Below, one piece after another: positions 1 to 64,000 of a stretch of 64,000 nt of DNA; positions within the stretch are counted from its first letter, which is position 1, and every line of letters begins with the position of its first letter. The notes below the pieces were generated by a model. The model worked only from the letters and a program-made list of their open reading frames with translations, was not told the DNA's origin and did no database searches. This DNA is from Jiangella mangrovi. GTDB taxonomy: Bacteria > Actinomycetota > Actinomycetes > Jiangellales > Jiangellaceae. Where the stretch lies: assembly GCF_014204975.1 (NCBI RefSeq), contig NZ_JACHMM010000001.1, positions 2,418,001 through 2,482,000 on the forward strand, read 5' to 3'. A program made the position numbers and the translations under genes.

Positions 1-1322
1 GCCTGACGCCCGGCGAGATCATGATGTCGGAGTCGCAGGAGCGCATGATGGGCGTCGTCACGCCCGAGAACCTCGACGCGTTCCTCGCCATCACCGCCAA
101 GTGGGACGTCGAGACCGCCGTCATCGGCGAGGTCACCGGCACCGGCCGGCTGATCATCGACTGGCACGGCGAGACCATCGTCGACGTCGACCCGCGCACC
201 GTGGCGCACGACGGCCCGGTCTACGAGCGGCCGTTCGCGCGTCCGGACTGGCAGGACTCGCTGCAGGCGGACCGGCCGGACGAGCTGCCCCGACCGAGCA
301 CCGGTGACGAGCTGCGCGGCACCCTGCTGCGGCTGCTGGCGTCGCCGAACCTCGCCTCGAAGGCCTGGATCACCGACCAGTACGACCGCTACGTGCTCGG
401 CAACACCGTGCTCGCGCAGCCCGAGGACGCCGGCGTGCTGCGCATCGACGAGGCGACCGGGCTGGGCGTGGCCATCGCCACCGACGGCAACGGCCGCTAC
501 GCCAAGCTCGACCCGTACACCGGGGCGCAGCTGGCGCTGGCCGAGGCCTACCGCAACGTCGCCACCACGGGCGCCACGCCCATCGCCGTCACCGACGGCC
601 TCAACTTCGGCTCGCCCGAGGACCCCGCCGTCATGTGGCAGTTCGCTGAGGCGATCCGCGGCCTGGCCGACGGCTGCCAGGCGCTCGGCACCCCTGTCAC
701 CGGCGGCAACGTGTCGCTGTACAACCAGACCGGCGACACCGCGATCCTGCCGACGGCCATCGTGGGCGTGCTCGGCGTGCTCGACGACGTCGCCCGGCGC
801 ACGCCGCAGGGCTTCCGCGAGTCCGGTCAGGTCATCTACCTGCTCGGCGAGACCCGCGACGAGTTCGGCGGCTCCGAGTGGGCCTGGGCCGAGCACCAGC
901 ACCTGGGCGGGCTGCCGCCGTCGGTCGACCTCGCCGCCGAGCGCGAGCTGGCCGAGATCCTGGTCAACGCCTCACGCGACGGGCTGATCGACGCCGCGCA
1001 CGACCTCTCCGACGGCGGGCTGGCCGTGGCGCTGGTCGAGTCGGTGCTGCGCCACGGCGTGGGCGCGCGGGTGTGGGTGCCCGACGGCATCGACCCGTTC
1101 GTGTTCCTGTTCTCGGAGTCGCAGGCCCGCGCCATCGTGGCGGTGCCGCGGTCCGAGGAGGTGCGCTTCACCGACATGTGCTCGGCGCGGCGGTACCCGC
1201 ACCAGCGCATCGGCGTGGTCGACGACGGCGGCGAGCTCGACCTGCAGGGACTGTTCACGGTGCCGGTCGGCGAGCTGCGCACGGCTCACGAGTCGACACT
1301 GTCCTCCACCTTCGAGGCCTGA
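1..1322 (+). CDS. purL: Phosphoribosylformylglycinamidine synthase subunit PurL, 3' part
   Basis: PurL catalyses ATP-dependent amidation of FGAR to FGAM in cytosolic de novo purine synthesis, working with PurQ and PurS. The reading frame is open from base 3, and the visible 439 residues begin inside the conserved [10 protein letters not shown] region, so the start lies left of the window. AIRS-type core and C-terminal segments are visible, including [23 protein letters not shown] and [13 protein letters not shown], all typical of small-type PurL. The last 37 bases overlap the convergent MFS gene. purF and purM occur later in the window, supporting the call. Truncated only by the window edge. 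Confidence 0.96.
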
Positions 1323-2656
1323 GCGTCGTCCGCCGCGGCCTTGGCCGCCGCGATGCGGGCGTTGGTGAGCCGCGGCAGCGCGTAGAGCACCATCACCACG
1401 TGCGCCGCCGCTGCGACCAGGAACGGCAGTCGTAGCGCCCACTCGCGGCCGAGCCAGGTGTCGCCGACGGTCACCAGCACGCCGCCGAGCAGGGTGCCGA
1501 GCGAGATGGCGCCCCAGCCGAAGAACCGGTAGACGGAGTTGACCCGGCCGAGCAGGTGGTCGGGGATGATGCTCTGCCGCATCGATACCGTGATGACGTT
1601 CCACAGCACGATGAAGAAGCCCTCGACGACGAACACCGCATAGACCACGAACGGCGACGACACCAGCCCGATGGCGCCCAGGCTGCCGCCGAGCGCGATC
1701 AGCGACACGAACAGTGACGTGCCGGGGCCGATGCGGGCGCTGACGCGGTGGGCGACCAGTGACCCGAGCACCGCGCCGACCGCCGTCCCGGACATCAGGA
1801 TGCCGAACTCCGTCGCGTTCAGGTCGAGGATCTCCTGCGCGACCAGCACGTAGATGGCCATGGCCGCGGCGCTCAGGCCGTTCGCGGCACCGAGCAGGAA
1901 GGCCAGCGAGCGCAGCAGGTGGTGGTTCCACAGCCAGCGCAGGCCCTCGCCGATCTCAGTCCGCCAGTTGATCCGGCCACTGGTGACCTTGCCCTTCGGG
2001 GCGAACTGCCCGGCCAGCATGAACACCAGCCCGGCCGCGATGGCGAAGGTGCCGGCGTTGACAAAGAACGGCAGCGCGAACGCCAGGCCGAGCAGCAGGC
2101 CGGCCAGCGGCGGCCCGACGAAGTTGTTGACGACGACCTCGGCGCCCCACATGCGCCCGTTGGCCTTCTCGAGCCGGTCCTTCTCGACGATCGACGGCAG
2201 CAGTGTCTGCGCGGTGTTGTCGCGCAGCACCTCGGCGGTGCCGAGGAGGAACGCCATCAGGTACAGCAGGACCAGCAGGACGGTGCCGTTCGCGGGCAGG
2301 TCCGCGGTGCCGCCGGCGATCTCGTCCGGGGTCGCCAGATCGGACTGCCAGGCCAGTACCGCGACGGCGAAGGCGCCCATGACCACGAACCGCAGGACGT
2401 CCATGGCGGCGACCAGTTTGCGGCGGTCGAGGCGATCGGTGATGACGCCGGCCGGCAGCGAGAACAGCAGCCACGGCAGCCGGGTGACCAGCGTGACCAG
2501 CGCGATCTGCAACGGGTCGCGGGTGACGGCCGTGGCCAGCCACGGGATGGCGACCGCCGAGAGGCCGTCACCGAAGTTCGAGACGACCGACGCGCTCCAC
2601 AGCTTCCAGTAGTTGCGGCCCAGCCCGGCCTTCGCGGGTGCTTCGGTGGTCGTCAT
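1286..2656 (-). CDS. MFS transporter (EntS-like exporter family)
   Basis: A 456-residue integral membrane protein with about 12 hydrophobic segments and the MFS motif A-like stretch [11 protein letters not shown] after the second helix. It resembles the MFS_3/EntS-type exporters, so small-molecule efflux by proton antiport is the likely role; the substrate cannot be told. The ATG at 2656 is chosen because it overlaps the TGA of the upstream ArsR-like gene (ATGA), which indicates translational coupling; longer upstream in-frame extension is arginine-rich read-through. The 3' end overlaps purL on the other strand by 37 bases. The regulator directly upstream probably controls it. Confidence 0.88.
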
Positions 2657-3246
2657 GCGTCGTCGCCCTTCGGTTCGGGAAGGTGGCCCCGTCCCGTCGG
2701 GTACACGCCCACCAGCAGGCCGAACGTCACCTCGCCACCGCGTGGCTGGCGGGAGAACTCGTCGAGCAGGTCGAGCAGCCGCTGCTCCCACTCGGCGGCA
2801 CGCTCGACCGGGATGCGCGCGAAACGGCTGTTCGTCAGCGTGGGCAGGTTCTTGTACGCCGCCGGGATCTGGGCGATCTCGGCCATCGTCTCGGCCAGCA
2901 GGCCCTTGGGATCCAGTCCGATGCCCTCGAACGCCGCCTTGTCCCAGTCGTGGTACAGGAACACTCGCGCGGTGCGGCCGTAGTAGCGGGCCTCGATGGC
3001 GCGGACCTGCTTGGTGCGGACCACGTGCACGAGCCCCGCGTACTCGAGGACCTTGAGGTGGTGGCCGACCGTCCCCTTGGGCTTGTCGAGCGCGACCGCC
3101 AGCTCCGACGTCGTGGCGGCGCGCTCGAGCAGCAGGTGGACGATCTTCATGCGGGTGTCGTCGAACAGGGCCCGGTACTGGGCCGGCTCGGTCAGCTCGA
3201 GCTCGTCGGGGAGTTCATAGTCTGGAACGGCCGACTGGTCTGCCAT
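2653..3246 (-). CDS. ArsR/HTH_20-type winged-helix regulator
   Basis: A 197-residue DNA-binding protein. Residues about 25-90 form a winged helix-turn-helix (TRMKIVHLLLERAATTSELA followed by KPKGTVGHHLKVLEYAGLV), the pattern of ArsR-like HTH_20 regulators. No cysteine metal motif is seen, so a metal effector is not supported. ATG 3246 is preferred over an upstream in-frame TTG (3282), because a TTGACA hexamer and an 8-bp inverted repeat lie between the two and would otherwise be coding. It is translationally coupled to the MFS gene, so it is likely the autoregulated repressor of that exporter. Confidence 0.85.
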   Translation of the reverse strand: MADQSAVPDYELPDELELTEPAQYRALFDDTRMKIVHLLLERAATTSELAVALDKPKGTVGHHLKVLEYAGLVHVVRTKQVRAIEARYYGRTARVFLYHDWDKAAFEGIGLDPKGLLAETMAEIAQIPAAYKNLPTLTNSRFARIPVERAAEWEQRLLDLLDEFSRQPRGGEVTFGLLVGVYPTGRGHLPEPKGDDA

Positions 3247-3282
3247 TCCCGTATGGTCGGCTGATCCCGACCATTCTGTCAA
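3246..3282 (-). promoter_or_regulatory. Promoter and operator of the ArsR-MFS operon
   Basis: Reading the minus strand, TTGACA (3282-3277) is a perfect -35 hexamer. GACCAT (3258-3253), 18 bp further on, is a fair -10. The start codon at 3246 follows 6 nt later, so the mRNA may be leaderless. A perfect inverted repeat, ATGGTCGG (3253-3260) and CCGACCAT (3267-3274) with a 6-bp spacer, covers the spacer and -10, as expected for an autorepressor site. The -35 overlaps the stop codon of the upstream VOC gene. Confidence 0.6.
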
Positions 3283-3704
3283 GATGTAGCGGCGTACTGG
3301 TCCACGAACTCGCCCGTCGGCTCGATGACCGTGATGACGTCGACCAGCACGCCGCCGGGACCCTCGACGATGAAGTGCCGCTGGCCGAACGCCTCGCTGC
3401 GCAGCTCGAGCCGGACCGGCAGGCCGGCGCCACCGTCGCCGGCGAGGCGTTGGTGCACGGCGTCGACGTCGGGCACCTCGATGTTCACGAGCAGACCGGC
3501 GGCCGGACGGCGGAAGCCCTCGGGGATGGTCGGGTGCCGGTGGTCGACGAACGCGAGCTCGAAGTGCGGCGTCCGGGGGTGGCGCAGGCTGACGTACCAG
3601 TCGGCCTCGAAGGTGGGCTCGAAGCCGAAGTGCGTGGTGTAGAAGTCGCGCGCCGCGGCGACGTCGGTGCTGCAGATGACGGGATAGCAGCCGGTGATGG
3701 TCAT
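3279..3704 (-). CDS. VOC family protein (glyoxalase/bleomycin-resistance fold)
   Basis: A 141-residue cytosolic protein with the paired beta-alpha-beta-beta-beta pattern of the vicinal oxygen chelate superfamily: an N-terminal CSTDVAAARDFYTTHFGFEP unit, and a C-terminal FIVEGPGGVLVDVITV strand. Members bind small ligands or catalyse metal-dependent isomerisation or ring cleavage; the substrate is not predictable here. A GGAGG lies 8 nt before ATG 3704. The gene is divergent from a TetR regulator with two operator copies between them, so repression by that TetR is likely. Its 3' end abuts the ArsR promoter. Confidence 0.85.
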   Translation of the reverse strand: MTITGCYPVICSTDVAAARDFYTTHFGFEPTFEADWYVSLRHPRTPHFELAFVDHRHPTIPEGFRRPAAGLLVNIEVPDVDAVHQRLAGDGGAGLPVRLELRSEAFGQRHFIVEGPGGVLVDVITVIEPTGEFVDQYAATS

Positions 3705-3726
3705 GTCGGGTCCTCCAGTTCAGATA

Positions 3727-3777
3727 CCTACCGTCGGTATGTTATGGGTCGATGCTAGGATGCATACCGCTGGTATG
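3727..3777. promoter_or_regulatory. Two TetR operators between VOC and TetR genes
   Basis: Two aligned 15-bp sites lie 36 bp apart: CCTACCGTCGGTATG (3727-3741) and CATACCGCTGGTATG (3763-3777). They share the palindromic core TACCGNNGGTA. The second is a perfect 6-bp inverted repeat around GCT. Spacing between the divergent genes fits binding by the adjacent TetR protein and control in both directions. Confidence 0.75.
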
Positions 3778-3801
3778 TCAATCCGGGTTCCTGGAGGTGT
3801 G

Positions 3802-4407
3802 GTGTCCCCATCGAAGGCCGAGCAGCGCCTCGCCACGCTCGCGGCCATCTCCGCCGAGGCGCGCCGGCAGTTCGCCCGCGACGGCTACGCCGCCGTCAGC
3901 CTGGCCGGCATCGTCGACGCCCTGGGGCTCACCAAGGGCGCGTTCTATCACCACTTCTCCTCGAAGGCCGAGCTGTTCCAGGCCGTCGTCGGGCAGGTCC
4001 AGCGGCAGGTCGCGGCCCGCGTGGTGGCCGCGGCCGAGGAGCAGCCCGACTCCTGGACCCAGCTGCTCGCCGGGTGCGAGGCGTTCCTGCGCGCCAGCGC
4101 CGACCCCGCCGTCCAGCGCATCATGCTGGTCGACGGCCCGGCCGTGCTCGGCTGGGAGGCGTGGCGGGCGCTCGACGACGAGTCGTCCGGCCGCCACCTG
4201 CGCGAGGCACTGCAGGCCGTCATCGACGACGGCGTCATGGCGCCTCACCCGGTCGAGGCGCTCACCCACCTGCTGTCCGGTGCGATGAACGAGGCCGCCC
4301 TGTGGCTGGCCGGCTCCGGCGACGCGCGCGACCTCGACGACGCCGTCGCCACCTTGCTGACCATGCTCGAGGCGCTGCGCGTGAGTGTGCGTGATGGCGG
4401 AGCATGA
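3802..4407 (+). CDS. TetR/AcrR family transcriptional regulator
   Basis: A 201-residue repressor. The N-terminal helix-turn-helix spans about residues 32-51 (VSLAGIVDALGLTKGAFYHH followed by FSSKAELF), the classic TetR signature. The C-terminal all-helical part is the ligand-binding and dimer domain. GTG 3802 follows a GGAGGT at 3793-3798; an upstream in-frame ATG at 3775 lies inside the second operator and has no ribosome site, so it is less likely. Divergent from the VOC gene, which it probably represses together with itself. Confidence 0.88.
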   Translation: MSPSKAEQRLATLAAISAEARRQFARDGYAAVSLAGIVDALGLTKGAFYHHFSSKAELFQAVVGQVQRQVAARVVAAAEEQPDSWTQLLAGCEAFLRASADPAVQRIMLVDGPAVLGWEAWRALDDESSGRHLREALQAVIDDGVMAPHPVEALTHLLSGAMNEAALWLAGSGDARDLDDAVATLLTMLEALRVSVRDGGA

Positions 4408-4450
4408 CCATGATGACTAATATGGTCAACATGAGGAGGTGAGTGACCAT
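4405..4450 (+). promoter_or_regulatory. Operator of the toxin-antitoxin operon
   Basis: TGACCAT (4405-4411) and its inverse ATGGTCA (4422-4428) form a 7-bp inverted repeat with a 10-bp spacer. A third TGACCAT (4444-4450) overlaps the antitoxin start codon, and AGGAGG lies between (4434-4439). Repeated half-sites before a Phd-type antitoxin are the usual layout for autoregulation by antitoxin or toxin-antitoxin complex. Confidence 0.6.
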
Positions 4451-4709
4451 GACGGCACTCGACACCTGGAGCGTTGCCGAGGCGAAGGCCCGGCTCAGTG
4501 AGCTGCTCGACACCGTCGGCCGCGACGGCCCGCAGACCATCAGTCGCCGCGGCAGGCCTGTGGCCGTTCTCGTCTCGGTCGACGAGTGGGAGCGCCGCAA
4601 GCGCCGTCAGGGCACACTCGCCGAGTTCCTCGCCACCGCACCGGTCGGCGCCGAGGACCTGATCCTCGAGCGCGACAAGGGCGCCCGGATGCGCGAGGTC
4701 GATCTGTGA
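4449..4709 (+). CDS. Phd/YefM-type antitoxin
   Basis: An 86-residue antitoxin. The N-terminal half (WSVAEAKARLSELLDTV, then ISRRGRPVAVLVSVDEW) is the Phd/YefM DNA-binding fold; the charged C-terminal half would wrap and neutralise the toxin. ATG 4449 is 9 nt after AGGAGG; an in-frame GTG at 4443 is too close to that site. The stop codon overlaps the toxin GTG by four bases (GTGA), so the pair is translationally coupled with antitoxin first, the normal order. Confidence 0.88.
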   Translation: MTALDTWSVAEAKARLSELLDTVGRDGPQTISRRGRPVAVLVSVDEWERRKRRQGTLAEFLATAPVGAEDLILERDKGARMREVDL

Positions 4710-5137
4710 CCTTCCTGCTCGACACCAACGTCATCTCCGAGGGCTTTCGCAGGTTCCCCGATCCCGAGGTCATCGACTGGCTCGACGAGGTGCCCGAGGA
4801 CACCACGTTCATCAGCGCCGTCACCGTCGGCGAAGTGCGCAAGGGCATCGCCAAGCTGCCGCTCGGCCGTCGCCGCAGCAACCTCGAGGCCTGGCTGACC
4901 GACGGACTGGTCCTTCGGTTCGAGGGCCGGATCCTCGCTCTGGACGCCGAGGTCGCCGACCTGTGGGGCCGCACGGTTGCCGCCTGCGAGTCCGACGGCC
5001 GGCCGGTCGATCCCATCGACGCGCAGATCGGCGCCACGGCCCTCTGGCACGGGCTGACCCTCGCCACCAGGAACGTGCGCGACTTCGCCCCCATGGGGGT
5101 CGAGGTGTTCAACCCCTGGCGCAGCGAGGCCGAGTAA
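4706..5137 (+). CDS. PIN-domain toxin (VapC-like ribonuclease)
   Basis: A 143-residue PIN-fold nuclease. The four acidic metal-binding residues are visible: D6 in FLLDTNVI, E43 in VGEVRKG, D105 in PIDAQIGATAL and D126 in TRNVRDF. VapC-type toxins cleave tRNA or rRNA when freed from antitoxin; the target here is unknown. All catalytic positions are kept, so it looks functional. It begins with GTG overlapping the antitoxin stop and is followed 2 nt after its own stop by the ATPase gene, so all three could share a transcript. Confidence 0.9.
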   Translation: MTFLLDTNVISEGFRRFPDPEVIDWLDEVPEDTTFISAVTVGEVRKGIAKLPLGRRRSNLEAWLTDGLVLRFEGRILALDAEVADLWGRTVAACESDGRPVDPIDAQIGATALWHGLTLATRNVRDFAPMGVEVFNPWRSEAE

Positions 5138-5139
5138 GC

Positions 5140-6300
5140 GTGCTGCGGACCGTCGCCATCGCCAACTACCGGTCGCTGCGCGACGTCGTGCTGCCGCTGA
5201 CCGGGCTCGACATCGTCACCGGCGCCAACGGCACGGGCAAGTCCAGTCTGTACCGCGCTCTGCGGCTGCTCGCCGACTGCGCCCGCGGCGACGTCATCGC
5301 CTCGCTGGCCGGCGAGGGCGGCATGCCGTCGGTCACCTGGGCCGGACCCGAGAAGATCAGCCGCGAGATGCGGTCGGGGGAGCAGCCGGTCCAGGGCACG
5401 GTCCGGTCCGGGCCGGTGGGCGTGCGCATGGGGTTCGCCGGCGACGACTTCGGCTACCTCATCGACCTCGGCCTGCCCCGCCCCGGCGGTGGCCCGACGT
5501 TCTTCGCGCTCGATCCCGAGATCAAGCGCGAGGCCGTCTGGAGCGGCCCCGTCCTGCGGCCGGGCACCTGGCTGGCCGACCGCCGCAACGAGATGGTCCG
5601 CGTGCGCACGGGCGGCGACTGGGACCACCTGGCGCAGGGGCTGCGCACGTTCGAGAGCATGCTGAGCGAGGTCACCGACCCGGTCCGCGCGCCCGAGCTG
5701 CTGACCGTCCGCGAGCAGGTGCGCAGCTGGCGCTTCTACGACCACTTCCGCACCGACGCCGTCGCTCCGGCTCGCCAGCCCCGCATCGGCACCCGCACCA
5801 TGGTCCTGGCCGACGACGGCGCCGACCTCGCCGCCGCGCTGCAGACCATCCGCGAGATCGGCGCGATCGAGGCGCTCGACGCCGCCGTCGACCGCGCCTT
5901 CCCCGGCTCGCGGCTCGAGATCGCCGAGGTCGGCGGCCGGCTCGACCTCTCGTTCCGGCAGCACGGGCTGCTCCGCCCGCTGAGCGGGGCCGAGCTCTCC
6001 GACGGCACGCTGCGGTTCCTGCTGTGGGCGGCCGCGCTGCTGACGCCGCGCCCGCCGGCCCTCATGGTGCTGAACGAGCCCGAGACCAGCCTGCACCCGC
6101 AGCTCGTGCCGGCCCTCGCCGAGCTCATCGTCAAGGCGCACGAGGACACCCAGCTCGTCGTCGTCACGCACGCACGGGCGCTGATCGACCACATCGGCGC
6201 CGCGGCCGCCCGCATCGAGCTGGTCAAGGACACCGGCGAGACCATGATCGACGGGCAGGAGCGCTTCGACCGCCCGTCGTGGAACTGGGGCTCGCGCTGA
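5140..6300 (+). CDS. AAA family ATPase (OLD/RecF-like, COG4637 type)
   Basis: A 386-residue ATPase of the SMC/RecF/OLD group. Walker A is GANGTGKSS at residues 28-36; Walker B with the ABC-type LNEPETSLHP signature is at about 308-318; a late VVVTHARALIDH carries the switch histidine; GAELSDGTLRFLLWAAALL is a signature-like helix. No TOPRIM nuclease domain follows, so it is the stand-alone predicted-ATPase type. GTG 5140 starts 2 nt after the toxin stop. Stand-alone members are common genome-wide, so a functional link to the toxin pair is only a suggestion from spacing. Confidence 0.85.
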   Translation: MLRTVAIANYRSLRDVVLPLTGLDIVTGANGTGKSSLYRALRLLADCARGDVIASLAGEGGMPSVTWAGPEKISREMRSGEQPVQGTVRSGPVGVRMGFAGDDFGYLIDLGLPRPGGGPTFFALDPEIKREAVWSGPVLRPGTWLADRRNEMVRVRTGGDWDHLAQGLRTFESMLSEVTDPVRAPELLTVREQVRSWRFYDHFRTDAVAPARQPRIGTRTMVLADDGADLAAALQTIREIGAIEALDAAVDRAFPGSRLEIAEVGGRLDLSFRQHGLLRPLSGAELSDGTLRFLLWAAALLTPRPPALMVLNEPETSLHPQLVPALAELIVKAHEDTQLVVVTHARALIDHIGAAAARIELVKDTGETMIDGQERFDRPSWNWGSR

Positions 6301-6325
6301 CGGTGCCGGCGGGTAGCCTGCCGGG

Positions 6326-7120
6326 GTGGCGAAGCGGATCGACCCGGCGACGGTGTGGGCGGCGTACCGCAGCGGCCACGAGGCGCTGCGCGACTGGCTG
6401 GCCGCGCTCCCGGCCGAGCGCTGGACGGAGCCGAGCGTGCTGCCCGGCTGGACGGTCGGCGACCTCGCGGCGCACATCGCGCTGGTGGCCGACTCGGTGA
6501 CGGCGACGGCTGCCGCCCCTCGCGGGGTGGCAGCGCGCGGCCTCAGCGAGTACCTGAGCACCTACGCCGCGGCCGCCGCCGGGCTGTCCGACCTGACGCT
6601 GGCCATCTCCGCCGAGGCCGGGCACGACAAGGACCGCATCCTCGCCGCCGTCGACGAGCGGTTCGCCGCCGCGCAGGCCACCGTCGACGAGCGCGGGCTG
6701 GACGACATCGTCCTCACGACGCGGCGGATCCCGGTCCGGCAGGGCGACTACCTGCTGACCAGGACCATCGAGATCGCCGTCCACGCCGACGACCTCGCCC
6801 GGTCCGCGGCGCCGCACGCCGGCCCGCCATCCATCCCGCGCGACACCACCCGCCACGCCGTCCGCACGCTGCTCGAGGTGCTGGCCGAGCGCGCCCCGGG
6901 CCGCAGCGTCGAGGTGCGGGTCGCGCCGTTCGCCGCCGTCCAGTGCATCGAGGGGCCGCGGCACACCCGCGGCACGCCCCCGAACACCGTCGACCTCACG
7001 CCCGCCCTCTGGCTCCGGCTGGCCGGCGGCCGCTCCACCTGGGCCGACGAGGTGGCCGCCGGCACGGTCCTGGCCAGCGGCCAGCGCGCCGACCTGTCGG
7101 CGCACCTCCCGCTCTTCTAG
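6326..7120 (+). CDS. Maleylpyruvate isomerase family (MDMPI_N) protein with bacterial SCP domain
   Basis: A 264-residue cytosolic protein. Residues about 10-165 are the DinB-like MDMPI_N helical bundle (LPGWTVGDLAAHIALVADSV, later IEIAVHADDLARS), a fold used by mycothiol-dependent enzymes. The C-terminal third (VDLTPALWLRLAGGRSTWAD) matches the small sterol-carrier-like domain often fused to it. The GTG start at 6326 lies 6 nt after TAGCCT, a leaderless arrangement. A gene of this kind usually sits between purL and purF in actinomycetes, so it belongs to the backbone. The reaction it performs is not established. Confidence 0.82.
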   Translation: MAKRIDPATVWAAYRSGHEALRDWLAALPAERWTEPSVLPGWTVGDLAAHIALVADSVTATAAAPRGVAARGLSEYLSTYAAAAAGLSDLTLAISAEAGHDKDRILAAVDERFAAAQATVDERGLDDIVLTTRRIPVRQGDYLLTRTIEIAVHADDLARSAAPHAGPPSIPRDTTRHAVRTLLEVLAERAPGRSVEVRVAPFAAVQCIEGPRHTRGTPPNTVDLTPALWLRLAGGRSTWADEVAAGTVLASGQRADLSAHLPLF

Positions 7121-7169
7121 ACGCCCCAGCGAGAACCGCTGTGGCATTGCTCACCCGTGATCACGTCTA

Positions 7170-7208
7170 GATAAGGCTAGCCTCAGCAAACTAAGGTAAG
7201 CCTTGCCA
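7170..7208. promoter_or_regulatory. Tandem DtxR/IdeR-type iron boxes
   Basis: Two adjacent sites resemble the actinobacterial iron box TTAGGTTAGSCTAACCTAA: one centred on the perfect palindrome AGGCTAGCCT (7174-7183), the other CTAAGGTAAGCCTTGCC (7191-7207). They lie 30-65 bp before the HtaA gene, where a bound iron-loaded repressor would block transcription. AT content is higher than around it. Confidence 0.72.
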
Positions 7209-7237
7209 ATATCTCTGTTCATCATGAAAGGGGCACG

Positions 7238-8584
7238 ATGCAGACGATTCGGGGGGTGCGCCGGCGCTGGGTCGCCGGCGTGGCCGCGACGGCACTGACG
7301 GCGGCCGGGTTGCTCGCCGTCACCGCGGCGCCGGCCCAGGCCGGTGCGAGCGACGTCGACGACGCCACGTTCGTGTGGGGCCTCAACGGCTACGCCCAGC
7401 GCGGCATCTTCGGGCCGTGGACGTTCAAGGACCTCACCGGCGACGCGGAGCAGCTGGTGGGCTCCGTGTCCGGCGGCAGTCAGACGGAGTACGTGGTCGC
7501 GCCGGTGCCGGCGACCTCGATGCCGCCGTCGTCGCCGCAGGCCACGCCGAACGCGGTCAAGTTCAGCGCGGGCAGCGGGACCATCGACCCGGAGACGGGC
7601 GCGGGCCAGCTGAGCTGGGACGGCAGCTACACCGTCAACGCCTACCCGGCCCAGTTCAACGCGCCGAACGAGATCTACCGCGACCCTCTGCTGACGGTGA
7701 ACGCCGACGGCTCGGGCGAGCTCAGCTTCGACTTCAGCCTGGGCGCGGGCGTCGACATGAACGGCAACCCGACCGAGCAGCAGGACTTCGGCCGGCTCAC
7801 CCTGATCACGTTCGACGCCGGCTCGCTCAGTGACCAGGACGCGACCGGCTACCGGATCACGCCGGACTACCAGGGCGTCGAGGTGTCGCTGCCCGACGGC
7901 GGCACCCAGACCCGCACCTGCACGACGGACGGCGGCGCGACCGGCTGGTGGGGCTCGTGGGCCCCGGAGTTCGTCACCACCATGCCGTCGTCGGTGCGCC
8001 CGCACTTCTACTCGACCGGCTGCGGCGGCATGCAGGACTTCAAGCCGCCACTGCCCATCGACGTCGCGTTCACCGTCCAGACGTCCGAGCCGGCCGACGG
8101 CGAGGAGCAGGACATCGCCGTCGTCGTCCCGGAGCCGCAGGTGGAGCCGGGCGAGTTCGTGTGGAGCATCGACGGCAGCAACGACCTGGTCGACCTCGGG
8201 ACCGCGGAGCGGAACGGCGACCACCTCGCCGCGAGCGGCGCGATCAACCCGGTCCGGGTCACCGACACCCGCGCCGAGGCACCCGCGTGGTCGGTGTCGG
8301 CGCATGTCAGTGATTTCTCGACGGGCAGCGCGACGTTCGACGGGAAGTACCTGGGCTGGACGCCGTCGGTGACGGAGAACGAGGGCGGCGCGGTCGCGGG
8401 CGCCGCCGTCGCCTCCGGCCTCGACTCCGGCAACGGCCTGAAGGAGTCCGCCACGCTCGGTAGCGCGGCGGCCGGGCACACGCTCGGCTCGTCGCTGCTC
8501 GGCGCGGACCTGCAGCTGAAGCTGCCGGTGAGCGTCGGGGCCGGCAGCTACACCGCCACGCTGACGCTCACCGCGCTCAGCTGA
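7238..8584 (+). CDS. Secreted HtaA-domain protein with WxL-like C-terminal domain
   Basis: A 448-residue exported protein. Residues 1-35 are a Sec signal peptide ending in APAQAG. About 42-230 match the HtaA domain (FVWGLNGYAQRGIFGPWTF), which binds haem in coryneform haem-uptake proteins. About 300-448 form a second beta-rich domain (FVWSIDGSNDLVDLGTAERN, WSVSAHVSDFSTG, ending YTATLTLTALS) that resembles WxL cell-surface domains. There is no C-terminal membrane helix or LPxTG, so wall attachment would be through that domain. Two iron boxes precede it. A DUF916-type gene, the usual WxL partner, follows after a terminator. Haem binding is inferred from family only. Confidence 0.78.
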   Translation: MQTIRGVRRRWVAGVAATALTAAGLLAVTAAPAQAGASDVDDATFVWGLNGYAQRGIFGPWTFKDLTGDAEQLVGSVSGGSQTEYVVAPVPATSMPPSSPQATPNAVKFSAGSGTIDPETGAGQLSWDGSYTVNAYPAQFNAPNEIYRDPLLTVNADGSGELSFDFSLGAGVDMNGNPTEQQDFGRLTLITFDAGSLSDQDATGYRITPDYQGVEVSLPDGGTQTRTCTTDGGATGWWGSWAPEFVTTMPSSVRPHFYSTGCGGMQDFKPPLPIDVAFTVQTSEPADGEEQDIAVVVPEPQVEPGEFVWSIDGSNDLVDLGTAERNGDHLAASGAINPVRVTDTRAEAPAWSVSAHVSDFSTGSATFDGKYLGWTPSVTENEGGAVAGAAVASGLDSGNGLKESATLGSAAAGHTLGSSLLGADLQLKLPVSVGAGSYTATLTLTALS

Positions 8585-8594
8585 CGCCGAACCA

Positions 8595-8625
8595 GCCGGG
8601 GCACCGCCACGAGCGGTGCCCCGGC
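8595..8625 (+). terminator. Hairpin terminator after the HtaA gene
   Basis: A perfect 13-bp stem, GCCGGGGCACCGC (8595-8607) with its complement at 8613-8625, has a 5-nt loop and begins 10 nt after the stop codon. There is no T tract, as usual in high-GC actinomycetes. Confidence 0.8.
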
Positions 8626-8648
8626 ACTCTCGACCCGGGGGGCACCAC

Positions 8649-9632
8649 GTGAGGATCCTGCGCTCCATGACCGTGCTGACGGCGGCGGCGACGGCGGCAG
8701 CCGCGGCCCTCGTCCTGGCCGGCGCGGCCGCGGCCACCGCCGACACCACCGTGACGTGGGGCGTCAAGCCCGCCGACAACGGGCACGGGAGCGGCCGGCC
8801 GAACTACGCCTACGCCGTCGAGCCGGGCGGCAGCCTGAGCGACGCGCTCGTCGTCACCAACCACGACGAGGGCGAGCTGGCGCTGCGCGTCTACGCCGCC
8901 GACGGATTCACGACCAGCTCCGGCCAGCTGGACCTGCGCCCCGCCGGCGAGGAGCCGGTCGGCGTCGGCGCCTGGGTGGCCGTCGACGCCGGCGAGTTGC
9001 TGCTGCTCGGCCCGGGCGAGACGGCGGAGGTCCCGTTCACGCTGACCGTGCCGGACGACGCGACGCCCGGCGACCACACCGGCGGCATCGTCGCGTCGCT
9101 GCTCGGCGAGACGAACGCCGACGGCATCACCGTCGAACGCCGCCTGGGGTCACGCATCCACGTCCGCGTCGGCGGCGAGCTGACGCCGTCGCTAGCGGTC
9201 CAGGACCTGCGCGTCGACTACGACGGCAGCGCCGACCCGTTCGCCACGGGCACGGCCACCGTCAGCTACACCGTCGCCAACACCGGGAACGCCCGGATGA
9301 CCGCCGGCCAGACGGTGCGCGTGGCCGGCCCGTTCGGGCTGCTCGGGACCGGTGCCGAAGCGCCCGACCTGCCGGAGCTGCTTCCCGGCGCGACGCACGA
9401 GGTCAGCGTGGTCGTCGACGGCATGCGGCCACTGGTGCGCGCGACCGCGACCGTCACACTGACGCCCCGCGTCGCGGGCGACGACGCCACCGAACTCCCG
9501 CCGGTCGAGCGCAGCTCCGGCGGCTGGGCGGTCCCGTGGTCCGTGCTCGTCGTGCTGGCCCTGGCGGTGGCGCTGCTGGTCAGGCGGCGGTTCCGCCGCC
9601 CGCGTGCCGTCGTCGCCGTCGCGCCCGCCTGA
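8649..9632 (+). CDS. DUF916-like membrane-anchored surface protein (WxL-partner type)
   Basis: A 327-residue exported protein. It has an N-terminal signal peptide (cleaved near residue 31, ATADTT), then a beta-sandwich domain (VTWGVKPADN, YAVEPGGSLSDALVVTNHDE, VPFTLTVPDDATPGDHTGG), the pattern of the DUF916/WxL peptidoglycan-binding family. A second immunoglobulin-like domain follows, then one membrane helix (WAVPWSVLVVLALAVALL) and a basic tail. GTG 8649 follows a GGGGGG ribosome site. The family usually bridges WxL proteins to peptidoglycan, which fits its neighbour. It may be transcribed separately because of the terminator between them. Confidence 0.75.
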   Translation: MRILRSMTVLTAAATAAAAALVLAGAAAATADTTVTWGVKPADNGHGSGRPNYAYAVEPGGSLSDALVVTNHDEGELALRVYAADGFTTSSGQLDLRPAGEEPVGVGAWVAVDAGELLLLGPGETAEVPFTLTVPDDATPGDHTGGIVASLLGETNADGITVERRLGSRIHVRVGGELTPSLAVQDLRVDYDGSADPFATGTATVSYTVANTGNARMTAGQTVRVAGPFGLLGTGAEAPDLPELLPGATHEVSVVVDGMRPLVRATATVTLTPRVAGDDATELPPVERSSGGWAVPWSVLVVLALAVALLVRRRFRRPRAVVAVAPA

Positions 9633-10430
9633 TCACGGCGGCGAGTGGTCGGTGAGGTCGGCAGCGAACGTCACGCCGCCGGAGCCGACCAGTTCGACCC
9701 GGTCGATCTGGTAGATGTCCGCGTCGACGGTCGCGCCGGCCCCGCAGCCGGAGTCGCCGGCCTCGCAGTCGGCGATCGGCTCGGACCCGTCCTCGGTGGT
9801 GACGACGATCTGGTACTCGCCCGGCTCGACGGTGTCGTCGAGCACGGTGAACACCCAGGACGGCTTGCCCTGGTAGAGGAACACGTGGCCGACCTGCGTG
9901 CCGCCGTCGTCGACGATGGGCGCGGCATGGAAGTAGCGGCCGTTCGCGACGTCGAGCGTCTCGCGGTAGCTGGCGGCGAGGTCGCGCTCCTCGGACGTCG
10001 TCTGCCAGACGACCCCGGCGCCGACCAGCCCGGCGACGGCGGCGGCCGCGGCGTAGGGCAGCACCCGTCGCCAGCGCCGCGGCCGCAGCGGGGTCACGAC
10101 GGCGTCCGGCTCGCTCTCCGCGGGGGGTGCGGACCCGGGCGCGGACTCAGGCGCGGGCGGGGGCGGCGGTGCCGGAACCGCGGGCGACCCGGAGGTGAGT
10201 GCGGCGATGCGGGCCAGGACCGCGCCCTCGAACCCGGCCGGCGGGTCGTGCTCCGGCGCGACCAGCAGGACCTCGTCGGCGACGCGGGTCAGCTCTTCGA
10301 GCTCGCGGCGGCAGTCGGGGCAGTCGGCCAGGTGGGCCAGCACGCGCGCGCGATCCGGGCCGCTGGCGGCACCAGTAGCCACCTCGGCCAGAGCGTCGGC
10401 GACGTCGCCGCACCTCGTCGGATCAACCAT
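9633..10430 (-). CDS. Zinc-finger anti-sigma factor, membrane anchored
   Basis: A 265-residue single-pass membrane protein. The cytosolic N-terminus holds HLADCPDCRREL (residues about 32-43), the HxxxCxxC anti-sigma zinc-binding motif that grips ECF sigma factors. A proline/alanine-rich linker follows, then one membrane helix near residues 124-145 and an extracellular domain of about 115 residues with a CEAGDSGC pair that could form a disulfide. It overlaps the end of the sigma gene by 8 bases. The outer domain probably senses an envelope signal; the signal is unknown. Convergent with the DUF916-like gene, with no gap. Confidence 0.88.
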   Translation of the reverse strand: MVDPTRCGDVADALAEVATGAASGPDRARVLAHLADCPDCRRELEELTRVADEVLLVAPEHDPPAGFEGAVLARIAALTSGSPAVPAPPPPPAPESAPGSAPPAESEPDAVVTPLRPRRWRRVLPYAAAAAVAGLVGAGVVWQTTSEERDLAASYRETLDVANGRYFHAAPIVDDGGTQVGHVFLYQGKPSWVFTVLDDTVEPGEYQIVVTTEDGSEPIADCEAGDSGCGAGATVDADIYQIDRVELVGSGGVTFAADLTDHSPP

Positions 10431-10956
10431 GACTCACCTCGAGCATCGCACGCAGCCGGGACAGTCCGGTCCGGATGCGCGTCTTGGCCGTCCCGAGCGG
10501 GATCTGCTGCTGCTCGCTGATCTCCCGCGCGGTCAAGCCGAAATGTACTGACAGCAGGACGGCCATCGCCTGCTCGCGGGGCAGCGCCCGCAGTGCGGTG
10601 GTGATGCGTTCGCTGTCGGCGACCCGGTCGCTGTCGTTGGTCGGGGAGATCAGCATCTCCGCGACGACGGCCGGCTCGACGGCGAGCTCCCGCCGGACCC
10701 GCAGGACGTCGATGGCGACGTTGCGGGTGATGGTCAGCAGCCACGTCGACGCCTGCGCCTTGCGGGCGTCGTAGTTGCCGGCGTGCCGCCAGGCCCGGAC
10801 GAACGCTTCCTGTGCCACCTCCTCGGCGATCGCGGGCACGCCCACGACCGACAGTGCCAGCCCGTAGACGCGTCCCTGGTGGCGGCGGACGAACGCGGCC
10901 ATCGCGTCCGCGTCACCGGCGGCCATACCGGCGAGCAGCGCCTCGTCCGACACCCT
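10423..10956 (-). CDS. ECF RNA polymerase sigma factor
   Basis: A sigma-70 family ECF factor of 177 residues if started at GTG 10956. Region 2 (AAFVRRHQGRVYGLALSVVG, then AEEVAQEAFVRAWRHAGNY) recognises the -10 element; region 4 (LPREQAMAVLLSVHFGLTAR, then PLGTAKTRIRTGLSRLR) recognises -35. GTG 10956 has GAGGG 7 nt upstream. An in-frame ATG at 11010 overlaps the stop of the upstream small gene (TGATG) and remains possible; it adds 18 residues with no family match. Partnered with the overlapping anti-sigma gene. Confidence 0.9.
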   Translation of the reverse strand, partial: RVSDEALLAGMAAGDADAMAAFVRRHQGRVYGLALSVVGVPAIAEEVAQEAFVRAWRHAGNYDARKAQASTWLLTITRNVAIDVLRVRRELAVEPAVVAEMLISPTNDSDRVADSERITTALRALPREQAMAVLLSVHFGLTAREISEQQQIPLGTAKTRIRTGLSRLRAMLEVSHG

Positions 10957-11009
10957 CACACCCTCATATACGCGCGCGGACGGCGAATCGATTGGATCCG
11001 AAGGTGGCA

Positions 11010-11291
11010 TCAGTCACGTCGGGCACCCGCGGCCGCCTCGGTGTCGACGACGATGGGGCGCCGCCAGGTCCACAGGGCGAAGAGGACGGCGGCCACGAGC
11101 AGGCCGATACCGGTCCAGAGGTTGATGTTCATGCCGTCGGTCTTCTGCAGGTCGGCGTCGCTGGTGCCGAAGAGGCCCATGCCGGTGAGGATGAGTCCGA
11201 AGACGCCGAAGAGCGTGGCGATGACGAGGCGGATGTCGAAGGCCCCGGCCCGGTGCGCCCGGGCGCCCTGCCCACTGCCGCTGATGCTCAT
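11010..11291 (-). CDS. Small two-helix membrane protein
   Basis: A 93-residue protein with two hydrophobic segments (IRLVIATLFGVFGLILTGMG and LWTGIGLLVAAVLFALWTW) and short polar ends. ATG 11291 follows GGGAGG with a 6-nt gap. It lies 14 nt after the sodium:solute symporter stop and so is probably co-transcribed; small accessory membrane proteins next to SSS transporters are common. Possibly an accessory subunit of that symporter. Function not known. Confidence 0.72.
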   Translation of the reverse strand: MSISGSGQGARAHRAGAFDIRLVIATLFGVFGLILTGMGLFGTSDADLQKTDGMNINLWTGIGLLVAAVLFALWTWRRPIVVDTEAAAGARRD

Positions 11292-11305
11292 GTGCACGCC
11301 TCCCG

Positions 11306-12991
11306 TCAGAAGAAGATGATATTGAGGGCGATGATGAGGACGAGCGCGATGCCCGCCATCAGCCCCGGCCGCTGGTACCAGGCCTCGTCCCGATCGCGCG
11401 GATCCTGCAGGTCCTCCTTCGGTGTCAGCCCGTACACCAGGCCGACCAGCTCGGCGGCCGGCTTGGGCGCCGTCCGCACACTCACCAGCACGCTGACGAC
11501 GATGTCGACGACGAACGCGGCCCCGGCGGCGAGGAACGCCGACCCCTGACCGGGCAGGTCGAGCACCCCGGTCTCGGAGAGCACGAACACCGTCACGGCC
11601 GACAGCGTTCCCGCCACGAGGCCGATCCAACCGGCCGCGGCCGTCATCCGCTTCCAGAACATACCCAGGATGAACGTCGCGAACAGCGGTGCGTTGAAGA
11701 ACGAGAACAGCTGCTGCAGATAGTCCATGAGGTTCGAGTAGCCCGACGCGATGAACGCCGTCCCGATCGCGGCCACCGTCGCGACCACGGTGATGGTGCG
11801 CCCGACCCGCAGGTAGTAGCCGTCCTCGCGGTCCTTGACGACGTAGCGCTGCCATATGTCGTAGCTGAACACGGTGTTGAACGAGCTGATGTTCGCCGCC
11901 ATGCCGGCCATGAACGACGCCAGCAGGCCGGCGATCGCGAGGCCCAGCAGGCCGTTGGGCAGCAGGTCGCGCATCAGCAGCAAGATGGCGTCGTTGTAGT
12001 CGACGCCGGTCTCGGCGGACTGCGTCTCCTTGAACTCGGCCAGCTCCGGCACGATGACCGCGGCGATCATGCCCGGGATCACCACGAGGAACGGGATGAA
12101 CATCTTCGGGAAGGCGCCGATGATCGGCGTGCGCCGGGCCGCCGACATGCTCTTCGAGGCCATGGCCCGCTGCACCTCGACGAAGTTCGTCGTCCAGTAG
12201 CCGAACGAGAGCACGAATCCGAGGCCGAACACGATGCCGACGACCGACAGGATGCTGGAGTCGAAGCCGGCCAGCTCGTTGCCCGGCCAGAGACTCATCT
12301 GCTCGGTCGAGCCGGTCGAGTCGCGCACGCCCTGCGTCAGGCCGTCCCAGCCGCCGACGCGGTCCAGTGCCACCACCGTCAGCGGGAACAGCGCGGCGAC
12401 GATGACGAAGAACTGCAGCACCTCGTTGTAGATGGCCGCCGACAGCCCGCCCAGCGTGATGTAGCTGAGCACGATGATCGCGGCGACGACGATGGCCACC
12501 TCGCGCGGCCAGCCCAGCAGCGCGTTGACCAGCGTCGCGAGCAGGAACAGGTTGACGCCGGCGATGAGCACCTGCGCCAGCGCGAAGCTGATCGCGTTGA
12601 CCAGGTGGGCAGTCGGGCCGAACCGGCGCAGCATGAACTCCGGCACACTGCGCACCTTGGAGCCGTAGTAGAACGGCATCATCACGATGCCGAGGAACAG
12701 CATCGCGGGCACGGCGCCGATCCAGAAGTAGTGCATCGTCGGCATGCCGTACTGCGCGCCGTTGGCCGACATGCCGACGATCTCGATGGCACCGAGGTTC
12801 GCGGAGATGAACGCCAGCCCGGTCACCCACGCCGGCAGCGATCGCCCGGACAGGAAGAAGTCGAGGCTGTCGGACACCGCATAGCGCGCCATCAGCCCGA
12901 TGCCCAGGACGAACACGAAGTAGATGGCGATGAGCGAGTAGTCCCAGAAGCCCGCGTCCAGCCGCAGGCTCGCCTCGGCCACCAAGGTCAT
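11306..12991 (-). CDS. Sodium:solute symporter family transporter (SGLT-like)
   Basis: A 561-residue integral membrane protein of the SSS family with 13-14 hydrophobic helices. Typical segments are visible: DFFLSGRSLPAWVTGLAFIS, the SSS motif region around GWPREVAIVVAAIIVLSYIT followed by LGGLSAAIYNEVLQF, and YWTTNFVEVQRAMASKSMSA. It would import a solute with Na+. The residue pattern is closer to vSGLT-like sugar transporters than to proline or pantothenate carriers, but the substrate cannot be fixed. It heads a likely operon with the small membrane protein and perhaps the sigma factor. A 17-bp palindrome lies 50 bp upstream. Confidence 0.88.
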   Translation of the reverse strand: MTLVAEASLRLDAGFWDYSLIAIYFVFVLGIGLMARYAVSDSLDFFLSGRSLPAWVTGLAFISANLGAIEIVGMSANGAQYGMPTMHYFWIGAVPAMLFLGIVMMPFYYGSKVRSVPEFMLRRFGPTAHLVNAISFALAQVLIAGVNLFLLATLVNALLGWPREVAIVVAAIIVLSYITLGGLSAAIYNEVLQFFVIVAALFPLTVVALDRVGGWDGLTQGVRDSTGSTEQMSLWPGNELAGFDSSILSVVGIVFGLGFVLSFGYWTTNFVEVQRAMASKSMSAARRTPIIGAFPKMFIPFLVVIPGMIAAVIVPELAEFKETQSAETGVDYNDAILLLMRDLLPNGLLGLAIAGLLASFMAGMAANISSFNTVFSYDIWQRYVVKDREDGYYLRVGRTITVVATVAAIGTAFIASGYSNLMDYLQQLFSFFNAPLFATFILGMFWKRMTAAAGWIGLVAGTLSAVTVFVLSETGVLDLPGQGSAFLAAGAAFVVDIVVSVLVSVRTAPKPAAELVGLVYGLTPKEDLQDPRDRDEAWYQRPGLMAGIALVLIIALNIIFF

Positions 12992-13040
12992 CGGTACCTC
13001 CCGTTGCCGGAATCCCCGGTGACCTTACCCGCGAGTACGA

Positions 13041-13057
13041 GTCACACTCCGTGTGAC
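13041..13057. promoter_or_regulatory. Palindromic operator upstream of the symporter
   Basis: GTCACAC-TCC-GTGTGAC is a perfect 7-bp inverted repeat, 50 bp before the symporter ATG and 23 bp past the end of the serine hydrolase gene. Its symmetry suggests a dimeric regulator; GntR and Crp/FNR sites can look alike. No regulator gene adjoins it. Confidence 0.55.
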
Positions 13058-13080
13058 GAACAGGGCGTTTCCGGACGGCG

Positions 13081-14436
13081 TCAGTGCCAGCCGGCGTGGT
13101 CGACGCCGCCGGGAACGTCCGCCGACGGGTCGTACGGCGTCCGCGTGAAGACGAACGACGCGAGGTCGAGGTGGCTGACGGCGCCGTCGGCCCGCCGGAC
13201 GACGCGCAGCGGCTCGCCCGCGTAGTAGCCGTCGAGACCGACCCAGCCGCCCTCGCCGTCGGGCCGGAACCGCGACGCCCTGCCGGCGCCGTCGGCCGGG
13301 CCGAGCCGCAACCAGCCGCCGTCCATGGCCCGCAGCACGAACGTCGTCGAGCCCCAGTACCAGTGGCCGACCAGCGCGAGCACCTCGGGCGACACGGTGC
13401 CGGACTGCCAGACCGCCGGCGGGAGGGGTTCGGCGGCGACGAACGCGTCGAGCAACCCTGCGGCGAACCCGCGGCTCAGCCCGGACGTGGCGTTGGTGGC
13501 GAGGACGACGCCGTCGCCGGTCTCGACGTCGACCCTGACCTCGGCGAGGAAGCCCGGCATCGAGCCGCCGTGGCCGGTGAAGCGGCGGCCGCCGTCGTTC
13601 CACAGCTGGACACCGAGCCCGTGCGCGCCGGTCCACGGCGCCCCGGGCACGTCGACGACGACCAGCGGCTTGCACATTTCGGCCAGCGACGCGGCCGAGA
13701 GCAGCCCGGCGGTGTCGCCGCCGAGGAAAGCGGCCCACCGGCCGAGGTCGCGCACCGTCGACCAGAGCTGGCCGGCCGGGGCCATGGCGCCGCCGTCGTG
13801 CTCGGGCTCGCGCAGGACGAGGTCGGCGAACGGGTGGACGGCCAGGCCGTGCGCGTGCGGCGCGACCGGGCGCTTCGTGGTGCGGTCCATGCCCAGCGGC
13901 TCGAGCAGCTCCTCGGCGACGACGTTCGACCACGCGGTGCCGCGCAGCCGGCCGACCAGCTCGCCGAGCACGCCGAACCCGACGTTGGAGTAGTGGAACA
14001 GCCGCCCGGCCGGGTGCCGCCGGCCCAGCTGCGACGACAGCGAGCGCCACGGCCCGCCCTCGGTGCGCTCCCACCACGGGCCGTCGGTCTCGGCCTGCAG
14101 CCCGGCGCCGTGCGACAGCAGCTGAGCGATGGTGGCGTCGCCGATGCTGGTGTCGGGCAGGTGCTTCTCGAGCGGGTCGCCGAGGTCGAGCGCGCCCTCG
14201 TCGCGCAGCCGCATGACCGCGACGGCCACGAACGTCTTCGTGATCGAGCCCATGCGGTACTGCGTGTGCTCGTCGGCCGCGCGGCCCGTGGCCCGGCCGT
14301 CGAGGGTGCCGCGGGCGGCGAACCACACGAGCGTGCCGTTGCGCACGACGCCGGCGGCGAGCGACGGGAGCCGGCTGCCGGCCTGCTCCTCGGCGACTCT
14401 GCGGGTGAGGGCGTTGGCGGTGGAGGGCTGGATCAC
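13081..14436 (-). CDS. Serine hydrolase, beta-lactamase/CubicO family
   Basis: A 451-residue enzyme of the class C beta-lactamase-like family. The catalytic SxxK is SITK in YRMGSITKTFVAVAVMRL; the second motif is YSN in FHYSNVGFGVLG; FTGHGGSMPG supplies the HxG-type third motif. The C-terminal third is an extra beta-barrel-like domain, common in CubicO esterases and peptidases. There is no signal peptide, so it is probably cytosolic. GTG 14436 lies 7 nt after TAGGCT, a leaderless layout. Candidate activities are esterase or D-aminopeptidase; which one is not visible. Confidence 0.85.
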   Translation of the reverse strand: MIQPSTANALTRRVAEEQAGSRLPSLAAGVVRNGTLVWFAARGTLDGRATGRAADEHTQYRMGSITKTFVAVAVMRLRDEGALDLGDPLEKHLPDTSIGDATIAQLLSHGAGLQAETDGPWWERTEGGPWRSLSSQLGRRHPAGRLFHYSNVGFGVLGELVGRLRGTAWSNVVAEELLEPLGMDRTTKRPVAPHAHGLAVHPFADLVLREPEHDGGAMAPAGQLWSTVRDLGRWAAFLGGDTAGLLSAASLAEMCKPLVVVDVPGAPWTGAHGLGVQLWNDGGRRFTGHGGSMPGFLAEVRVDVETGDGVVLATNATSGLSRGFAAGLLDAFVAAEPLPPAVWQSGTVSPEVLALVGHWYWGSTTFVLRAMDGGWLRLGPADGAGRASRFRPDGEGGWVGLDGYYAGEPLRVVRRADGAVSHLDLASFVFTRTPYDPSADVPGGVDHAGWH

Positions 14437-14446
14437 GCGCCCGAGC

Positions 14447-14746
14447 CTAGGACACCCCCTGACCCCCGGCTCGAGGGGCCAGGATGACGACCGCGGTCTC
14501 GGCCGGGCGCCGGGCGGCGAAGGCGTCGAGGTCCTTGTCGATGGTCTGCCACAGCGCCCACAGCCGGTCGCGCTCGGCGCCCTCGGCGGCGCGGGCGCGG
14601 ACCGGCAGGGTCCGGCCGGCCAGCTCGGCCGTCGCGTCGGGGTGCGCCTGCAGGTTGAGCCACCAGGCCGGCTCCGCGCGGTGGACCGTCCACGCGGTGC
14701 GGACGAACCAGCGCGGCGGGACGCGCGGGGGCTTCTCGGCGGGCAT
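14447..14746 (-). pseudogene. Internally deleted DUF385/F420-dependent nitroreductase-like gene
   Basis: The 99-residue frame joins an N-terminal PPRWFVRTAWTVHRA directly to EPAWWLNLQAHPDATAELAG and a C-terminal ALWQTIDKDLDAFAARRP followed by TAVVILAPR. In full-length deazaflavin-dependent relatives these two pieces are separated by roughly 45-55 residues that include the GRRSG-type cofactor-binding loop; those residues are absent. The junction is in frame. No ribosome site is visible before the ATG. It lies 4 nt after rhaB. I read it as a decaying gene; a short functional variant cannot be excluded. The size of the missing part is from memory of the family. Confidence 0.62.
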
Positions 14747-14750
14747 CGGG

Positions 14751-16187
14751 TCACAGGCCAGCGGGTTCGTAGCGCCTGGTGACCTGCGTGGATCGCAGCA
14801 ATGCGCGCAATGTCCAGAGGTCGCCGTCGAGGGCGCCGTGGGCGCGGGCCTGGACGAGGACGTTGCCCAGCGCGGTCGCCTCGACCGGGCCGGCCAGCAC
14901 CGGCAGGCCGCAGGCGTCCGCCGTCAGCCGGCACAGCAGCTCGTTGCGGGCGCCGCCGCCGACGAGGTGGACGACGTCGACGGTGCGACCGGACAGCTCG
15001 GACGCCTCGCGGACGGTGCGGGCGTAGGCCGCGGCGAGGCTGTCGAGGATGCAGCGGACGAGTTCGGGTCGCGTCGCCGGTGCCCGCGCGCCCGCCCGTG
15101 CGAGGACCGCGGCGATGCGGGCCGGCATGTCGCCGGGCGGCAGGAAGACCGGGTCGTCGGGGTCGAAGACGGGGCCGCCGGCAGGGACGTCGGCGGCAGC
15201 GTTCAGCAGGGCCGGCAGGTCGGCCGGCGGCCCGGTGCGGTTCCAGGTGGCGATCGACTCGCTGAGCAGCCAGAGCCCCATGACGTTGCGCAGGTAGCGC
15301 ACGGTGCCGTCGACGCCGCCCTCGTTGGTGAAGTTGGCGGCCCGGCCGGCCTCGGTCAGCACGGGTGCGTCCAGTTCGACGCCGACCAGCGACCAGGTGC
15401 CGCAGGAGACGTAGGCGAAGTTCGGGTCGGCAGCCGGCACTCCCACGACCGCGGACGCGGTGTCGTGGGACCCGACGGCGGTGACGACGGTGTCAGCGGC
15501 CAGTCCGGTGTCCTCGCGCACCTCGGGGAGCAGCGGGCCGACGACGTCACCGGGGCGGCGCAGCGGGCCGAACAGCGCGGGCGGCAGCCCGAGCCGGGCG
15601 AACACCGTCGTCGCCCAGTCGCCGGAGCGGACGTCGAGCAGCCCGGTGGTCGAGGCGTTGGTGAGCTCGGTGCCCAGCACGCCGGTCAGCCAGGACGTCA
15701 GCAGGTCCGGCACCAGCAGCGCGTGCGCGGCGGCGTCGAGTCGCCCGGCGCGCTCGGTGGCCAGCTGGTAGATCGTCGTGAACGGCAGGAACTGCAGGCC
15801 GTTCACCTGGTACAGCTCGCGCTCGCCGACCCGCGCGTGCACCGCCTCCGCCACGCCGGACGTGCGGGTGTCGCGGTAGTGGAACGGCTGGCCCAGCAGC
15901 GCGCCGTCGCCGTCGAGCAGGCCGTAGTCGATCGCCCACGAGTCGATACCGACGCTGGCCAGCACCTCGCCGTCGGCGCACGCCCGGACGGCGTGGCCGA
16001 GCCCGTCGAGGACGTCGCGGTAGAGCCGCAGCACGTCCCAGTGCAGTCCGTCCGGCAGCCGCACCGGGACGTTGGCGAAGCGGTGCACCTCGGTGAGGTC
16101 GAGCCGGTCGGGGCCCACCCGGGCCAGCATGACCCGTCCGCTCGATGCTCCGAGGTCGACGGCGGCCGCCGTCAGCACGGGGTTCAT
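14751..16187 (-). CDS. rhaB: Rhamnulokinase
   Basis: A 478-residue FGGY-family kinase that phosphorylates L-rhamnulose to rhamnulose 1-phosphate using ATP. The N-terminal AAVDLGASSGRVMLARVG is the phosphate-1 ATP loop; VGIDSWAIDYGLLDGDGALL and PFHYRDTRT are rhamnulokinase hallmarks; VHLVGGGARNELLCRLTADA is the adenosine motif. The start ATG overlaps the aldolase-dehydrogenase stop (ATGA), so the two are coupled. Last catabolic gene of the rhamnose operon. Confidence 0.95.
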   Translation of the reverse strand: MNPVLTAAAVDLGASSGRVMLARVGPDRLDLTEVHRFANVPVRLPDGLHWDVLRLYRDVLDGLGHAVRACADGEVLASVGIDSWAIDYGLLDGDGALLGQPFHYRDTRTSGVAEAVHARVGERELYQVNGLQFLPFTTIYQLATERAGRLDAAAHALLVPDLLTSWLTGVLGTELTNASTTGLLDVRSGDWATTVFARLGLPPALFGPLRRPGDVVGPLLPEVREDTGLAADTVVTAVGSHDTASAVVGVPAADPNFAYVSCGTWSLVGVELDAPVLTEAGRAANFTNEGGVDGTVRYLRNVMGLWLLSESIATWNRTGPPADLPALLNAAADVPAGGPVFDPDDPVFLPPGDMPARIAAVLARAGARAPATRPELVRCILDSLAAAYARTVREASELSGRTVDVVHLVGGGARNELLCRLTADACGLPVLAGPVEATALGNVLVQARAHGALDGDLWTLRALLRSTQVTRRYEPAGL

Positions 16188-18220
16188 CGCAGGAAGGCCG
16201 CCGCCACCCCCGCGTCGACGGGGACGTGCAGCCCGGTGGTGTGCGAGAGGTCGCCCGCGGTCAGCGCGAAGACGGCGTTGGCCACGTGTTCGGGCAGCAC
16301 CTCGCGCTTGAGCAGGGTGCGCTGGGCGTAGAACGTGCCGAGCTCGGACTCCGGCACCCCGTAGACCGCGGCCCGCTGCGCGCCCCAGCCGGCGGCGAAG
16401 ATCCCGGAGCCGCGGACCACGCCGTCGGGGTTGATGCCGTTGACCCGGATGCCGTGCTCGCCCAGTTCCGCGGCCAGCAGCCGGACCTGGTGCGCCTGGT
16501 CGGCCTTGGTGGCGCCGTAGGCGACGTTGTTCGGGCCGGCGAACACGCCGTTCTTGCTGGCGATGTAGACGATGTCGCCGCCCAGCCCCTGCTCGATCAT
16601 GACCCGGGCCGCCTCGCGTGACACCAGGAACGACCCGCGGGCCATGACGTCGTGCTGCAGGTCCCAGTCCTGAACGGTGGTCTCGAGCAGCGGCTTCGAG
16701 ATGGACAGGCCCGCGTTGTTGACCACCAGGTCGACGCCGCCGAAGGCCAGCACGGCCTGCTCGAAGGCGGCGGCGATCTGCTCCTCCGACGTGACGTCGA
16801 CGGTGACCGGCACGGCCACGTCGGTGCTCCCGATGCCGGCGGCGACGGCGGCCGCGTTCTCGCCGTTGAGGTCGGCCACGACGACGCACGCGCCCTCGGC
16901 GGCCAGCCGCTCCGCGATCGCCTTCCCGATGCCCGACCCCGCGCCCGTGACCAGCGCGACCCGGGTGGCCAGCGGCTTCGGCTTCGGCATGCGCTGCAGC
17001 TTGGCCTCTTCCAGCGACCAGTACTCGATGCGGAACTTCTCGGCCTCGTCGATCGGGGCGTACGTGGAGACGGCCTCCGCACCCCGCATGACGTTGATGG
17101 CGTTGACGTAGAACTCGCCGGCCACCCGCGCGGTCTGCGCGTCCTTGCCGAACGAGAACATCCCCACACCCGGGACCAGCACGATCGCCGGGTCGGCCCC
17201 CCGCATGGCCGGGCTGTCCGCCGTCGCGTGGCGGGAGTAGTAGGCCGCGTACTCCTCGCGGTAGGCCGCGTGCAGCTCCCGCAGCCGGGCGACGGCGTCA
17301 GCCAGCGGCGCCGTCGCGGGCAGGTCCAGCACCAGCGGGCGCACCTTGGTGCGCAGGAAGTGGTCCGGACACGACGTGCCCAGCGCCGCCAGCCGGGCCA
17401 GCTGCTCGCGCGCCAGGAACTCGAGCACGACGTCGCTGTCGGTGAAGTGCCCGACCTGCGGCTTGTCCGTCGACGCCAGGCCACGGACGACGGGGGCGAG
17501 GGCGGCCGCACGTGCGCGCCGCTCGTCAGCGGGAAGCGGGCCGAACCCGTCGACCACCGCGCCGAACGGGTCGGACTTGCCGCGCTCGGCCACGAACGAC
17601 TCCGCCGTGCGGATCATCCACAGCGAGTTCGCCTCGCACTCCTGCGACGTGGCGCCCCAGGCGGTGATGCCGTGCCCGCCGAGCACGCAGCCGACGGCCT
17701 CGGGATGAGCGGCCTTGATGGCTGCTATATCAAGACCCAGCTGGAACCCGGGCCGGCGCCACGGCACCCAGACGACCTTCTCGCCGAAGCACTCCTTCGT
17801 CAGCGCCTCGCCGTCGGCCGCCGTCGCCAGCGCGATGCCGGAGTCCGGATGCAGGTGGTCGACGTGAGGGGCGTCGACCAGGCCGTGCATGGCGGTGTCG
17901 ATGGACGGCGCCGCCCCGCCCTTGCCGTGCAGGCAGTAGTCGAACGCGGCGACCATCTCGTCCTCGCGCTCGACCCCCGGGTAGACGTCGGCCAGTGCGC
18001 GCAGCCGGTCCAGCCGCAGCGCGGCCAGCCCGGCCTCCGTCAGTGTGCCGAGGTCGCCGCCGGACCCCTTGACCCACAGCAGCTCGACCTCACCACCGGT
18101 GACGGGATCGACGGCGCCGCCCTTGGCCGACGTGTTGCCGCCGGCGTAGTTCGTGTTGCGCGGATCGGACCCGAGCCGATTGCTCCGCTCGATCAGCTCG
18201 GTCACGGTGGGGTCGGTCAT
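16184..18220 (-). CDS. rhaEW: Bifunctional rhamnulose-1-phosphate aldolase / lactaldehyde dehydrogenase
   Basis: A 678-residue fusion. Residues about 15-400 are a class II aldolase domain (NTNYAGGNTSAKG; zinc-type histidines in PHVDHLHPDS and LGGHGITAWG) that splits rhamnulose 1-phosphate into DHAP and L-lactaldehyde. Residues about 425-678 are a short-chain dehydrogenase (VTGAGSGIGKAIAERL; VVNNAGLSISKP; catalytic serine in YIASKNG; YGATK) acting on lactaldehyde. This is the RhaEW/YuxG arrangement of Gram-positive rhamnose pathways. Both active sites look intact. It overlaps rhaM by 4 bases and rhaB by 4 bases. Confidence 0.94.
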   Translation of the reverse strand: MTDPTVTELIERSNRLGSDPRNTNYAGGNTSAKGGAVDPVTGGEVELLWVKGSGGDLGTLTEAGLAALRLDRLRALADVYPGVEREDEMVAAFDYCLHGKGGAAPSIDTAMHGLVDAPHVDHLHPDSGIALATAADGEALTKECFGEKVVWVPWRRPGFQLGLDIAAIKAAHPEAVGCVLGGHGITAWGATSQECEANSLWMIRTAESFVAERGKSDPFGAVVDGFGPLPADERRARAAALAPVVRGLASTDKPQVGHFTDSDVVLEFLAREQLARLAALGTSCPDHFLRTKVRPLVLDLPATAPLADAVARLRELHAAYREEYAAYYSRHATADSPAMRGADPAIVLVPGVGMFSFGKDAQTARVAGEFYVNAINVMRGAEAVSTYAPIDEAEKFRIEYWSLEEAKLQRMPKPKPLATRVALVTGAGSGIGKAIAERLAAEGACVVVADLNGENAAAVAAGIGSTDVAVPVTVDVTSEEQIAAAFEQAVLAFGGVDLVVNNAGLSISKPLLETTVQDWDLQHDVMARGSFLVSREAARVMIEQGLGGDIVYIASKNGVFAGPNNVAYGATKADQAHQVRLLAAELGEHGIRVNGINPDGVVRGSGIFAAGWGAQRAAVYGVPESELGTFYAQRTLLKREVLPEHVANAVFALTAGDLSHTTGLHVPVDAGVAAAFLR

Positions 18221-18579
18221 CGGTCCTCATCTCGGGAGGCGTCTCGGGAGACGGTGGCCAGCTGGTCGTCGAGGTTGAACACTTCGCTGACGAGCCGCCA
18301 GTGCTCGTCCGGGCGGCCGCCGTCGGCGAACAGCAGCGCCATCTCGTCCTGCCAGCGGCGGTTGACGTCGGTGGCCTGCATGGCCGCCTGCGACGCGTCG
18401 AGGTCGTCGGACTCGACGTACCCGACCAGCAGGCCGTCGTCGCCGAGGAAGATGGAGTAGTTGCGCCAGCCGGTGTCGCGCAGCGCCCGCAGCATCTCGG
18501 GCCAGACCGCGGCGTGCCGGCGACGGTACTCGTCGAGCCGGTCGGTGCGGACCTGCGAGACGAAGCAGTAGCGCGGCAC
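18217..18579 (-). CDS. rhaM: L-rhamnose mutarotase
   Basis: A 120-residue protein of the DUF718 mutarotase family, which interconverts alpha and beta L-rhamnose anomers before isomerisation. It shows the dimeric alpha/beta barrel pattern and the conserved RRHAAVWPEM histidine, NYSIFLGDDGLLVGYVE and late RWQDEMALLF. GTG 18579 begins 2 nt... before which the isomerase stop ends, with GGGGAGCC as ribosome site. Length is slightly above the usual ~104 because of a C-terminal tail ending in an acidic cluster. Confidence 0.93.
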   Translation of the reverse strand: MPRYCFVSQVRTDRLDEYRRRHAAVWPEMLRALRDTGWRNYSIFLGDDGLLVGYVESDDLDASQAAMQATDVNRRWQDEMALLFADGGRPDEHWRLVSEVFNLDDQLATVSRDASRDEDR

Positions 18580-18581
18580 CG

Positions 18582-19748
18582 TCAGGCTCCCCAGCCGGCC
18601 TGGGCGCCGTCGGCCCGCTCGGCGCTGATGGTCTCGAAGTACCCGGAGCGCTGGTAGGCGGCGATCGGGTCGGGGTCGAGGCCCTGCTCCTCGCGCAGCG
18701 ACGCGAGCAGCGGGCGGACGTCGGTGTTGTAGGCGTCCATCAGGGCGCCGTTCGCGCCGAGCACGTCGCCGTCGGCCTGCGCCTTCGCCAGCGCGCCGGA
18801 GTCGACCAGCAGCGCCTTGGCCAGCGCCTCCTGCACGTTGAGCACCGAGCGGATGACCGCCGGGATCTTCGGCTCGATGTTGTGGCACTGGTCGAGCATG
18901 AAGTTGACCCGCGACGCCGGCTGGTGCGCGTCCTGGCTGACGATCTCGTGCAGGATGCGGAAGAGCTGGAACGGGTCCGCGGCGCCGACCATGAGGTCGT
19001 CGTCGGCGTAGAACCGGGAGTTGAAGTCGAACGCGCCCAGCCGGCCGGCGCGCAGCAGCATCATGACGATGAACTCGATGTTCGTGCCCGGCGCGTGGTG
19101 GCCGGTGTCGAGGACGACCTGCGCCTGGTCGCCGAGCGCCAGGCAGTGCGTCAGCGACGTGCCCCAGTCGGGGATGTCGGTGGCGTAGAACGCCGGCTCG
19201 AAGAACTTGTACTCCAGCAGCAGCCGGTGGTCGTCGTCGAGCGCGGCGTAGATGGTGGCGAGCGACTCGGCGAGGCGTTCCTGCCGGTCGCGCAGGGAGT
19301 CCTGGCCGGGGTAGTTGAGGCCGTCGGCCAGCCAGATCTTGAGGTCCGTGGAGCCGGTGGCGCGCAGGACGTCGATGCACTGCAGGTGGTGGTCGACGGC
19401 CTTCGCCCGGACGGCGGGGTCGGGGTTGGCCAGCGAGCCGAGCTTGTAGTCGTCGTCCTGGAAGACGTTGCTGTTGATGGCGCCGATCTCGACCCCGAGG
19501 TCGCGGGCGTGCCGGGCGAGGGCGGCGAAGTCGTCGACGAGGTCCCACGGGATGTGCAGCGAGACGCGCGGCGCCGCGCCGGTGTAGCGGTGCACCTGGG
19601 CGGCGTCGGCGATCTTCTCGAACGGGTCGCGGGGCACTCCGGGCTGGCCGAACACCTTGAACCGGGTGCCGGAGTTGGCGAACGCCCAGGAGGCGGTCTC
19701 GACGCCCAACGCGCGGACCGTGGCCTTCACCTCGTCGTGCGTCCTCAT
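18582..19748 (-). CDS. rhaI: L-rhamnose isomerase
   Basis: A 388-residue TIM-barrel sugar isomerase converting L-rhamnose to L-rhamnulose, of the Pseudomonas stutzeri/Gram-positive type rather than E. coli RhaA. Metal ligands are expected in LLLEYKFFEPAFYATDIPDW, LDTGHHAPGTNIEF and FDFNSRFYADDDLMVGAADP. ATG 19748 has AGGAGG 4 nt upstream. First gene of the operon, divergent from the LacI regulator, with a LacI-type operator 14 bp before the start. No sugar transporter is encoded alongside. Confidence 0.95.
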   Translation of the reverse strand: MRTHDEVKATVRALGVETASWAFANSGTRFKVFGQPGVPRDPFEKIADAAQVHRYTGAAPRVSLHIPWDLVDDFAALARHARDLGVEIGAINSNVFQDDDYKLGSLANPDPAVRAKAVDHHLQCIDVLRATGSTDLKIWLADGLNYPGQDSLRDRQERLAESLATIYAALDDDHRLLLEYKFFEPAFYATDIPDWGTSLTHCLALGDQAQVVLDTGHHAPGTNIEFIVMMLLRAGRLGAFDFNSRFYADDDLMVGAADPFQLFRILHEIVSQDAHQPASRVNFMLDQCHNIEPKIPAVIRSVLNVQEALAKALLVDSGALAKAQADGDVLGANGALMDAYNTDVRPLLASLREEQGLDPDPIAAYQRSGYFETISAERADGAQAGWGA

Positions 19749-19761
19749 GCCGCCTCCTGTT

Positions 19762-19773
19762 TGAACCGATTCA
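19762..19773. promoter_or_regulatory. LacI-type operator in the rhaI/lacI intergenic region
   Basis: TGAACCGATTCA has arms TGAA/TTCA around a CG centre, the usual LacI-family form TGAANCGNTTCA. It lies between divergent rhaI and its regulator, immediately upstream of the rhaI ribosome site, a position suited to repression of the operon. Confidence 0.72.
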
Positions 19774-19862
19774 GTGATGCGGTCAAGCTACGCCGTCCGG
19801 CCGCGGCGCGTCAACCGGCGGGGGCGGCGTTCAGACCCGCCGCCAGCCGGTAAGCTGCGCCG

Positions 19863-20873
19863 ATGGCAGGAGCCCCGAACATTCGCGAGGTGGCGACGCG
19901 GGCCGGTGTCTCGGTCGGGACGGTGTCCAACGTCCTCAACCGTCCCGAGCTCGTGGCCGAGCCCACCCGCGACCGCGTCTATGCCGCCATCGAGGAACTG
20001 GGCTTCGTCCGCAACGACTCCGCCCGGCAACTGCGCGTCGGCCGCAGCCGCACCCTCGGCCTCGTCGTGCTGGACGTCGCCAACCCGTTCTTCACCGACG
20101 TCGCCCGCGGCGTCGAGGACACCGCCAACCAGCACGGCCTCGCCGTCATCCTCTGCAACACCGACGAGGACCCGCGCAAGGAGGCCTCGCATCTCGACCT
20201 GCTCGCCGAGATGCGCGTGCAGGGCGTGCTGATCAACCCCATCGACACCGACGGTCGCATCGCCGCGCTGCGCGGCCGCGGCACCCCCGTGGTGCTGTTC
20301 GACCGGCTCGGCGACCCCGACACCGAGTGCTCGGTCGCCGTCGACGACGTACTGGGCGGGCGACTGGCGGCGACGCACCTCGTCGAGACGGGCCACCGCA
20401 CCATCCTGTTCGTCGGCGGGCCGCTGACGCTGCGGCAGGTGCAGGAGCGCCACGAGGGCGCGTCGTCGGTCGTGTCGGCGACGGACGGCGCCGTCACCAT
20501 GGACGTCCTGACGACGACGGCGCTCAACGTGGCGGCCGGGCGGGCGGCCGGTGACCGGATCGCGGCGACGGCGTCGGCGGGCGGCCTGCCGTCGGCGATC
20601 TTCTGTGCGAACGACCTGCTGGCACTGGGCGTGCTGCAGGCGCTGACACACGCCGGCATCCGGGTGCCGGCCGACGTCGCGATCGTCGGCTACGACGACA
20701 TCGACTTCGCGGCGGCCGCGGCGGTGCCGCTGACCTCCGTGCGCCAGCCGCGGCAGCTGCTCGGCCGGACGGCGGCGGAGCTGCTGCTCGCGGAGACACT
20801 GGAGGAGCAGCACGTGCACCGCCAGGTCGTGTTCGAGCCCGAGCTGATCGTCCGCGACTCGTCGTCGGCGTAA
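19863..20873 (+). CDS. LacI family regulator, probable rhamnose repressor
   Basis: A 336-residue LacI/GalR protein. The N-terminal HTH is NIREVATRAGVSVGTVSNVL, followed by the hinge helix region SARQLRVGRSRTLGLVV. The remainder is a periplasmic-binding-protein-like sensor domain ending with CANDLLALGVLQAL and VPLTSVRQP. ATG 19863 lies 6 nt after TAAGCT with no ribosome site, so a leaderless mRNA is likely. Divergent position and the shared operator make it the probable repressor of rhaI-rhaM-rhaEW-rhaB; rhamnose or a phosphorylated product would be the inducer. Confidence 0.9.
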   Translation: MAGAPNIREVATRAGVSVGTVSNVLNRPELVAEPTRDRVYAAIEELGFVRNDSARQLRVGRSRTLGLVVLDVANPFFTDVARGVEDTANQHGLAVILCNTDEDPRKEASHLDLLAEMRVQGVLINPIDTDGRIAALRGRGTPVVLFDRLGDPDTECSVAVDDVLGGRLAATHLVETGHRTILFVGGPLTLRQVQERHEGASSVVSATDGAVTMDVLTTTALNVAAGRAAGDRIAATASAGGLPSAIFCANDLLALGVLQALTHAGIRVPADVAIVGYDDIDFAAAAAVPLTSVRQPRQLLGRTAAELLLAETLEEQHVHRQVVFEPELIVRDSSSA

Positions 20874-20892
20874 GCGGTGGCGGGGTTGGTTT

Positions 20893-21025
20893 CCCGTCCC
20901 CCTGCTGCCCATTCTCTTAGCCCCGGACGCGCGCCTCAAGCGGACCGGCGGGCGCGGGGCGCCCTGGGGGTCCGCTTGACCCGCACGTCCGGGGCCTAAG
21001 AACGGGCAGTTATCAGGGGGACGGG
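20893..21025. repeat. 133-nt giant inverted repeat
   Basis: The left arm (20893-20946) and right arm (20969-21025) pair over about 54 bases with only small bulges and a few mismatches. Near-identical blocks are CCCGTCCCCCTG, CTGCCC, TTCT, TTAG, CCCCGGACG and TCAAGCGGACC. The 22-nt centre contains its own perfect 6-bp repeat (GGGCGC/GCGCCC, 20950-20964). No open frame spans it. It is far longer than a terminator needs, so a transposed palindromic element or a structured RNA are both possible. Confidence 0.75.
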
Positions 21026-21116
21026 GGGAGTCTGGCGACGGGTGGGGCGTCCTGGCGGGCTGCGGTCTGGTGTGGTGTCCGCGATGTGGGATTTCGGGGT
21101 GTTTTCTGGGCCGCCC

Positions 21117-21176
21117 ACCACGTTTACCCGAGCCTCATCACGCCTGCAATCATGTTGGGGCTCGGGTAATCGTGGT
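21117..21176. repeat. 60-nt inverted repeat with 18-bp arms
   Basis: The left arm (21117-21134) and right arm (21159-21176) match over 18 bp with one mismatch, core TTACCCGAGCC / GGCTCGGGTAA, around a 24-nt loop. It follows the 133-nt hairpin by 91 bases in the same convergent intergenic region. Confidence 0.7.
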
Positions 21177-21277
21177 GATGTAGCGGATCGTTGATGATCA
21201 TCGCTGTCCACAGCCCGGCAAACGGGGCGAAACGGGGAGCCGACCTCATCCCCCCATCAAACCTCAGACTCCCCGGG

Positions 21278-22216
21278 TTACTCGTCCTCGACGATGGCCT
21301 GGATCTCGGCGACCGGGATGGGGGTGTCCTCCCACGGGGTCTCGAAGACCGCCGGCGCACCGTCGATCTCCATGACCTCGCCGTTGAGCTCGAACCGGAC
21401 CGTGTAGACCAGTCGCGCCTGGCCGGCGTACGCGGGGTCGCCGTCGACCGTCGCGGTGCCGTTGACCGACGCCTTCTCGTACACGTAGGTGCAGGCGTCG
21501 CTCTGGGTAACCGAGAACGGGCAGTTCAGCGTCGACGAGCCGTCGCCGGGCTGCACCTCGAGCCGCTCGGGCGTCGCGATGGCCACCAGGCCGGCCGCGG
21601 AGGTGCCGGTGAGCTCGGCGTCCGAGGCGCCGTCGGCCCAGTACCAGGTGTCGAGCGTGACGTAGCTCCGCGCCGGCGGGTTGAACGCGAGGTCGAAGTC
21701 GGGCGCGACCAGCTGGCCGAAGGCCTGGATGGCCTCCTGCTCCCAGTTGATGACGTCCTCGGGCGGCTCGAGCCACATGTTCTCGTAGATGACGACGTCT
21801 TCCTCGGGCGGCTGCGTGAAGCACGTGAGCACGGCGTAGACGGCGTCGTCGGGCGTGCCGGCCGGCTTCTCGGGCCAGTCGTCGGGCGTGGGGGCCGTGG
21901 GCGGCGGGCTGTAGACGTAGCAGCTGAGGTCGCCGTCGCAGTAGGACCAGTCGTAGTTGAAGATGTCCTCGCGGCCCAGGTAGCACTCGGGCTCGGTGCT
22001 GCCGCCGTCGTCGCCACCGCTGCCGCCGTCGTCACCGTCATCGCCGCCGTCGTCGCCGGTGCAGGTGTTGACGTAGTCCCACACTCCGGGGCTGGTCTCG
22101 ACGTACTGCAGGCAGTCGTCGGCGGCCGCGGGGGACACCTGCACGAGGGTGATGACGGTGGTCCCCACCAGGGTGACGGCCGCCAGGAGGAGGCGCGCGA
22201 GCCGGCGCGTCAGCAT
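21278..22216 (-). CDS. Secreted cysteine-containing protein of unknown function
   Basis: A 312-residue exported protein that I do not recognise. It has an N-terminal signal peptide (LARLLLAAVTLVGTTVITLV, cleavage near SPAAADD), an Asp/Gly-rich linker (DDGGDDGDDGGSGGDDGG) flanked by cysteines, then a folded region with further cysteines (CYLGRE, YCDGDLSCYV, LTCFTQPP, LNCPF, DACTY) likely to form disulfides. There is no membrane anchor or sortase signal. ATG 22216 overlaps the upstream lipoprotein gene by 7 bases, so the two are probably one operon and may work together at the cell surface. Confidence 0.75.
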   Translation of the reverse strand: MLTRRLARLLLAAVTLVGTTVITLVQVSPAAADDCLQYVETSPGVWDYVNTCTGDDGGDDGDDGGSGGDDGGSTEPECYLGREDIFNYDWSYCDGDLSCYVYSPPPTAPTPDDWPEKPAGTPDDAVYAVLTCFTQPPEEDVVIYENMWLEPPEDVINWEQEAIQAFGQLVAPDFDLAFNPPARSYVTLDTWYWADGASDAELTGTSAAGLVAIATPERLEVQPGDGSSTLNCPFSVTQSDACTYVYEKASVNGTATVDGDPAYAGQARLVYTVRFELNGEVMEIDGAPAVFETPWEDTPIPVAEIQAIVEDE

Positions 22217-22758
22217 GAGGTGTCGCCTTCCACTTCGATGGGGTCGCCGATGAGCCAGGCGTCGTTCAGCAGGAGGACCTGGAACTCGACCGGGTAGACG
22301 GTCGGCTTGTCGGGGTTGACCGGCAGCGGCTCGCCGTCCTGGGTGCCCACCCACGCGCTGTCGTCGACGCACGACGTGACGGTGCCCCGATCGCCGTCGA
22401 TCGAAACCGTGGTGTCGTACACACGCGGCTCGCCGGTGAACTGGATGCCCTCGTCCTCATAAGTGCGCGCCGTCTGCAGGTGCAGCGCGATGGTGGACTC
22501 CATGGCCACACCCGCGAACGCGTCGGGGCTGGAGTCGGGCCCGTTGACCGAGGCGATGCGGGCGTCCCAGTAGCGCTGGTAGACGTCGAGGACTGCCGCC
22601 TCGGCGTCGGCCCCGGTGGGGGCAGTGGTGGGCTCCTGGGTGGGCGCGGCGGTGGGGGTGTCGTCGAGACCGGCCGGCTCCTCGCCCGCGGACGAGCACG
22701 CGGACAGCACCGCGACGGCGGCCAGGACGGCCAGTGAACGCGGCAGGATCGGGGACAT
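22210..22758 (-). CDS. Putative lipoprotein
   Basis: A 182-residue protein with a lipoprotein signal peptide: SLAVLAAVAVLSAC ends in a lipobox (LSAC), so it would be tethered to the outer face of the membrane. A Thr/Pro-rich linker (TPTAAPTQEPTTAPTG) follows, then a compact domain of about 130 residues (DVYQRYWDARIASVNG; VSIDGDRGTVTSCVDDSAW) with the look of a nuclear-transport-factor-2-like fold. In-frame starts at GTG 22785 or ATG 22797 are also possible. It precedes, and overlaps, the secreted cysteine-containing protein gene. Ligand unknown. Confidence 0.8.
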   Translation of the reverse strand: MSPILPRSLAVLAAVAVLSACSSAGEEPAGLDDTPTAAPTQEPTTAPTGADAEAAVLDVYQRYWDARIASVNGPDSSPDAFAGVAMESTIALHLQTARTYEDEGIQFTGEPRVYDTTVSIDGDRGTVTSCVDDSAWVGTQDGEPLPVNPDKPTVYPVEFQVLLLNDAWLIGDPIEVEGDTSC

Positions 22759-22956
22759 CGGCCGTGGGGGGCGGGTCCAGGTCACACCCTTGACCATAAC
22801 GGAGCCCACTGACGACGTGTCACGAATGCATCTCGGCGCCCAGAGCCATTGACGCCCGGCACCGGTCGCGACCAGCCTGTGCGGTGGCGTATGCCCTCCG
22901 TTCACCCATCGGAGGTAGCGTCGCCGCCGTCTATCTGCGAAGCAGGGGGTATGAAT

Positions 22957-25296
22957 ATGCGCCTGAACAGGCGTTTCCATCGTTCCCTGGGCGCTGCGGC
23001 CGCCCTGGGTCTCGCGGGAGTCGGCCTCAGCGCCGTACCCGCCCAGGCGGCCGAGGTCCAGATCGACATCCTCGCCACCAATGACTTCCACGGCCGCATC
23101 GAGCAGGACGGGCAGGCCGCGGGCGCCGCTGTGCTGGCCGGTGCCGTCGAGTCCCTGCGGGCCGAGAACCCGAACACGGTGTTCGCGGCGGCGGGTGACC
23201 TCATCGGGGCGTCCACGTTCACCTCGTTCATCCAGCAGGACAACCCGACCATCGACGCGCTCAGCGCCGCCGGCCTGGATGTCAGCGCGGTCGGCAACCA
23301 CGAGTTCGACCAGGGCTACTGCGACCTCATCGACCGCGTCATCCCGCGCGCGGACTGGGAGTACATCGGCGCGAACGTCACCGTGGCCGACGGCGCCGAC
23401 ACCGGCTGCGACACCGACACCGAGATCGCGCCCACCTGGACCGAGGAGCTCGGCGGCGTCACCGTCGGCTTCGTCGGAGCCGTCACCGAGCACCTGCCCG
23501 AGCTGGTCAGCCCCAGCGGCATCGCGGCGCTCGAGGTCGGTGACATCGTCGAGGCCACCAACGAGTCGGCCGCCCAGCTGAAGGCCGACGGCGCCGACAT
23601 CGTCGTCCTGCTCGTGCACGAGGGCGCGGCCACCACCGCCGTCGAGTCGGCCACCGACCCCGACAGCGACTTCGGCGCGATCGTCAACGGCGTCAGCGCC
23701 GACGTCGACGCCATCGTCTCCGGCCACACGCACCTCGCCTACAACCACAGCATCGAGGTCCCGGAGTGGGCCGGCCGCGAGGTCACCACCCGCCCGGTCG
23801 TGAGCGCCGGCCAGTACGGCTTCAACCTCAACAAGATCAGCTTCACCTGGGACACCGAGGCCAACGAGGGCGCCGGCGCCGTGGTCGGGGTCGAGTCCGA
23901 GATCCTGCCGCTGACCATCGAGAACGACGAGGGCGACTTCGTCCCGAACCCGATCTACCCGGTCGACGGTCCGAATGCCACGGAGGTGTCGGGCATCGTC
24001 GCGGCGGCGGTGGACGAGGCCGAGGAGCTGGGTGCGCAGAAGCTCGGCGACATCACCGCCGACTTCTTCCGCGCGAGCCAGAACGCGACCGAGGACAACG
24101 CGAACCCGGAGAACCGCGGCGGCGAGTCGCCGCTGGGCAACTTCGTCGCGGACGTCCAGCTCGCGGCGGCCCAGGTGACCGATCCGGAGACCCAGATCGC
24201 GTTCATGAACCCGGGCGGCCTGCGCGCCGACCTCACCTACGCCAGCGACGGCGAGAACGACCCGGACGGCAACGTCACCTACCAGGAGGCGGCGCTGGTC
24301 CAGCCGTTCGCCAACACCCTGGTGACGACGACGCTGACCGGCGAGCAGATCGACCAGGTGCTCGAAGAGCAGTGGCAGCCCGAGGGCGCCGCGCGGCCGG
24401 AGCTGAAGCTCGGAGTCTCGGCCGGCCTGACCTACACGTTCGACCCGGCCGCCGCGGCGGGCGCGCGTGTCACCTCCGTCGAGCTCGACGGCGTTCCGCT
24501 CGACCCGGCCGGTGAGTACCGCGTCGTGGTGAACTCGTTCCTCGCGTCCGGCGGCGACAACTTCGCCACGCTGGCGCAGGGCTCGAACCCGTCCGACAGC
24601 GGCCAGATCGACCTTCAGAGCATGGTCGACTACCTCGGCGCCAACTCGCCGGCATCGCCCGACTACGCGCAGCGCTCGGTGGGCGTCACCTGGGTCTCCG
24701 ACCCGGCCGCCGTGTACACGCCGGGCGACGAGATCGCCGTCGACCTGTCGTCGCTGCTGTTCAGCCACGGCGAGCCGGCCGACGCCACCGCGACGGTGAC
24801 GCTCGGCGGCGTCGAGGTCGGCACCGTCGACGTCGACCCGGCCATCGTCGACACCACCGACCTGGTCGGCCGCGCGGAGGTCCGGGTGACGGTTCCCGAG
24901 ACGCTGGCCGCCGGGGCCAAGGCGGCCGAGGAGTCGGCGCTGGTCGTCGAGCTGGCCGAGACCGGCACCACGGTCACGCTGCCGATCACACTCGACCTGG
25001 GCGACGACGGCACCGACGACGGCGGCGACGAGAACGGGACCGACGACGGCACCGAGAACGGTGCGGACAACGGGACCGACGACGGCGCTGACGACGGTGG
25101 CGCCGACGACGGTGACGACAACGGCGCCGACAACGGGACCGACGACGGCGGCGAGCTGCCCGACACCGGTTCGTCCGGCGTCATCTGGTGGGTCATCGGC
25201 GGCGTCGCGGTGCTCGCCATCGGCGGCGCGCTGTTCGCCGTCTCGCGGCGCAAGGGCAGCGCGCCCGACGGCGGTGCCGGCGGCTCGGCGGCCTGA
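22957..25296 (+). CDS. Sortase-anchored 5'-nucleotidase / metallophosphatase
   Basis: A 779-residue wall-anchored enzyme. After a signal peptide (ending PAQAAEV), residues about 35-300 are the calcineurin-like phosphoesterase domain with metal motifs LATNDFHGR, AAGDLIG, GNHEFDQG and VSGHTHLAYNH. Residues about 340-570 are the 5'-nucleotidase C-terminal domain (MNPGGLRADL; LASGGDNFATLAQG). An extra beta domain and an Asp/Gly/Asn-rich stalk of about 50 residues follow, then LPDTG, a membrane helix and RRK. ATG 22957 has AGGGGG 7 nt upstream; ATG 22951 is too close. Expected to hydrolyse extracellular nucleotides. A nuclease gene follows. Confidence 0.93.
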   Translation: MRLNRRFHRSLGAAAALGLAGVGLSAVPAQAAEVQIDILATNDFHGRIEQDGQAAGAAVLAGAVESLRAENPNTVFAAAGDLIGASTFTSFIQQDNPTIDALSAAGLDVSAVGNHEFDQGYCDLIDRVIPRADWEYIGANVTVADGADTGCDTDTEIAPTWTEELGGVTVGFVGAVTEHLPELVSPSGIAALEVGDIVEATNESAAQLKADGADIVVLLVHEGAATTAVESATDPDSDFGAIVNGVSADVDAIVSGHTHLAYNHSIEVPEWAGREVTTRPVVSAGQYGFNLNKISFTWDTEANEGAGAVVGVESEILPLTIENDEGDFVPNPIYPVDGPNATEVSGIVAAAVDEAEELGAQKLGDITADFFRASQNATEDNANPENRGGESPLGNFVADVQLAAAQVTDPETQIAFMNPGGLRADLTYASDGENDPDGNVTYQEAALVQPFANTLVTTTLTGEQIDQVLEEQWQPEGAARPELKLGVSAGLTYTFDPAAAAGARVTSVELDGVPLDPAGEYRVVVNSFLASGGDNFATLAQGSNPSDSGQIDLQSMVDYLGANSPASPDYAQRSVGVTWVSDPAAVYTPGDEIAVDLSSLLFSHGEPADATATVTLGGVEVGTVDVDPAIVDTTDLVGRAEVRVTVPETLAAGAKAAEESALVVELAETGTTVTLPITLDLGDDGTDDGGDENGTDDGTENGADNGTDDGADDGGADDGDDNGADNGTDDGGELPDTGSSGVIWWVIGGVAVLAIGGALFAVSRRKGSAPDGGAGGSAA

Positions 25297-25321
25297 CCAC
25301 CGACACGCATCGCGCATGACG

Positions 25322-25357
25322 ACGTGGCGCCTCGCCGACCCCGGCGGGGCGCCACGT
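25322..25357 (+). terminator. Hairpin between nucleotidase and nuclease genes
   Basis: A 15-bp stem (25322-25336 with 25343-25357, outer part ACGTGGCGCC/GGCGCCACGT) contains one wobble pair and a 6-nt loop, 25 nt after the nucleotidase stop. It suggests the two genes are at least partly separate transcripts. Confidence 0.78.
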
Positions 25358-25410
25358 CTCTGGGCGGCGACGCCCTCGAGGTCCCACCCCTGACCCGAAA
25401 GGTTCGACCG

Positions 25411-28017
25411 ATGCACTCGACCAGACCCCTTCGATGGCTCGCCGCCGTCGCCGCCGCCGGACTGGCCGGGGCGACCCTGGCCGCCGCGCCCGCGCTGTCC
25501 GCCGGAGCGGCCGAAGGCGACCCCTTCGTCAGCGAGATCCACTACGACAACGCCGGCACCGATACCGGCGAGTCGATCGAGATCCAGGCCGACCCGGGCA
25601 CCGACCTCACCGGCTGGCAGATCGTCCTCTACAACGGCAGCAACGGCACGACGTACAACACGCGCACGCTGTCCGGCACCGTCCCGGCCGCCGGCGTGGT
25701 CGTCGCGACCTACCCGACCGACGGCATCCAGAACGGCTCGCCCGACGGCATCGCGCTGGTCCGCCCCGACGCCACCGTCGCGGAGTTCCTCTCCTACGAG
25801 GGCCCCATGACGGCGACCAACGGCCCGGCGAACGGCATGACCAGCGTCGACATCGGTGTCGCGCAGGCCGGCTCCACGCCGATCGGCCAGTCGCTGCAGA
25901 AGGTCCAGGGTGCCTGGACCGGCCCGCTCGCCAGCACGTTCGGCGCCGTCAACGGCGGTGGCGGCGACCCGGACCCCGACCCGGAGCCGGAGCCGGCCAC
26001 GATCGACGAGATCCAGGGCACCGGCGCGGACTCCCCGCTCGCCGGCACCACCGTCGTCACCAGCGGTGTCGTCACCGCGGCCTACCCGACCGGCGGCTTC
26101 GGCGGCTACTACATCCAGACCCCCGGCAGCGGCGGCGACGCGGCCCGGACGGCGTCGGACGCGGTGTTCGTGTTCTCGCCGTCGACGGCCGACGAGGTCG
26201 AGATCGGCGACCACGTCCGCGTCACCGGTGAGGTCAGCGAGTACTTCGGGCTCACCGAGGTCTCGGTCGACGCCGACGGGCTCGAGCAGCTCACCGAGCC
26301 GGCCGAGGCCGTCAAGCCGGTGACCTTCACGCTGCCCGCCACCAACGCCGGCCGCGAGGTCTACGAGGGCATGCTGGTCCGCCCGGTCGAGGGCTTCGTC
26401 GTCTCCGACACCTTCCAGCTGGGCGGCTTCGGCGCCACCGCGTTCGGCTCCATCGGCCTGGGCTTCGGCGGCCCGCTGGTGCAGGAGACCGAGGTCGCCG
26501 CGCCCGGCTCGCCCGAGTACGCCGCCGCCGTCGCCGCGAACGCCGCCCGCGCCGTCACGCTCGACGACGGCCAGTCGAACCGCACGGCGACCGGCAGCCT
26601 GGTGCCGTACCTGACGAACGACGACCCGGCCCGCACCGGCGCCGGCGTCACGTTCCAGGACGACATGATCTTCGACTATCGGTTCCAGTGGAACTTCCAG
26701 CCGACGCGGCCCGTCGACGGCCCGGCGCCGGACGTGGTGAGCTTCGGCACCGGCAACACCCGCGAGGCCAACGCCGCCCCGCAGGAGGTCGGCGGCGACC
26801 TGAAGATCTCCGCGTTCAACGTCCTCAACTACTTCACGCATCTGGGCGCCAACCTGCCCGGCTGCGAGCCGTTCACCGACCGCGACGGCAACCCGATCAC
26901 CGTCGCCGAGGGCTGCGACGCCCGTGGCGCGTGGAACACCGAGAACTTCGAGCGGCAGGAGGCGAAGATCGTCGCGGCCGTCAACGGCCTCGGCGCCGAC
27001 GTCGTCTCGCTGCAGGAGATCGAGAACTCGGCGGCGTTCGGCACCGACCGCGACGAGGCCCTGGCCACGCTGGTCGCCGCGCTGAACGAGGACGCCGGGG
27101 CGGGCACCTGGGCGTTCGTGCCGTCGCCGGCGCAGCTGCCGTCCGAGGAGGACGTCATCCGCAGCGCGTTCATCTACCGGACGGCGGCCGTCGAGCCGGT
27201 GGGCGAGTCGGTCATCCTCATCGACCACCCCGCCTTCCACAACGCCCGCGAGCCGCTGGCGCAGGAGTTCCGCTCGCTGGCCACCGGCTGGGAGTTCAAC
27301 GCGATCGTCAACCACTTCAAGTCCAAGGGCGGCGAGTGCGGCGACCTGCCGGAGGGCTGCTTTGACGGCGACCGCACCAACCAGGCGAACGCGCTGGCGG
27401 AGTTCGCCGAGGCGCGGGCCGCGGCCACCGGCACCGAGGACGCGTTCCTGCTCGGCGACTTCAACTCCTACAGCGGTGAGAATCCGATGCAGGCGCTGTA
27501 CGACGCCGGCTACACCGACCTGAACAACGAGTACGCCGGCGAGCACACCTACGTGTTCGACGGCAAGGTCGGCTCGCTCGACCACGTTCTCGCCAGCCCG
27601 TCGATCGTCGAGCAGGGCCTGGTCACCGGCGTGGACGTCTGGAACATCAACTCGGTGGAATCGGTGCTGTTCGAGTACTCGCGCATCAACTACTTCGCCA
27701 GCGAGCTGTTCCAGCCGGGCACCGTCTACCGCGCCAGCGACCACGACCCGATCCTGGTCGGCCTGCAGGCGCCGGTCACGTTCGACGGCGTCCGCTCGGT
27801 CGTGGAGGACCACGCCGAGGACGGCACGGTCAACCGGTCGCAGGCGGCCCAGCTGCTCGCGCACCTGTCGACCGCCGAGCGGCTGGCCGAGCGGGGCCTC
27901 ACCGGCCCGGCCGGCACGTCGCTGGACCGGTTCGTCGCGGTCGCCGAGCGGATCGCGGACGAGGACGCCCGCGAGGCGCTGGTGAACGCCGCGGAGGCGC
28001 TGCGCGCGCAGCTCTGA
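25411..28017 (+). CDS. Extracellular nuclease, ExeM/NucH family
   Basis: An 868-residue secreted protein. A signal peptide (LAAVAAAGLAGATLAAAPAL) is followed by a lamin-tail-like domain (FVSEIHYDNAGTDTGESIEI), an OB-fold-like region (GDHVRVTGEVSEYFGLTEVS) and an endonuclease/exonuclease/phosphatase domain from about residue 465: ISAFNVLNYF, VVSLQEIEN (catalytic Glu), NAIVNHFKSKGG, LLGDFNSYSGENP and SDHDPILVGL. These are the metal and phosphate residues of the DNase I fold. There is a C-terminal helical tail but no anchor. Likely degrades extracellular DNA or RNA, feeding the nucleotidase encoded upstream. Confidence 0.92.
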   Translation: MHSTRPLRWLAAVAAAGLAGATLAAAPALSAGAAEGDPFVSEIHYDNAGTDTGESIEIQADPGTDLTGWQIVLYNGSNGTTYNTRTLSGTVPAAGVVVATYPTDGIQNGSPDGIALVRPDATVAEFLSYEGPMTATNGPANGMTSVDIGVAQAGSTPIGQSLQKVQGAWTGPLASTFGAVNGGGGDPDPDPEPEPATIDEIQGTGADSPLAGTTVVTSGVVTAAYPTGGFGGYYIQTPGSGGDAARTASDAVFVFSPSTADEVEIGDHVRVTGEVSEYFGLTEVSVDADGLEQLTEPAEAVKPVTFTLPATNAGREVYEGMLVRPVEGFVVSDTFQLGGFGATAFGSIGLGFGGPLVQETEVAAPGSPEYAAAVAANAARAVTLDDGQSNRTATGSLVPYLTNDDPARTGAGVTFQDDMIFDYRFQWNFQPTRPVDGPAPDVVSFGTGNTREANAAPQEVGGDLKISAFNVLNYFTHLGANLPGCEPFTDRDGNPITVAEGCDARGAWNTENFERQEAKIVAAVNGLGADVVSLQEIENSAAFGTDRDEALATLVAALNEDAGAGTWAFVPSPAQLPSEEDVIRSAFIYRTAAVEPVGESVILIDHPAFHNAREPLAQEFRSLATGWEFNAIVNHFKSKGGECGDLPEGCFDGDRTNQANALAEFAEARAAATGTEDAFLLGDFNSYSGENPMQALYDAGYTDLNNEYAGEHTYVFDGKVGSLDHVLASPSIVEQGLVTGVDVWNINSVESVLFEYSRINYFASELFQPGTVYRASDHDPILVGLQAPVTFDGVRSVVEDHAEDGTVNRSQAAQLLAHLSTAERLAERGLTGPAGTSLDRFVAVAERIADEDAREALVNAAEALRAQL

Positions 28018-28033
28018 CGCACCTGCACCACGA

Positions 28034-28065
28034 GGAGCCGCCGCCCGTCTCCGGGCGGCGGCTCC
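28034..28065 (+). terminator. Terminator after the nuclease gene
   Basis: A perfect 14-bp stem (28034-28047 with 28052-28065, GGAGCCGCCGCCCG and its complement) with a TCTC tetraloop lies 17 nt after the stop codon. No T tract. Confidence 0.85.
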
Positions 28066-28186
28066 GCGCGTGGTCATGGTCGCCGGCGGGAGCGGATGCC
28101 GTCCCCGCCCGCCCTACCGACGATGACGGCATCCCCCGGACCGCCACGGAACCCGGCTGTCGGCAGGGCGTCCTAGAGTGTCCGCC

Positions 28187-29524
28187 ATGACCGACATTCG
28201 CGCCGCCGTCGAGGCCGTCCTGCCGTCCGTCCGCGCCGACCTCGAGCGGCTGGTGCGCATCCCCAGCATCAGCGCCGACCCCGCCCGGGCAGGCGACGTC
28301 CAGGCGAGCGCCGAGGCTGTGGCCGAGCTGGCCCGCGGCGCCGGGGCCGCGCAGGCCGACGTCGTCAGCGCCGGCGGCGGCCGCCCGGCGGTCATCGCTT
28401 CCTGGCCCGCGCCCGAGGGTGCGCCGACGGTCCTGCTCTACGCCCACCACGACGTCCAGCCCACGGGGCCGCGTGACGGCTGGACCAGCGACCCGTTCGA
28501 GCCGGTCGAGCACGACGGCCGGCTGTTCGGCCGCGGCGTCTCCGACGACAAGGCCGGCGTCGCCACGCACCTCGGCGCGCTGCGCGCGTTCGACGGCCGC
28601 CCGCCGGTCGGCGTGGTGCTGTTCGTCGAGGGCGAGGAGGAGATCGGCTCGCCCTCGTTCACCCCGTTTCTCGAGGCCCACCGCGAGCGCCTGGCCGCCG
28701 ATGTCATCGTCGTGGCCGACTCCGCCAACTGGACCGCCGAGGTGCCGGCGCTCACCACCAGCCTGCGCGGCGGGGTCGACTGCCTCGTCACGCTGCGGGT
28801 GCTCGAGAAGTCGGTCCACTCCGGCGTCTTCGGCGGCCCGGTCGTCGACGCCCTGACCTCGCTGTGCCGGCTCATGGCCACGCTGCACGACGACAAGGGC
28901 GACGTCGCCATCGCGGGGCTGCTCACCACCGACGCTCCCGACGTCGACTATCCGGACGAGCGCTACCGGTCCGAGGCCGGCGTGCTCGATGGCGTCCAAC
29001 TGGTCGGCAGCGGCTCGCTCCCCGAGCGACTGTGGACCCGCCCGACGGCGTCCGTGCTCGCCATCGACGCGCCCGCGGTGGCCGACGCCGCCAACATCCT
29101 GGTACACGAGGCGCGCGCCAAGGTCAGCGTCCGCATCGCCCCCGAGCAGGACCCGCGGGCCGCGCTCGACGCGCTCGAGGCGCACCTGCGCGAGCACGCG
29201 GAGTTCGGCGTGCAGGTCGAGATCACCGAGGGCATGGTCGGCGGCGGCTGCGCGCTGCCCACGTCCGGGCAGGTGGTCCAGGCGGCCGAAGAGTCGCTCA
29301 CCGAGGCGTTCGGCGTGCCGTCGGTGCGCTCCGGCATGGGCGGCTCCATCCCGTTCATCGCCGAGTTCGAGCAGACCTTCCCCGACGCCACCGTGCTCGT
29401 CACCGGCATGGGCGACCCCCGCAGCGGCCCGCACGGCCTGAACGAGAGCCTCGACCTCGCCATGTTCGGCAAGGGCGTCCTGGCCGAGGCACTGCTGCTC
29501 GACAAGCTGTCCCGCCAGGACTGA
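28187..29524 (+). CDS. M20 family dipeptidase
   Basis: A 445-residue cytosolic zinc peptidase of the M20/ArgE-CPG2 family. Metal ligands and catalytic residues appear in order: VLLYAHHDVQP, GRGVSDDKAGVATHL (bridging Asp), FVEGEEEIGSPSF (catalytic Glu pair), VVADSANW and GPHGLNESLDL. The dimerisation lid domain lies between. ATG 28187 is 7 nt after TAGAGT, a leaderless arrangement; the in-frame GTG 28178 overlaps that hexamer and is unlikely. It probably cleaves small peptides; exact specificity is not visible. The DUF1697 gene follows after 2 nt. Confidence 0.92.
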   Translation: MTDIRAAVEAVLPSVRADLERLVRIPSISADPARAGDVQASAEAVAELARGAGAAQADVVSAGGGRPAVIASWPAPEGAPTVLLYAHHDVQPTGPRDGWTSDPFEPVEHDGRLFGRGVSDDKAGVATHLGALRAFDGRPPVGVVLFVEGEEEIGSPSFTPFLEAHRERLAADVIVVADSANWTAEVPALTTSLRGGVDCLVTLRVLEKSVHSGVFGGPVVDALTSLCRLMATLHDDKGDVAIAGLLTTDAPDVDYPDERYRSEAGVLDGVQLVGSGSLPERLWTRPTASVLAIDAPAVADAANILVHEARAKVSVRIAPEQDPRAALDALEAHLREHAEFGVQVEITEGMVGGGCALPTSGQVVQAAEESLTEAFGVPSVRSGMGGSIPFIAEFEQTFPDATVLVTGMGDPRSGPHGLNESLDLAMFGKGVLAEALLLDKLSRQD

Positions 29525-29526
29525 GC

Positions 29527-30066
29527 ATGGGGCGCCAGGTCGCGCTGCTGCGCGGGATCAACGTCGGGGGCAAGAAGAAGGTCGCCATGGCCGACCTGCG
29601 CGCCCTCGTCGAAGGGCTGGGCCACACCGACGTCCGCACCTACATCAACAGCGGCAACGTCGTCTTCACCAGCGGCACGCCGAAGGCCGGCCGGGCCGAA
29701 CACGAGGGCGCGCTCGAGCAGGCCATCCACGCCGAGCTGGGGCTCGACGTCGCCGTCATGGTGCGCACCCACGACGAGCTGGCCGCCGCCGTCGACGCCA
29801 ACCCGTTCCCCGCCGCCGAGCCGCCGCGGCTGCTGCTCAGCTTCCTGCGCGAGGCGCCGGAACCCGACGGCTACGCGGCGGCCGAGAAGGTCGAGTCCGG
29901 CGCCGACGAGTTCCGGGTCGACGGCACGACGGTGTACCTGCACTGTCCCGACGGCATCGGGCGCAGCAAGCTGGCCGAGGCCCTGAGCAAGCCCAAGGTG
30001 CCGGTCGGAACGGCGCGCAACCTCGCCACCGTCCGCAAGCTGGTCGAGCTGTCACAGGAACCGTGA
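29527..30066 (+). CDS. DUF1697 family protein
   Basis: A 179-residue cytosolic protein with the DUF1697 hallmark start VALLRGINVGGKKKVAMADL, the central TYINSGNVVFTS and a C-terminal GTARNLATVRKLVEL. Structure-based reports describe two ferredoxin-like domains; no biochemical role is established. The ATG is 2 nt after the M20 stop, so the two are probably one operon. A hairpin overlaps the stop codon. Confidence 0.88.
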   Translation: MGRQVALLRGINVGGKKKVAMADLRALVEGLGHTDVRTYINSGNVVFTSGTPKAGRAEHEGALEQAIHAELGLDVAVMVRTHDELAAAVDANPFPAAEPPRLLLSFLREAPEPDGYAAAEKVESGADEFRVDGTTVYLHCPDGIGRSKLAEALSKPKVPVGTARNLATVRKLVELSQEP

Positions 30067-30082
30067 AACAACGGTTTTCCTG
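30055..30082 (+). terminator. Hairpin overlapping the DUF1697 stop codon
   Basis: CAGGAACCGT (30055-30064) pairs with ACGGTTTTCCTG (30071-30082), leaving two extra bases in one arm and a 6-nt loop. The stop codon is at the top of the stem. A run of four T bases is inside the 3' arm. Confidence 0.5.
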
Positions 30083-30240
30083 AGCCGCCGCGCGTCCGCC
30101 CCGTGAGGGCCGGGCAACACCGGCGGGACACCGGGGGCCGGAGGTCCTCGTGGGCCGTCGGTCCAGACCCACAAAGTGGACAAAGCGCGCGATTCCGTTG
30201 CCCGGCCCGAACATCAAGACAACACTGAGAGACTTCGGCC

Positions 30241-30669
30241 ATGGAGAACGAGGCCATCCTGCTGCAGGTGCGCGGCGGCGACCTGGTGGGCGTCAGCGAG
30301 TGGGTCTACGTGTGGCTGCGACCCGGCGCCGATCGCCCGGTCGTCTACGTCGGCAGCACGGCGGTGCCGGCGGTGGTGCGCATCTGGCTGCACCTGCACG
30401 ACACCGACCCCGAGGTCGGCCGGATGAAGGCCCGCTATCCCGGCATCGAGCAGGACGACCTCGACGTGCTCGCGTTCCCCGTGCCGAGCCGGCTCGACCG
30501 TGCGGCGGTCAAGTCCGCTCTGGTCGACCGGCTCGAGGCGCGCGGCCTGCTGTCCGAGCGCTACGTCGGCGACCAGCCGGCGCTGCTGACCGGCAACGGC
30601 TCGGTCGCTCCCGCCGTCGAGTGGATGGTCGGTGAAGTGATCGCTCACAACGGCGCCGCCGCAGGCTGA
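30241..30669 (+). CDS. Hypothetical protein with GIY-YIG-like N-terminus
   Basis: A 142-residue protein I cannot assign with confidence. Residues about 20-52 (EWVYVWLRPG then PVVYVGSTAVPAVVRIWLHL) match the spacing of a GIY-YIG nuclease core: VYV for GIY, YVG for YIG, a conserved small-residue turn, then an arginine and histidine on the following helix. A clear later catalytic glutamate is not obvious; E126 in VEWMV is one candidate. It could be a GIY-YIG protein with lost or altered activity. It stands alone after about 170 bases without a gene. Confidence 0.6.
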   Translation: MENEAILLQVRGGDLVGVSEWVYVWLRPGADRPVVYVGSTAVPAVVRIWLHLHDTDPEVGRMKARYPGIEQDDLDVLAFPVPSRLDRAAVKSALVDRLEARGLLSERYVGDQPALLTGNGSVAPAVEWMVGEVIAHNGAAAG

Positions 30670-30689
30670 CGCCGTCGTCGACGGAAGGG

Positions 30690-31523
30690 TCAGCGCCGGG
30701 CCGCCAGCGCCCGCCCGACCAGCGTGTCGGTCAGCTCGCGCAGCTGCCGCCGGGCAGCCGGGTCCAGCGCCTGCGGCTTCGGCGTCGCCTCCATGGTCTG
30801 GTCGAAGTAGACGCCGCTGACGTCGGCCAATGCGGGGTCGGCGATGAGCCGCAGGGTGGCCTCGCCGCCGTCGTGCAGGGTGCTCAACGGCGTCAGTTCG
30901 GCCTCGCGGACCATGGACGTCGCCATGAGCGTGGCCGGGTGCAGCGTGTTGGCGGTGACGCCGGTGCCGCGCAGCTCCTCGGCGAGGTCGAGGGTGAACA
31001 TGATCTGCGCGAGCTTGCTCTGCCGGTAGGCGCGGTAGCCGTCGTAGTCGTGGTCGAGCATGGGGTCGGCGAAGTCGATGGGCGCCTGGCCGATGGACGT
31101 GACGTTGACGATGCGCGCCGGCGCTGCCTTCACCAGGGCCGGCAGCAGCCGCCGGGTCAGGTGGTAGCCGGCCAGGTAGTTGACCGCGAACCGCAGCTCG
31201 ATGCCGTCGGGGCTCAGCTCGCGGCCGGCGCCGGGTTCGCCGAAGCCGACGGCGGCGTTGTTGACCAGGACATCGAGGCCGGGGAAGCGTTCGAGCACCT
31301 CGTCGGCGAGCCGGTCGACCTGGCCGAGATCGGAGAGGTCGGCGCGCACGACGCCGAGCGGCTCGCGGCCGCCCTCGGCGCGGATCTCGCGGGCGGTTTC
31401 GTCCAGACGCGCCGGGTTGCGGCCGTGCAGGACGACGCCCACGCCGTCGGCCGCCAGCCGTAGCGCGAGCCATCGGCCCAGGCCATCGGTCGCGCCGGTG
31501 ATGAGTACCGTCGTTGGGCTCAT
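30690..31523 (-). CDS. Short-chain dehydrogenase/reductase
   Basis: A 277-residue NAD(P)-dependent oxidoreductase of the classical/extended SDR group. Cofactor loop TGATDGLGRWLALRL (GxxxGxG), LVNNAAV, catalytic serine in VNVTSIGQ and YxxxK in YRAYRQSKLAQIMF are all visible; the HGRNPARLDE motif after beta-2 suggests NADP+. Similar to retinol-dehydrogenase/WWOX-like bacterial SDRs; substrate unknown. Convergent with the preceding hypothetical gene and divergent from purF, with only about 90 bases between starts. Confidence 0.9.
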   Translation of the reverse strand: MSPTTVLITGATDGLGRWLALRLAADGVGVVLHGRNPARLDETAREIRAEGGREPLGVVRADLSDLGQVDRLADEVLERFPGLDVLVNNAAVGFGEPGAGRELSPDGIELRFAVNYLAGYHLTRRLLPALVKAAPARIVNVTSIGQAPIDFADPMLDHDYDGYRAYRQSKLAQIMFTLDLAEELRGTGVTANTLHPATLMATSMVREAELTPLSTLHDGGEATLRLIADPALADVSGVYFDQTMEATPKPQALDPAARRQLRELTDTLVGRALAARR

Positions 31524-31598
31524 GTCCTAAGGCAACCACCCGGTGCCCCGGTGTTCTTCCCACCGCGCCGGTCCGCTCGCAATCCGCGGGCCGCTCCG

Positions 31599-31604
31599 TA
31601 CACT
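31599..31604 (+). promoter_or_regulatory. -10 element of purF (leaderless)
   Basis: TACACT ends 7 nt before the GTG at 31612, so transcription should begin at or within a base of the start codon. No clear -35 is present. The divergent SDR gene starts 76 bases away. Confidence 0.55.
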
Positions 31605-31611
31605 GGGAGCC

Positions 31612-33192
31612 GTGGCCCGGGGAGATGGACGACTCACGCACGACATCAACCCACAAGAGATGGGTCCGCAGGACGCCTGCGGCATCTTCGGGGTGTGGGC
31701 GCCGGACGAAGAGGTCGCGAAGCTCACCTACTTCGGGCTGTACGCGCTGCAGCACCGTGGTCAGGAGTCCGCCGGCATCGCCGTCGGCAACGGGCAGCAG
31801 ATCCTCGTCTACAAGGACATGGGCCTGGTCAGCCAGGTCTTCGACGAGTCGACGCTGAACACCCTGGTCGGCCACGTCGCCGTCGGGCACACCCGCTACT
31901 CCACCACCGGCGGCAGCCACTGGCAGAACGCGCAGCCGACGCTGGGCGCTACGCCCGCCGGCACCGTCGCGCTGGCCCACAACGGCAACCTCACCAACAC
32001 CGCGGAGCTGTTCGACCTCGTACACGAGCGGGTGGGTGCGGCCAGCGGCGAGCTCCGCTACGGCAACACCACCGACACCGCGCTCATGACGGCGCTCATG
32101 GGCTCCTACGCCGACCGCACGCTCGAAGAGAGCGCCATCGAGGTCCTGGCGCAGGCGCGCGGGGCGTTCTCGCTGGTCTTCTCCGACGAGTCCACGCTCT
32201 ACGCCGCCCGCGACCCTCAGGGCGTCCGCCCTCTTGTCCTCGGCCGGCTCGAGCGCGGCTGGGTCGTGGCCAGCGAGACCGCGGCGCTCGACATCGTGGG
32301 CGCGTCGTTCATCCGCGAGGTCGAGCCCGGCGAGCTCGTGGCCATCGACGCCGACGGCCTGCGCTCGCACCACTTCGCCACGCCGGAGCCCAAGGGCTGT
32401 CTGTTCGAGTACGTCTACCTCGCCCGGCCCGACACCCACATCTCCGGCCGCTCGGTGCACCAGACCCGCGTCGAGGTGGGCCGCCGGCTGGCGCGCGAGC
32501 ACCCCGTCGACGCCGACCTCGTCATCCCGGTGCCCGAGTCCGGCACCCCGGCCGCCGTCGGCTACGCCGAGGAGTCCGGCATCCCCTACGGCATGGGCCT
32601 GGTCAAGAACGCCTACGTGGGGCGCACGTTCATCCAGCCGTCGCAGACGCTGCGCCAGCTGGGCATCCGGCTGAAGCTGAACCCGCTGCGCGAGATCGTC
32701 GCGGGCAAGCGGCTGGTCGTGGTCGACGACTCCATCGTGCGCGGCAACACCCAGCGGGCGCTGGTGCGCATGCTGCGCGAGGCCGGCGCCGCCGAGGTGC
32801 ACGTGCGCATCTCCAGCCCGCCGGTCAGCTGGCCGTGCTTCTACGGCATCGACTTCGCCACCCGCGCGGAGCTCATCGCCACCGGTCTGTCGACCGACGA
32901 GATCTGCCGCTCCATCGGCGCCGACTCCCTCGGCTACGTCTCGCTCGACGCCCTCATCGAGGCGACGACGATGCGCAAGAACGACCTCTGCCGGGCCTGC
33001 TTCGACGGCGTCTACCCCATCGAGCCGCCGGTCCGCGCGGGCAAGGACGTGCTCGAGCAAGAGACCATCCCCGGCTGCGAGACGCCCGACCGCGACGGCC
33101 TCGAACGGGCCGCATCTCTCGGCGACCCCGCCGACGGCCTGAACACCCTGCTCAGCGCGGGTGGGGCCGCCGATGCGCTGCGGCGTCCGTGA
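31612..33192 (+). CDS. purF: Amidophosphoribosyltransferase
   Basis: A 526-residue enzyme performing the first step of purine synthesis: PRPP plus glutamine to phosphoribosylamine. An N-terminal propeptide of 22 residues precedes the nucleophile Cys23 (DACGIFGVWA), so it is the self-processed, Bacillus-like type. The Ntn glutaminase part shows HRGQESAG, GHTRYSTTGGS and AHNGNLTN; the PRPP loop is VVVDDSIVRGNT. Cysteines in KGCLFEY, DLCRACFDG and the tail fit an Fe-S cluster. GTG 31612 is supported by the TACACT hexamer 7 nt upstream. Separated from purM by three accessory features. Confidence 0.97.
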   Translation: MARGDGRLTHDINPQEMGPQDACGIFGVWAPDEEVAKLTYFGLYALQHRGQESAGIAVGNGQQILVYKDMGLVSQVFDESTLNTLVGHVAVGHTRYSTTGGSHWQNAQPTLGATPAGTVALAHNGNLTNTAELFDLVHERVGAASGELRYGNTTDTALMTALMGSYADRTLEESAIEVLAQARGAFSLVFSDESTLYAARDPQGVRPLVLGRLERGWVVASETAALDIVGASFIREVEPGELVAIDADGLRSHHFATPEPKGCLFEYVYLARPDTHISGRSVHQTRVEVGRRLAREHPVDADLVIPVPESGTPAAVGYAEESGIPYGMGLVKNAYVGRTFIQPSQTLRQLGIRLKLNPLREIVAGKRLVVVDDSIVRGNTQRALVRMLREAGAAEVHVRISSPPVSWPCFYGIDFATRAELIATGLSTDEICRSIGADSLGYVSLDALIEATTMRKNDLCRACFDGVYPIEPPVRAGKDVLEQETIPGCETPDRDGLERAASLGDPADGLNTLLSAGGAADALRRP

Positions 33193-33277
33193 GGCCGGGT
33201 TGTGACAAATCGCCCGAAATGTGGTTGCCTGCTCCTCGGTCACGAAACGGTATCGAGCTGAGTATGGGAGAGATGTA

Positions 33278-34255
33278 GTGCCGCGGTCCCGTCATGGACG
33301 GTCTCGTCATCGACGCAGCAGGGTGCTCTCGCTCTCTCGTCTGACGGCGCTGTCCCGACGTCGCATGGCTCTGCTCGCCGCGCCGGTGGCGCTGGCCGGA
33401 GCCGTCGTCGCCGGCATCACCCTCTGGCCCGACGACGGTTCCGACGTCGCCGCCAGCACCACCACGACGCTGGGCATCCCCGAGCGCGACCAGGACGCCA
33501 GTCGTGGCGAGGAGCGGCCGCCGCTGCCCCCGGTGAGGCCGAACGCGGGCCCGAGCGAGACGACGACGCCGACTCCCACCCCCACGCCGACGCCGACCCC
33601 CACACCGACGCCGACTCCCACCCCGACCCCGACCCCGACTCCCACCCCGGAGCCGACGGTGGCGGGGCAGCTGTTCGTGACGGCGGGCCTGAACGTGCGC
33701 ACCAGCCCGGACCTCGAGTCCGAGGTCGTCACGGTGCTCGGCACCGGCACCGAGGTCGACATCACCGGCACCACCGAGGGCACCTGGTCGCAGATCCTCC
33801 TCGACGGCGAGCCCTACTGGGTCGCCACGGAGTACCTGTCCGAGGAGAAGCCGGCCGAGGAGCCGTCGGGTGGCATCTCCGCCGCCGAGTGCGACTCCGG
33901 CTCGAGCGTCGAGAACGGCCTCACCCAGGACGCCATCCGCGTGCATCGCGCGGTCTGTGCGCTCTTCCCGCAGGTCACCTCCTACGGCGGCGTCCGCTCC
34001 GGCGACGGTGGCGAGCACGGCACCGGCCGGGCCCTCGACATCATGATCCGCGGCTCCGTCGGCGACGAGATCGCGGCCTACGTTCGCGAGAACTACCGCG
34101 AGCTGGGCGTCAGCGAGGTCATCTGGCAGCAGCGCATCTGGACGGTCGAGCGCTCCTCCGAGGGCTGGCGCTGGATGGAGGACCGCGGCGACGACACCGC
34201 GAACCACTACGACCACGTCCACGTGACCGTCTACGGCAACGAGGGCACCACCTGA
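33278..34255 (+). CDS. Secreted SH3b protein with M15-like C-terminal domain
   Basis: A 325-residue exported protein. A very basic N-terminus and a membrane helix (MALLAAPVALAGAVVAGITL) act as signal anchor. A Thr-Pro repeat of about 14 TP units follows, then a bacterial SH3 domain (LFVTAGLNVRTSPDLESEVV ... YWVATEYLS) that would bind the wall. The C-terminal domain (SYGGVRSGDGGEHGTGRALD, then HYDHVHVTVYG) has the HxxxxxxD and HVH zinc pattern of M15/ARB_07466-type peptidases. Probable peptidoglycan hydrolase. GTG 33278 follows GGGAGA by 7 nt; longer upstream frame lacks a ribosome site. Confidence 0.82.
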   Translation: MPRSRHGRSRHRRSRVLSLSRLTALSRRRMALLAAPVALAGAVVAGITLWPDDGSDVAASTTTTLGIPERDQDASRGEERPPLPPVRPNAGPSETTTPTPTPTPTPTPTPTPTPTPTPTPTPTPEPTVAGQLFVTAGLNVRTSPDLESEVVTVLGTGTEVDITGTTEGTWSQILLDGEPYWVATEYLSEEKPAEEPSGGISAAECDSGSSVENGLTQDAIRVHRAVCALFPQVTSYGGVRSGDGGEHGTGRALDIMIRGSVGDEIAAYVRENYRELGVSEVIWQQRIWTVERSSEGWRWMEDRGDDTANHYDHVHVTVYGNEGTT

Positions 34256-34275
34256 GCCGGTGAGCCTCCGCTGAT

Positions 34276-34319
34276 GGCGGGTGGTCCGGTGGCGCTCTGA
34301 CGCCACCGAACCACCCGCC
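34276..34319. terminator. Bidirectional terminator between convergent genes
   Basis: A 19-bp stem (34276-34294 with 34301-34319) with one mismatch and a 6-nt loop sits between the ends of the M15-like gene and the GNAT gene, which converge. It serves both strands. Confidence 0.85.
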
Positions 34320-34327
34320 GTCGCGCG

Positions 34328-35296
34328 TCAGCCGACGAGGTCGATGCGGGCGCTCTCCTCCACGAACCCAGCCGCCTCGAACGCCCTGCGCATGGGGACG
34401 TTCTCGTCGTCGGTCTCGCCGACGACCTTCTCGGCGCCCTGGTCGGCCTGCCAGCGCGTCATCCAGGCCAGCAGCTCGCGGGCGTAGCCGCGGCCGCGCT
34501 GCTCCGGCACGACGCCCACGTAGCCGGTGAACACCTTGGTGCCGGGGTTGCCGGTGACCAGCCCCACCAGCGCCCCCGAGGCGTCGTAGGCGACCCGCCA
34601 GCCGTCGACGGGGCCGGCGTAGTTCACCATGTCGGCCAGTTCCTCGGCGGCGAGCTCCGCCGCGTCACGGGTGCGCAACGACCGCCGCGTGTGGGCGTCG
34701 AGGCTGCCCTCGAAGGTGCGCCGGTACGCGTCGGCCAGGACGGGGTCGTCCGGACCGGTGACGGGCGCGAACCGCAGGCTCACGCCGTCGTCGCTCAGAG
34801 CCGGCAGACCCGCCGACGGCGTCCAGCGGAACCGGCGCCGCGTCACGAGGATCTCGAAGCCGGCCGCCTTGGCCGCCGCCAGCAGGTCGTCGAGGGCCGG
34901 CGGCCGGTCGTCGCGCCAGCCGGCCGGCGGGAACAGGTTCAGCTCGACCTGATCGAGCCCGGCGGCACGCAGGTCGGCCGCGGCCTGCCGCAGCAGTGCG
35001 GCCATGACCTCGACGCGGTCCGGCTCGGCGCCGAGGTCGAAGAAGTCGAGGATCCACGGGTGGTCGTTGGCGGGAGCGCCCCAGCCGGCCAGGCGGGCGA
35101 CGGTGCGGCCGCCGTCGTCGCCGCGTTCGGCGACCCAGACCCACTCGGGCCGGCGGTTGCGGTTGGCGAAGGCGGTGGTGAGGTGCTCGTCGGTGACGAC
35201 GAGGTCGGAGATGGGGGTGCCCAGCTCGGAGCGGGCGCCGCGGAGCAGGGCGACCGCCTGCTCGGGCGTGGCGGGACGGGTGATGCTGAACTGCAC
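34328..35296 (-). CDS. GNAT family N-acetyltransferase
   Basis: A 322-residue protein with a C-terminal GNAT domain: acetyl-CoA loop VVPEQRGRGYARELLAWMTR, then ETDDENVPMRRAFEAAGF, as in the last beta strands of the fold. The N-terminal half (residues about 1-150) looks like a degenerate second GNAT-like unit. Substrate unknown. The start has GAGGAGAG upstream, partly enclosed in a small inverted repeat (CTCTC/GAGAG, 35299-35311), which might limit ribosome access. Confidence 0.85.
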   Translation of the reverse strand: MQFSITRPATPEQAVALLRGARSELGTPISDLVVTDEHLTTAFANRNRRPEWVWVAERGDDGGRTVARLAGWGAPANDHPWILDFFDLGAEPDRVEVMAALLRQAAADLRAAGLDQVELNLFPPAGWRDDRPPALDDLLAAAKAAGFEILVTRRRFRWTPSAGLPALSDDGVSLRFAPVTGPDDPVLADAYRRTFEGSLDAHTRRSLRTRDAAELAAEELADMVNYAGPVDGWRVAYDASGALVGLVTGNPGTKVFTGYVGVVPEQRGRGYARELLAWMTRWQADQGAEKVVGETDDENVPMRRAFEAAGFVEESARIDLVG

Positions 35297-35442
35297 GGCT
35301 CTCTCCTCGAGAGTCAGCCGCCGTCTCCTCGACGGAGGGCGGCGCGGAAGACCTGGCGGTACATCGCGACCTCCTCTCCCGTCGGGCCGGACCCCTACCG
35401 GCCCGGACGCTGTGCGCGAGCCTACCGGATACCCTTCTACTC

Positions 35443-36513
35443 GTGTCGAGCAGCGAGAGCGCGCCCTCGGGTGCCACCTATGCCAGCGCCGGGGTCGACA
35501 TCGAGGCCGGTGACCGCGCCGTCGAGCTGATGAAGGAGTGGGTCGCCAAGACCCGCCGCCCCGAGGTCGTCGGCGGCCTCGGCGGCTTCGCCGGGCTGTT
35601 CGACGCCAGCGCGCTCAAGGCCTACCGGCGGCCGCTGCTGGCCACCAGCACCGACGGCGTCGGCACCAAGGTCGCGGTGTCGCAGCGCATGGACGTCCAC
35701 GACACCATCGGCTTCGACCTCGTCGGCATGGTGGTCGACGACATCGTGGTGTGCGGGGCCGAGCCGCTGTTCATGACCGACTACATCGCCTGCGGCCGCG
35801 TGGTCCCTGAGCGCACCGCGGCCATCGTCAAGGGCATCGCCCAGGCCTGCGTGGCGGCCGGCTGCGCCCTCAGCGGCGGCGAGACCGCCGAGCACCCGGG
35901 CCTGCTGGGTCCCGACGAGTACGACGTCGCCGGTGCCGTCACGGGCGTCGTCGAGGCCGACGCGCTGCTCGGCGCCGAGCGGGTGCGCGCGGGCGACGCC
36001 GTCGTGGCCATGGCGTCGTCGGGGCTGCACTCCAACGGCTACTCGCTGGTGCGCCACGTCCTCCTCGAGCGGGCCGGCTGGGCGCTGGACCGCGACGTGC
36101 CGGAGTTCGGCCGCACGCTGGGCGAGGAGCTGCTCGAGCCGACCCGCATCTACGCCCGCGACTGCCTGGCCCTGGCGGCCGCCGTCGAGGTGCACGCCAT
36201 GTCGCACGTCACCGGCGGGGGGCTTGCCGCCAACCTGGCGCGGGTGCTGCCGCCCACGGTCACGGCGCGGCTGGACCGTTCCACCTGGGCGCCGCAGCCG
36301 GTGTTCGGGATGGTCGGCGAGGTGGGCGGCGTGGCCGAGCCAGAGCTGGAGAAGACCCTCAACATGGGCGTCGGCATGGTGGCCGTGGTGGCCCGGGACG
36401 CGGCGGACGAGGCCGTGCGCGTGCTGACCGAGCGGGGAGTGCCGGCCTGGATCGCCGGCGAGGTGCAGGAAGGCGACGGGTCGGCGACCCTGCACGGTGC
36501 CTATCGCGGCTGA
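35443..36513 (+). CDS. purM: Phosphoribosylformylglycinamidine cyclo-ligase
   Basis: A 356-residue AIR synthetase converting FGAM to AIR with ATP, the step after PurL. Typical segments are present: YASAGVDIEAGDRAVELMK, LLATSTDGVGTKVAVSQ, DLVGMVVDDIVVCGAEPLF and HVTGGGLAANLARVLP. GTG 35443 is 7 nt after TACCCT, suggesting a leaderless mRNA as for purF. A hairpin follows the stop. Length is normal for the family. Confidence 0.97.
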   Translation: MSSSESAPSGATYASAGVDIEAGDRAVELMKEWVAKTRRPEVVGGLGGFAGLFDASALKAYRRPLLATSTDGVGTKVAVSQRMDVHDTIGFDLVGMVVDDIVVCGAEPLFMTDYIACGRVVPERTAAIVKGIAQACVAAGCALSGGETAEHPGLLGPDEYDVAGAVTGVVEADALLGAERVRAGDAVVAMASSGLHSNGYSLVRHVLLERAGWALDRDVPEFGRTLGEELLEPTRIYARDCLALAAAVEVHAMSHVTGGGLAANLARVLPPTVTARLDRSTWAPQPVFGMVGEVGGVAEPELEKTLNMGVGMVAVVARDAADEAVRVLTERGVPAWIAGEVQEGDGSATLHGAYRG

Positions 36514-36534
36514 GGGTGTGCCCGTGATCGGCTC

Positions 36535-36578
36535 GGGCGGACTGTTGGCCCCGGACACCCGAAGCCAACAGACCGTCC
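36535..36578. terminator. Long hairpin after purM
   Basis: GGGCGG-A-CTGTTGGC (36535-36549) pairs with GCCAACAG-A-CCGTCC (36564-36578 region), giving a stem of 14 pairs with one A/A mismatch and one G/T wobble around a 14-nt loop. Lies between the convergent purM and DUF3073 genes. Its GGCCCCGGAC segment also occurs in the large hairpin at 20893-21025. Confidence 0.75.
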
Positions 36579-36607
36579 AGACGATGCTCTGAAGCTATCG
36601 GACCGGG

Positions 36608-36829
36608 TCAACCCGCGTGACGACGGGATTCGTCGTCGTCATCGTCGGCGAGGTAGCGGGAGTACTCGTCGTACTCCTCGTTGCTCTCCTCGTCGAGGTC
36701 CGTGTCACTGCCGCCATTGCCGTCGGTGCCCAACTCACGCTGCAAAGCGCCGAAGTCGGTGTCCAGCTGCTGGTACTTCAACCGACGGGCGACCTTTGTT
36801 TGCTTGGCCTTGGCCCGGCCGCGCCCCAT
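36608..36829 (-). CDS. DUF3073 family protein
   Basis: A 73-residue protein starting MGRGRAKAKQTKVARRLKY, the invariant basic N-terminus of DUF3073, followed by an acidic C-terminus (DEESNEEYDEYSRYLADDDD). The strong charge split suggests nucleic acid or ribosome contact, but no function is established. ATG 36829 is preferred over an upstream in-frame start because the family begins here. Conserved next to purM and vdh in actinomycetes. Confidence 0.92.
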   Translation of the reverse strand: MGRGRAKAKQTKVARRLKYQQLDTDFGALQRELGTDGNGGSDTDLDEESNEEYDEYSRYLADDDDDESRRHAG

Positions 36830-36919
36830 AGGGTCGACCCCCTCGCACAAACCGGGGCGACCAGTTCACTGGACGCCCTCGTTTCCGTTCGAATGACATC
36901 TACTCGTAGGGATAACGGT

Positions 36920-36968
36920 ACAGGGTCCGAGGCTGTTCCGCCTCATCCGGTACCAACTCGGACCCTGT
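36920..36968 (-). terminator. Hairpin after the valine dehydrogenase gene
   Basis: ACAGGGTCCGAG (36920-36931) and CTCGGACCCTGT (36957-36968) are perfect 12-bp inverted repeats around a 25-nt loop. They begin 7 bases past the vdh stop codon, so a terminator is the simplest reading; the wide loop is unusual. Confidence 0.7.
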
Positions 36969-36974
36969 GGCGCG

Positions 36975-38069
36975 TCATCGTCCCAGGTAGACGTCTCGCA
37001 ATCGGCTGACCGCGGCGATGCGGCGCTCGGCGAGGCGGTCGGCCGCGACCGCCGGGGGGACGCCGTCGTCGGCGGCCAGCTGGAAGATCGCACGCGTCGT
37101 GTCGTAGATCTTCGTGGCCTTCGCCCTGGCCCGCTCGAAGGAGAATCCGTGCAGCTCGTCGGCCACCTGGATGACGCCGCCGGAGTTCACGACGTAATCC
37201 GGGGCGTACAGGACGCCGGCGTCGTCGAGGCTCTTCTCGATGCCGGCGTGGGCGAGCTGGTTGTTCGCCCCGCCGCAGACGGCGGAGACCCGGCCCTCGG
37301 TGAGCAGTGTGACGGTGTCGTCGTCGAGCGCCCCGCCGAGCGCGCACGGCGCGTACACGTCGATGCCCGCACGGAGCAGCTCGGTGGCGTCGCCGACGAC
37401 GTCGACCTGCGGGTGCGCGGTACGCAGCTGCTCGACCGCGTGCTCGGACACGTCGGTGACGACGACCGAGGCGCCTTCGTCGAGCAGCAGGCCGGTGAGC
37501 TTCGAGCCGACCTTGCCGACGCCCGCGATGCCGACCCGCCGGCCCGACAGGCTGGTGCCGCCCCAGACCCGCTCGGCGACGGCGCGCATGCCCTGGAAGA
37601 CGCCGAAGGCCGTGAGCACGCTGGAGTCGCCGGCGCCGCCCTCGGCCGGGGAGCGGCCGGTGACCCAGCGGCTCTCGCGGGCCACGACATCCATGTCGGC
37701 GACGTAGGTGCCGACGTCGCAGGCGGTGATGTAGCGGCCGCCGAGCGAGGCGACGAACCGGCCGTAGGCGCGCAGCAGCGTCTCGGTCTTGTCGAGGTCG
37801 GGGTCGCCGATGATGACGGCCTTGCCGCCACCGTGGTCGAGCCCGGCGAGGGCGTTCTTGTAGGTCATGCCGCGGGACAGATGGAGCACGTCCTCGAGCG
37901 CGGCGTCCTCGGACTCATAGGGGTAGAAACGCGTTCCGCCGAGGCCGGGTCCCAGCGCGGTGGAGTGCAGAGCGATGATGGCTTTCAGGCCGCTGCCGGC
38001 ATCGTGGCAGAAGACGACCTGCTCGTGTCCGGTGTGACGACCGAACACCAGGGGCGACGCCTTGGTCAT
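36975..38069 (-). CDS. vdh: Valine/leucine dehydrogenase (Glu/Leu/Phe/Val family)
   Basis: A 364-residue NAD-dependent amino acid dehydrogenase that deaminates branched-chain amino acids, feeding precursors for branched fatty acids and polyketides. The catalytic lysine motif is in [20 protein letters not shown]; the nucleotide loop is [30 protein letters not shown] and NNQLAHAG are conserved. ATG 38069 has AAAGGG 8 nt upstream. It holds the position between DUF3073 and bldC seen for valine dehydrogenase in Streptomyces; preference for valine over leucine cannot be read from sequence. Confidence 0.92.
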
Positions 38070-38324
38070 GGTGGTGACCCTTTCACGTCAGGGCCCGCGG
38101 GGTGTGCGGGCCTGGGTGTCACGCTCACTCTAGGAGGGATCGGGCAAGAGCGGCGACGAGTGGGGGCCGAAGGCTCCCTCGAGTCGTCGGTGCAAGCTGC
38201 AGGACTGGGTGGCTGTACACGGGCTTGCCCGATCCGACATTTCATGTTCAGCCGGACGGGGTACGCGGCATGTGCGGGCCGCTCGACACGGGCGACTCGA
38301 CGCGGGGGACCGGGAGGTAACACG

Positions 38325-39962
38325 GTGAGGCGCTGGCACGGCAATCCCTGGGCGATCCTGCTCACTCTGTGTCTCGGATTCTTCATGACGCTGCTCGACG
38401 TCACGATCGTCAACATCGCGATCCCGAGCATGATGGAGGACCTCGGCGCGTCGCTCGACGAGATCCTGTGGGTCATCAACGCCTACGTGATCATGCTGGC
38501 GGTGCTGGTCATCACGGCCGGGCGGCTGGGCGACCTGCGCGGACAGCGGTCGATGTTCATCATCGGCGTCGCGGTGTTCACGGCGGCGTCGCTGGCCTGC
38601 GGGCTGGCGCAGGGGCCGGCCATGCTGATCGCGTTCCGGGTGGTGCAGGGCATCGGCGCGGCGATCCTCATGCCGCAGACGTCGGCGCTGCTGATCACCA
38701 CGTTCCCGCCGGAGAAACGCGGGACGGCCTTCGGCATCTGGGGCGCGGTGGCCGGCGTGGCGACGGTGGCCGGGCCGACGCTGGGCGGGCTGCTGGTGAC
38801 GGTGTTCGACTGGCGGTGGATCTTCTTCGTCAACATTCCCGTGGGCATCGTCGTCCTGGCCATGGCGTGGACGATCATCCCGGAGTCGCCGCGGCGCGAG
38901 CGGCACGCCCTGGACCTGCCGGGCGTCGCACTGGCCAGCGTGGCGCTGGTGTGCCTGACCTTCGGCCTGGTCGAGGGCGAGCGGTTCGGCTGGGGGCAGG
39001 TGTGGGAGTTCGTGTCGATCCCGGCGCTGCTGATCGCCGGCGGCGTCCTGCTGGCGGTCTTCCTGGCGCTGCAGGCCAGGCGCCAGGACCGCGAGCCGCT
39101 GATCCCGTTCGGCCTGTTCGACGACCGCAACTACGCGGTGATGAACGGCGTGGCGGCGCTGGTCTCCGTGGCCATGGTCAGCACGTTCCTGCCGATCACC
39201 ATCTACCTGCAGTCGGTGCTCGGGCACACCGCGCTGGCGGCCGGCCTGACGCTGGCGCCGATGTCCGTGGTGTCCATGGTCGTGGCCCCGCTGGCGGGCC
39301 GGTACACCGACCGCGTGGGCGGCAAGTACATACTGATGGCCGGGCTGCTGCTCTACGGCGCCGGCATCCTGACCTTCGCCCTGGTGGCGACGGACGACTC
39401 GCAGTGGTGGCACTTCCTGCCGTCGCTGCTGGTCGCGGGGCTCGGCCTGGGGGCGGTCTTCGCTCCGATGAACGCAGTGGCGATGCGCGACATACCGGGG
39501 CGGGTGGCCGGTGCGGCTTCCGGGGTGCTGAACACCACCCGGCAACTGGGCCAGGTGATCGGCAGTGCGGCGGTCGGCGCGGTCCTCCAGGGCCTCTTGG
39601 TCGGCCGGTTGTATTCGGAGGCGGTTGCGGCGGCAACCTCATTACCGGAGGAGACCCGGCAACCGTTCATCGACGGTTTCGCCGGGGCCGCACAAGGGGG
39701 ACTGCAGGTCAGCGCCGCGCAAGACGGAATTGACATCCCTGTGCCACCCGGAGTTTCTGAGGAAGTCGTAAGAAAGATCGCCGAAATGGCACACGATGTG
39801 TTCATACAGGGCTATGTTGATGCAATGAAGCCGACGCTGATCGTTCCGGTCGCCGCCGTGGCATGTGGGGCGCTCCTGTGTCTTGCAGTCAAGCGGGGGC
39901 GAACGGGCCGAGAAGAGGAGGCTCAGGATGCCGGCGCTCGGACGATCTCCGATGCCGGCTGA
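38325..39962 (+). CDS. MFS transporter, DHA2 (EmrB/QacA) family
   Basis: A 545-residue membrane protein with 14 predicted helices. Family motifs: LDVTIVNIAIPSM (motif D1), GRLGDLRGQRSMF (motif A), RVVQGIGAAILMPQTSALL (motif B) and AGPTLGGLL (motif C, antiporter). It would expel drugs or metabolites by proton exchange. GTG 38325 has GGGAGG 7 nt upstream. A soluble stretch of about 60 residues precedes the last helix. Divergent from vdh. The 3' part (after about 39600) has lower third-position GC than the rest. Confidence 0.92.
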   Translation: MRRWHGNPWAILLTLCLGFFMTLLDVTIVNIAIPSMMEDLGASLDEILWVINAYVIMLAVLVITAGRLGDLRGQRSMFIIGVAVFTAASLACGLAQGPAMLIAFRVVQGIGAAILMPQTSALLITTFPPEKRGTAFGIWGAVAGVATVAGPTLGGLLVTVFDWRWIFFVNIPVGIVVLAMAWTIIPESPRRERHALDLPGVALASVALVCLTFGLVEGERFGWGQVWEFVSIPALLIAGGVLLAVFLALQARRQDREPLIPFGLFDDRNYAVMNGVAALVSVAMVSTFLPITIYLQSVLGHTALAAGLTLAPMSVVSMVVAPLAGRYTDRVGGKYILMAGLLLYGAGILTFALVATDDSQWWHFLPSLLVAGLGLGAVFAPMNAVAMRDIPGRVAGAASGVLNTTRQLGQVIGSAAVGAVLQGLLVGRLYSEAVAAATSLPEETRQPFIDGFAGAAQGGLQVSAAQDGIDIPVPPGVSEEVVRKIAEMAHDVFIQGYVDAMKPTLIVPVAAVACGALLCLAVKRGRTGREEEAQDAGARTISDAG

Positions 39963-39995
39963 GCCCGACCTGGCACGACTTGGGTCGGTTCGCGG

Positions 39996-40013
39996 CTTAC
40001 GTGGACCTTACGT
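39996..40013 (+). promoter_or_regulatory. Direct repeat upstream of bldC
   Basis: CTTACGT occurs at 39996-40002 and 40007-40013, exactly 11 bp apart, about one helical turn, followed by TAGGCT. A head-to-tail repeat is the sort of site BldC-type proteins use, though the published consensus differs. It lies 142 bp before the bldC ATG, in a 190-base gap with no gene. Confidence 0.4.
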
Positions 40014-40154
40014 AGGCTAGAGACACCCTGGGTGGACATCATCCGAATGGATGGCATCGGTCGAGCCGTACGGGCGGTGTCCTTCAGGGGCGTGACAAGG
40101 TGGAATATCCGGTGTGGCGGGAAACCTCCCGCTATGGGATCTAAGGAGGTGACG

Positions 40155-40376
40155 ATGGCGACCAGGACACAAGACGCCGAGCCCCTCCTCACTCCTGCCG
40201 AGGTGGCGGCCATGTTCCGGGTGGATCCGAAGACGGTGACCCGGTGGGCCAAGGCCGGCAAGCTCACGTCGATCCGGACGCTCGGTGGCCACCGGCGGTA
40301 CCGCGAGTCCGAGGTGCGTGCGCTGCTCAACGGGCAAGGGTCCGCAGTGGAGCGCGTCGAGGTCGGCGAGCTCTAA
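40155..40376 (+). CDS. bldC: Developmental regulator BldC
   Basis: A 73-residue MerR-like winged-helix protein: LLTPAEVAAMFRVDPKTVTR then WAKAGKLTSIRTLGGHRRYR, nearly identical to Streptomyces BldC over the DNA-binding part. BldC holds back sporulation genes during vegetative growth and binds DNA as head-to-tail oligomers. ATG 40155 has AGGAGG 5 nt upstream; the short C-terminal tail differs from Streptomyces. A small hairpin (GCGGGA/TCCCGC, 40117-40132) lies in the leader. Its presence indicates a developmentally complex actinomycete. Confidence 0.97.
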   Translation: MATRTQDAEPLLTPAEVAAMFRVDPKTVTRWAKAGKLTSIRTLGGHRRYRESEVRALLNGQGSAVERVEVGEL

Positions 40377-40506
40377 GGGGTGAGAATCGTCCCAGCATAC
40401 GCTCGACCTTGCCGAGCGGGGGCGGTACACGGGGAAGTCAAGGCTGGGCCCGTAGGCGGCGGGCCAGGCCTGCGGCGGGGGCTGCGCGGAAACGCGTAAC
40501 TAGAAG

Positions 40507-40536
40507 TCGTGTGACCTGTGGGGCAGGATCACACGA
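40507..40536 (+). terminator. Hairpin downstream of bldC
   Basis: TCGTGTGACCTG pairs with CAGG-A-TCACACGA: 12 pairs with a single bulged A and a 5-nt loop (TGGGG). It lies 131 bases after the bldC stop. Confidence 0.6.
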
Positions 40537-40619
40537 GGTCGGCGTCGCGAGTGCGATGCGGTCCGCTCCGGGTGGGAGTCAGGGCTGCTTCAGTCGCACC
40601 GCACCAGCCGCCAGGCGTC

Positions 40620-40653
40620 GACACGGGCGGTAAGCAGGTAGGCCGCCCGTGTC
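40620..40653 (+). terminator. Hairpin followed by a T-rich tract
   Basis: GACACGGGCGG (40620-40630) and CCGCCCGTGTC (40643-40653) are perfect 11-bp arms with a 12-nt loop. A T-rich run (CATTTTCTTTTC) begins about 18 bases later, unusual here and suggestive of plus-strand termination. Confidence 0.62.
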
Positions 40654-40804
40654 CGCTACTTTCAACGATCATTTTCTTTTCTCGCACATCCTCTTTCTCA
40701 TCGGCCATTCGGCCTGACGATGTGCGTCCTTCAATGCTCAATCATTGTCCGGCATTCGAGATCGGGCTTTGTGGCGGCGTGAATTCCGCTCGGTTCGGCG
40801 GGAC

Positions 40805-41869
40805 TCAGGCGGCCGGGCGATCCGGCAGTGGCCGGCGCCGGCGGGCCGGGTCCGAGAGCGACACCGGCGTCCACGCACCGTCGGGGTGATAGGCGTTGCT
40901 GCCCGGCGGCACGATGGCGTCGATACGGTCCAGCGTCGCGTCGTCCAGCGTGAGCTCGGCGCCGTCGAGCAACGACTCCAGCTGCTCCATGGTGCGCGGT
41001 CCGATGATCGTCGACGTGACGGCCGGGTGCGCGAGGGTGAACGCGATGGCGAGCTGCGGAAGACTGCAGCCGACGCCGTCGGCGACCTCGACCAGGTGCT
41101 CGACGATGTCGAACTTGGCCGCGTTCTGCGGCAGGGCGGGGTCGAACCGGCCAGGCGTGAGCTTGGCCCGTCCGGCGGTGAGATCGACGGGCTCGCCCCT
41201 GCGGTTCCTGCCGGACAGGAAGCCGGAGGCGAGCGGGCTCCAGGTCAGGACGCCCATGCCGTAGCGGTGGCAGGTCGGCAGCAGCGACCTCTCGATCTCG
41301 CGGGCCAGCAGCGAGTACGGCGGCTGCTCGGTGCGGAATCGCAGCAGACCCCGTCGTTCGGCGACCTGATGCGCCTCGACGATCTCCTCGGCCGGGAACG
41401 TGGAGCAGCCGAACGCGCGGATCTTGCCCTGGTGGACGAGGTCGCTCAGCGCGGACAGCGTCTCCTCGACATCGGTGGTGTGGTCGGGCCGGTGCACCTG
41501 GTAGAGGTCGATCCAGTCCGTCTGCAGCCGGCGCAGGCTGTCCTCGACCGCGGTCATGATCCAGCGCCGCGAGTTGCCGCTGCGGTTGGGCCCGTCGCTC
41601 CTGGGCCCGTCACCTACAGGAAAGTGCACCTTGGTCGCCAGGACGACGTCGTCGCGCCGCCCCTGCAGCGCCTTGCCGACGATCACCTCCGACTCGCCGC
41701 CGGAGTACATGTCCGCGGTGTCGACGAGGTTGATGCCGCGGTCGAGCGCGGCGTGGATGATGCGGGCACCGTCCTCGTGATCGGGGTTGCCGATCGCGCC
41801 GAACATCATGGTGCCGAGGGCGTAGGGGCTGACGTGGATGCCGGTGCCGCCGAGTGGTCGATAGCGCAT
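40805..41869 (-). CDS. Aldo/keto reductase
   Basis: A 354-residue NADPH-dependent TIM-barrel oxidoreductase. Catalytic tetrad regions: LVDTADMYSGGESE (Asp, Tyr), VVLATKVHFP (Lys) and LYQVHRPD (His); cofactor-binding STIIGPRTMEQLESLL near the end. It fits the AKR family acting on sugar or steroid-like carbonyls; substrate unknown. ATG 41869 has no ribosome site and lies 7 nt after TAGCGT, a leaderless layout; the long upstream extension is arginine-rich read-through. A 16-bp palindrome lies just upstream, shared with the divergent hydrolase gene. Confidence 0.9.
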   Translation of the reverse strand: MRYRPLGGTGIHVSPYALGTMMFGAIGNPDHEDGARIIHAALDRGINLVDTADMYSGGESEVIVGKALQGRRDDVVLATKVHFPVGDGPRSDGPNRSGNSRRWIMTAVEDSLRRLQTDWIDLYQVHRPDHTTDVEETLSALSDLVHQGKIRAFGCSTFPAEEIVEAHQVAERRGLLRFRTEQPPYSLLAREIERSLLPTCHRYGMGVLTWSPLASGFLSGRNRRGEPVDLTAGRAKLTPGRFDPALPQNAAKFDIVEHLVEVADGVGCSLPQLAIAFTLAHPAVTSTIIGPRTMEQLESLLDGAELTLDDATLDRIDAIVPPGSNAYHPDGAWTPVSLSDPARRRRPLPDRPAA

Positions 41870-41886
41870 GGGAGCGACGCTACGTT

Positions 41887-41902
41887 TTCGAGCGCGCTCG
41901 AA
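41887..41902. promoter_or_regulatory. Perfect 16-bp palindrome in a divergent promoter
   Basis: TTCGAGCGCGCTCGAA is perfectly symmetric and sits 5 bp upstream of the -10 of the aldo-keto reductase (TAGCGT, minus strand, 41882-41877) and 44 bp before the hydrolase ATG. It is a strong candidate operator controlling both genes. No regulator gene adjoins. Confidence 0.7.
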
Positions 41903-41946
41903 GTCAAGGCGCGTTTGGGGTGCTGTCTGCCGGCTACGTAGGGGCC

Positions 41947-42843
41947 ATGTTCGACGGGTTCCGGCTGGAGCGGGTACGCACGAGCGAGGCGGACCTGCGG
42001 GTCCGCCACGGCGGCAGCGGCCCGCCGGTCCTGCTGCTGCACGGGCATCCGCGCACGCACACGACTTGGCACCGGGTCGCGCCGCTGCTGGCGGAGCGGC
42101 ACACCGTCGTCTGCCCGGACCTGCGCGGTTACGGCTCGTCCAGCGGGCCGGCGCCCGCACCGGATCACTCCGCGCACTCGAAGCGCGCCATGGCCGCCGA
42201 CGGCGTCGAGCTGATGCGGGCACTCGGGCACGACCGCTTCGCCGTCGTCGGGCACGATCGTGGCAGTTACGTCGCCTACCGGCTCGCGCTGGACCACCCG
42301 GACGCCGTCACCGCCCTGGCCGTGCTCGACTGCGTCCCGATCGGCGAGGCCCTCGCCCGCTGCGACGCGCGGTTCGCGGAGGATTGGTACCACTGGTTCT
42401 TCTTCGCCCAGCCCGAGCGGCCGGAACGGGTGATCAACGCCGACCCGGACGCCTGGTACTCGGTCGGGGAAGCCGGTTCGGCGAACACCCCCGAGCGGAT
42501 GGGTGCCGAGAACTTCGCCGACTTCCTGCGCGCGATCCACGACCCCGCGACCGTGCGGGCGATGCTCGAGGACTACCAGGCCGGCTTGTCCGTCGACCGC
42601 GCCGCCGACGACGCCGACCGCGCGGCCGGCCGGCGCATCGGCTGCCCGGTCCTCGTGGTCTGGTCCGCACGCGACGACCTGCCCGGGTTGTACGGCGACG
42701 CCCTGTCGGTCTGGCGGCCCTGGGCGGGTGACCTCCGGGCGGCGATCATCGACTCCGGCCACCACGTGGCCGAGGAGGCGCCGGACGATCTGGCCCGGCT
42801 GTTGCTCGGCTTCCTCCCGCCCGCGAAGGGGTGCGAAGAGTAG
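41947..42843 (+). CDS. Alpha/beta hydrolase (fluoroacetate dehalogenase-like group)
   Basis: A 298-residue hydrolase. The oxyanion region is LLLHGHPRTHTTWHRV; the nucleophile elbow VGHDRGSYVAYRLALDHPD carries aspartate rather than serine; the late histidine is in IIDSGHHVAEEAPDDL. Aspartate plus the WYHWFFFAQPERPERVI cap segment place it in the haloacetate dehalogenase/epoxide hydrolase group. The second arginine that binds haloacetate carboxylate in known fluoroacetate dehalogenases is replaced by tyrosine in DRGSYVA, so the substrate may differ. Divergent from the aldo-keto reductase and sharing its operator. Confidence 0.85.
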   Translation: MFDGFRLERVRTSEADLRVRHGGSGPPVLLLHGHPRTHTTWHRVAPLLAERHTVVCPDLRGYGSSSGPAPAPDHSAHSKRAMAADGVELMRALGHDRFAVVGHDRGSYVAYRLALDHPDAVTALAVLDCVPIGEALARCDARFAEDWYHWFFFAQPERPERVINADPDAWYSVGEAGSANTPERMGAENFADFLRAIHDPATVRAMLEDYQAGLSVDRAADDADRAAGRRIGCPVLVVWSARDDLPGLYGDALSVWRPWAGDLRAAIIDSGHHVAEEAPDDLARLLLGFLPPAKGCEE

Positions 42844-42942
42844 AGAACTCTCATCTTCTGTGGTGATTTGTCGATCTCTAGGTGCGGTATGTTCCGGCGC
42901 GATGTGCGCTAAATCCCTTCTATGACCATATGAGGTTGAATC

Positions 42943-43662
42943 GTGCGGAAGACCATCATCGGTGGGTTCGGGGCGCTGGCACTCACGGTCGCGGGAGCGG
43001 CGCCGGCACTGGCGGACGACCAGGACACTGGGAACGCTGTCGCCTCCTACGGCAGCGACGACGGCGGCCATGACGATGACGGCGGCGACGACGACGGTCA
43101 CGACGACGGCGGCGACTACGGCGACCAGGACGGCGACGACGACGGCGGTCACGACGACGGTGGCGACGACAACGGTGCCGATGAGAACGGTCACGACGAC
43201 GGTGGCGACGACAACGGTGCCGATGAGAACGGTGCCGATGAGAACGGCGCTGACGAGAACGGGGCTGACGAGAACGGCACGGACGACGGCGGCGACGAGA
43301 ACGGCGCTGACGAGAACGGGGCTGACGAGAACGGGGCTGACGAGAACGGCACGGACGACGGTGCCGACGAGAACGGCGCCGACGAGAACGGCGCCGACGA
43401 CGGCGGCGACGACAATGGTGCCGACGAGAACGGCTCGGACGTGGGCGCCGACACCGGCGACGCGAACGGCGACGACGCGGGCGCCGAGAACGGTGGCGAT
43501 GACGACGGCACCGGCACGGACGACGCGGCGAGCGACGAGAACGGTGACGAACTCCCCGACACCGGCTCGGACTCGGCCCTGATCGCTCTGGGCGGCCTGG
43601 CCATGGCCGCCGCCGGCGGCGCGGCGATCGCGGTGCGCCGCCGTCGTTCCGAGACTGCCTGA
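42943..43662 (+). CDS. Acidic GADEN-repeat surface protein with LPDTG sortase signal
   Basis: A 239-residue exported protein. Residues 1-24 are a signal peptide (cleavage after PALA). Residues about 25-200 consist almost only of Asp, Glu, Gly, Asn, Ala and Thr, with tandem five-residue GADEN units alternating with DDGG. It ends with ELPDTG, a membrane helix and RRRRS, a sortase signal. No folded domain is visible. The same type of stalk occurs in the 5'-nucleotidase in this window. It might bind cations or act as a polyanionic wall coat; function unknown. GTG 42943 has GAGG upstream. Confidence 0.8.
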   Translation: MRKTIIGGFGALALTVAGAAPALADDQDTGNAVASYGSDDGGHDDDGGDDDGHDDGGDYGDQDGDDDGGHDDGGDDNGADENGHDDGGDDNGADENGADENGADENGADENGTDDGGDENGADENGADENGADENGTDDGADENGADENGADDGGDDNGADENGSDVGADTGDANGDDAGAENGGDDDGTGTDDAASDENGDELPDTGSDSALIALGGLAMAAAGGAAIAVRRRRSETA

Positions 43663-43676
43663 CCGCTATTCGACCT

Positions 43677-43719
43677 GGCTCTGCGCCCGTCGGTCCCTCC
43701 CGGCCGGCGGCGCAGAGTC
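43677..43719 (+). terminator. Hairpin after the GADEN-repeat gene
   Basis: CTCTGCGCC (43679-43687) and GGCGCAGAG (43709-43717) are perfect 9-bp arms, extendable by a wobble and a G-C pair, with a 21-nt loop that is C/G rich. Confidence 0.6.
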
Positions 43720-43735
43720 ATGTCCAGGCCTGGCC

Positions 43736-44188
43736 TCAGGGTGTCTCCGGCGACCGGAGGTGCTCGATCGAACGTCTCTCGATGAAGTGCGGATACGCCG
43801 GGATGGGCCGGCCATCGATCAGGTCCACGCCGCAGATGGAGACGTCGGGCCGATGCGAAAGAAGGTCCAGGTCGCGGAGGCCGTCGTCGAGGCGGCAGAG
43901 GACCGACGGTTCTCGGGCGCTATCGGTCACCAGAACGTGCTCGTGCCTGCCTACCGCCGTCTCGCGAGCCCACGCCACGACATCTTCGTCACCCACGTCT
44001 GGTGTCAGGCGCAGGTATCGGTGGGGCACTCCGCTCCAGTCGAGTCCAGCACCCATCCACCGCATTGTGCACAGATACGTGTCGAAGGCCGACGAGAACT
44101 CGACCGGCAGGATCGATCCAGCATGCTCGGTGAGCCACCGTGCCAGTTCCGAATCGTCAGTGCGCACCGTCCAAGTGTGCACATGCAT
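43736..44188 (-). CDS. Hypothetical protein
   Basis: A 150-residue soluble protein I do not recognise. It is rich in Asp, Arg, His and Trp, with no signal peptide or membrane helix; segments include WLTEHAGSILPVEFSSAFDT and YLRLTPDVGDEDVVAWARET. Third-position GC is lower than in neighbouring genes, and the ATG lacks a clear ribosome site, so it may be recently acquired. It lies between a convergent LPDTG gene and tRNA-Phe, a position typical of accessory cargo. No function is proposed. Confidence 0.6.
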   Translation of the reverse strand: MHVHTWTVRTDDSELARWLTEHAGSILPVEFSSAFDTYLCTMRWMGAGLDWSGVPHRYLRLTPDVGDEDVVAWARETAVGRHEHVLVTDSAREPSVLCRLDDGLRDLDLLSHRPDVSICGVDLIDGRPIPAYPHFIERRSIEHLRSPETP

Positions 44189-44296
44189 TCGGTGCAGTCG
44201 CGGCCGCGGCCCCAGCGTGCCCCACGGGGCGGATACGACAGGGGAATCACGGTCGTCTGTGGCGACGAATCAGAGATGTTCGCGCTGGTGAAGGGG

Positions 44297-44369
44297 TGGA
44301 CAGGGGCGGGTTCGATCCGCCGACCTTCCGCTTTTCAGGCGGACGCTCTTCCAACTGAGCTACCTGTCC
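44297..44369 (-). tRNA. tRNA-Phe (GAA)
   Basis: The acceptor stem GGACAGG/CCTGTCC, D arm GCTCAGTTGGAAGAGC, anticodon stem TCCGC/GCGGA with loop CTGAAAA (anticodon GAA), variable AGGTC and T stem GGCGG/CCGCC are complete; discriminator is A. The T loop reads ATCGAAC rather than TTCGANC, so position 54 is A instead of T. The 3' CCA is not encoded. Confidence 0.93.
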
Positions 44370-44447
44370 TTGCGTTGGCGGGACGAGTTTAACCGACGCC
44401 GCCGCTGGGGTGAAATCGCGCCCTCCGAGAACGGTCGGTGATCACGA

Positions 44448-44535
44448 CGGTGTGAGATCGCTGCAGCAACCGTGGTAGATCGCTGTTGCCAGAGCGACAG
44501 CAATGCCACCCGGGCGGTGCTGCGATCTCACACCG
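44448..44535. repeat. 88-nt palindromic element with 14-bp perfect terminal repeats
   Basis: CGGTGTGAGATCGC (44448-44461) and its exact complement (44522-44535) bound an interior that also pairs (GCTGT/ACAGC, TTGC/GCAA, GTGG/CCAC). AGATCGCTG occurs twice in the left half. The element lies between tRNA-Phe and the end of the CopD-CtaG gene. It could be a miniature mobile element or a large terminator. Confidence 0.72.
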
Positions 44536-44565
44536 CTGCCGCCGGCACCCGAGCGCAACCCATCC

Positions 44566-46572
44566 TCACTTCTCGCGGCGGGAGCGCTCGTCGAGCTGGG
44601 CGAGGTAGGCGTTGTAGGCGCCACGCTCGGCCTCCTCGGAACCCTCGCGCCGGTCGAAGCGCCGCGCCTCGCGTTCGTCCGAGCGGTACCACTGGACGAA
44701 CAGCACGCCGATGACCAGCAACCCCGGCACCTCGCCGAAGCCCCAGGTGATCTGCCCGGCCAGGATCTGGTCGTCCAGCGGATCGGGCAGCCACGGAATC
44801 TCGACGGCGATCTCGCGGTAGTAGTCGCCGGCGATGAGGCGCGACGACTCCATCAGTGCGAGCCCGAACACGGCGTGGAAGGCCATGGCCAGCAGCAACA
44901 GCACCACGCGGGCCGGGAACGGCGGCCGCTTGGGGAGCGGGTCGATGCCGATGAGCATCTCGAAGAAGATGTAGCCGACCACGAGGAAGTGGACGCTCAT
45001 CAGCATGTGGCCGGTGTGCGAGCGCATCGCCGACTCGAACAGGCCGGTGAAGTAGACCGTGTACGCGCCGGACACGAACAGCGCCAGCGCCACCAGCGGG
45101 TGGGTGAGCACACGGGCGACCGGGCTGTTGACGGCGGAGACGATGAGCTCGCGGGGGCCGAGCTGTCCCCGTCGGGCCGGCTTCAGGGCGCGCAGCGCCA
45201 GCGTGACCGGTCCGCCCAGCACCAGCAGGATCGGGCTGATCATCATCAGCACCATGTGCTGGACCATGTGCACCGACAGCATCACCATGCCGTAGGTCTG
45301 CATCCCCGACAGGCCCACGAACGCGACCGTCGCCAGCCCGGCCATCCAGGCGACCGTGCGGCCGATGGGCCAGCGGTCGCCGCGGCGGTGCAGCCGCCAG
45401 ATGCCGCCGACATACAACAGGAAGCCGGCCAGCACACCGAGCGCGAACAGCGCGTCCGGGTAGGTCTCGGTGAAGATCCGGCCAAAGCCGAACTCGGGCG
45501 GGATCGGGAAGCCGATGAGGGTGCGGACGACGGTGCGCACCTCGGGGATCTCCGGGCCCGGCGGCTCGGTGCGGCTCAGCGCGACGGCGAGGCCCAGGGC
45601 GACCGCCATGATGACGACCTCGCCGACCGCCAGCCGCCGGAACGCGCCGGGCTTGCCCGCCTCGAGCAGCGGCAGTGTCCGGGTCCGATGCTGCCAGCCC
45701 AGCCATCCCAGCCCCACCAGTGCGAGCACCTTCCCGAACAGGATGAGCCCGTACGCCGACGTGAACACCTCGCCCAGGTTGTCCAGCCGCACCCACGCGT
45801 TGAGCACGCCACTCGCCGCCACCATGACAAAGCAGCCGAGGGCGACGGCGGAGAAGGCGGCCGCCACCCGTGGCAGGTCGCGACCGCGCCGCCCCGCGTA
45901 CCACGACAGTGCCACCAGCCCGCCGACCCAGACGGCCATCCCGATCAGGTGCACCAGCAGCGACACCCGCGCCGAGTGGTGGTAGTCGCCCGACGACGAG
46001 TGCCCGATGAGGCTGAGCGGGACCAGCGTCGCCACCCCGAGGCAGAACAGCGCGATCGCCCCGCCCTGCCCGATGGTCAGCCGCGCCGCCGGCACGATCG
46101 CCAGCGCCAGCACCACCATGGCCGCGTACGCCCGGCCCTGCTCGACGGTCGAGGTGTAGGAGACGAACGAGTCGCCCGCCAGCGCGTCCGGCAGAGGCCG
46201 CCCGACCAGGTCGGACAGCGTCAGCAGGTGCACGGCACCGGCGGCCAGGGCCAGGATCAGGGCCGAGATCGACGCCCCGCGCAGCGCGCGCAGCGCGTCG
46301 CCCTGCAGTTCGCCCTTGCGCACCGGCAGCACCACCGCCAGGCCGAGCATGCCGATGGTGACCGCACCGGCCCCGTCGAGCACGACCTTGGCGATCGGCA
46401 GGCCCCACTTCGTGACCTCGCCGGGCTCGCCGAGGCCGGGGATGCCCGCCGTCGCGCCGCCACCGCCGAGGACCATCGCGACGACCAGCGTGACGAGGGC
46501 GACCGCGGCCGCCGCCGCACCCCATTGGCGGGTGGGCGGGACGACGTCGGTGGCCGGTGTGGAAGTGCTCAT
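44566..46572 (-). CDS. CopD-CtaG fusion: copper transport / cytochrome oxidase assembly membrane protein
   Basis: A 668-residue protein with about 15 hydrophobic helices. The N-terminal half (to about residue 330) is CopD-like (SLLVHLIGMAVWVGGLVALS; SGVLNAWVRLDNLGEVFTSA), a copper importer domain. The C-terminal half is caa3-type CtaG (MLSVHMVQHMVLMMISPILL; MLMSVHFLVVGYIFFEMLIG), with histidines suited to copper. Such fusions are common in actinomycetes and supply copper for respiratory oxidase. The start overlaps the CopC stop by one base (TGATG). Confidence 0.92.
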   Translation of the reverse strand: MSTSTPATDVVPPTRQWGAAAAAVALVTLVVAMVLGGGGATAGIPGLGEPGEVTKWGLPIAKVVLDGAGAVTIGMLGLAVVLPVRKGELQGDALRALRGASISALILALAAGAVHLLTLSDLVGRPLPDALAGDSFVSYTSTVEQGRAYAAMVVLALAIVPAARLTIGQGGAIALFCLGVATLVPLSLIGHSSSGDYHHSARVSLLVHLIGMAVWVGGLVALSWYAGRRGRDLPRVAAAFSAVALGCFVMVAASGVLNAWVRLDNLGEVFTSAYGLILFGKVLALVGLGWLGWQHRTRTLPLLEAGKPGAFRRLAVGEVVIMAVALGLAVALSRTEPPGPEIPEVRTVVRTLIGFPIPPEFGFGRIFTETYPDALFALGVLAGFLLYVGGIWRLHRRGDRWPIGRTVAWMAGLATVAFVGLSGMQTYGMVMLSVHMVQHMVLMMISPILLVLGGPVTLALRALKPARRGQLGPRELIVSAVNSPVARVLTHPLVALALFVSGAYTVYFTGLFESAMRSHTGHMLMSVHFLVVGYIFFEMLIGIDPLPKRPPFPARVVLLLLAMAFHAVFGLALMESSRLIAGDYYREIAVEIPWLPDPLDDQILAGQITWGFGEVPGLLVIGVLFVQWYRSDEREARRFDRREGSEEAERGAYNAYLAQLDERSRREK

Positions 46573-47231
46573 CAGCTGTCAGTGTCCTCCGCGGTCCCGC
46601 GGCGCCGGCCACCGGCCGCCCAGAACGCGAGCAGCGCGACGATGACGGCGCCGCCCGCGATCAGCAGCACGGTCGCCGTCGTGCCGAGTCCGCCGTCGTC
46701 GGACGAGGTGTCGTCGACGCCCGCCGACACCGTGGCCTCGTCGGACGGCGTCTCGGTCTCTGCCGACGGGGTGGGCGACGGCGTCGACGGCGGCCCCGCG
46801 GCGGTGGAGCTGGGGGCTGACGGCGTCGACGGCTCGGCTGGGCCGACGCCGCTCACGGTGAAGGCGACGGTGCCGTCGATGGGGTGGCCGTCGGAGGAGA
46901 CCACCCGGTAGGCGATCGTGTACGCGCCGTCCGGCAGCTGGGCGACGGCCTGCGTGACGGTGTCGCCGACGGTCTCCGGGGCGCCGTCCTGGAACGTCGC
47001 CCCGGACGCGTCCGTGACCGCGACCTGGACGAACTCGCCGGGGATCGCCGCGCTGAAGACCAGCTCGACCGACGTGAGCGGGGTGCTGACGGTGCCGCCC
47101 TCCTCGGGCGTGCTGCCGACGAGCTGGTCGTGCGCGGCGGCGACCGGCGCGGCCACGAGCGAGAGGGACAGCCCGGCGACCGGGGCCGCGGCCAGCGCCG
47201 CGACCCCGATCAGGCGTCGAGCCCTACGCAT
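46572..47231 (-). CDS. CopC-domain copper-binding protein with membrane anchor
   Basis: A 219-residue exported protein. After a signal peptide ending PVAAAHDQL, the mature N-terminus begins with the histidine used by CopC proteins to bind copper, followed by GSTPEEGGTVSTPLTSVELV and YRVVSSDGHPIDGTVAFTVSG (second histidine). A Ser/Pro/Thr-rich linker and a C-terminal membrane helix follow. It would capture copper outside the membrane and hand it to the CopD domain encoded next. It overlaps the YcnI gene by 8 bases. Confidence 0.92.
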   Translation of the reverse strand: MRRARRLIGVAALAAAPVAGLSLSLVAAPVAAAHDQLVGSTPEEGGTVSTPLTSVELVFSAAIPGEFVQVAVTDASGATFQDGAPETVGDTVTQAVAQLPDGAYTIAYRVVSSDGHPIDGTVAFTVSGVGPAEPSTPSAPSSTAAGPPSTPSPTPSAETETPSDEATVSAGVDDTSSDDGGLGTTATVLLIAGGAVIVALLAFWAAGGRRRGTAEDTDS

Positions 47232-47970
47232 TGCGCCGCCGCAGCGCCGCGGCGCCGATGCCGAGGCCGGCCGCGCCGACCACCAGGCCCGCGATGCCGA
47301 CCCCGCGGGCGAGCCCGTCGGAGCCGTCATCGTCCGTCCCGTCGGCCGAGGCCGCCTCCGCGTCGGAGCCGGACTCGGAGTCGGCAGCGGGCTCCTCGTC
47401 GGCGACGGTGTCGACCTCGTCCTCGGCGGGTGCCTCGACGACCTCGAGCACCGGCGCCGGGCGGTCCGGCTCCTCCTGACCCTCGACAGTCTCCTCGGCC
47501 CACGCGACGATCTCGCCGTCGTCGTAGGTCTGGGTGGCCGGGAACAGATAGGTGCCGGCGTCGGGGAGCGGGCCGACGGAGATGGCGAACTCGTCGAACT
47601 CGCCCGGGCCGATCCGCACACCGGGCTCGGCGGTCCAGGTGACGGCGGTGACCGCCTCTTCGAGCGTGCGGTCGCCGACCTGCACCGGCTCCGGGAACTG
47701 GGTGGTGGTGAGCTCGGCGGTCCAGCCGGCATGCGGCTGCACCCGGACCGACGGGATCGGGGTGTCGGCGGGCAGGTCGAGCTTCACCTGCACCGTCCCC
47801 GCGGTGTCGGACTCGTTCGGCACCCGGACGGTGATCTTGGCGTAGGAGCCCGCGGTGTCGACGTCGGGCCGGATGGTGACGTGCGCCGAGGCGGGTCCGG
47901 CGAGGACCAGCCCCAGCGCGAGGGCGCCGCCGGCGGCGAGGCCCGCCCGGGCGAGGGTACGTGTGATCAT
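47224..47970 (-). CDS. YcnI family copper-binding protein (DUF1775)
   Basis: A 248-residue exported protein. A signal peptide ends in GPASAHV, exposing His at the mature N-terminus, the Cu(II) histidine brace position of YcnI. The DUF1775 domain (ITVRVPNESDTAGTVQVKLD, HAGWTAELTT, EFDEFAISVGPLP) follows, then an acidic linker and a C-terminal helix with RRRNA. Probable copper metallochaperone. First of three overlapping copper genes. AAGGACG lies before ATG 47970. Confidence 0.92.
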   Translation of the reverse strand: MITRTLARAGLAAGGALALGLVLAGPASAHVTIRPDVDTAGSYAKITVRVPNESDTAGTVQVKLDLPADTPIPSVRVQPHAGWTAELTTTQFPEPVQVGDRTLEEAVTAVTWTAEPGVRIGPGEFDEFAISVGPLPDAGTYLFPATQTYDDGEIVAWAEETVEGQEEPDRPAPVLEVVEAPAEDEVDTVADEEPAADSESGSDAEAASADGTDDDGSDGLARGVGIAGLVVGAAGLGIGAAALRRRNA

Positions 47971-48055
47971 GAAATTGCGTCCTTTGTCGGAAGTCGTGGA
48001 GATGCGGGGAAGCGCCACGGCGCCGCAACCGGCACCGCGTCCCCCGTGTCGTCGT

Positions 48056-48607
48056 TCAGCCCAGAGCCGGCAGCGCCGGCGGGCCTCTCCACGGCGTCGA
48101 TCGGACGAGCATGACGCCACGCGGCGCCGCTGCCACGGGTCCACCGTCGCGAACCCGCACCGGCGACGCGACCGGGGCCGGCAGAGCGAGCAGCTCGCGC
48201 ACCCGTGTGAGCAGCACCGTCGCCGACAGCGCGGCCAGCGACCATGTGACGTTCTCGGCCCCGGCCAGCAGCAGCGTCAGCGCCGCGGCCGACAGCACGT
48301 GCGCGACGACCATGCCGGACGACGGGACGGCGGACACCGGCGCCTCGTGGTGGCCGTCGAACGTCAGCAGGATGTGCAGCACCGGCTGGGTGAAGACCAG
48401 CATGGCCGCGATCTCGGCGACTGAGCGCCGCCGGTCGGCCAGCGCGACGCTGGCGCCGCACAGCAGCAGCGCCACGACGATGAAGCCCGGCGTCGTCGAG
48501 ACGTCGCCCCCGGCGGCCACGTGGGCCAGCGTCGGGAGCAGCAGGCAGGCCGCGGACATGACCAGGCCGCGCGCGACGCGCGCCCGTCCGCGACCGAGAC
48601 CCGACAC
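48056..48607 (-). CDS. Hypothetical membrane protein linked to the copper operon
   Basis: A 183-residue protein with four to five hydrophobic helices (GLVMSAACLLLPTLAHVAAG; FIVVALLLCGASVALA; MVVAHVLSAAALTLLLAGAE) and HILLTFDGHHEAP, whose histidines could touch metal. The C-terminus is Pro/Arg rich. GTG 48607 lies 6 nt after TACAGT, a leaderless start. It is 85 bases upstream of the YcnI gene on the same strand and may head the operon. A similar membrane protein often accompanies YcnI-CopC-CopD in actinomycetes; its role is unknown. Confidence 0.72.
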   Translation of the reverse strand: MSGLGRGRARVARGLVMSAACLLLPTLAHVAAGGDVSTTPGFIVVALLLCGASVALADRRRSVAEIAAMLVFTQPVLHILLTFDGHHEAPVSAVPSSGMVVAHVLSAAALTLLLAGAENVTWSLAALSATVLLTRVRELLALPAPVASPVRVRDGGPVAAAPRGVMLVRSTPWRGPPALPALG

Positions 48608-48774
48608 GCCGTCACTGTACCGAGAAGGTCAAGGCCACCCTCAGGGGCGGGAGGGTCAGCGTGGGGTTATCCCCACCTCAACCGGGGAGTCTGCTCCATC
48701 GTGCCGGACCCGCTCCGATTCCTAGGTTTCTCGTAGACGCAGAAACGACGCTCCCCGAGACACAGGAGACAGAC

Positions 48775-49554
48775 ATGGCTGGGCATGACATCACCCGGGC
48801 CGCCGAGGCCCTGCGGCTGGTCCAGGTCGGCAAGACCTACGGCAGCGGCGAGAACCCGGTCCGGGCGCTGGACGACGTGTCCGTCAGCCTGGCCGCCGGC
48901 ACGTTCACCGCGATCATGGGCCCGTCGGGCTCGGGCAAGAGCACGTTCCTGCAGTGCGCGGCGGGTCTGGACCAGCCGACCGCGGGTCGGGTGTTCATCG
49001 ACGGCGCGGAGCTGACGGGCGGCAGCGAGACCAAGCTGACGAAGTTCCGCCGCCAGCGCATCGGCTTCATCTTCCAGCAGTTCAACCTGCTGCCGACGCT
49101 GACCGTCCTGCAGAACGTGACGCTGCCGCTGCGGCTGGCCGGCAAGCGGGCCGACCGGAAGCGGGCCATCGAGATCCTCGGCCGGGTCGGGCTGCGCGAG
49201 CGCATCGACCACCGTCCGGCGGAGCTCTCCGGCGGCCAGCAGCAGCGGGTCGCGATCGCCCGGGCGCTGGTCACGAACCCGAGCGTGATCTTCGCCGACG
49301 AGCCGACCGGCGCGCTGGACAGCCGTAGCGCGCGCACCGTCCTGACGCTGCTGAGCGAGGCGGTGCACGAGTTCGGCCAGACGGTGGTCATGGTGACGCA
49401 CGACCCGGTGGCGGCCGCGCACGCCGACTCGGTGCTCTTCCTGGCCGACGGCCGGCTCGCGGGCTCGCTGGACCGGCCGACGGCGGAGGCCGTCGCCGAG
49501 CGGATGACGCACCTTGGCGACGAGGTCGCCCAGTACGCGGCTGTGGGTGAGTGA
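48775..49554 (+). CDS. ABC transporter ATP-binding protein (MacB/LolD type)
   Basis: A 259-residue ATPase. Walker A GPSGSGKSTF, Q loop FIFQQFNLLPTLTVLQNVTL, signature ELSGGQQQRVAIARAL, Walker B VIFADEPTGALDSRSA and H loop MVTHDP are intact. The FNLLPTLTV motif marks the FtsX-permease-coupled LolD/MacB class, used for peptide or lipid export or stress sensing. ATG 48775 follows GGAG. Its stop overlaps the permease GTG (GTGA). Confidence 0.95.
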   Translation: MAGHDITRAAEALRLVQVGKTYGSGENPVRALDDVSVSLAAGTFTAIMGPSGSGKSTFLQCAAGLDQPTAGRVFIDGAELTGGSETKLTKFRRQRIGFIFQQFNLLPTLTVLQNVTLPLRLAGKRADRKRAIEILGRVGLRERIDHRPAELSGGQQQRVAIARALVTNPSVIFADEPTGALDSRSARTVLTLLSEAVHEFGQTVVMVTHDPVAAAHADSVLFLADGRLAGSLDRPTAEAVAERMTHLGDEVAQYAAVGE

Positions 49555-50918
49555 CGGTGTTCGGCTTGGCTCTGCGCACGCTGCGGCACCGCACCGGCGG
49601 ATTCGCCGCGAGCTTCCTGTCGATGTTCCTCGGCGCGACGGTGATCATGGCGTTCGCGGCGATGCTCGACACGGCGGGCGGCGCCGGCGTCGACGACGTG
49701 AGCGAGGAGACGCTGGTCACCATGGCGTCGGTCGTGGGCGGCTGGGGGCTGGTGATCGTGCTGGCCGCGGTCGTCTCGACCATGACGCTGTCGGTGCGGC
49801 AGCGGGCCAGCGAGATGGCGCTGCTCAAGAGCGTCGGGGCGACCCCGTTCCAGATCGGCCGGATGATCGTCGGCGAGGCCGCGGTGGTCGGCGTCGTCGC
49901 GTCGCTGCTGGCGGTCTCGCTGGCCGCGGGCGGTGGCTGGTTCCTGCTCGAGATGCTGCAGGACACTGACCAGGTCGCGACCTCGGTCGACTACGCGTTC
50001 GGCCCGGCGGCCCTGTCGATCGGCATCGGTGTGACCATGCTCGCCGCGATCGGCGGTGCGGCCGCGACCGCCCGCCGCACGCTGCGGATGCGGGCCAAGG
50101 ACGCGATGACGGCCGCCGCGATCGAGTCGGGGCGGATGAGCCGCAAGCGCGTCATCGCGGCGATCGTCTTCATCGCGGCCGGCATCAACTGCGGCGTCCT
50201 CACCGCCACGATCTTCGACGGCAAGGGCATCGACGCCATGCAGACCGCGGGGCAGGCGTCGATCTGGTTCTCGATCGGGCTGGCGCTGCTCGGGCCGGTC
50301 CTGGTGCGGCCGGTGACGGCGCTGCTGGCCGGTCCGCTGCGGCTGGTCGGCGGGTCCAGCGGCTACCTCGCGGTCGAGAACGTGCGGCGCCGGACGCAGC
50401 AGATGGCCGGCGCGCTGATGCCGATCATCCTGTTCACCGGCATCGCGACCGGCACGCTGTACATGCAGAGCATCGAGAACGGCGCCCCGCCGGTGGCCGG
50501 CTCGTCCATCCCGCCGGACGAGGCGCAGGCGATCGAGACGCTGAACTTCGTCGTGATCGGCATGCTGTCGGTGTTCGCGGCCATCATGGTCATCAACACG
50601 CTCGTCGCGACCACCACCTACAGGCGGCGCGAGTTCGGCCAGCAGCGGCTGGTCGGCTCCACGCCGCCCCAGGTCATGGGCATGGTCGGCATGGAGGGCG
50701 TCGTGCTGGCGGCGGCGGGCGTGCTATTCGGGTCCATCGGCTCGATCGTGACGGTGTTCCCGTACAGCCTGGCCCGCACCGGCGAGCTGCTGCCGGACAC
50801 CACGCTGGCCATCTACCTCGGCATCGTGTCGACGGCGGCCCTGCTCACCCTGGCGTCCTGCCTCGGCGCGGCCCGCAAGGCGATCCGGATGCCGGCGGTC
50901 CAGGCGGTGGCCGTCTGA
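49551..50918 (+). CDS. ABC transporter permease, FtsX-like
   Basis: A 455-residue membrane protein with two FtsX repeats of about four helices each. Conserved segments: VSTMTLSVRQRASEMALLKS then VGATPFQIGRMIVGEA, and later TTTYRRREFGQQRLVGSTPP with QVMGMVGMEGVVLAA, the cytoplasmic coupling loops. There is no large periplasmic MacB domain. It forms a complex with the ATPase encoded just upstream; likely a bacteriocin/antibiotic resistance or lipid transport type. No two-component system adjoins it. Confidence 0.93.
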   Translation: MTVFGLALRTLRHRTGGFAASFLSMFLGATVIMAFAAMLDTAGGAGVDDVSEETLVTMASVVGGWGLVIVLAAVVSTMTLSVRQRASEMALLKSVGATPFQIGRMIVGEAAVVGVVASLLAVSLAAGGGWFLLEMLQDTDQVATSVDYAFGPAALSIGIGVTMLAAIGGAAATARRTLRMRAKDAMTAAAIESGRMSRKRVIAAIVFIAAGINCGVLTATIFDGKGIDAMQTAGQASIWFSIGLALLGPVLVRPVTALLAGPLRLVGGSSGYLAVENVRRRTQQMAGALMPIILFTGIATGTLYMQSIENGAPPVAGSSIPPDEAQAIETLNFVVIGMLSVFAAIMVINTLVATTTYRRREFGQQRLVGSTPPQVMGMVGMEGVVLAAAGVLFGSIGSIVTVFPYSLARTGELLPDTTLAIYLGIVSTAALLTLASCLGAARKAIRMPAVQAVAV

Positions 50919-50928
50919 CGACGGTGGA

Positions 50929-52254
50929 TCAGCCCCACAACGGGGCGATGGCGCGGGCCAGCAGGGCCGCGACGTCGCCCCGCTCGTGCGTGCCGTCGCG
51001 CACCACCACGCGGCCGCCGGTGACGATGGTGTCGACGTCCGGTGCCGTGGCGGCCAGGACGAGCTGACCGGGATCGGCGCCGGCCGTGCGGACGGTGTCG
51101 GTACGGACGGCGACGAGGTCGGCCGCCGCTCCGGGTGCGATGCGGCCGTTGCCGTTCCAGCCCAGGGACGCGTGCCCGGCCTCGGTCAGCGCCGTGACCA
51201 GGGTGGCCGGCGTGAACGTGCCGCGCTCGCCCGTGCGCAGCCGCTCGTGGTGCTCGAGCAGCCGCGCCTCCAGCAGCAGGTCGACGACGGCGTGCTGGTC
51301 GCTGCCGACGCACAGCGGCGACCCGGCGGCGCGCAGCGGGCCGGTGGGCGCGAGGCCGTCGGCGAGGTCCTGCTCGGTGGTCGGGCAGGCGCAGACGGCG
51401 GCGCTGGCGGCGCCGAGCAGGGCGATGTCGTCGGCGGTGACGTGGTTGGCGTGCACCGCGGTCGTCCGAGCGGTGAGGGCGCCGTGGTCGGCCAGCAGCC
51501 GGGCCGGGGTGCGGCCGTACGCGGTGACGGCGGCCTGGTTCTCGGCCGGCTGCTCGGACAGGTGGACGTGCAGCGGCGCGTCGTGGGCGCCGGCCCAGGT
51601 GGCGACGGTGCCGAGCGCGGCCGGCGGGACGGCCCGGACGGAGTGGATCGCGGCTCCGACGCGGGTGTCCGGATCGTCGACGGTGTCAGCGGCCAGCCGG
51701 GTGGTCCGCTCGGCCCAGGCGTCCGCCGTCGCGTCGCCGAACCGCAGCTGCACGCCGTCGAGCGGCCGCCCGATGCCGCCCTCGAGGTAGCAGGAGTCGA
51801 GCAGCGTGAGCCGGACGCCGGCGTCGCGGGCGGCCTGGCGCAGCGCCGCGGCCATGGCGTTCGGGTCGGCGTACGGGGTGCCGCCGGGGCCGTGGTGCAG
51901 GTAGTGGAACTCGCCGACGACGCTGACCCCGGCCAGCGCCATCTCGGCGTACGTGGCCAGCGCCAGCTCGTAGTAGGTGTCCGGGGTGAGCCGGCCGGCC
52001 AGGGCGTACATCGCCTCGCGCCAGGTCCAGAACGAGCCGCGGCCGTCGTGCGTGCGCCCGCGCAGCGCCCGGTGGAAGGCGTGCGAGTGGGCGTTGGCGA
52101 ACCCGGGGAGCACGACGCCGGGCAGCCTCGTGTCGCCGCCGGCCGGAGCCGACCCCGGCGTGACCGCCACGATCACGCCGTCGGCGACCTCGATGCGCAC
52201 GTTCTCACCCACTCCGGAGGGGAGCCAGGCGTGCGCCGCCCAGTACGCCGTCAT
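50929..52254 (-). CDS. hutF: Formimidoylglutamate deiminase
   Basis: A 441-residue amidohydrolase-superfamily enzyme converting N-formimidoyl-glutamate to N-formyl-glutamate and ammonia in histidine degradation. Metal and catalytic motifs: GFANAHSHAFHRALRGRTH, the FHYLHHG segment, LHVHLSEQPAENQA, VHANHVTADD and CVGSDQHAVVDLL. Ends with GRIAPGAAADLVAV, typical of the composite domain. Start overlaps the stop of the M20 gene (ATGA), so the two are coupled. Other hut genes are not in the window. Confidence 0.92.
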   Translation of the reverse strand: MTAYWAAHAWLPSGVGENVRIEVADGVIVAVTPGSAPAGGDTRLPGVVLPGFANAHSHAFHRALRGRTHDGRGSFWTWREAMYALAGRLTPDTYYELALATYAEMALAGVSVVGEFHYLHHGPGGTPYADPNAMAAALRQAARDAGVRLTLLDSCYLEGGIGRPLDGVQLRFGDATADAWAERTTRLAADTVDDPDTRVGAAIHSVRAVPPAALGTVATWAGAHDAPLHVHLSEQPAENQAAVTAYGRTPARLLADHGALTARTTAVHANHVTADDIALLGAASAAVCACPTTEQDLADGLAPTGPLRAAGSPLCVGSDQHAVVDLLLEARLLEHHERLRTGERGTFTPATLVTALTEAGHASLGWNGNGRIAPGAAADLVAVRTDTVRTAGADPGQLVLAATAPDVDTIVTGGRVVVRDGTHERGDVAALLARAIAPLWG

Positions 52255-53420
52255 CGGGTCAGCTCCGCGAGCACGTCGGCCAGGGCGACGACGCCGGCGT
52301 GGCAGTCCGCCGGCTCGGCGTGCTCGGCCGGGGAGTGCGAGACGCCGGTCGGGTTGCGGACGAAGAGCATGGCGGTCGGGATGCCGGCGGCGCTGAGGAT
52401 GCCGGCGTCGTGCCCGGCGCCGGTGGGCAGCAGCGGCGCGTTCATCAGGACGGTGCTCAGCCGCGCCGCGAGGGCCGGGTCGAACACCGTCGCGTCGGTC
52501 CATGACTCGTTCGCGGGCGCGAACCGGGCGTCGAGATCGGCGAGGACGGCGGCGACGGCGTCCGGGTCGGCTCCGCGGCAGTCCAGCCAGGCCCTGACCT
52601 CGGAGGGGATGGCGTTGACGCCGTTGGGCTCGACCTCGACCTTGCCGACGGTGGCCAGCACGTCGTGCCGGGCCGCGGCGGCGCGGGCCTCGGTGACCAG
52701 CGCGGCGAGCTCGAGCATGGGGTCGCGGCGGTCGGCCAGCGGCGTGGTGCCGGCGTGGTTGGCCTCGCCGGCCAGCGTCACCCGCCAGCGCCCGTGCGGC
52801 CAGATCTCGGTGGCGACGCCGATGGCCGCGCCCTGGTCCACCAGCCAGCGGCCCTGCTCGACGTGCAGCTCGACGAACGTGCCGACGCGTTCGAGTGCCT
52901 CCGGGTCCGGTGCGGGGGCCGAGCGGCCCTGGTGGGCCAGCGCGGCGCCGAGGCTCACCCCGTCGGCATCCGTGAGGGCGAGCGCACGGTCGACGGGGAG
53001 CGCCCCGGTGAGCAGCCGCGAGCCCGCGCACGCGATGCCGAACCGGGCGCCCTCCTCGTCGCCGAAGTTGACGACGCCGATGGGTCGCGACGGGGTGTGG
53101 TTCCTGGCGCGGAGCTCGTCGACGGCGGCGAAGGCCGACACGACGCCGAGCGGGCCGTCGAACGCGCCGCCGTGCGGGACGGAGTCGAGGTGGCTGCCGG
53201 CGACCACTCCCTTCGCGTCCGGTCCGGGCGAGCCCCACCAGGCCCACTGGTTGCCGGCGCGGTCGACCGTGGTGTCGAGGCCGCGCCGGGCCGCCTCGGC
53301 GTCGAACCAGGCGCGCAGCTCGGCGTCGGTGTCGGTCCACGCGAACCGCCGGTAGCCGCCGCGCGGGTCGCGGCCCACCGGCTCGAGGTCCGCCCACATC
53401 GCGTCGAAACCAGGGTTCAT
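52251..53420 (-). CDS. M20 amidohydrolase (allantoate amidohydrolase / N-carbamoyl amino acid hydrolase family)
   Basis: A 389-residue M20-family amidase. Metal motifs: VAGSHLDSVPHGGAFDGPLG, VVNFGDEEGARFG (catalytic Glu) and ELHVEQG, plus the late SHSPAEHAEPADCH. Annotators usually name this family allantoate amidohydrolase. Coupling to hutF suggests it may hydrolyse N-formyl-glutamate, the hutF product, in place of HutG; that is inference from position. ATG 53420 is chosen because upstream codons lack a ribosome site and belong to the divergent DUF72 region. Confidence 0.85.
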   Translation of the reverse strand: MNPGFDAMWADLEPVGRDPRGGYRRFAWTDTDAELRAWFDAEAARRGLDTTVDRAGNQWAWWGSPGPDAKGVVAGSHLDSVPHGGAFDGPLGVVSAFAAVDELRARNHTPSRPIGVVNFGDEEGARFGIACAGSRLLTGALPVDRALALTDADGVSLGAALAHQGRSAPAPDPEALERVGTFVELHVEQGRWLVDQGAAIGVATEIWPHGRWRVTLAGEANHAGTTPLADRRDPMLELAALVTEARAAAARHDVLATVGKVEVEPNGVNAIPSEVRAWLDCRGADPDAVAAVLADLDARFAPANESWTDATVFDPALAARLSTVLMNAPLLPTGAGHDAGILSAAGIPTAMLFVRNPTGVSHSPAEHAEPADCHAGVVALADVLAELTR

Positions 53421-53459
53421 GGAGGTCAACGGTAGGCGGGATCGGGTACGGACCCGGGC

Positions 53460-54236
53460 ATGGTGGTGCACGTCGGGACGTCGGGCTGGCAGTACGACGA
53501 CTGGCGCGGCGTGCTCTACCCGGACGGGCTGGCGCAGCGGCGCTGGCTGGAGCACTACGCCGAGGCGTTCGCGACGGTCGAGAACAACAGTGCCTTCTAC
53601 CGGCTGCCGAAGCGCGAGACGTTCTCGTCGTGGCGCGAGCGGGTGCCGGCCGGCTTCGTCATGACGGTGAAGGCCAGTCGCTACCTCACCCACATCCGGC
53701 GCCTGCGCGATCCCGAGGAGCCGGTGCGCCGGCTGCTGGGCGTGGCGGCCGGGCTGGGCGACCGGCTCGGGCCGGTGCTGGTGCAGCTGCCGCCGACGCT
53801 GCGGGCCGACCCGGTGTTGCTGGACCGCTGCCTGGCGCAGTTCCCACGGGACGTCCGGGTCGCCGTCGAGCCCCGGCACGAGACGTGGTGGAACGACGAG
53901 GTCCGCTCGGTCCTCGAGCGGCACGGGGCCGCGCTCTGCTGGGCCGATCGGCTGGGACGGCCGGTGACGCCGCTGTGGCGGACGGCGCCGTGGGGGTACC
54001 TGCGGTTCCACGAGGGCGCGGCGCACCCGTGGCCGGCCTACGGCGACCGGGCGCTGCGCACCTGGGCCGGGCGGCTGGCCGAGGCGTGGACCGACGACGA
54101 GGACGTGTTCGTGTACTTCAACAACGACCCCGGCGGGGCGGCGGTGCGCGACGCCGCCCGGTTCGCGGGTGCGGTGAGCCGGGACGGGCGGACCGCCACG
54201 CGCACGCCGTCGTCGTCCAGCATTGGTCCCCGGTGA
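53460..54236 (+). CDS. DUF72 domain protein
   Basis: A 258-residue TIM-barrel protein of the DUF72/YecE family: HVGTSGWQYDDWRGVLYP, VENNSAFYRLPKRETFSSWR, VMTVKASRYLTHIRRL and VFVYFNNDPGG are its landmark segments. The biochemical role is unsettled. Divergent from the M20 amidohydrolase by 39 bases and 16 nt before the EEP gene. Confidence 0.9.
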   Translation: MVVHVGTSGWQYDDWRGVLYPDGLAQRRWLEHYAEAFATVENNSAFYRLPKRETFSSWRERVPAGFVMTVKASRYLTHIRRLRDPEEPVRRLLGVAAGLGDRLGPVLVQLPPTLRADPVLLDRCLAQFPRDVRVAVEPRHETWWNDEVRSVLERHGAALCWADRLGRPVTPLWRTAPWGYLRFHEGAAHPWPAYGDRALRTWAGRLAEAWTDDEDVFVYFNNDPGGAAVRDAARFAGAVSRDGRTATRTPSSSSIGPR

Positions 54237-54252
54237 CCGCTACGCTGCCGCC

Positions 54253-55005
54253 GTGGAGCCGGGTCTGGAGCTGCGGGTCGCGACGTTCAACATCCGCAAC
54301 GGCCGCGCCTTCGACTGGCTGAGCTCGTGGTGGTTCCGGCGCGGCGCGACGGTGACGGCGATCCGCTCGCTGGGCGCCGACGTGCTGGGGCTGCAGGAGG
54401 CGTACGAGTTCCAGCGCACCTACCTGGCCCGGAAGCTGCCTGGGGTCCGCTGGTTCGGGCAGGGGCGCGGCGGCGGCACCAGCGGCGAGCAGTGCCCGGT
54501 CGCCGTTGCGGGCGGATTCCTCGCGGTCCTCGACCACCGCACCCGCTGGTTCGGGGAAACTCCCGACCTCCCCGGGACCCGGCTGCCCGACGCGTCGTTC
54601 CCGCGCATCGCGACCCTGCTCCGGCTGCGCGACCAGCGTACGGCGCAGGAGTTCGCCGTCGTCAACACTCACCTCGACGAGCGGCACGCCGCCAACCGCG
54701 CCGCCTCCGTCCGGCAGCTCGTGGGCTGGCTCGACCCCGCCGTGCCGACCGTCGTGCTGGGCGACTTCAACGCCGTCCCCGGCGACACCGACGTCATGGG
54801 ACCGCTGCTCGAGGCCGGGTTCCGGCTGGCCCCGGTCACTGGCGGCACGGCGCACCGCTTCACCGGGACGACGGCCGGGCGGCGCATCGACCACATCCTC
54901 GCCGGGCCGCAGTGGACCATCGCCGAGGCCGAGGTCGTCCGCGACCGCCCGGACGGGAAGCTGCCCTCGGACCACTGGCCGGTGCGGGCGACGCTGCGAC
55001 TCTGA
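54253..55005 (+). CDS. Endonuclease/exonuclease/phosphatase family hydrolase
   Basis: A 250-residue cytosolic EEP-fold enzyme. Catalytic segments: RVATFNIRNG, VLGLQEAYEFQ (metal Glu), VVNTHLDERH, VVLGDFNAVPGDTD, RRIDHILAG and PSDHWPVRATL. The substrate may be a nucleic acid, phospholipid or nucleotide sugar; it is not predictable. GTG 54253 is 6 nt after TACGCT, a leaderless arrangement, and is preferred over the in-frame ATG-like start at 54223 inside the DUF72 gene. It ends just before the convergent Fur-family gene. Confidence 0.88.
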   Translation: MEPGLELRVATFNIRNGRAFDWLSSWWFRRGATVTAIRSLGADVLGLQEAYEFQRTYLARKLPGVRWFGQGRGGGTSGEQCPVAVAGGFLAVLDHRTRWFGETPDLPGTRLPDASFPRIATLLRLRDQRTAQEFAVVNTHLDERHAANRAASVRQLVGWLDPAVPTVVLGDFNAVPGDTDVMGPLLEAGFRLAPVTGGTAHRFTGTTAGRRIDHILAGPQWTIAEAEVVRDRPDGKLPSDHWPVRATLRL

Positions 55006-55020
55006 CCCGTCTACTGGCAG

Positions 55021-55488
55021 CTACTGGCAGGTGCGGCAGGTGCCGGACAGCGCGATGTGCGGCGGGTCGAGCTGGAAGTCGCTCTCTTCGGCGATGCGCC
55101 GCTTGATGGGGTCGAGCAGGTCGCTCGGGAGGTCGATGATGCGGCCGCAGACCCGGCAGCTGGCGTGCAGGTGGTCCTCGTGGCCGGTCGCCTCGGCGGC
55201 CAGGTGGTAGGTGGTCGCGCTGCCGCCGACGTGCACCTGGGTCACGACGCCGAGCGTGGCCAGCGTCTCGAGCGTGCGGTAGACCGTGGCGCGGTGCACC
55301 GTGGGGTGCAGCTCGCGCACCTGCTCGGAGAGCTGGTCGGCGCTCGGGTGGCCGTCGATGGTCGCCAATGCCTCGATGACCGCGTGCCGGGCGCCCGTGA
55401 TGCGGTGCCCGCGGGCGCGCAGACGGTCCAGCGCACGCTCGACGGGCGCGTCGTCGTCGTGCGTATGGGCGCTGACGTGGACACTCAC
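55021..55488 (-). CDS. Fur family transcriptional regulator (Zur/Fur-like)
   Basis: A 155-residue metal-sensing repressor. The winged helix (RGHRITGARHAVIEALATID; HRATVYRTLETLATLGVVTQ) precedes the dimer domain with metal residues (HEDHLHASCRVCG) and a C-terminal CRTCQ, so both CxxC pairs of the structural zinc site are kept. Whether it senses zinc or iron cannot be decided; the his-rich HTHDDD N-terminus favours zinc slightly. GTG 55488 is favoured because a palindrome lies 15-35 bp upstream; an in-frame GTG at 55524 would make that palindrome coding. Confidence 0.85.
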   Translation of the reverse strand: MSVHVSAHTHDDDAPVERALDRLRARGHRITGARHAVIEALATIDGHPSADQLSEQVRELHPTVHRATVYRTLETLATLGVVTQVHVGGSATTYHLAAEATGHEDHLHASCRVCGRIIDLPSDLLDPIKRRIAEESDFQLDPPHIALSGTCRTCQ

Positions 55489-55502
55489 CCCTCTAGTGTC
55501 AC

Positions 55503-55523
55503 TGGCGAGAACGAGAATCGCCA
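55503..55523. promoter_or_regulatory. Palindrome upstream of the Fur-family gene
   Basis: TGGCGA (55503-55508) and TCGCCA (55518-55523) form perfect arms around GAACGAGAA; the centre resembles the 7-1-7 layout of Fur-family boxes. Position 15 bp before the GTG suggests autoregulation. Confidence 0.45.
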
Positions 55524-55552
55524 CTCCCCGTACCGCGCAATGATCGACGGCG

Positions 55553-56266
55553 TCAGCTCGTGCGCTCCGCGACGAGCCGTTCGACGCCGTCGAGGATGAG
55601 CCGCAGCCCGAACTCGCGGCCGTTGTCCGGCGGGGCCGGCTGGTCGTCGTACAGCATGGCGACGAGCGTCGGGAACCGGTCGGCGTGCTCGCGCAGGAGG
55701 CCGGCCTGCTGGTGGTTGACCCACGGCTGGGTGCCCGCCGTCGACACCGACATGGTCGCCCGCACGTGCCCGCCGAGCATGCGCGCGAGGCTCATGCGCT
55801 CCTGCACGTCCAGGCCCGTCTCGGCGAGGATGGCGGCCGACGCCTCCGTCCAGCCGGTCTCGTTGGGACCCATGACGCGGTCGCCCATGGTCACCCAGGG
55901 AAGCCACGGGTGCGCGTCCCAGGCCTCGGCGAGCCGCCGGACCCAGGCCTCGATGCGTGGCCGCCAGGACGTTCCGGGCAGCTCCTCGATGACCGGCGGC
56001 TCGCCGGCGGCGAGGTCGATCATGGCCGCGACCAGCTCGTCCTTGCCCGTGACGTAGCGGTACAACGACATCTTGGTGAAGTCGAGGTCGGCCGCGACCC
56101 GCTGCATCGAAACGGCCGCCAGGCCCTCCGCGTCGGCGATGTCGACCGCGGCCTGCGCGATCCGCTCGAGGCTGAGCACCGGCTTCGGACCTCGAGTCGG
56201 TCCGTCGCGCAGCCCCCAAAGCAGCTGAATCGTGCCGTCAGCCGGCACTTCCGAGTCCGTCACCAC
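55553..56266 (-). CDS. TetR family regulator (TetR_C type)
   Basis: A 237-residue repressor with HTH at about residues 50-70 (VSMQRVAADLDFTKMSLYRY) and a long C-terminal ligand domain (PWLPWVTMGDRVMGPNETGW) of the tetracycline-repressor C-terminal type. GTG 56266 has GGAGG 9 bases upstream. Divergent from a VOC gene, with repeated sequence motifs in the intergenic region, so it probably controls that gene and the MFS transporter beyond it. This is the second TetR/VOC pair in the window; the two TetR proteins are not close copies. Confidence 0.88.
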   Translation of the reverse strand: MVTDSEVPADGTIQLLWGLRDGPTRGPKPVLSLERIAQAAVDIADAEGLAAVSMQRVAADLDFTKMSLYRYVTGKDELVAAMIDLAAGEPPVIEELPGTSWRPRIEAWVRRLAEAWDAHPWLPWVTMGDRVMGPNETGWTEASAAILAETGLDVQERMSLARMLGGHVRATMSVSTAGTQPWVNHQQAGLLREHADRFPTLVAMLYDDQPAPPDNGREFGLRLILDGVERLVAERTS

Positions 56267-56313
56267 GTGCCCTCACCTCCACAGGCCACGAACTCTACCA
56301 AAATTGAGTCTTG

Positions 56314-56378
56314 CGGAAACAGTATCTGTAGGACACAGTTAGCTTCAGCCGGAAACAGTTGACCGGTGGACACAGATT
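56314..56378. promoter_or_regulatory. 28-bp imperfect direct repeat between TetR and VOC genes
   Basis: CGGAAACAGT...GGACACAGTT starts at 56314, and CGGAAACAGT...GGACACAGATT starts at 56350, 36 bp later. The first copy includes the palindrome ACAG-TAT-CTGT (56319-56329). The AT-rich region has the expected place for TetR operators and both promoters. Confidence 0.6.
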
Positions 56379-56392
56379 CAGGAGGCGCGACC

Positions 56393-56791
56393 ATGTCCCG
56401 CAAGCTCTTCGTCAACGTGCGCACCACGGACCTTCGCCGGGCCACCGACTTCTACACGGCGATCGGCTTCACGCTCCAGGAGGAGTTCTCCAACGAGCGG
56501 GCCGCGTGCTTCGTCGTCAGCGACACGATCTACCTCATGTCGCTGACCGAGGACTTCTTCGCCGAGTCCGTCACCAACGGCATCTCCACCTCCGGGACGC
56601 AGACCGTGCTGGCGCTCAACGTCGAGACCCGCGAGGAGGTCGACGAGCTGGCCGACAAGGCGCTCGCGTCCGGCGGCGACAAGGCCAAGGACCCCTTCGA
56701 CGAGGGCTTCATGTACGGCCGCAGCTTCCTCGACCCCGACGGTCACCACTGGGAGCTGGTCTGGATGGACCCGAACGCCGACTTCTCCTGA
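56393..56791 (+). CDS. VOC family protein (lactoylglutathione lyase-like)
   Basis: A 132-residue VOC protein: KLFVNVRTTDLRRATDFYTA with GFTLQEEF at the start, and the late FLDPDGHHWELVWMDP whose histidine and glutamate match metal positions in active members. ATG 56393 has AGGAGG 7 nt upstream. It may confer tolerance to an electrophile or drug. Divergent from TetR and followed by an MFS transporter, a typical resistance-like grouping. Confidence 0.88.
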   Translation: MSRKLFVNVRTTDLRRATDFYTAIGFTLQEEFSNERAACFVVSDTIYLMSLTEDFFAESVTNGISTSGTQTVLALNVETREEVDELADKALASGGDKAKDPFDEGFMYGRSFLDPDGHHWELVWMDPNADFS

Positions 56792-56801
56792 CGCCGGACC
56801 C

Positions 56802-56836
56802 CCGGGTGCGCGTCGTCCGGAGCGGCGCGCACCCGG
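56802..56836 (+). terminator. Hairpin after the VOC gene
   Basis: CCGGGTGCGCG (56802-56812) and CGCGCACCCGG (56826-56836) are perfect 11-bp arms around 13 nt, starting 11 nt after the stop. The following GGCCGCTTCGG-type repeats (56850-56895) are low-complexity. Confidence 0.7.
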
Positions 56837-56955
56837 CGGACGGCCTGGTCGGCCGCTTCGGCCGCGTCGGGCGGCCCGGCCGCTTCGGGCGGCGATGAAT
56901 TCAGGCGACTTTGTCAGTCGGTACCGGCAGAATCGTTCGCGGAGGAGAGCCCACG

Positions 56956-58380
56956 ATGAGTGACACACAGGCCGCAGCCACCGGTCGCCCGGTGCCGCGC
57001 GCGCTGACCCCGTTCCGCACGCCGGCCTACCGCAGGCTGGCCATGGCGCTCGTACTGTCGACCTTCGCGTCGGGCGTCTGGATCGTCGCCCAGGTGTGGG
57101 AGGTCATCCGCATCGGCGGCGGCCCGGCCCAGCTCTCGGTCGTGTCGACGGCGTCCGCGGTCGGCGTGCTGTTGCCGGCGCTGCTGGCCGGCGTCGTGGC
57201 CGACCGCGTCCCGCAGAAGGTCATCCTGCTGTGCGTCGCCGCCGTCGAGCTCGGCGGCATGGCGCTGGTCGCCGCGCTCTCGCTCACCGGCGTCACCGCT
57301 TTGTGGCATCTGGCGGTGGTGGCGTTCGTCACCGGTGTCGGCATGGCGTTCTACTACCCGGCCTACTCCGCGTGGCTGCCGGCGCTGGTCCCCGAGTCCG
57401 ACCTCATGGCCGTCAACGGCTTCGAGGGCATGGTCCGCCCCACCATCGGCCAGGCGCTCGGCCCGGCTGTCGCGGGTGCGGTCGTCGGCATGGCCAATCC
57501 CGGCTCGGCGGTCCTGGTCGCTGCCGGCGCCGCGGCGCTCGGCCTGCTGGCGCTGACGGCGGTGCCCAAGACGCCGGTCCGCCGCGAGCTCCCCGCCGAG
57601 GCCGTCGCGCACCCCGTCCGCACCGCGCTCGCCGACATGCGCGAGGGCTTCGTCTACATGTGGCGCACGCCGTGGCTGCTGGCCACGCTGCTGTTCGCCA
57701 GCGCCATGATCCTCGTGCTCATGGGCCCGCTCGAGGTGCTGACGCCGTTCATCATCAAGGACCGACTCGGCGGCGGCCCCGGCGACCACGCCTGGGTGCT
57801 CGGCGCGTTCGGCATCGGCGGCGCCGTCGGCTCCATGGTCATGGCCTCCATGAAGATGCCGCGCCGCTACCTCACCTGGATGAACCTCATGTGGGGCGTC
57901 GGCTGCCTCCCGATGATCGTCATCGGGTTCGCCGGCTCCGTGTGGGTGGTCATCGCGGCGGCGTTCTTCCTCGGCGTACTGTTCTCTGCACCCATGGTCA
58001 TCTGGGGCACGCTGCTGCAGCGGCGGGTGCCGCCGGCACTGCTCGGCCGGGTCGCCAGCCTCGACTTCTTCGTCTCGATCTCGCTCATGCCCATCTCCAT
58101 GGCGGTCGCCGGGCCGGTGTCCCAGGCCATCGGCCTGCGGGCCACGTTCATCATCGCCGGTGTGGTCCCCGTGGTCGTGTCGATCATCGCGATCATCTGG
58201 GCCAAGCTCCCGGCCGACGAGATCGCCCACCCGCTGCGCGACGACCCCGAGCCCGTCGGTCCTGGCGGTGCCGGGGGTGACGGCGACGGCGGCGGTCTGG
58301 TCGCGGCGGCCGCCGTCGACCCCGACGAGCCGCTGGGCCCCGAGGCCGAACGCCTCGACCCCGTCCCCCACCCCGCCTGA
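56956..58380 (+). CDS. MFS transporter
   Basis: A 474-residue membrane protein with about 12 helices and a hydrophilic, acidic C-terminal tail of about 45 residues. It shows AGVVADRVPQKVILL (motif A-like) and helices such as FASAMILVLMGPLEVLTPFI. It fits the MFS_3/EntS-like exporter group. ATG 56956 follows GGAGGAG. A -10/-35 pair was not evident. It may form a small efflux module with the TetR/VOC pair, although a hairpin separates them. Confidence 0.9.
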   Translation: MSDTQAAATGRPVPRALTPFRTPAYRRLAMALVLSTFASGVWIVAQVWEVIRIGGGPAQLSVVSTASAVGVLLPALLAGVVADRVPQKVILLCVAAVELGGMALVAALSLTGVTALWHLAVVAFVTGVGMAFYYPAYSAWLPALVPESDLMAVNGFEGMVRPTIGQALGPAVAGAVVGMANPGSAVLVAAGAAALGLLALTAVPKTPVRRELPAEAVAHPVRTALADMREGFVYMWRTPWLLATLLFASAMILVLMGPLEVLTPFIIKDRLGGGPGDHAWVLGAFGIGGAVGSMVMASMKMPRRYLTWMNLMWGVGCLPMIVIGFAGSVWVVIAAAFFLGVLFSAPMVIWGTLLQRRVPPALLGRVASLDFFVSISLMPISMAVAGPVSQAIGLRATFIIAGVVPVVVSIIAIIWAKLPADEIAHPLRDDPEPVGPGGAGGDGDGGGLVAAAAVDPDEPLGPEAERLDPVPHPA

Positions 58381-58396
58381 CGCTCTACTGACGGCC

Positions 58397-58417
58397 CCGG
58401 CCCCTCGACGGGGCCGG
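58397..58417 (+). terminator. Terminator after the MFS gene
   Basis: CCGGCCCC (58397-58404) and GGGGCCGG (58410-58417) form a perfect 8-bp stem with a 5-nt loop, 17 nt after the stop codon. Confidence 0.72.
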
Positions 58418-58418
58418 T

Positions 58419-58479
58419 GTTGATCATGGAGAAGGTCGGCTCTGAACGACGCCGGAACCCGATCTTCTCCATGGTCGAC
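58419..58479. repeat. 61-nt inverted repeat with 20-bp arms
   Basis: The arms at 58419-58438 and 58460-58479 share ATGGAGAAG and flanks, differing at three positions, all transitions that keep G/U pairing in one RNA strand. The loop is 21 nt. Located between convergent genes directly after another hairpin. Compensating wobble changes suggest a structure retained at RNA or hairpin level. Confidence 0.72.
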
Positions 58480-58516
58480 CACGCCGGGCCTGCTCGCTCC
58501 GCGATGGCCGGCCGCG

Positions 58517-59549
58517 TCACCGGGTCCATGCCCAGCGTTCCTCTATGCGGGGCCCGTGCGGTGTCGCGCTGAGCGCGGTCAGGACGTCGGCGGCGGGGAA
58601 GATCTGGCCGGGTGAGGCGACCCCGGTCGTGCGGAGACCGCCGTCGAGCAGGCGCACCACGCCCTCGGCGACGATGGGGGCCGAGACGGCATAGATGTCG
58701 CGGCCCGACGCGGCCAGCAGGCGCTCCCGGCCGTCCCTGCGTACGGCGACGTCGACGGCGAAGCGCTGGGCGGACCGGCCGGACTCGTCCGTCGCCGTGG
58801 GCGGTGGGGTGCCCGGGTCGCGCAGCTCGGTGAGTGGCGCCGTCATGAGGTACGAGCGCAGCTCACCGACGCGCACGTGGTGGGCGATCGTGACGACCTC
58901 CGAGAACGGCAGCGCGACCACTGGCTGCGCGCCGAACGGCGGGCCGAAGACCCACGTCGTCGCCGGGGCGGGGTCGGGGGCCCTGGTCAGGCGGCCGCCG
59001 CTCACGATCAGCCGCTGCGCCGTGTTGCGCCGGCCGGTGCTGCGGGTGCCGGCCGTCGGCCACCAGCGGTCCAGCGCGACAGCGACGGTGATCTCGTCGG
59101 CCCGGTGCGGGCCGGGTCGGTCGCCGCCCAACTCCGCCAGCGCCGCCGTCGCCAGCAGGTCGGCGAGCCCACCGAAGAACGCCATCGCCGGCACGACGGC
59201 GACGGCGGCGGCCTGCGCGGGGGCGCCGAGCGCGTCGTGGAGTGCCTGCACCGCGGGCTGCTCGGCGGTCAGGTCGAGGTAGTGCGCGCCGGCCGCCACG
59301 GACGCCGTCGCCAGCGGCAGCGCGGTGTCGAGGAACGGGCCGGCGCAGTTGACGACGGCGGCAGCTCCGGCGACCGCGCGACCCAGCGCGTCGGGGTCGT
59401 CGACCGCCGCCGGGCGGAGCTCGAGCGCCGGCCACCTCGAGTCTGGCCGCGCTCCGCCCCGACAGCACGGGCGTCAGCCCGCGGCGGAGCAGCTCGTCGA
59501 CGACGAAGCGACCGGTGTGGCCGTAAGCGCCGTAGACCAGAACATCCAT
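58517..59549 (-). pseudogene. Saccharopine dehydrogenase-like gene with a frameshift
   Basis: The N-terminus starts at ATG 59549 with DVLVYGAYGHTGRFVVDELL then RRGLTPVLSGRSAARLE, a Rossmann cofactor motif. Homologous sequence resumes in a different frame as LELRPAAVDDPDALGRAVAG then AAVVNCAGPF and continues to the stop at 58517 (AAGAHYLDLTAEQPAV ...). The switch lies at about 59431-59440. The total length is one base over a multiple of three. Intact relatives are about 350-residue enoyl reductase/saccharopine dehydrogenase-like proteins. It may be a real pseudogene or a sequencing error. Confidence 0.8.
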
Positions 59550-59620
59550 GCGTCCATCGTCGGCGGCCGGCACGACGGACCGTGAGTGTCCGATCTGCCT
59601 TCAGGCGTACAGTTTCGGAC

Positions 59621-60568
59621 ATGCATCGGGTCGCGCTCGCGGCGCACGAGACGACCATGCTCTACGAGGCCGCCATCGCCGCCGAGATCTTCGGGGTCGA
59701 CCGCTCGGACCTGGCACCGTCGGACGACTGGTACGACCTCGTCGTGTGCACGCCCGAGGGCGGGCCGAGCCCGTGGTTCCCGGCGGCGCGCAGCGCCGGC
59801 TTCGACGCGCTCAGGCAGGCCGACACCGTCGTCGTCCCCTCGACCACGGACCCTGCCGCGGCACCGGACCCGTGTCTCCTCGCCGCCCTGCGCGCCGCCC
59901 GCGGCGACGGCGTCCGGATCGCCTCGCTCTGCACGGGCGCGTTCGTGCTCGCCGCCGCCGGCCTGCTCGGCGGCCGCGCCGCGACGACGCACTGGATGCA
60001 CGCCGACGACCTCGCCCGGCGGCACCCGCGCATCGACGTCCGCGCCGACGTCCTCTACATCGACGACGGCGACATCCTCACCTCGGCCGGCAAGACGGCA
60101 GCGCTCGACCTCTGCCTGCACCTGGTCCGGCGCGACTTCGGCGCCGCGGCGGCCAACGGCCTGGCCCGGCGGCTCGTGGTCCCCGCGCACCGGCCGGGTG
60201 GGCAGGCGCAGTTCATCGCCCCGCCGGCGGCGCCGCGGTCGGCCATGGCGGACGGGCTCGGCCCCGTCCTCGAGTGGGCCAGGCGGCGGCTCGACCGGCC
60301 GCTCACCGTGCAGGACCTCGCCCGCGAGGCCGGGCTGAGCAGCCGCCAACTCGCCCGCCGCATGCGGGCCGAGCTCCAGATCGCCCCGCTGGCCTGGCTG
60401 CAGCAGCAGCGGATCGCCCGGGCCCAGGAACTGCTCGAACGCACCGACGCGTCGGTCGAGCAGATCGCCGCCCGCTGCGGCATGGGCACGGCGACCACCC
60501 TACGCCGGCACTTCCACACCTCCCTCGGCGTCAGCCCGACGGCGTACCGGGCCACCTTCCGTCCCTGA
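59621..60568 (+). CDS. GlxA-type regulator (DJ-1/PfpI domain plus AraC HTH)
   Basis: A 315-residue regulator. Residues about 1-185 are a DJ-1/PfpI-like domain with the CTGAFVLAAAGLL elbow (Cys present) and TTHWMHADDL. Residues about 215-312 are an AraC-type double HTH (TVQDLAREAGLSSRQLARRM; SVEQIAARCGMGTATTLRRH). ATG 59621 is 7 nt after TACAGT; no ribosome site, so leaderless. Divergent from the frameshifted gene, which may have been its target. Inducer unknown. Confidence 0.92.
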   Translation: MHRVALAAHETTMLYEAAIAAEIFGVDRSDLAPSDDWYDLVVCTPEGGPSPWFPAARSAGFDALRQADTVVVPSTTDPAAAPDPCLLAALRAARGDGVRIASLCTGAFVLAAAGLLGGRAATTHWMHADDLARRHPRIDVRADVLYIDDGDILTSAGKTAALDLCLHLVRRDFGAAAANGLARRLVVPAHRPGGQAQFIAPPAAPRSAMADGLGPVLEWARRRLDRPLTVQDLAREAGLSSRQLARRMRAELQIAPLAWLQQQRIARAQELLERTDASVEQIAARCGMGTATTLRRHFHTSLGVSPTAYRATFRP

Positions 60569-60648
60569 GCCGGGCGAAGCCCCCGCGGCGACCCGGCCGC
60601 GCAGGGCTCGACTGGTACTCATCTGGCCGGTGCGACACCATCAGTCGC

Positions 60649-61392
60649 ATGGAAACCTGGGAACAGGTGTGGAAGCTGACCATCGAGACGCTGGCGGTCC
60701 TCGCCTGGCCGGCCGTCGTCACGGTCGCCCTGATCGTCTTCCGCAAGCCTGTGTCCACCTTGATCCACCGCATGCGCGAGGGCGAGATCATGGGCGCGAA
60801 GTTTCGAGCTGACGAGGCCGTAGCCGTGGCGCTGGCGGCAGCGGACGAATTCAACGAGGAGGCTGCGGCCGCCGGGAGCGAGACGCCCGCATATGGACGG
60901 GAGCAGGTGGAAACGCTCGTGCGAGCCGCCGCCGTCGCCGGATACGACATCGGAAACATCCGTGCATTCGCGACCGATATGGAGCCGGTGATCGCGTGGG
61001 GTGGCGACGCACCCCAGATTGTCTACTGGCGCAGCACGAAGGTGGGTGAGCCTCCGACCGTGGCGGAGGAGGTCTACGACTCTCGCACCCGGGAGGCTCT
61101 GCAGGCCGAAGAGCTTCGGCGATCCCGCATTGACTTCGCGAGTCTGCTCAGATGGCATCGGATCAGCGCCGGCCTGTCGATGGAAGAACTGGCGCAGAGG
61201 ACAGGCATCAGCGGAATCCGGATTCGGCAGCTGGAGCGTGGAACGACCTCGTCGCCCCGCGCGGAGACGGTGCAGAGCCTGGCCGACGCACTCGAACTCG
61301 ATGATGCCCAGCTGAGGGAGTTCAACGAGGCGGCGGCACGTCGTCCGAGCGATCGCGGCCAGGCCCGAACCGCAATGATCTCGTCCCCGTAG
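60649..61392 (+). CDS. Membrane-anchored XRE-type HTH protein
   Basis: A 247-residue protein. Residues about 10-31 (TIETLAVLAWPAVVTVALIV) form a single membrane helix. About 35-95 are helical with many alanines. About 165-230 hold an XRE helix-turn-helix (ISAGLSMEELAQRTGISGIR then IRQLERGTTSSPRAETVQSL). A membrane-tethered DNA-binding protein with the helix at the N-terminus is unusual; the middle part is not recognised. Third-position GC is lower than in neighbours, hinting at transfer. Nothing nearby shows what it regulates. Confidence 0.75.
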   Translation: METWEQVWKLTIETLAVLAWPAVVTVALIVFRKPVSTLIHRMREGEIMGAKFRADEAVAVALAAADEFNEEAAAAGSETPAYGREQVETLVRAAAVAGYDIGNIRAFATDMEPVIAWGGDAPQIVYWRSTKVGEPPTVAEEVYDSRTREALQAEELRRSRIDFASLLRWHRISAGLSMEELAQRTGISGIRIRQLERGTTSSPRAETVQSLADALELDDAQLREFNEAAARRPSDRGQARTAMISSP

Positions 61393-61401
61393 CGTTCGTG
61401 G

Positions 61402-62355
61402 TCAGCCCATCTCGACGACGACCTTGCCGAGGGCGCGGCCCTCGCCGACATGGGCGAGCGCCTCGGGGACCTCGTCGAGGGTGAACGTGCGGTCGATGTG
61501 GATGCCGATGTCGCCGGCGAGGCACTGCCGGGCCAGCGGCTCGAACGTGGCCGGTCCCTGCCGGACCACCAGGACGCCCAGACGCCGGCCCGTGAGCAGG
61601 CCGGCCACGGTGCCCACGGTGAGGATCCGCAGCAGTGTCCGCACCGGCCCGCCCGCGCAGCGGTACCGGCCGCCGGGGGCGAGTGCACGCCGGTACGCGA
61701 ACACCGACCGGTGGGCGACGAGGTCGAGGATCGCGTCGTAGGGCCCGGTCCGGGTGAAGTCGTCCTGGCGGCAGTCGATGACCTCGTCGGCGCCGAGCGA
61801 GCGCATGAACTCGAGCTTGCCGCCGTTGTCGACGCCGGTGACGTGGGCGCCGGCGCGCTTGGCCAGCGGGATCGCGAACGATCCCGAGCCGCCGCCGGCG
61901 CCATTGATGAGCATCCGCAGTCCCGGCCGGGCGAGCGCCGTCCCGGTCACCGCGATGGCCCCGGACTGGGGCAGCGATGCTGCCTGAGCGAACGACAGCC
62001 CGGCCGGCTTGTGCACCAGTGCCTTCACGGGCGCGACGGCGTACTCGGCGAAGCCGCCCATCAGCGCCAGGTTGTCGCCGTAGACCTCGTCGCCCGGGGC
62101 GAAGGCGGTGACGCCGGGGCCGACCGCCTCGATACGCCCGGCGATGTCGGACCCGAGGACCCGCTGGCGCGGCCGGCGCGGCCCGTTGATCCGTGCGTAG
62201 GCCGGGCTCCCGCGCAACCCTTCCCAGTCGGACAGGTTGATCGACGTCGCGAGGACCCGCACCAGCACCTGCCCGGGACCCGGCGACGGCACCGGCAGCT
62301 CCTCGACCCGCAGAACGTCCGGCAGGCCGTATCGGTCGCGGACGACGGCTCTCAT
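61402..62355 (-). CDS. MDR family NAD(P)-dependent alcohol dehydrogenase / quinone oxidoreductase
   Basis: A 317-residue medium-chain dehydrogenase. GroES-like N-terminal part (VRVLATSINLSDWEGLRG; LGSDIAGRIEAVGPGVTAFA), then a Rossmann domain with LINGAGGGSGSFAIPLAKRA. No structural or catalytic zinc cysteines are visible, so it belongs to the zinc-independent quinone-oxidoreductase-like group. Convergent with the XRE gene. Substrate not known. Confidence 0.88.
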   Translation of the reverse strand: MRAVVRDRYGLPDVLRVEELPVPSPGPGQVLVRVLATSINLSDWEGLRGSPAYARINGPRRPRQRVLGSDIAGRIEAVGPGVTAFAPGDEVYGDNLALMGGFAEYAVAPVKALVHKPAGLSFAQAASLPQSGAIAVTGTALARPGLRMLINGAGGGSGSFAIPLAKRAGAHVTGVDNGGKLEFMRSLGADEVIDCRQDDFTRTGPYDAILDLVAHRSVFAYRRALAPGGRYRCAGGPVRTLLRILTVGTVAGLLTGRRLGVLVVRQGPATFEPLARQCLAGDIGIHIDRTFTLDEVPEALAHVGEGRALGKVVVEMG

Positions 62356-62433
62356 ACCAGCCTCCTCGGCGGGTCACCCCGGGTCCAGACTCGCCGCTCG
62401 GCGGGTCGCCCCCACCGTAAGCGACATGCCAGC

Positions 62434-62964
62434 ATGACGCGTGTGCGCGTTCTGGACGGCTTGGAGACCGATCGGCTCATCCTTCGGCGGACCAGCGTGG
62501 GGGATGCCGCGGTCTATCGCCAGATGTGGACCGAGCGGGACCCGCGGGTCCCGCCGCATCGGCAGATCGATCCCGAGGGCCGACCCACCGTGGAGGACAT
62601 CGCCGCGCAGCTACGTGCCGCACGTGAGGAGTCGAGGCCAGGGATTCTGACGGTAGAGCGGAAGGACACGGCCGACGTCATCGGGTACTGCGGGCTGACC
62701 CCTTATGGGAACGGATCGCTCGACGAGCCCGAGTTGGCCTTCGAGTTGCTGCGTGCGGCGCACGGCTGCGGTTACGCCACTGAGTCAGGCCGGGCCGTGG
62801 TGACGTGGGCGCATCAGTTGGGCTACCGGCGGCTGTGGGCAGGGGTCTGGAACTGGAATGTCGCATCGCGACGGGTCCTGGAGAAGCTCGGTTTCCGGGA
62901 AACGGGCCGGGTGGAGCCCGTCTCTGTCCACGGCTACAGCCTTCTGACCGTGCGAGAGTTCTGA
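62434..62964 (+). CDS. GNAT family N-acetyltransferase (RimJ/RimL-like)
   Basis: A 176-residue acetyltransferase. LETDRLILRRTSVGDAAVYR at the N-terminus and the AHGCGYATESGRAVVTWAHQ acetyl-CoA helix, followed by VWNWNVASRRVLEKLGFRET, are characteristic of the Acetyltransf_3 (RimJ/RimL) subgroup, which modifies protein N-termini or small amines. Target unknown. Divergent from the MDR gene. Ends 55 bases before tRNA-Asp on the other strand. Confidence 0.9.
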   Translation: MTRVRVLDGLETDRLILRRTSVGDAAVYRQMWTERDPRVPPHRQIDPEGRPTVEDIAAQLRAAREESRPGILTVERKDTADVIGYCGLTPYGNGSLDEPELAFELLRAAHGCGYATESGRAVVTWAHQLGYRRLWAGVWNWNVASRRVLEKLGFRETGRVEPVSVHGYSLLTVREF

Positions 62965-63019
62965 CCGGGTCCGGATATGAAAACAGCTCAGAGGATGGCC
63001 TCTGAGCTGTGGGTGTTGC

Positions 63020-63097
63020 TGGCGGTCCTGACGGGACTTGAACCCGCGACCTCCGCCTTGACAGGGCGGCGAGCACTCCGAGCTGCTCCACAGGACC
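63020..63097 (-). tRNA. tRNA-Asp (GTC)
   Basis: Acceptor GGTCCTG/CAGGACC, D arm GAGC...GCTC, anticodon arm CCGCC-CTGTCAA-GGCGG (anticodon GTC), T arm GCGGG-TTCAAGT-CCCGT and discriminator G are all present. The 3' CCA is encoded (63020-63022). Confidence 0.96.
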
Positions 63098-63153
63098 TTG
63101 CTGGTACTACTGCCGTGCTGTCTTGCCCGGTTTCCTGCCGAAGCAGGGCACCG

Positions 63154-63226
63154 CATCCCCAACGGGATTCGAACCCGCGTTGCCGCCTTGAAAGGGCGGA
63201 GTCCTAGGCCGCTAGACGATGGGGAC
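63154..63226 (-). tRNA. tRNA-Glu (TTC)
   Basis: Acceptor GTCCCCA/TGGGGAT (G1-T72 wobble), D region GTCTAGCGGCCTAGGAC, anticodon loop CTTTCAA (anticodon TTC), and T loop TTCGAAT with T stem GCGGG/CCCGT are present. Discriminator G; CCA is not encoded. Upstream of tRNA-Asp on the same strand, 56 bases apart. Confidence 0.94.
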
Positions 63227-63295
63227 CAGATCGAGTGACGACATGGGCCCATGGCTCGTCGCCGTTCGGGACGTTGAAAGCATAGAAGGACGCGC

Positions 63296-64000
63296 TCAGT
63301 TCTCCAAATCGGGAGCTTGCGAGGGGTCTGCGGGTCCCTGAGCGGCGCCGTCGTCCTCGCCGACCTGGTGCCGGTCGATCTCCGCGCTGGTCTGGCCGAG
63401 GCCGCCGAGGGTGAGGTCGTCCCAGGCCACGAGCGCTTTCGTCTCCGGATCGAAGTACAGGACCGAGAGATCGACCGGAGTGGGATCTTCGTCACGTAGG
63501 CCACGCAGCCCGGCGCCGCCGGTGGAGCCCTGGACCATGACCCGGGTGCCCTCGTCGAGGACGTAGGTGTCGCGTTTGTGCGCGTGACCCGAGAGCACCA
63601 GTGGCGCGATCCCGTCGAACAGCTCGGCGTTGCTGGGGTCGTGGAAGACGATGACGTCCGGGGGCGGATCGAGCGCGGCCGCCTCGTCGGCGAACTCCTC
63701 GGTGCCCTCCTGGAGCTGCTCGTCGAAGACGCCGCGGACGGACTTGTCCGGGGTGAAGCGCGGGTCCGGTGCGCCCATGAACCGCAGCCCGCCCACCTCG
63801 GCGGGCTCGCCGTCCAGGACGACGGCGTTGGGTGCGGCGGCGACGGCGGCGGCGGTGGCGACGGAGTCGTGGTTGCCCTTGACGAACACGTAGGGCCGGC
63901 CGAGGTCGGCGATGGGCCGCACGTAGGAGTTCTCCAGCGGCGTGCCCTGGTCGACGATGTCGCCGCTGTCGACGATGACGTCGACGTCGTACTGGTCGGC
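63296..64000 (-). CDS. Metallophosphoesterase, 3' part
   Basis: The frame is open to the right edge, so the N-terminus is outside the window. The visible 234 residues contain VDVIVDSGDIVDQGTPLENS, KGNHDSVAT, VIVFHDPSN and LVLSGHAHKRDT, the metal ligands of a calcineurin-like phosphoesterase. The C-terminal acidic tail is unstructured. Relatives are often membrane-anchored at the N-terminus, which cannot be checked here. Substrate unknown. Confidence 0.9.
   Translation of the reverse strand, partial: ADQYDVDVIVDSGDIVDQGTPLENSYVRPIADLGRPYVFVKGNHDSVATAAAVAAAPNAVVLDGEPAEVGGLRFMGAPDPRFTPDKSVRGVFDEQLQEGTEEFADEAAALDPPPDVIVFHDPSNAELFDGIAPLVLSGHAHKRDTYVLDEGTRVMVQGSTGGAGLRGLRDEDPTPVDLSVLYFDPETKALVAWDDLTLGGLGQTSAEIDRHQVGEDDGAAQGPADPSQAPDLEN

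Follow-up and report, generated by a model that had tools for sequence, protein, structure and literature searches.

IS608 and ISDra2, of the IS200/IS605 family, transpose as single strands and have an orientation that is tied to replication. REPINs and BIMEs are paired REP sequences mobilised by RAYT transposases (PMC3116915, PMC3733652), and REP-like populations have been tied to these enzymes. Insertion of IS200/IS605 elements targets the lagging strand, and only the IS200 subclass has been reported from Actinobacteridae (PMC6006769). Here, we describe a palindromic repeat from Jiangella mangrovi, found in a stretch of 64,000 nt (the window), that we judge to be new: a non-autonomous mobile repeat, REPIN-like and unusually large.

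Positions 20893-21025 of the window form one long imperfect hairpin of 133 nt, and the sequence folds far beyond chance. For the stretch 20880-21040, the minimum free energy was -115.2 kcal/mol on the + strand (z = -7.6), and z reached -10.9 on the - strand; on neither strand did any of 200 dinucleotide shuffles fold as well. The giant hairpin that the preliminary description placed in this convergent intergenic region is thus confirmed, coordinates included. To its left, a LacI-family regulator (+ strand) has its stop codon at 20873, and to its right, a convergent gene that matches no Pfam family (- strand) has its stop codon at 21278. The hairpin base is a perfect 12-bp stem (20893-20904/21014-21025) with an unpaired, one-sided 4-nt bulge on its 3' side that reads TTAT in the window copy and CTAT in most copies. 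Above it lies an arm pair of 27 nt with 89% complementarity (20920-20946/20969-20995), and the apex is a nested GC-rich stem. Repeat-related sequence continues to the right as far as about 21270, and 20893-21025 represents only one end of a larger element. A full element consists, in order, of a giant hairpin (+), a spacer, a conserved core with a second hairpin, and an inverted giant hairpin (-), with a length of roughly 500 bp (usually 450-700 bp). The two ends, A and B, differ both in inner motif (A, GGAGTCTGGCGACGG; B, AGACCCTGGGCACGCC) and in outer flank. The window copy contains the following features.

20874..20892, + strand: outer flank on the A side, GCGGTGGCGGGGTTGGTTT; most A-end hairpins have a G/T-rich motif here, of which this is a degenerate form (outer-flank comparison)
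20893..21025, + strand: giant hairpin H, the A end; family consensus of 134 nt (own-genome copies and a 40-copy alignment with compensatory changes)
21025..21042, + strand: A-end marker GGGGAGTCTGGCGACGGG, a conserved motif adjoining the hairpin on its inner side; occurs in nearly all A ends
21077..21236, + strand: conserved core block (about 40 further own-genome copies; 20-copy alignment with a mean column identity of 88%)
21116..21177, no strand assigned: second hairpin, within the core; 25-nt arms, 88% complementary; most of 20 copies retain the inner stem
21191..21213, + strand: conserved core motif, TTGATGATCATC plus CTGTCCACAG (20-copy core alignment)
21237..21270, - strand: outer B-side flank; the B-end giant hairpin between flank and core is missing in the window copy

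The window copy therefore has its A hairpin, core, and outer B flank and lacks the B-end giant hairpin. Positions 21234-21276 align at 84% with the outer flank next to the B hairpin in another copy (L020), and 21232-21275 align with that of a third (L012). Loss of the B-end hairpin makes the window copy a decayed member. In J. rhizosphaerae, 14 copies align over their entire length with almost constant spacing; there, the letters of the core hairpin are rewritten (CACGAGGATTAC...GTAATCCTCGTG) and its pairing is kept. The spacer and core contain no gene. The second half of the core motif resembles a DnaA box by eye only, a reading that we dropped, as J. rhizosphaerae copies conserve the motif poorly. 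A divergent hairpin subfamily (L305-L313) comprises about 11 copies, mostly covering model positions 8-127, with outer and inner motifs of its own and inverted pairs at two of its loci.

The repeat sits about 60 times between genes of the host chromosome. A BLAST search of the whole 7.16-Mb genome with the hairpin found about 40 places, and a covariance model built from 40 hairpin copies retrieved 70 copies at E <= 2e-16, plus about ten of the divergent subfamily. Among 12 Jiangella genomes, ten carry between 46 and at least 74 copies each; the remaining two yielded no copy (G005) and one weak match (G002). The preliminary description had allowed for a chance or decayed structure, present once and unconserved; about 70 full copies in the host genome and the presence of the hairpin in 10/12 Jiangella genomes dispose of that reading. 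Outside the genus, only isolated weak matches were retrieved, none convincing, and an exact scan of public genomes with a 20-nt pattern returned almost only Jiangella records (single matches in Kribbella, a planctomycete, and Coproplasma are probably due to chance). A phage or plasmid origin was rejected, as searches of viral contigs and of phage and plasmid collections retrieved nothing. Most copies of one genome share 75-92% identity, so no very recent transposition is seen.

The distribution of the element varies between species. In the closest relative (G011; flanks 92% identical), the same gene pair lies about 25 nt apart and the element is absent. At this site, two other relatives have a gap of 10-35 nt, one has a different full element, one has a partial element, and two have unrelated hairpins. 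For ten insertion sites of J. rhizosphaerae, a query joined from short coding flanks was used to find the counterparts in three relatives; most lacked the element, and two were occupied in one relative (G006). Given the empty window site in the closest relative and the mostly empty J. rhizosphaerae sites in other species, the element comes and goes, with gain and loss being indistinguishable from presence and absence alone. Because a minority of sites are common to different species (L105/L118 and L103/L113), part of the distribution is inherited, and the shared sites may be old. The flanks at occupied and empty sites are too divergent for exact ends or a target-site duplication to be read. 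At several sites where relatives lack the element (L270, L271, L272, L273, L121, and L122), other long palindromes, such as GTTGATCATGG...CCATGATCAAC, lie between the same genes. This suggests that Jiangella harbors several unrelated families of intergenic hairpins.

Pairing within the giant hairpin is well preserved. In an alignment of 40 hairpins, changes on both sides were found in 12/33 pairs (64 cells), and 96.1% of cells pair. None of 500 shuffles reached these values, and sliding the partner by one column lowered pairing to below 50%. The alignment shows that stem complementarity is maintained; recognition as RNA, recognition as DNA, or correction between the arms would each give the same signal. 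In several J. rhizosphaerae copies (L162, L178, and L203 among them), the arms near the apex differ by what looks like a flip (TCAAGTCCGC versus TCAAGCGGAC) with complementarity kept, which would fit an inversion of the apex or a correction of one arm against the other. Rfam returned no match above the gathering score for the element. The two weak matches to the second hairpin (21116-21177), both to microRNA families (MIR9677 and mir-584), scored far below gathering and were taken as chance.

The copies avoid divergent promoters and prefer the 3' ends of genes, convergent ends above all. Of 50 own-genome copies, 26 are in convergent, 21 in tandem, and 3 in divergent intergenic regions, compared with 37, 85, and 63 gaps, respectively, in the sampled genome (convergent enrichment, odds ratio 4.3, p = 2e-5; divergent depletion, odds ratio 0.12, p = 3e-5). 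The background consisted of intergenic gaps of at least 60 nt in 464 kb of sampled genome, with genes called by a codon-usage gene finder trained on the window. The A hairpin often lies 30-40 nt past a stop codon. Strong intergenic hairpins in general are also commonest at convergent ends in the host genome. The same placement habits have been described for REPs (PMC3733652), and the element accounts for many of the long convergent intergenic regions of Jiangella.

In the host genome, the orientation of the element follows the replication fork. Read from A to B, all copies at 0-1.24 Mb are on the - strand, nearly all at 2.44-3.9 Mb are on the + strand, and nearly all at 4.06-7.12 Mb are again on the - strand. 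Since GC skew gave too weak a signal for locating the origin, the replication arcs were drawn from coding-strand bias, which switches near 1.7 and 4.2 Mb in the stretches sampled, and from dnaA (Pfam Bac_DnaA) with two parS-like sites at 1.92 Mb. The dnaA/parS position was found after the orientation flip had already been placed between 1.24 and 2.44 Mb. When the origin is set at 1.92 Mb and the terminus, inferred from coding bias, at about 4.15 Mb (the arcs are unequal), copies are distributed 12+/3- on the rightward-replicated arc and 4+/37- on the other (p = 1.1e-6). The bias holds at convergent sites taken alone (5+/2- versus 2+/16-; p = 0.007), where orientation cannot be set by the direction of a neighboring gene. 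In a second genome (G008), for which 17 copies were assigned by eye, the pattern was similar, at p = 0.055 only. We note that the 1.2 Mb around the origin (1.24-2.44 Mb of the host chromosome) lack any copy (p = 0.002 for such a gap); outside this region, the density is about one site per 110 kb.

No mobilizing enzyme or autonomous copy was found, and no copy at the sampled loci carries a transposase of its own. The PF01797 profile (Y1/RAYT, TnpA) matched in 0/12 Jiangella genomes, while control genomes gave matches. Mobilization of the RAYT/IS200 type was rejected for this lack of a Y1 gene in 12 genomes, with the reservation that PF01797 covers TnpAREP only partly (PMC6006769). Three hairpin pairs about 3 kb apart had the appearance of an autonomous form, which was rejected: the intervening genes belong to IS110, IS5-like, and IS256-type insertion sequences, some of them 99-100% identical from site to site. 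The genes in the longest copies are thus those of nested insertion sequences, and a scan of the sampled loci retrieved no insertion sequence bordered by the ends of the element alone. Nested IS5-like or IS110-type insertion sequences were noted at L303:1458-2488, L304:1493-2489, L058:4680-5709, and L316. Four of the five full copies of the IS5-like element lie inside repeats, in two copies readably at CTAG within a GACTTCACTAG motif. The IS110-type element is found inside two of the repeats.

Taken together, these results indicate that the hairpin is probably the A end of a mobile element in Jiangella that resembles REPINs and is non-autonomous, with two inverted 134-nt imperfect hairpins around a non-coding core, copies inserted in trans in a fork-coupled manner, and a decayed copy in the window. 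On this model, an enzyme supplied in trans would recognize the ends in their folded form, probably where the replication fork exposes single-stranded DNA, and would insert copies in a fork-dependent orientation. Copies would then survive where they are least harmful, namely, behind stop codons and especially between convergent genes. A more specific version, in which a single-strand, fork-coupled element with giant hairpin ends owes its movement to an enzyme that is no relative of the Y1 HUH transposases, in hosts devoid of REP-type transposases, is offered only tentatively and is the less probable form of the proposal. The miniature transposable element of the preliminary description survives insofar as the repeat is dispersed, non-coding, intergenic, and palindromic and is present or absent at given sites between species; the target duplication of a MITE could not be read in the divergent flanks, and no autonomous partner was found at the sampled loci. 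A true MITE, derived from a cut-and-paste (DDE) insertion sequence and having palindromic inverted ends of unusual length, is improbable. Inverted ends, empty sites, and the absence of coding capacity would all fit such an origin, but the divergent flanks leave no target duplication to be read, the IS110, IS5-like, and IS256-type elements are nested passengers, no insertion sequence at the sampled loci is bordered by these ends alone, and orientation by replication arc is unusual for the class.

Placement at gene ends raises the alternative of a selected bidirectional terminator or insulator that blocks read-through into the opposite gene and, by whatever means it spread, is kept for its use. 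In this proposal, the two convergent transcripts would each run into a separate giant hairpin soon after the stop codon, both in the same polarity. The frequent position of the A end 30-40 nt beyond a stop codon, the enrichment at convergent ends (where strong hairpins are commonest genome-wide), and the unrelated long hairpins at the same orthologous sites in other species are all consistent with this role. However, the hairpin has no T-run and so does not have the GC stem plus T-run of an intrinsic terminator, the sole terminator-like match of the region lies elsewhere (20858-20884), close relatives manage with a hairpin-free gap of 10-35 nt at the window site, and such a role does not predict a replication-linked orientation. 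We therefore regard a terminator function as unlikely to explain the family. The structured RNA also put forward in the preliminary description finds its stem pairing maintained and nothing specific in its favor. A small RNA or 3'-untranslated-region element, acting in trans or stabilizing mRNA, would account for the compensatory changes, and read-through transcription from flanking genes is plausible; a DNA-recognized palindrome or arm correction during replication yields the same covariation, though, Rfam offers only the two sub-threshold microRNA families, and dozens of copies occupy changing sites. This makes an RNA function very improbable. Strand bias by replication arc and the copy-free region from 1.24 to 2.44 Mb around the origin at 1.92 Mb could also point to a role in marking chromosome polarity, as KOPS or AIMS do, with copies retained for the way they face the fork. 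Against it, density does not rise toward the terminus, sites outside the origin region come only about once per 110 kb, and two Jiangella genomes do without the element, so that we consider this reading hardly credible.

Compared with described systems, the Jiangella element is closest in its habits to REPINs and BIMEs. Both consist of paired inverted palindromes that are non-coding and present in many copies, both lie between tandem and convergent genes near 3' ends, and both serve as landing sites for insertion sequences. The REP-like palindrome of the preliminary description accordingly holds for a dispersed, non-coding, intergenic palindrome and fails on the REP unit size and on the RAYT/Y1 transposase. 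REPIN and BIME hairpins measure 20-40 nt, whereas those of Jiangella measure about 134 nt and enclose a conserved core of 160 bp; the former carry a GTAG tag and depend on RAYT, whereas the latter lack the tag, and PF01797 retrieved no Y1/RAYT gene in the genus. CGTC-tagged REPs (PMC3733652) similarly lack a dedicated transposase, are paired, and lie at 3' ends, but they have short stems of 8-9 bp and are mostly alphaproteobacterial, while the CGTC of Jiangella is part of the paired stem base in a hairpin of far greater size. IS200/IS605 elements share hairpin ends with a conserved one-sided bulge and an orientation tied to replication; in contrast, the Jiangella hairpins are several times larger and inverted, and TnpA (PF01797) was not found in the genus. 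Because unit size and the Y1 transposase search both disagree, the element is not filed under the REP/RAYT or IS200/IS605 families. MITEs are likewise short, non-coding, and dispersed with inverted ends; of their other hallmarks, a target duplication could not be read here, and a parent insertion sequence was not found at the sampled loci. The GTTRRRY-type ends of integron attC sites were not seen by eye in the element. A mobilizing enzyme, if found, would represent either a new type of transposase for hairpin-ended elements or a sign that an ordinary recombinase suffices. The Jiangella family thus combines the habits of REPs (inverted pairs, 3'-end location, avoidance of promoters, and insertion-sequence landing) with much larger hairpins, no Y1 transposase found, and a clear link to the direction of replication.

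Follow-up and report, generated by a model that had tools for sequence, protein, structure and literature searches.

The 64-kb window (the whole stretch of DNA that was analysed) contains an 88-nt imperfect palindrome with ends that are exact over 14 bp, lying between a tRNA-Phe gene and an ORF that we take to code for a copD/cytochrome c oxidase assembly-like membrane protein (Table 1). The element sits on the upstream side of the tRNA, with 78 nt between its start and the tRNA 5′ end; its other end is 30 nt short of where the copD-like ORF terminates. In an Rfam 15 search of 44200-44700, the tRNA alone passed the gathering score, with three weak miRNA matches falling far below it. The same neighbourhood includes a forward-strand ORF (42943-43662) whose product has a signal-like start, a long Asp/Gly/Asn/Glu repeat run (GADENGADENG) and a hydrophobic tail; with what we take to be an LPDTG-type sorting motif, it is presumably a sortase-anchored surface protein.

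The earlier note on this DNA had described a palindrome of this length with perfect 14-bp terminal repeats and an internally paired body, and both parts of that description hold. The terminal sequence CGGTGTGAGATCGC has just two exact matches in the window, one on each strand, and these are the two arms. Extended inward, the arms (44448-44489 and 44494-44535) measure 42 nt each, are 74% complementary and make up an inverted repeat longer than any other in the 64 kb at a maximum distance of 120. The palindrome has an RNA fold of −61.7 kcal/mol (z −5.7), with none of 200 shuffles as good, and a DNA fold of −33.5 (z −5.1). Further, the arm is repeated directly at 22-nt spacing with 82% identity, which gives the element four related units arranged as a nested palindrome. 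Within the family to which it belongs, column conservation is highest over a stretch of the inner hairpin (TGTYG ... CGACAG). The family alignment places the boundaries slightly outside the exact arms, and the profile match for this copy (G000:C1:2462445-2462537) has an E-value of 3.2e-17. Beyond position 2/93, no steady excess of outward pairing was seen among 36 single copies, the largest value being 15 of 36 against 10.9 at one position.

Table 1. Features of the palindromic element and its immediate neighbours (positions in the window)
Feature	Coordinates	Strand	Basis
Copy of the ~93-nt palindromic element, enclosing 44448-44535 (about 92 nt)	44446..44537		family alignment
Left terminal arm, CGGTGTGAGATCGC	44448..44461	+	exact match
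Right terminal arm, exact inverse of the left arm	44522..44535	-	exact match
Internal unit, first copy, ACGGTGTGAGATCGCTG	44447..44463	+	direct repeat D1, 22-nt spacing, 82% identity
Internal unit, second copy, making the nested palindrome	44469..44485	+	direct repeat D1
Inner hairpin, ATCGCTGTTGCCAGAGCGACAGCAAT	44479..44504		RNA and DNA folds; column conservation
tRNA-Phe (GAA), neighbour outside the element	44295..44369	-	ARAGORN; Rfam tRNA
copD-like membrane-protein ORF, neighbour	44566..46572	-	ORF call

Copies of the element in Jiangella and its relatives

A BLASTN search of the own genome (G000), where the window occupies C1:2418001-2482000, with the window copy returned 19 matches at 17 distinct places. 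We also used a profile, R1, built from 25 copies from the own and related genomes, which carries an RNAalifold structure of only four pairs and hence behaves as a sequence profile. R1 recovered 129 strand-hits in G000 (120 in the genus-wide comparison at E ≤ 0.001), about twice the number of places, since the reverse complement of the element is almost identical to the element itself. We read 64 distinct copies in the 7.16-Mb one-contig genome (E < 1e-3; one weaker match dropped). The further copies that the earlier note proposed to look for are therefore present in abundance. The element is short (~93 nt) and encodes no protein; 56 of the 64 copies are exactly 93 nt by the profile, with a mean pairwise identity of 59% among these, and of 89% within a subfamily of eight.

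At E ≤ 0.001, all 12 Jiangella genomes were positive for R1, in very uneven numbers: 34 strand-hits in G008, 26 in G004, 11 in G005, eight each in G001 and G002, seven in G006, four in G007, and the remainder as contrasted below. At E ≤ 1e-4, matches were found in 14 of the 22 genomes of the order. These comprise 11 of the 12 Jiangella genomes (G011 drops out) and three from two other genera of the same family, namely G017 (31 strand-hits), G018 (10) and G021 (1). BLASTN with the window copy matched eight of 60 genomes, all of them Jiangella, the own genome included. A wider scan of genome contigs returned 32 stretches, five of them from Jiangella; the other 27, single exact 17-mers in scattered genera, look like chance matches.

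In a tree built on 1.45 kb at copD, G000 falls with G011, and G009 with G003 and G010, the latter two being 96% identical to G009 over this stretch. Thus, both high-copy genomes have low-copy sisters: G009 has 142 strand-hits versus 16 in G003 and two in G010, and G000 has 120 versus four in G011, where the two largest counts may be low, as only 150 candidates were scored per genome. Within G009, 17 copies of the X type have a mean identity of 89% and are probably, judging by this similarity, a recent amplification. The family has multiplied separately in several related species.

Copies also lie close together more often than expected. The own genome has 12 neighbouring pairs less than 300 nt apart, against a null mean of 1.5 and a maximum of seven; six are on opposite strands and the remainder on the same strand, and two belong to a tandem array, L088. 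This array (2440-2930 of L088; G000:C1:3092039-3092530) consists of three ~200-nt units, each with a 93-nt palindrome, and a second palindrome, CATGATCATCCAGGATGG, is repeated in the segments between the 93-nt units. In G009, an opposite-strand doublet was found in nine of 20 stretches that were selected for holding copies. Such doublets join a palindrome of the X type to one of the Y type through a conserved linker, and the repeated sequence often runs well past the doublet. The G009 copies L126, L127 and L139 have unique DNA on either side, up to the 93-nt unit. One pair in G000 (575661/576758, 1.1 kb apart) was considered as an autonomous element and discarded: it encloses a host-type ORF, presumably for a DUF559-like endonuclease, and no transposase.

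Other palindromes are also present in these genomes. At 21095-21195, the window has a member of a second family (CACCACG.TTACCCGAGCCTC ... GGGGCTCGGGTAATCGTGGTG) with about 40 places in the own genome, the longer matches being 78–96% identical; 20 of the copies have in common a more extended stretch with TTGATGATCATCGC in it. This family is younger than the ~93-nt family. At 58419-58479, an inverted repeat (TTGATCATGGAGAAGGTC / GATCTTCTCCATGGTCGAC) lies behind a GC-rich stem. Similar palindromes of the TTGATC(A/T)TGGAG type flank several ~93-nt copies in the own genome and occupy the 3454281 site, discussed below, in G006 and G007.

Occupied and empty sites, and placement relative to genes

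The gap between tRNA-Phe and copD was readable in all 12 Jiangella genomes, with the ~40 nt adjoining the tRNA largely preserved throughout. The ~93-nt family is present in two of them (G000 and G008). Four others (G001, G006, G011 and G002) have other inverted repeats, as recognized by eye, and the remaining six (G003, G004, G005, G007, G009 and G010) are without any repeat and have a gap of just 67–81 nt. The two carriers are not sisters and the immediate flanks of their copies differ, which makes two separate insertions likelier than a single old one. In G008 (L113), the family copy is followed by a second, different inverted repeat (CCTCACCCGCCGG ... GGCGGGTGAGG), and a similar repeat is the sole one in the G011 gap. 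As these differ from the ~93-nt family, one and the same gap hosts several palindrome families in different species.

Eight further sites were compared, of which six were readable; at L126 and L145 in G009, no empty site could be read. An empty counterpart exists in G003 for the G009 copy at C10:140071, in G010 for the copy at 5968281, in both G011 and G010 for the copy at 2551521, and in both G011 and G008 for the copy at 3454281, with a different palindrome at the last site in G006 and G007. None of the six genomes read showed the copy at 4796342. The copy at 2551521 starts within a gene, provides its stop codon and replaces the last residues found in G011. At two sites (G009:C10:140071 versus G003 and 5968281 versus G010), the lengths differ by more than the element, so that loss or flank turnover in the relatives may apply there. 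One of the seven sites examined, 576758 (L139 in G009), has the family, partly degenerate, in G009, G000, G003, G010, G004 and G001. It is absent there from G008 and G011, and G006 has another repeat (G005 is ambiguous, and G007 and G002 are unreadable). Its sharing by six genomes implies that some copies are old or that the place has been hit repeatedly. Given a multicopy, protein-less element whose presence varies by lineage, with empty sites in relatives, a single conserved terminator of one copy at a fixed position is ruled out.

We then classified the placement of the copies with a home-made gene caller, which scored 88.9% of the window as coding, missed at least one host ORF and is blind to tRNAs, so that the window copy was scored as convergent by its protein neighbours. 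By these calls, 38 of the 64 copies are in convergent gaps, 21 in tandem gaps and four in divergent gaps, with one genic. The 50 occupied gaps comprise 27 convergent, 19 tandem and four divergent ones, as against 14%, 49% and 37% by length in a control of 178 gaps of at least 40 nt; none of 20,000 draws was as extreme for either the convergent excess or the divergent deficit. In tandem gaps, 17 of the 21 copies are nearer the 3′ end, and the median distance from a copy to the nearest gene 3′ end is 38 nt. Thus, the copies lie preferentially near the 3′ ends of genes and are scarce in divergent (promoter) gaps, a placement that would result both from selection against harmful insertions and from a mobiliser that prefers such places. 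This general bias makes the tRNA neighbourhood one case of a wider rule. The earlier suggestion of a tRNA-adjacent insertion zone is not borne out: the nearness of the tRNA is incidental and no rule of the family, and the hairpin beside tRNA-Phe is no tRNA-specific signal.

Nature of the element and its possible mobilisation

Taken together, the roughly sixty copies, the uneven and lineage-specific numbers, the empty or differently filled sites, the 3′-end placement and the excess of doublets make it probable that 44446-44537 represents a dispersed palindromic element of ~93 nt that is non-autonomous. Non-autonomous dispersed palindromic repeats are a known kind, to which we assign the family as a new one; it is REPIN-like in its working, and membership among the REPs failed.

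It could instead be a classical MITE, i.e., a DDE transposon with an internal deletion, its terminal inverted repeats being recognized by a related transposase encoded at another place in the genome. With its terminal inverted repeats, short non-coding body, copy number and lineage-specific insertion it has the general look of one, and to this extent the original designation of a miniature inverted-repeat element stands. One more specific mark is lacking. A target duplication was sought around 36 single copies with boundaries shifted by −6 to +7 nt and lengths of 2–9 nt (~1,570 combinations), and none stands out. The largest excesses were eight versus 3.1 expected (2 nt), five versus 1.0 (3 nt) and four versus 1.3 (4 nt, within the arm), with none of 5 nt or more among the top-listed combinations; a possible imperfect 5-nt duplication (GCGGG/GCCGG) was noticed by eye at 2551521. 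Among the 67 matches listed for a 16-nt arm pattern in the own genome (≤2 mismatches), only three lie outside known copies and no arm pair was seen to enclose a transposase gene. No recurrent neighbour gene family was found beside the copies, as each of the six protein groups common to at least three loci also has a member elsewhere in the window. The Y1 HUH transposase (PF01797) is absent from all 12 Jiangella genomes, with the positive control detected in five of 14 genomes; a RAYT-driven REP was rejected on the same grounds, PF01797 being missing from the own genome and the genus. The entire body, beyond the mere ends, is palindromic and conserved. We consider a classical MITE unlikely, and the strict “MITE” label, like that of a “tRNA insertion zone”, is not supported.

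A functional 3′-end element under selection, such as a bidirectional terminator or mRNA stabiliser whose apparent mobility is intergenic turnover, would agree with the strong preference for convergent gaps and for the 3′ ends of genes, and with the very stable hairpin. Yet no intrinsic terminator of the U-tract type (a GC hairpin followed by a T-run) was found in 43600-44800, and the tRNA-Phe site is empty in six of the 12 genomes. The element at G009:C10:140071 is preceded by a distinct GC stem with a T-run, and this stem is kept in G003, which is without the element. Pairing over 48 distinct copies is 69.1%, barely exceeding the shuffles (mean 66.3%, maximum 67.9%), and RNAalifold retained four pairs. 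This indicates conservation of the sequence and not of the pairing, with structure-specific selection weak at best, and selection on RNA structure was accordingly rejected. Such a role as the origin of the family appears improbable. Conservation of sequence over pairing, along with the internal direct repeat at 22-nt spacing, would also suit multiplied sites for a DNA-binding protein, with four copies of GTGTGANATCRCTG per element as a nested palindrome. This we regard as highly improbable, given that copies range from about one to about 70 between sister species and that close relatives lack the element at some places, as an essential family of sites would not.

The dispersed palindromic element that we favour resembles the REP/BIME/REPIN repeats, as these are described in the portions covered of PMC3116915 and PMC3733652, in consisting of dispersed, non-autonomous extragenic palindromes of lineage-variable copy number with over-represented inverted doublets. 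It differs from REPs in its length (93 nt versus 20–40) and in an own-genome consensus without GTAG or CGTC, and from the RAYT (TnpA_REP) systems in that all 12 Jiangella genomes are without the Y1 transposase; of these enzymes, the part of PMC6006769 covered reports only IS200 subclass 1.1 from the Actinobacteridae. With MITEs and Correia elements, as outlined in part of PMC10969869, it shares a short, non-coding, multicopy and intergenic form with inverted-repeat ends, but it is without a target-site duplication and no parent insertion sequence was found. From the CGTC-tagged REPs, ERIC, BOX and RUP it differs in sequence and architecture. To our knowledge, the mobiliser of ERIC, BOX and RUP is either unknown or foreign. 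All three are named in the same part of PMC10969869, and the CGTC-tagged REPs have no associated transposase gene in Table 1 of PMC3733652, within the portion covered. We found no description of the ~93-nt family in the literature on Jiangella, palindromic repeats and actinobacterial MITEs, mostly outside subscription papers, and nothing on such repeats in the part of PMC5292007 covered.

We propose that a single-stranded hairpin of the element may be copied or excised and then integrated in trans, through a recombinase for which no candidate was found among the types tested or which has since been lost. This would amount to a dependence like that of REPINs on RAYTs, minus the RAYT. Insertions would persist where harm is least, just beyond stop codons, and the window copy would have ended up in the space separating copD from the conserved region upstream of tRNA-Phe. 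In transcripts, the hairpin may act as a brake on RNA polymerase or as a protection of the mRNA 3′ end; a mild effect of the element on 3′ ends is thus possible.

Tentatively, and as something of an outside chance, a REPIN-like population of large nested hairpins would persist in the Jiangellaceae without a Y1 transposase, dispersed by an enzyme class not yet tied to short palindromic repeats. On this reading, the machinery may be shared with the other palindrome families of these genomes, those found at the same intergenic places in sister species. The short palindromic repeats of proteobacteria are tied to RAYT enzymes, and the Jiangella family provides a RAYT-less contrast to them. With about sixty copies in one species versus a couple in its sister, it offers a tractable case for what moves RAYT-less palindromes.
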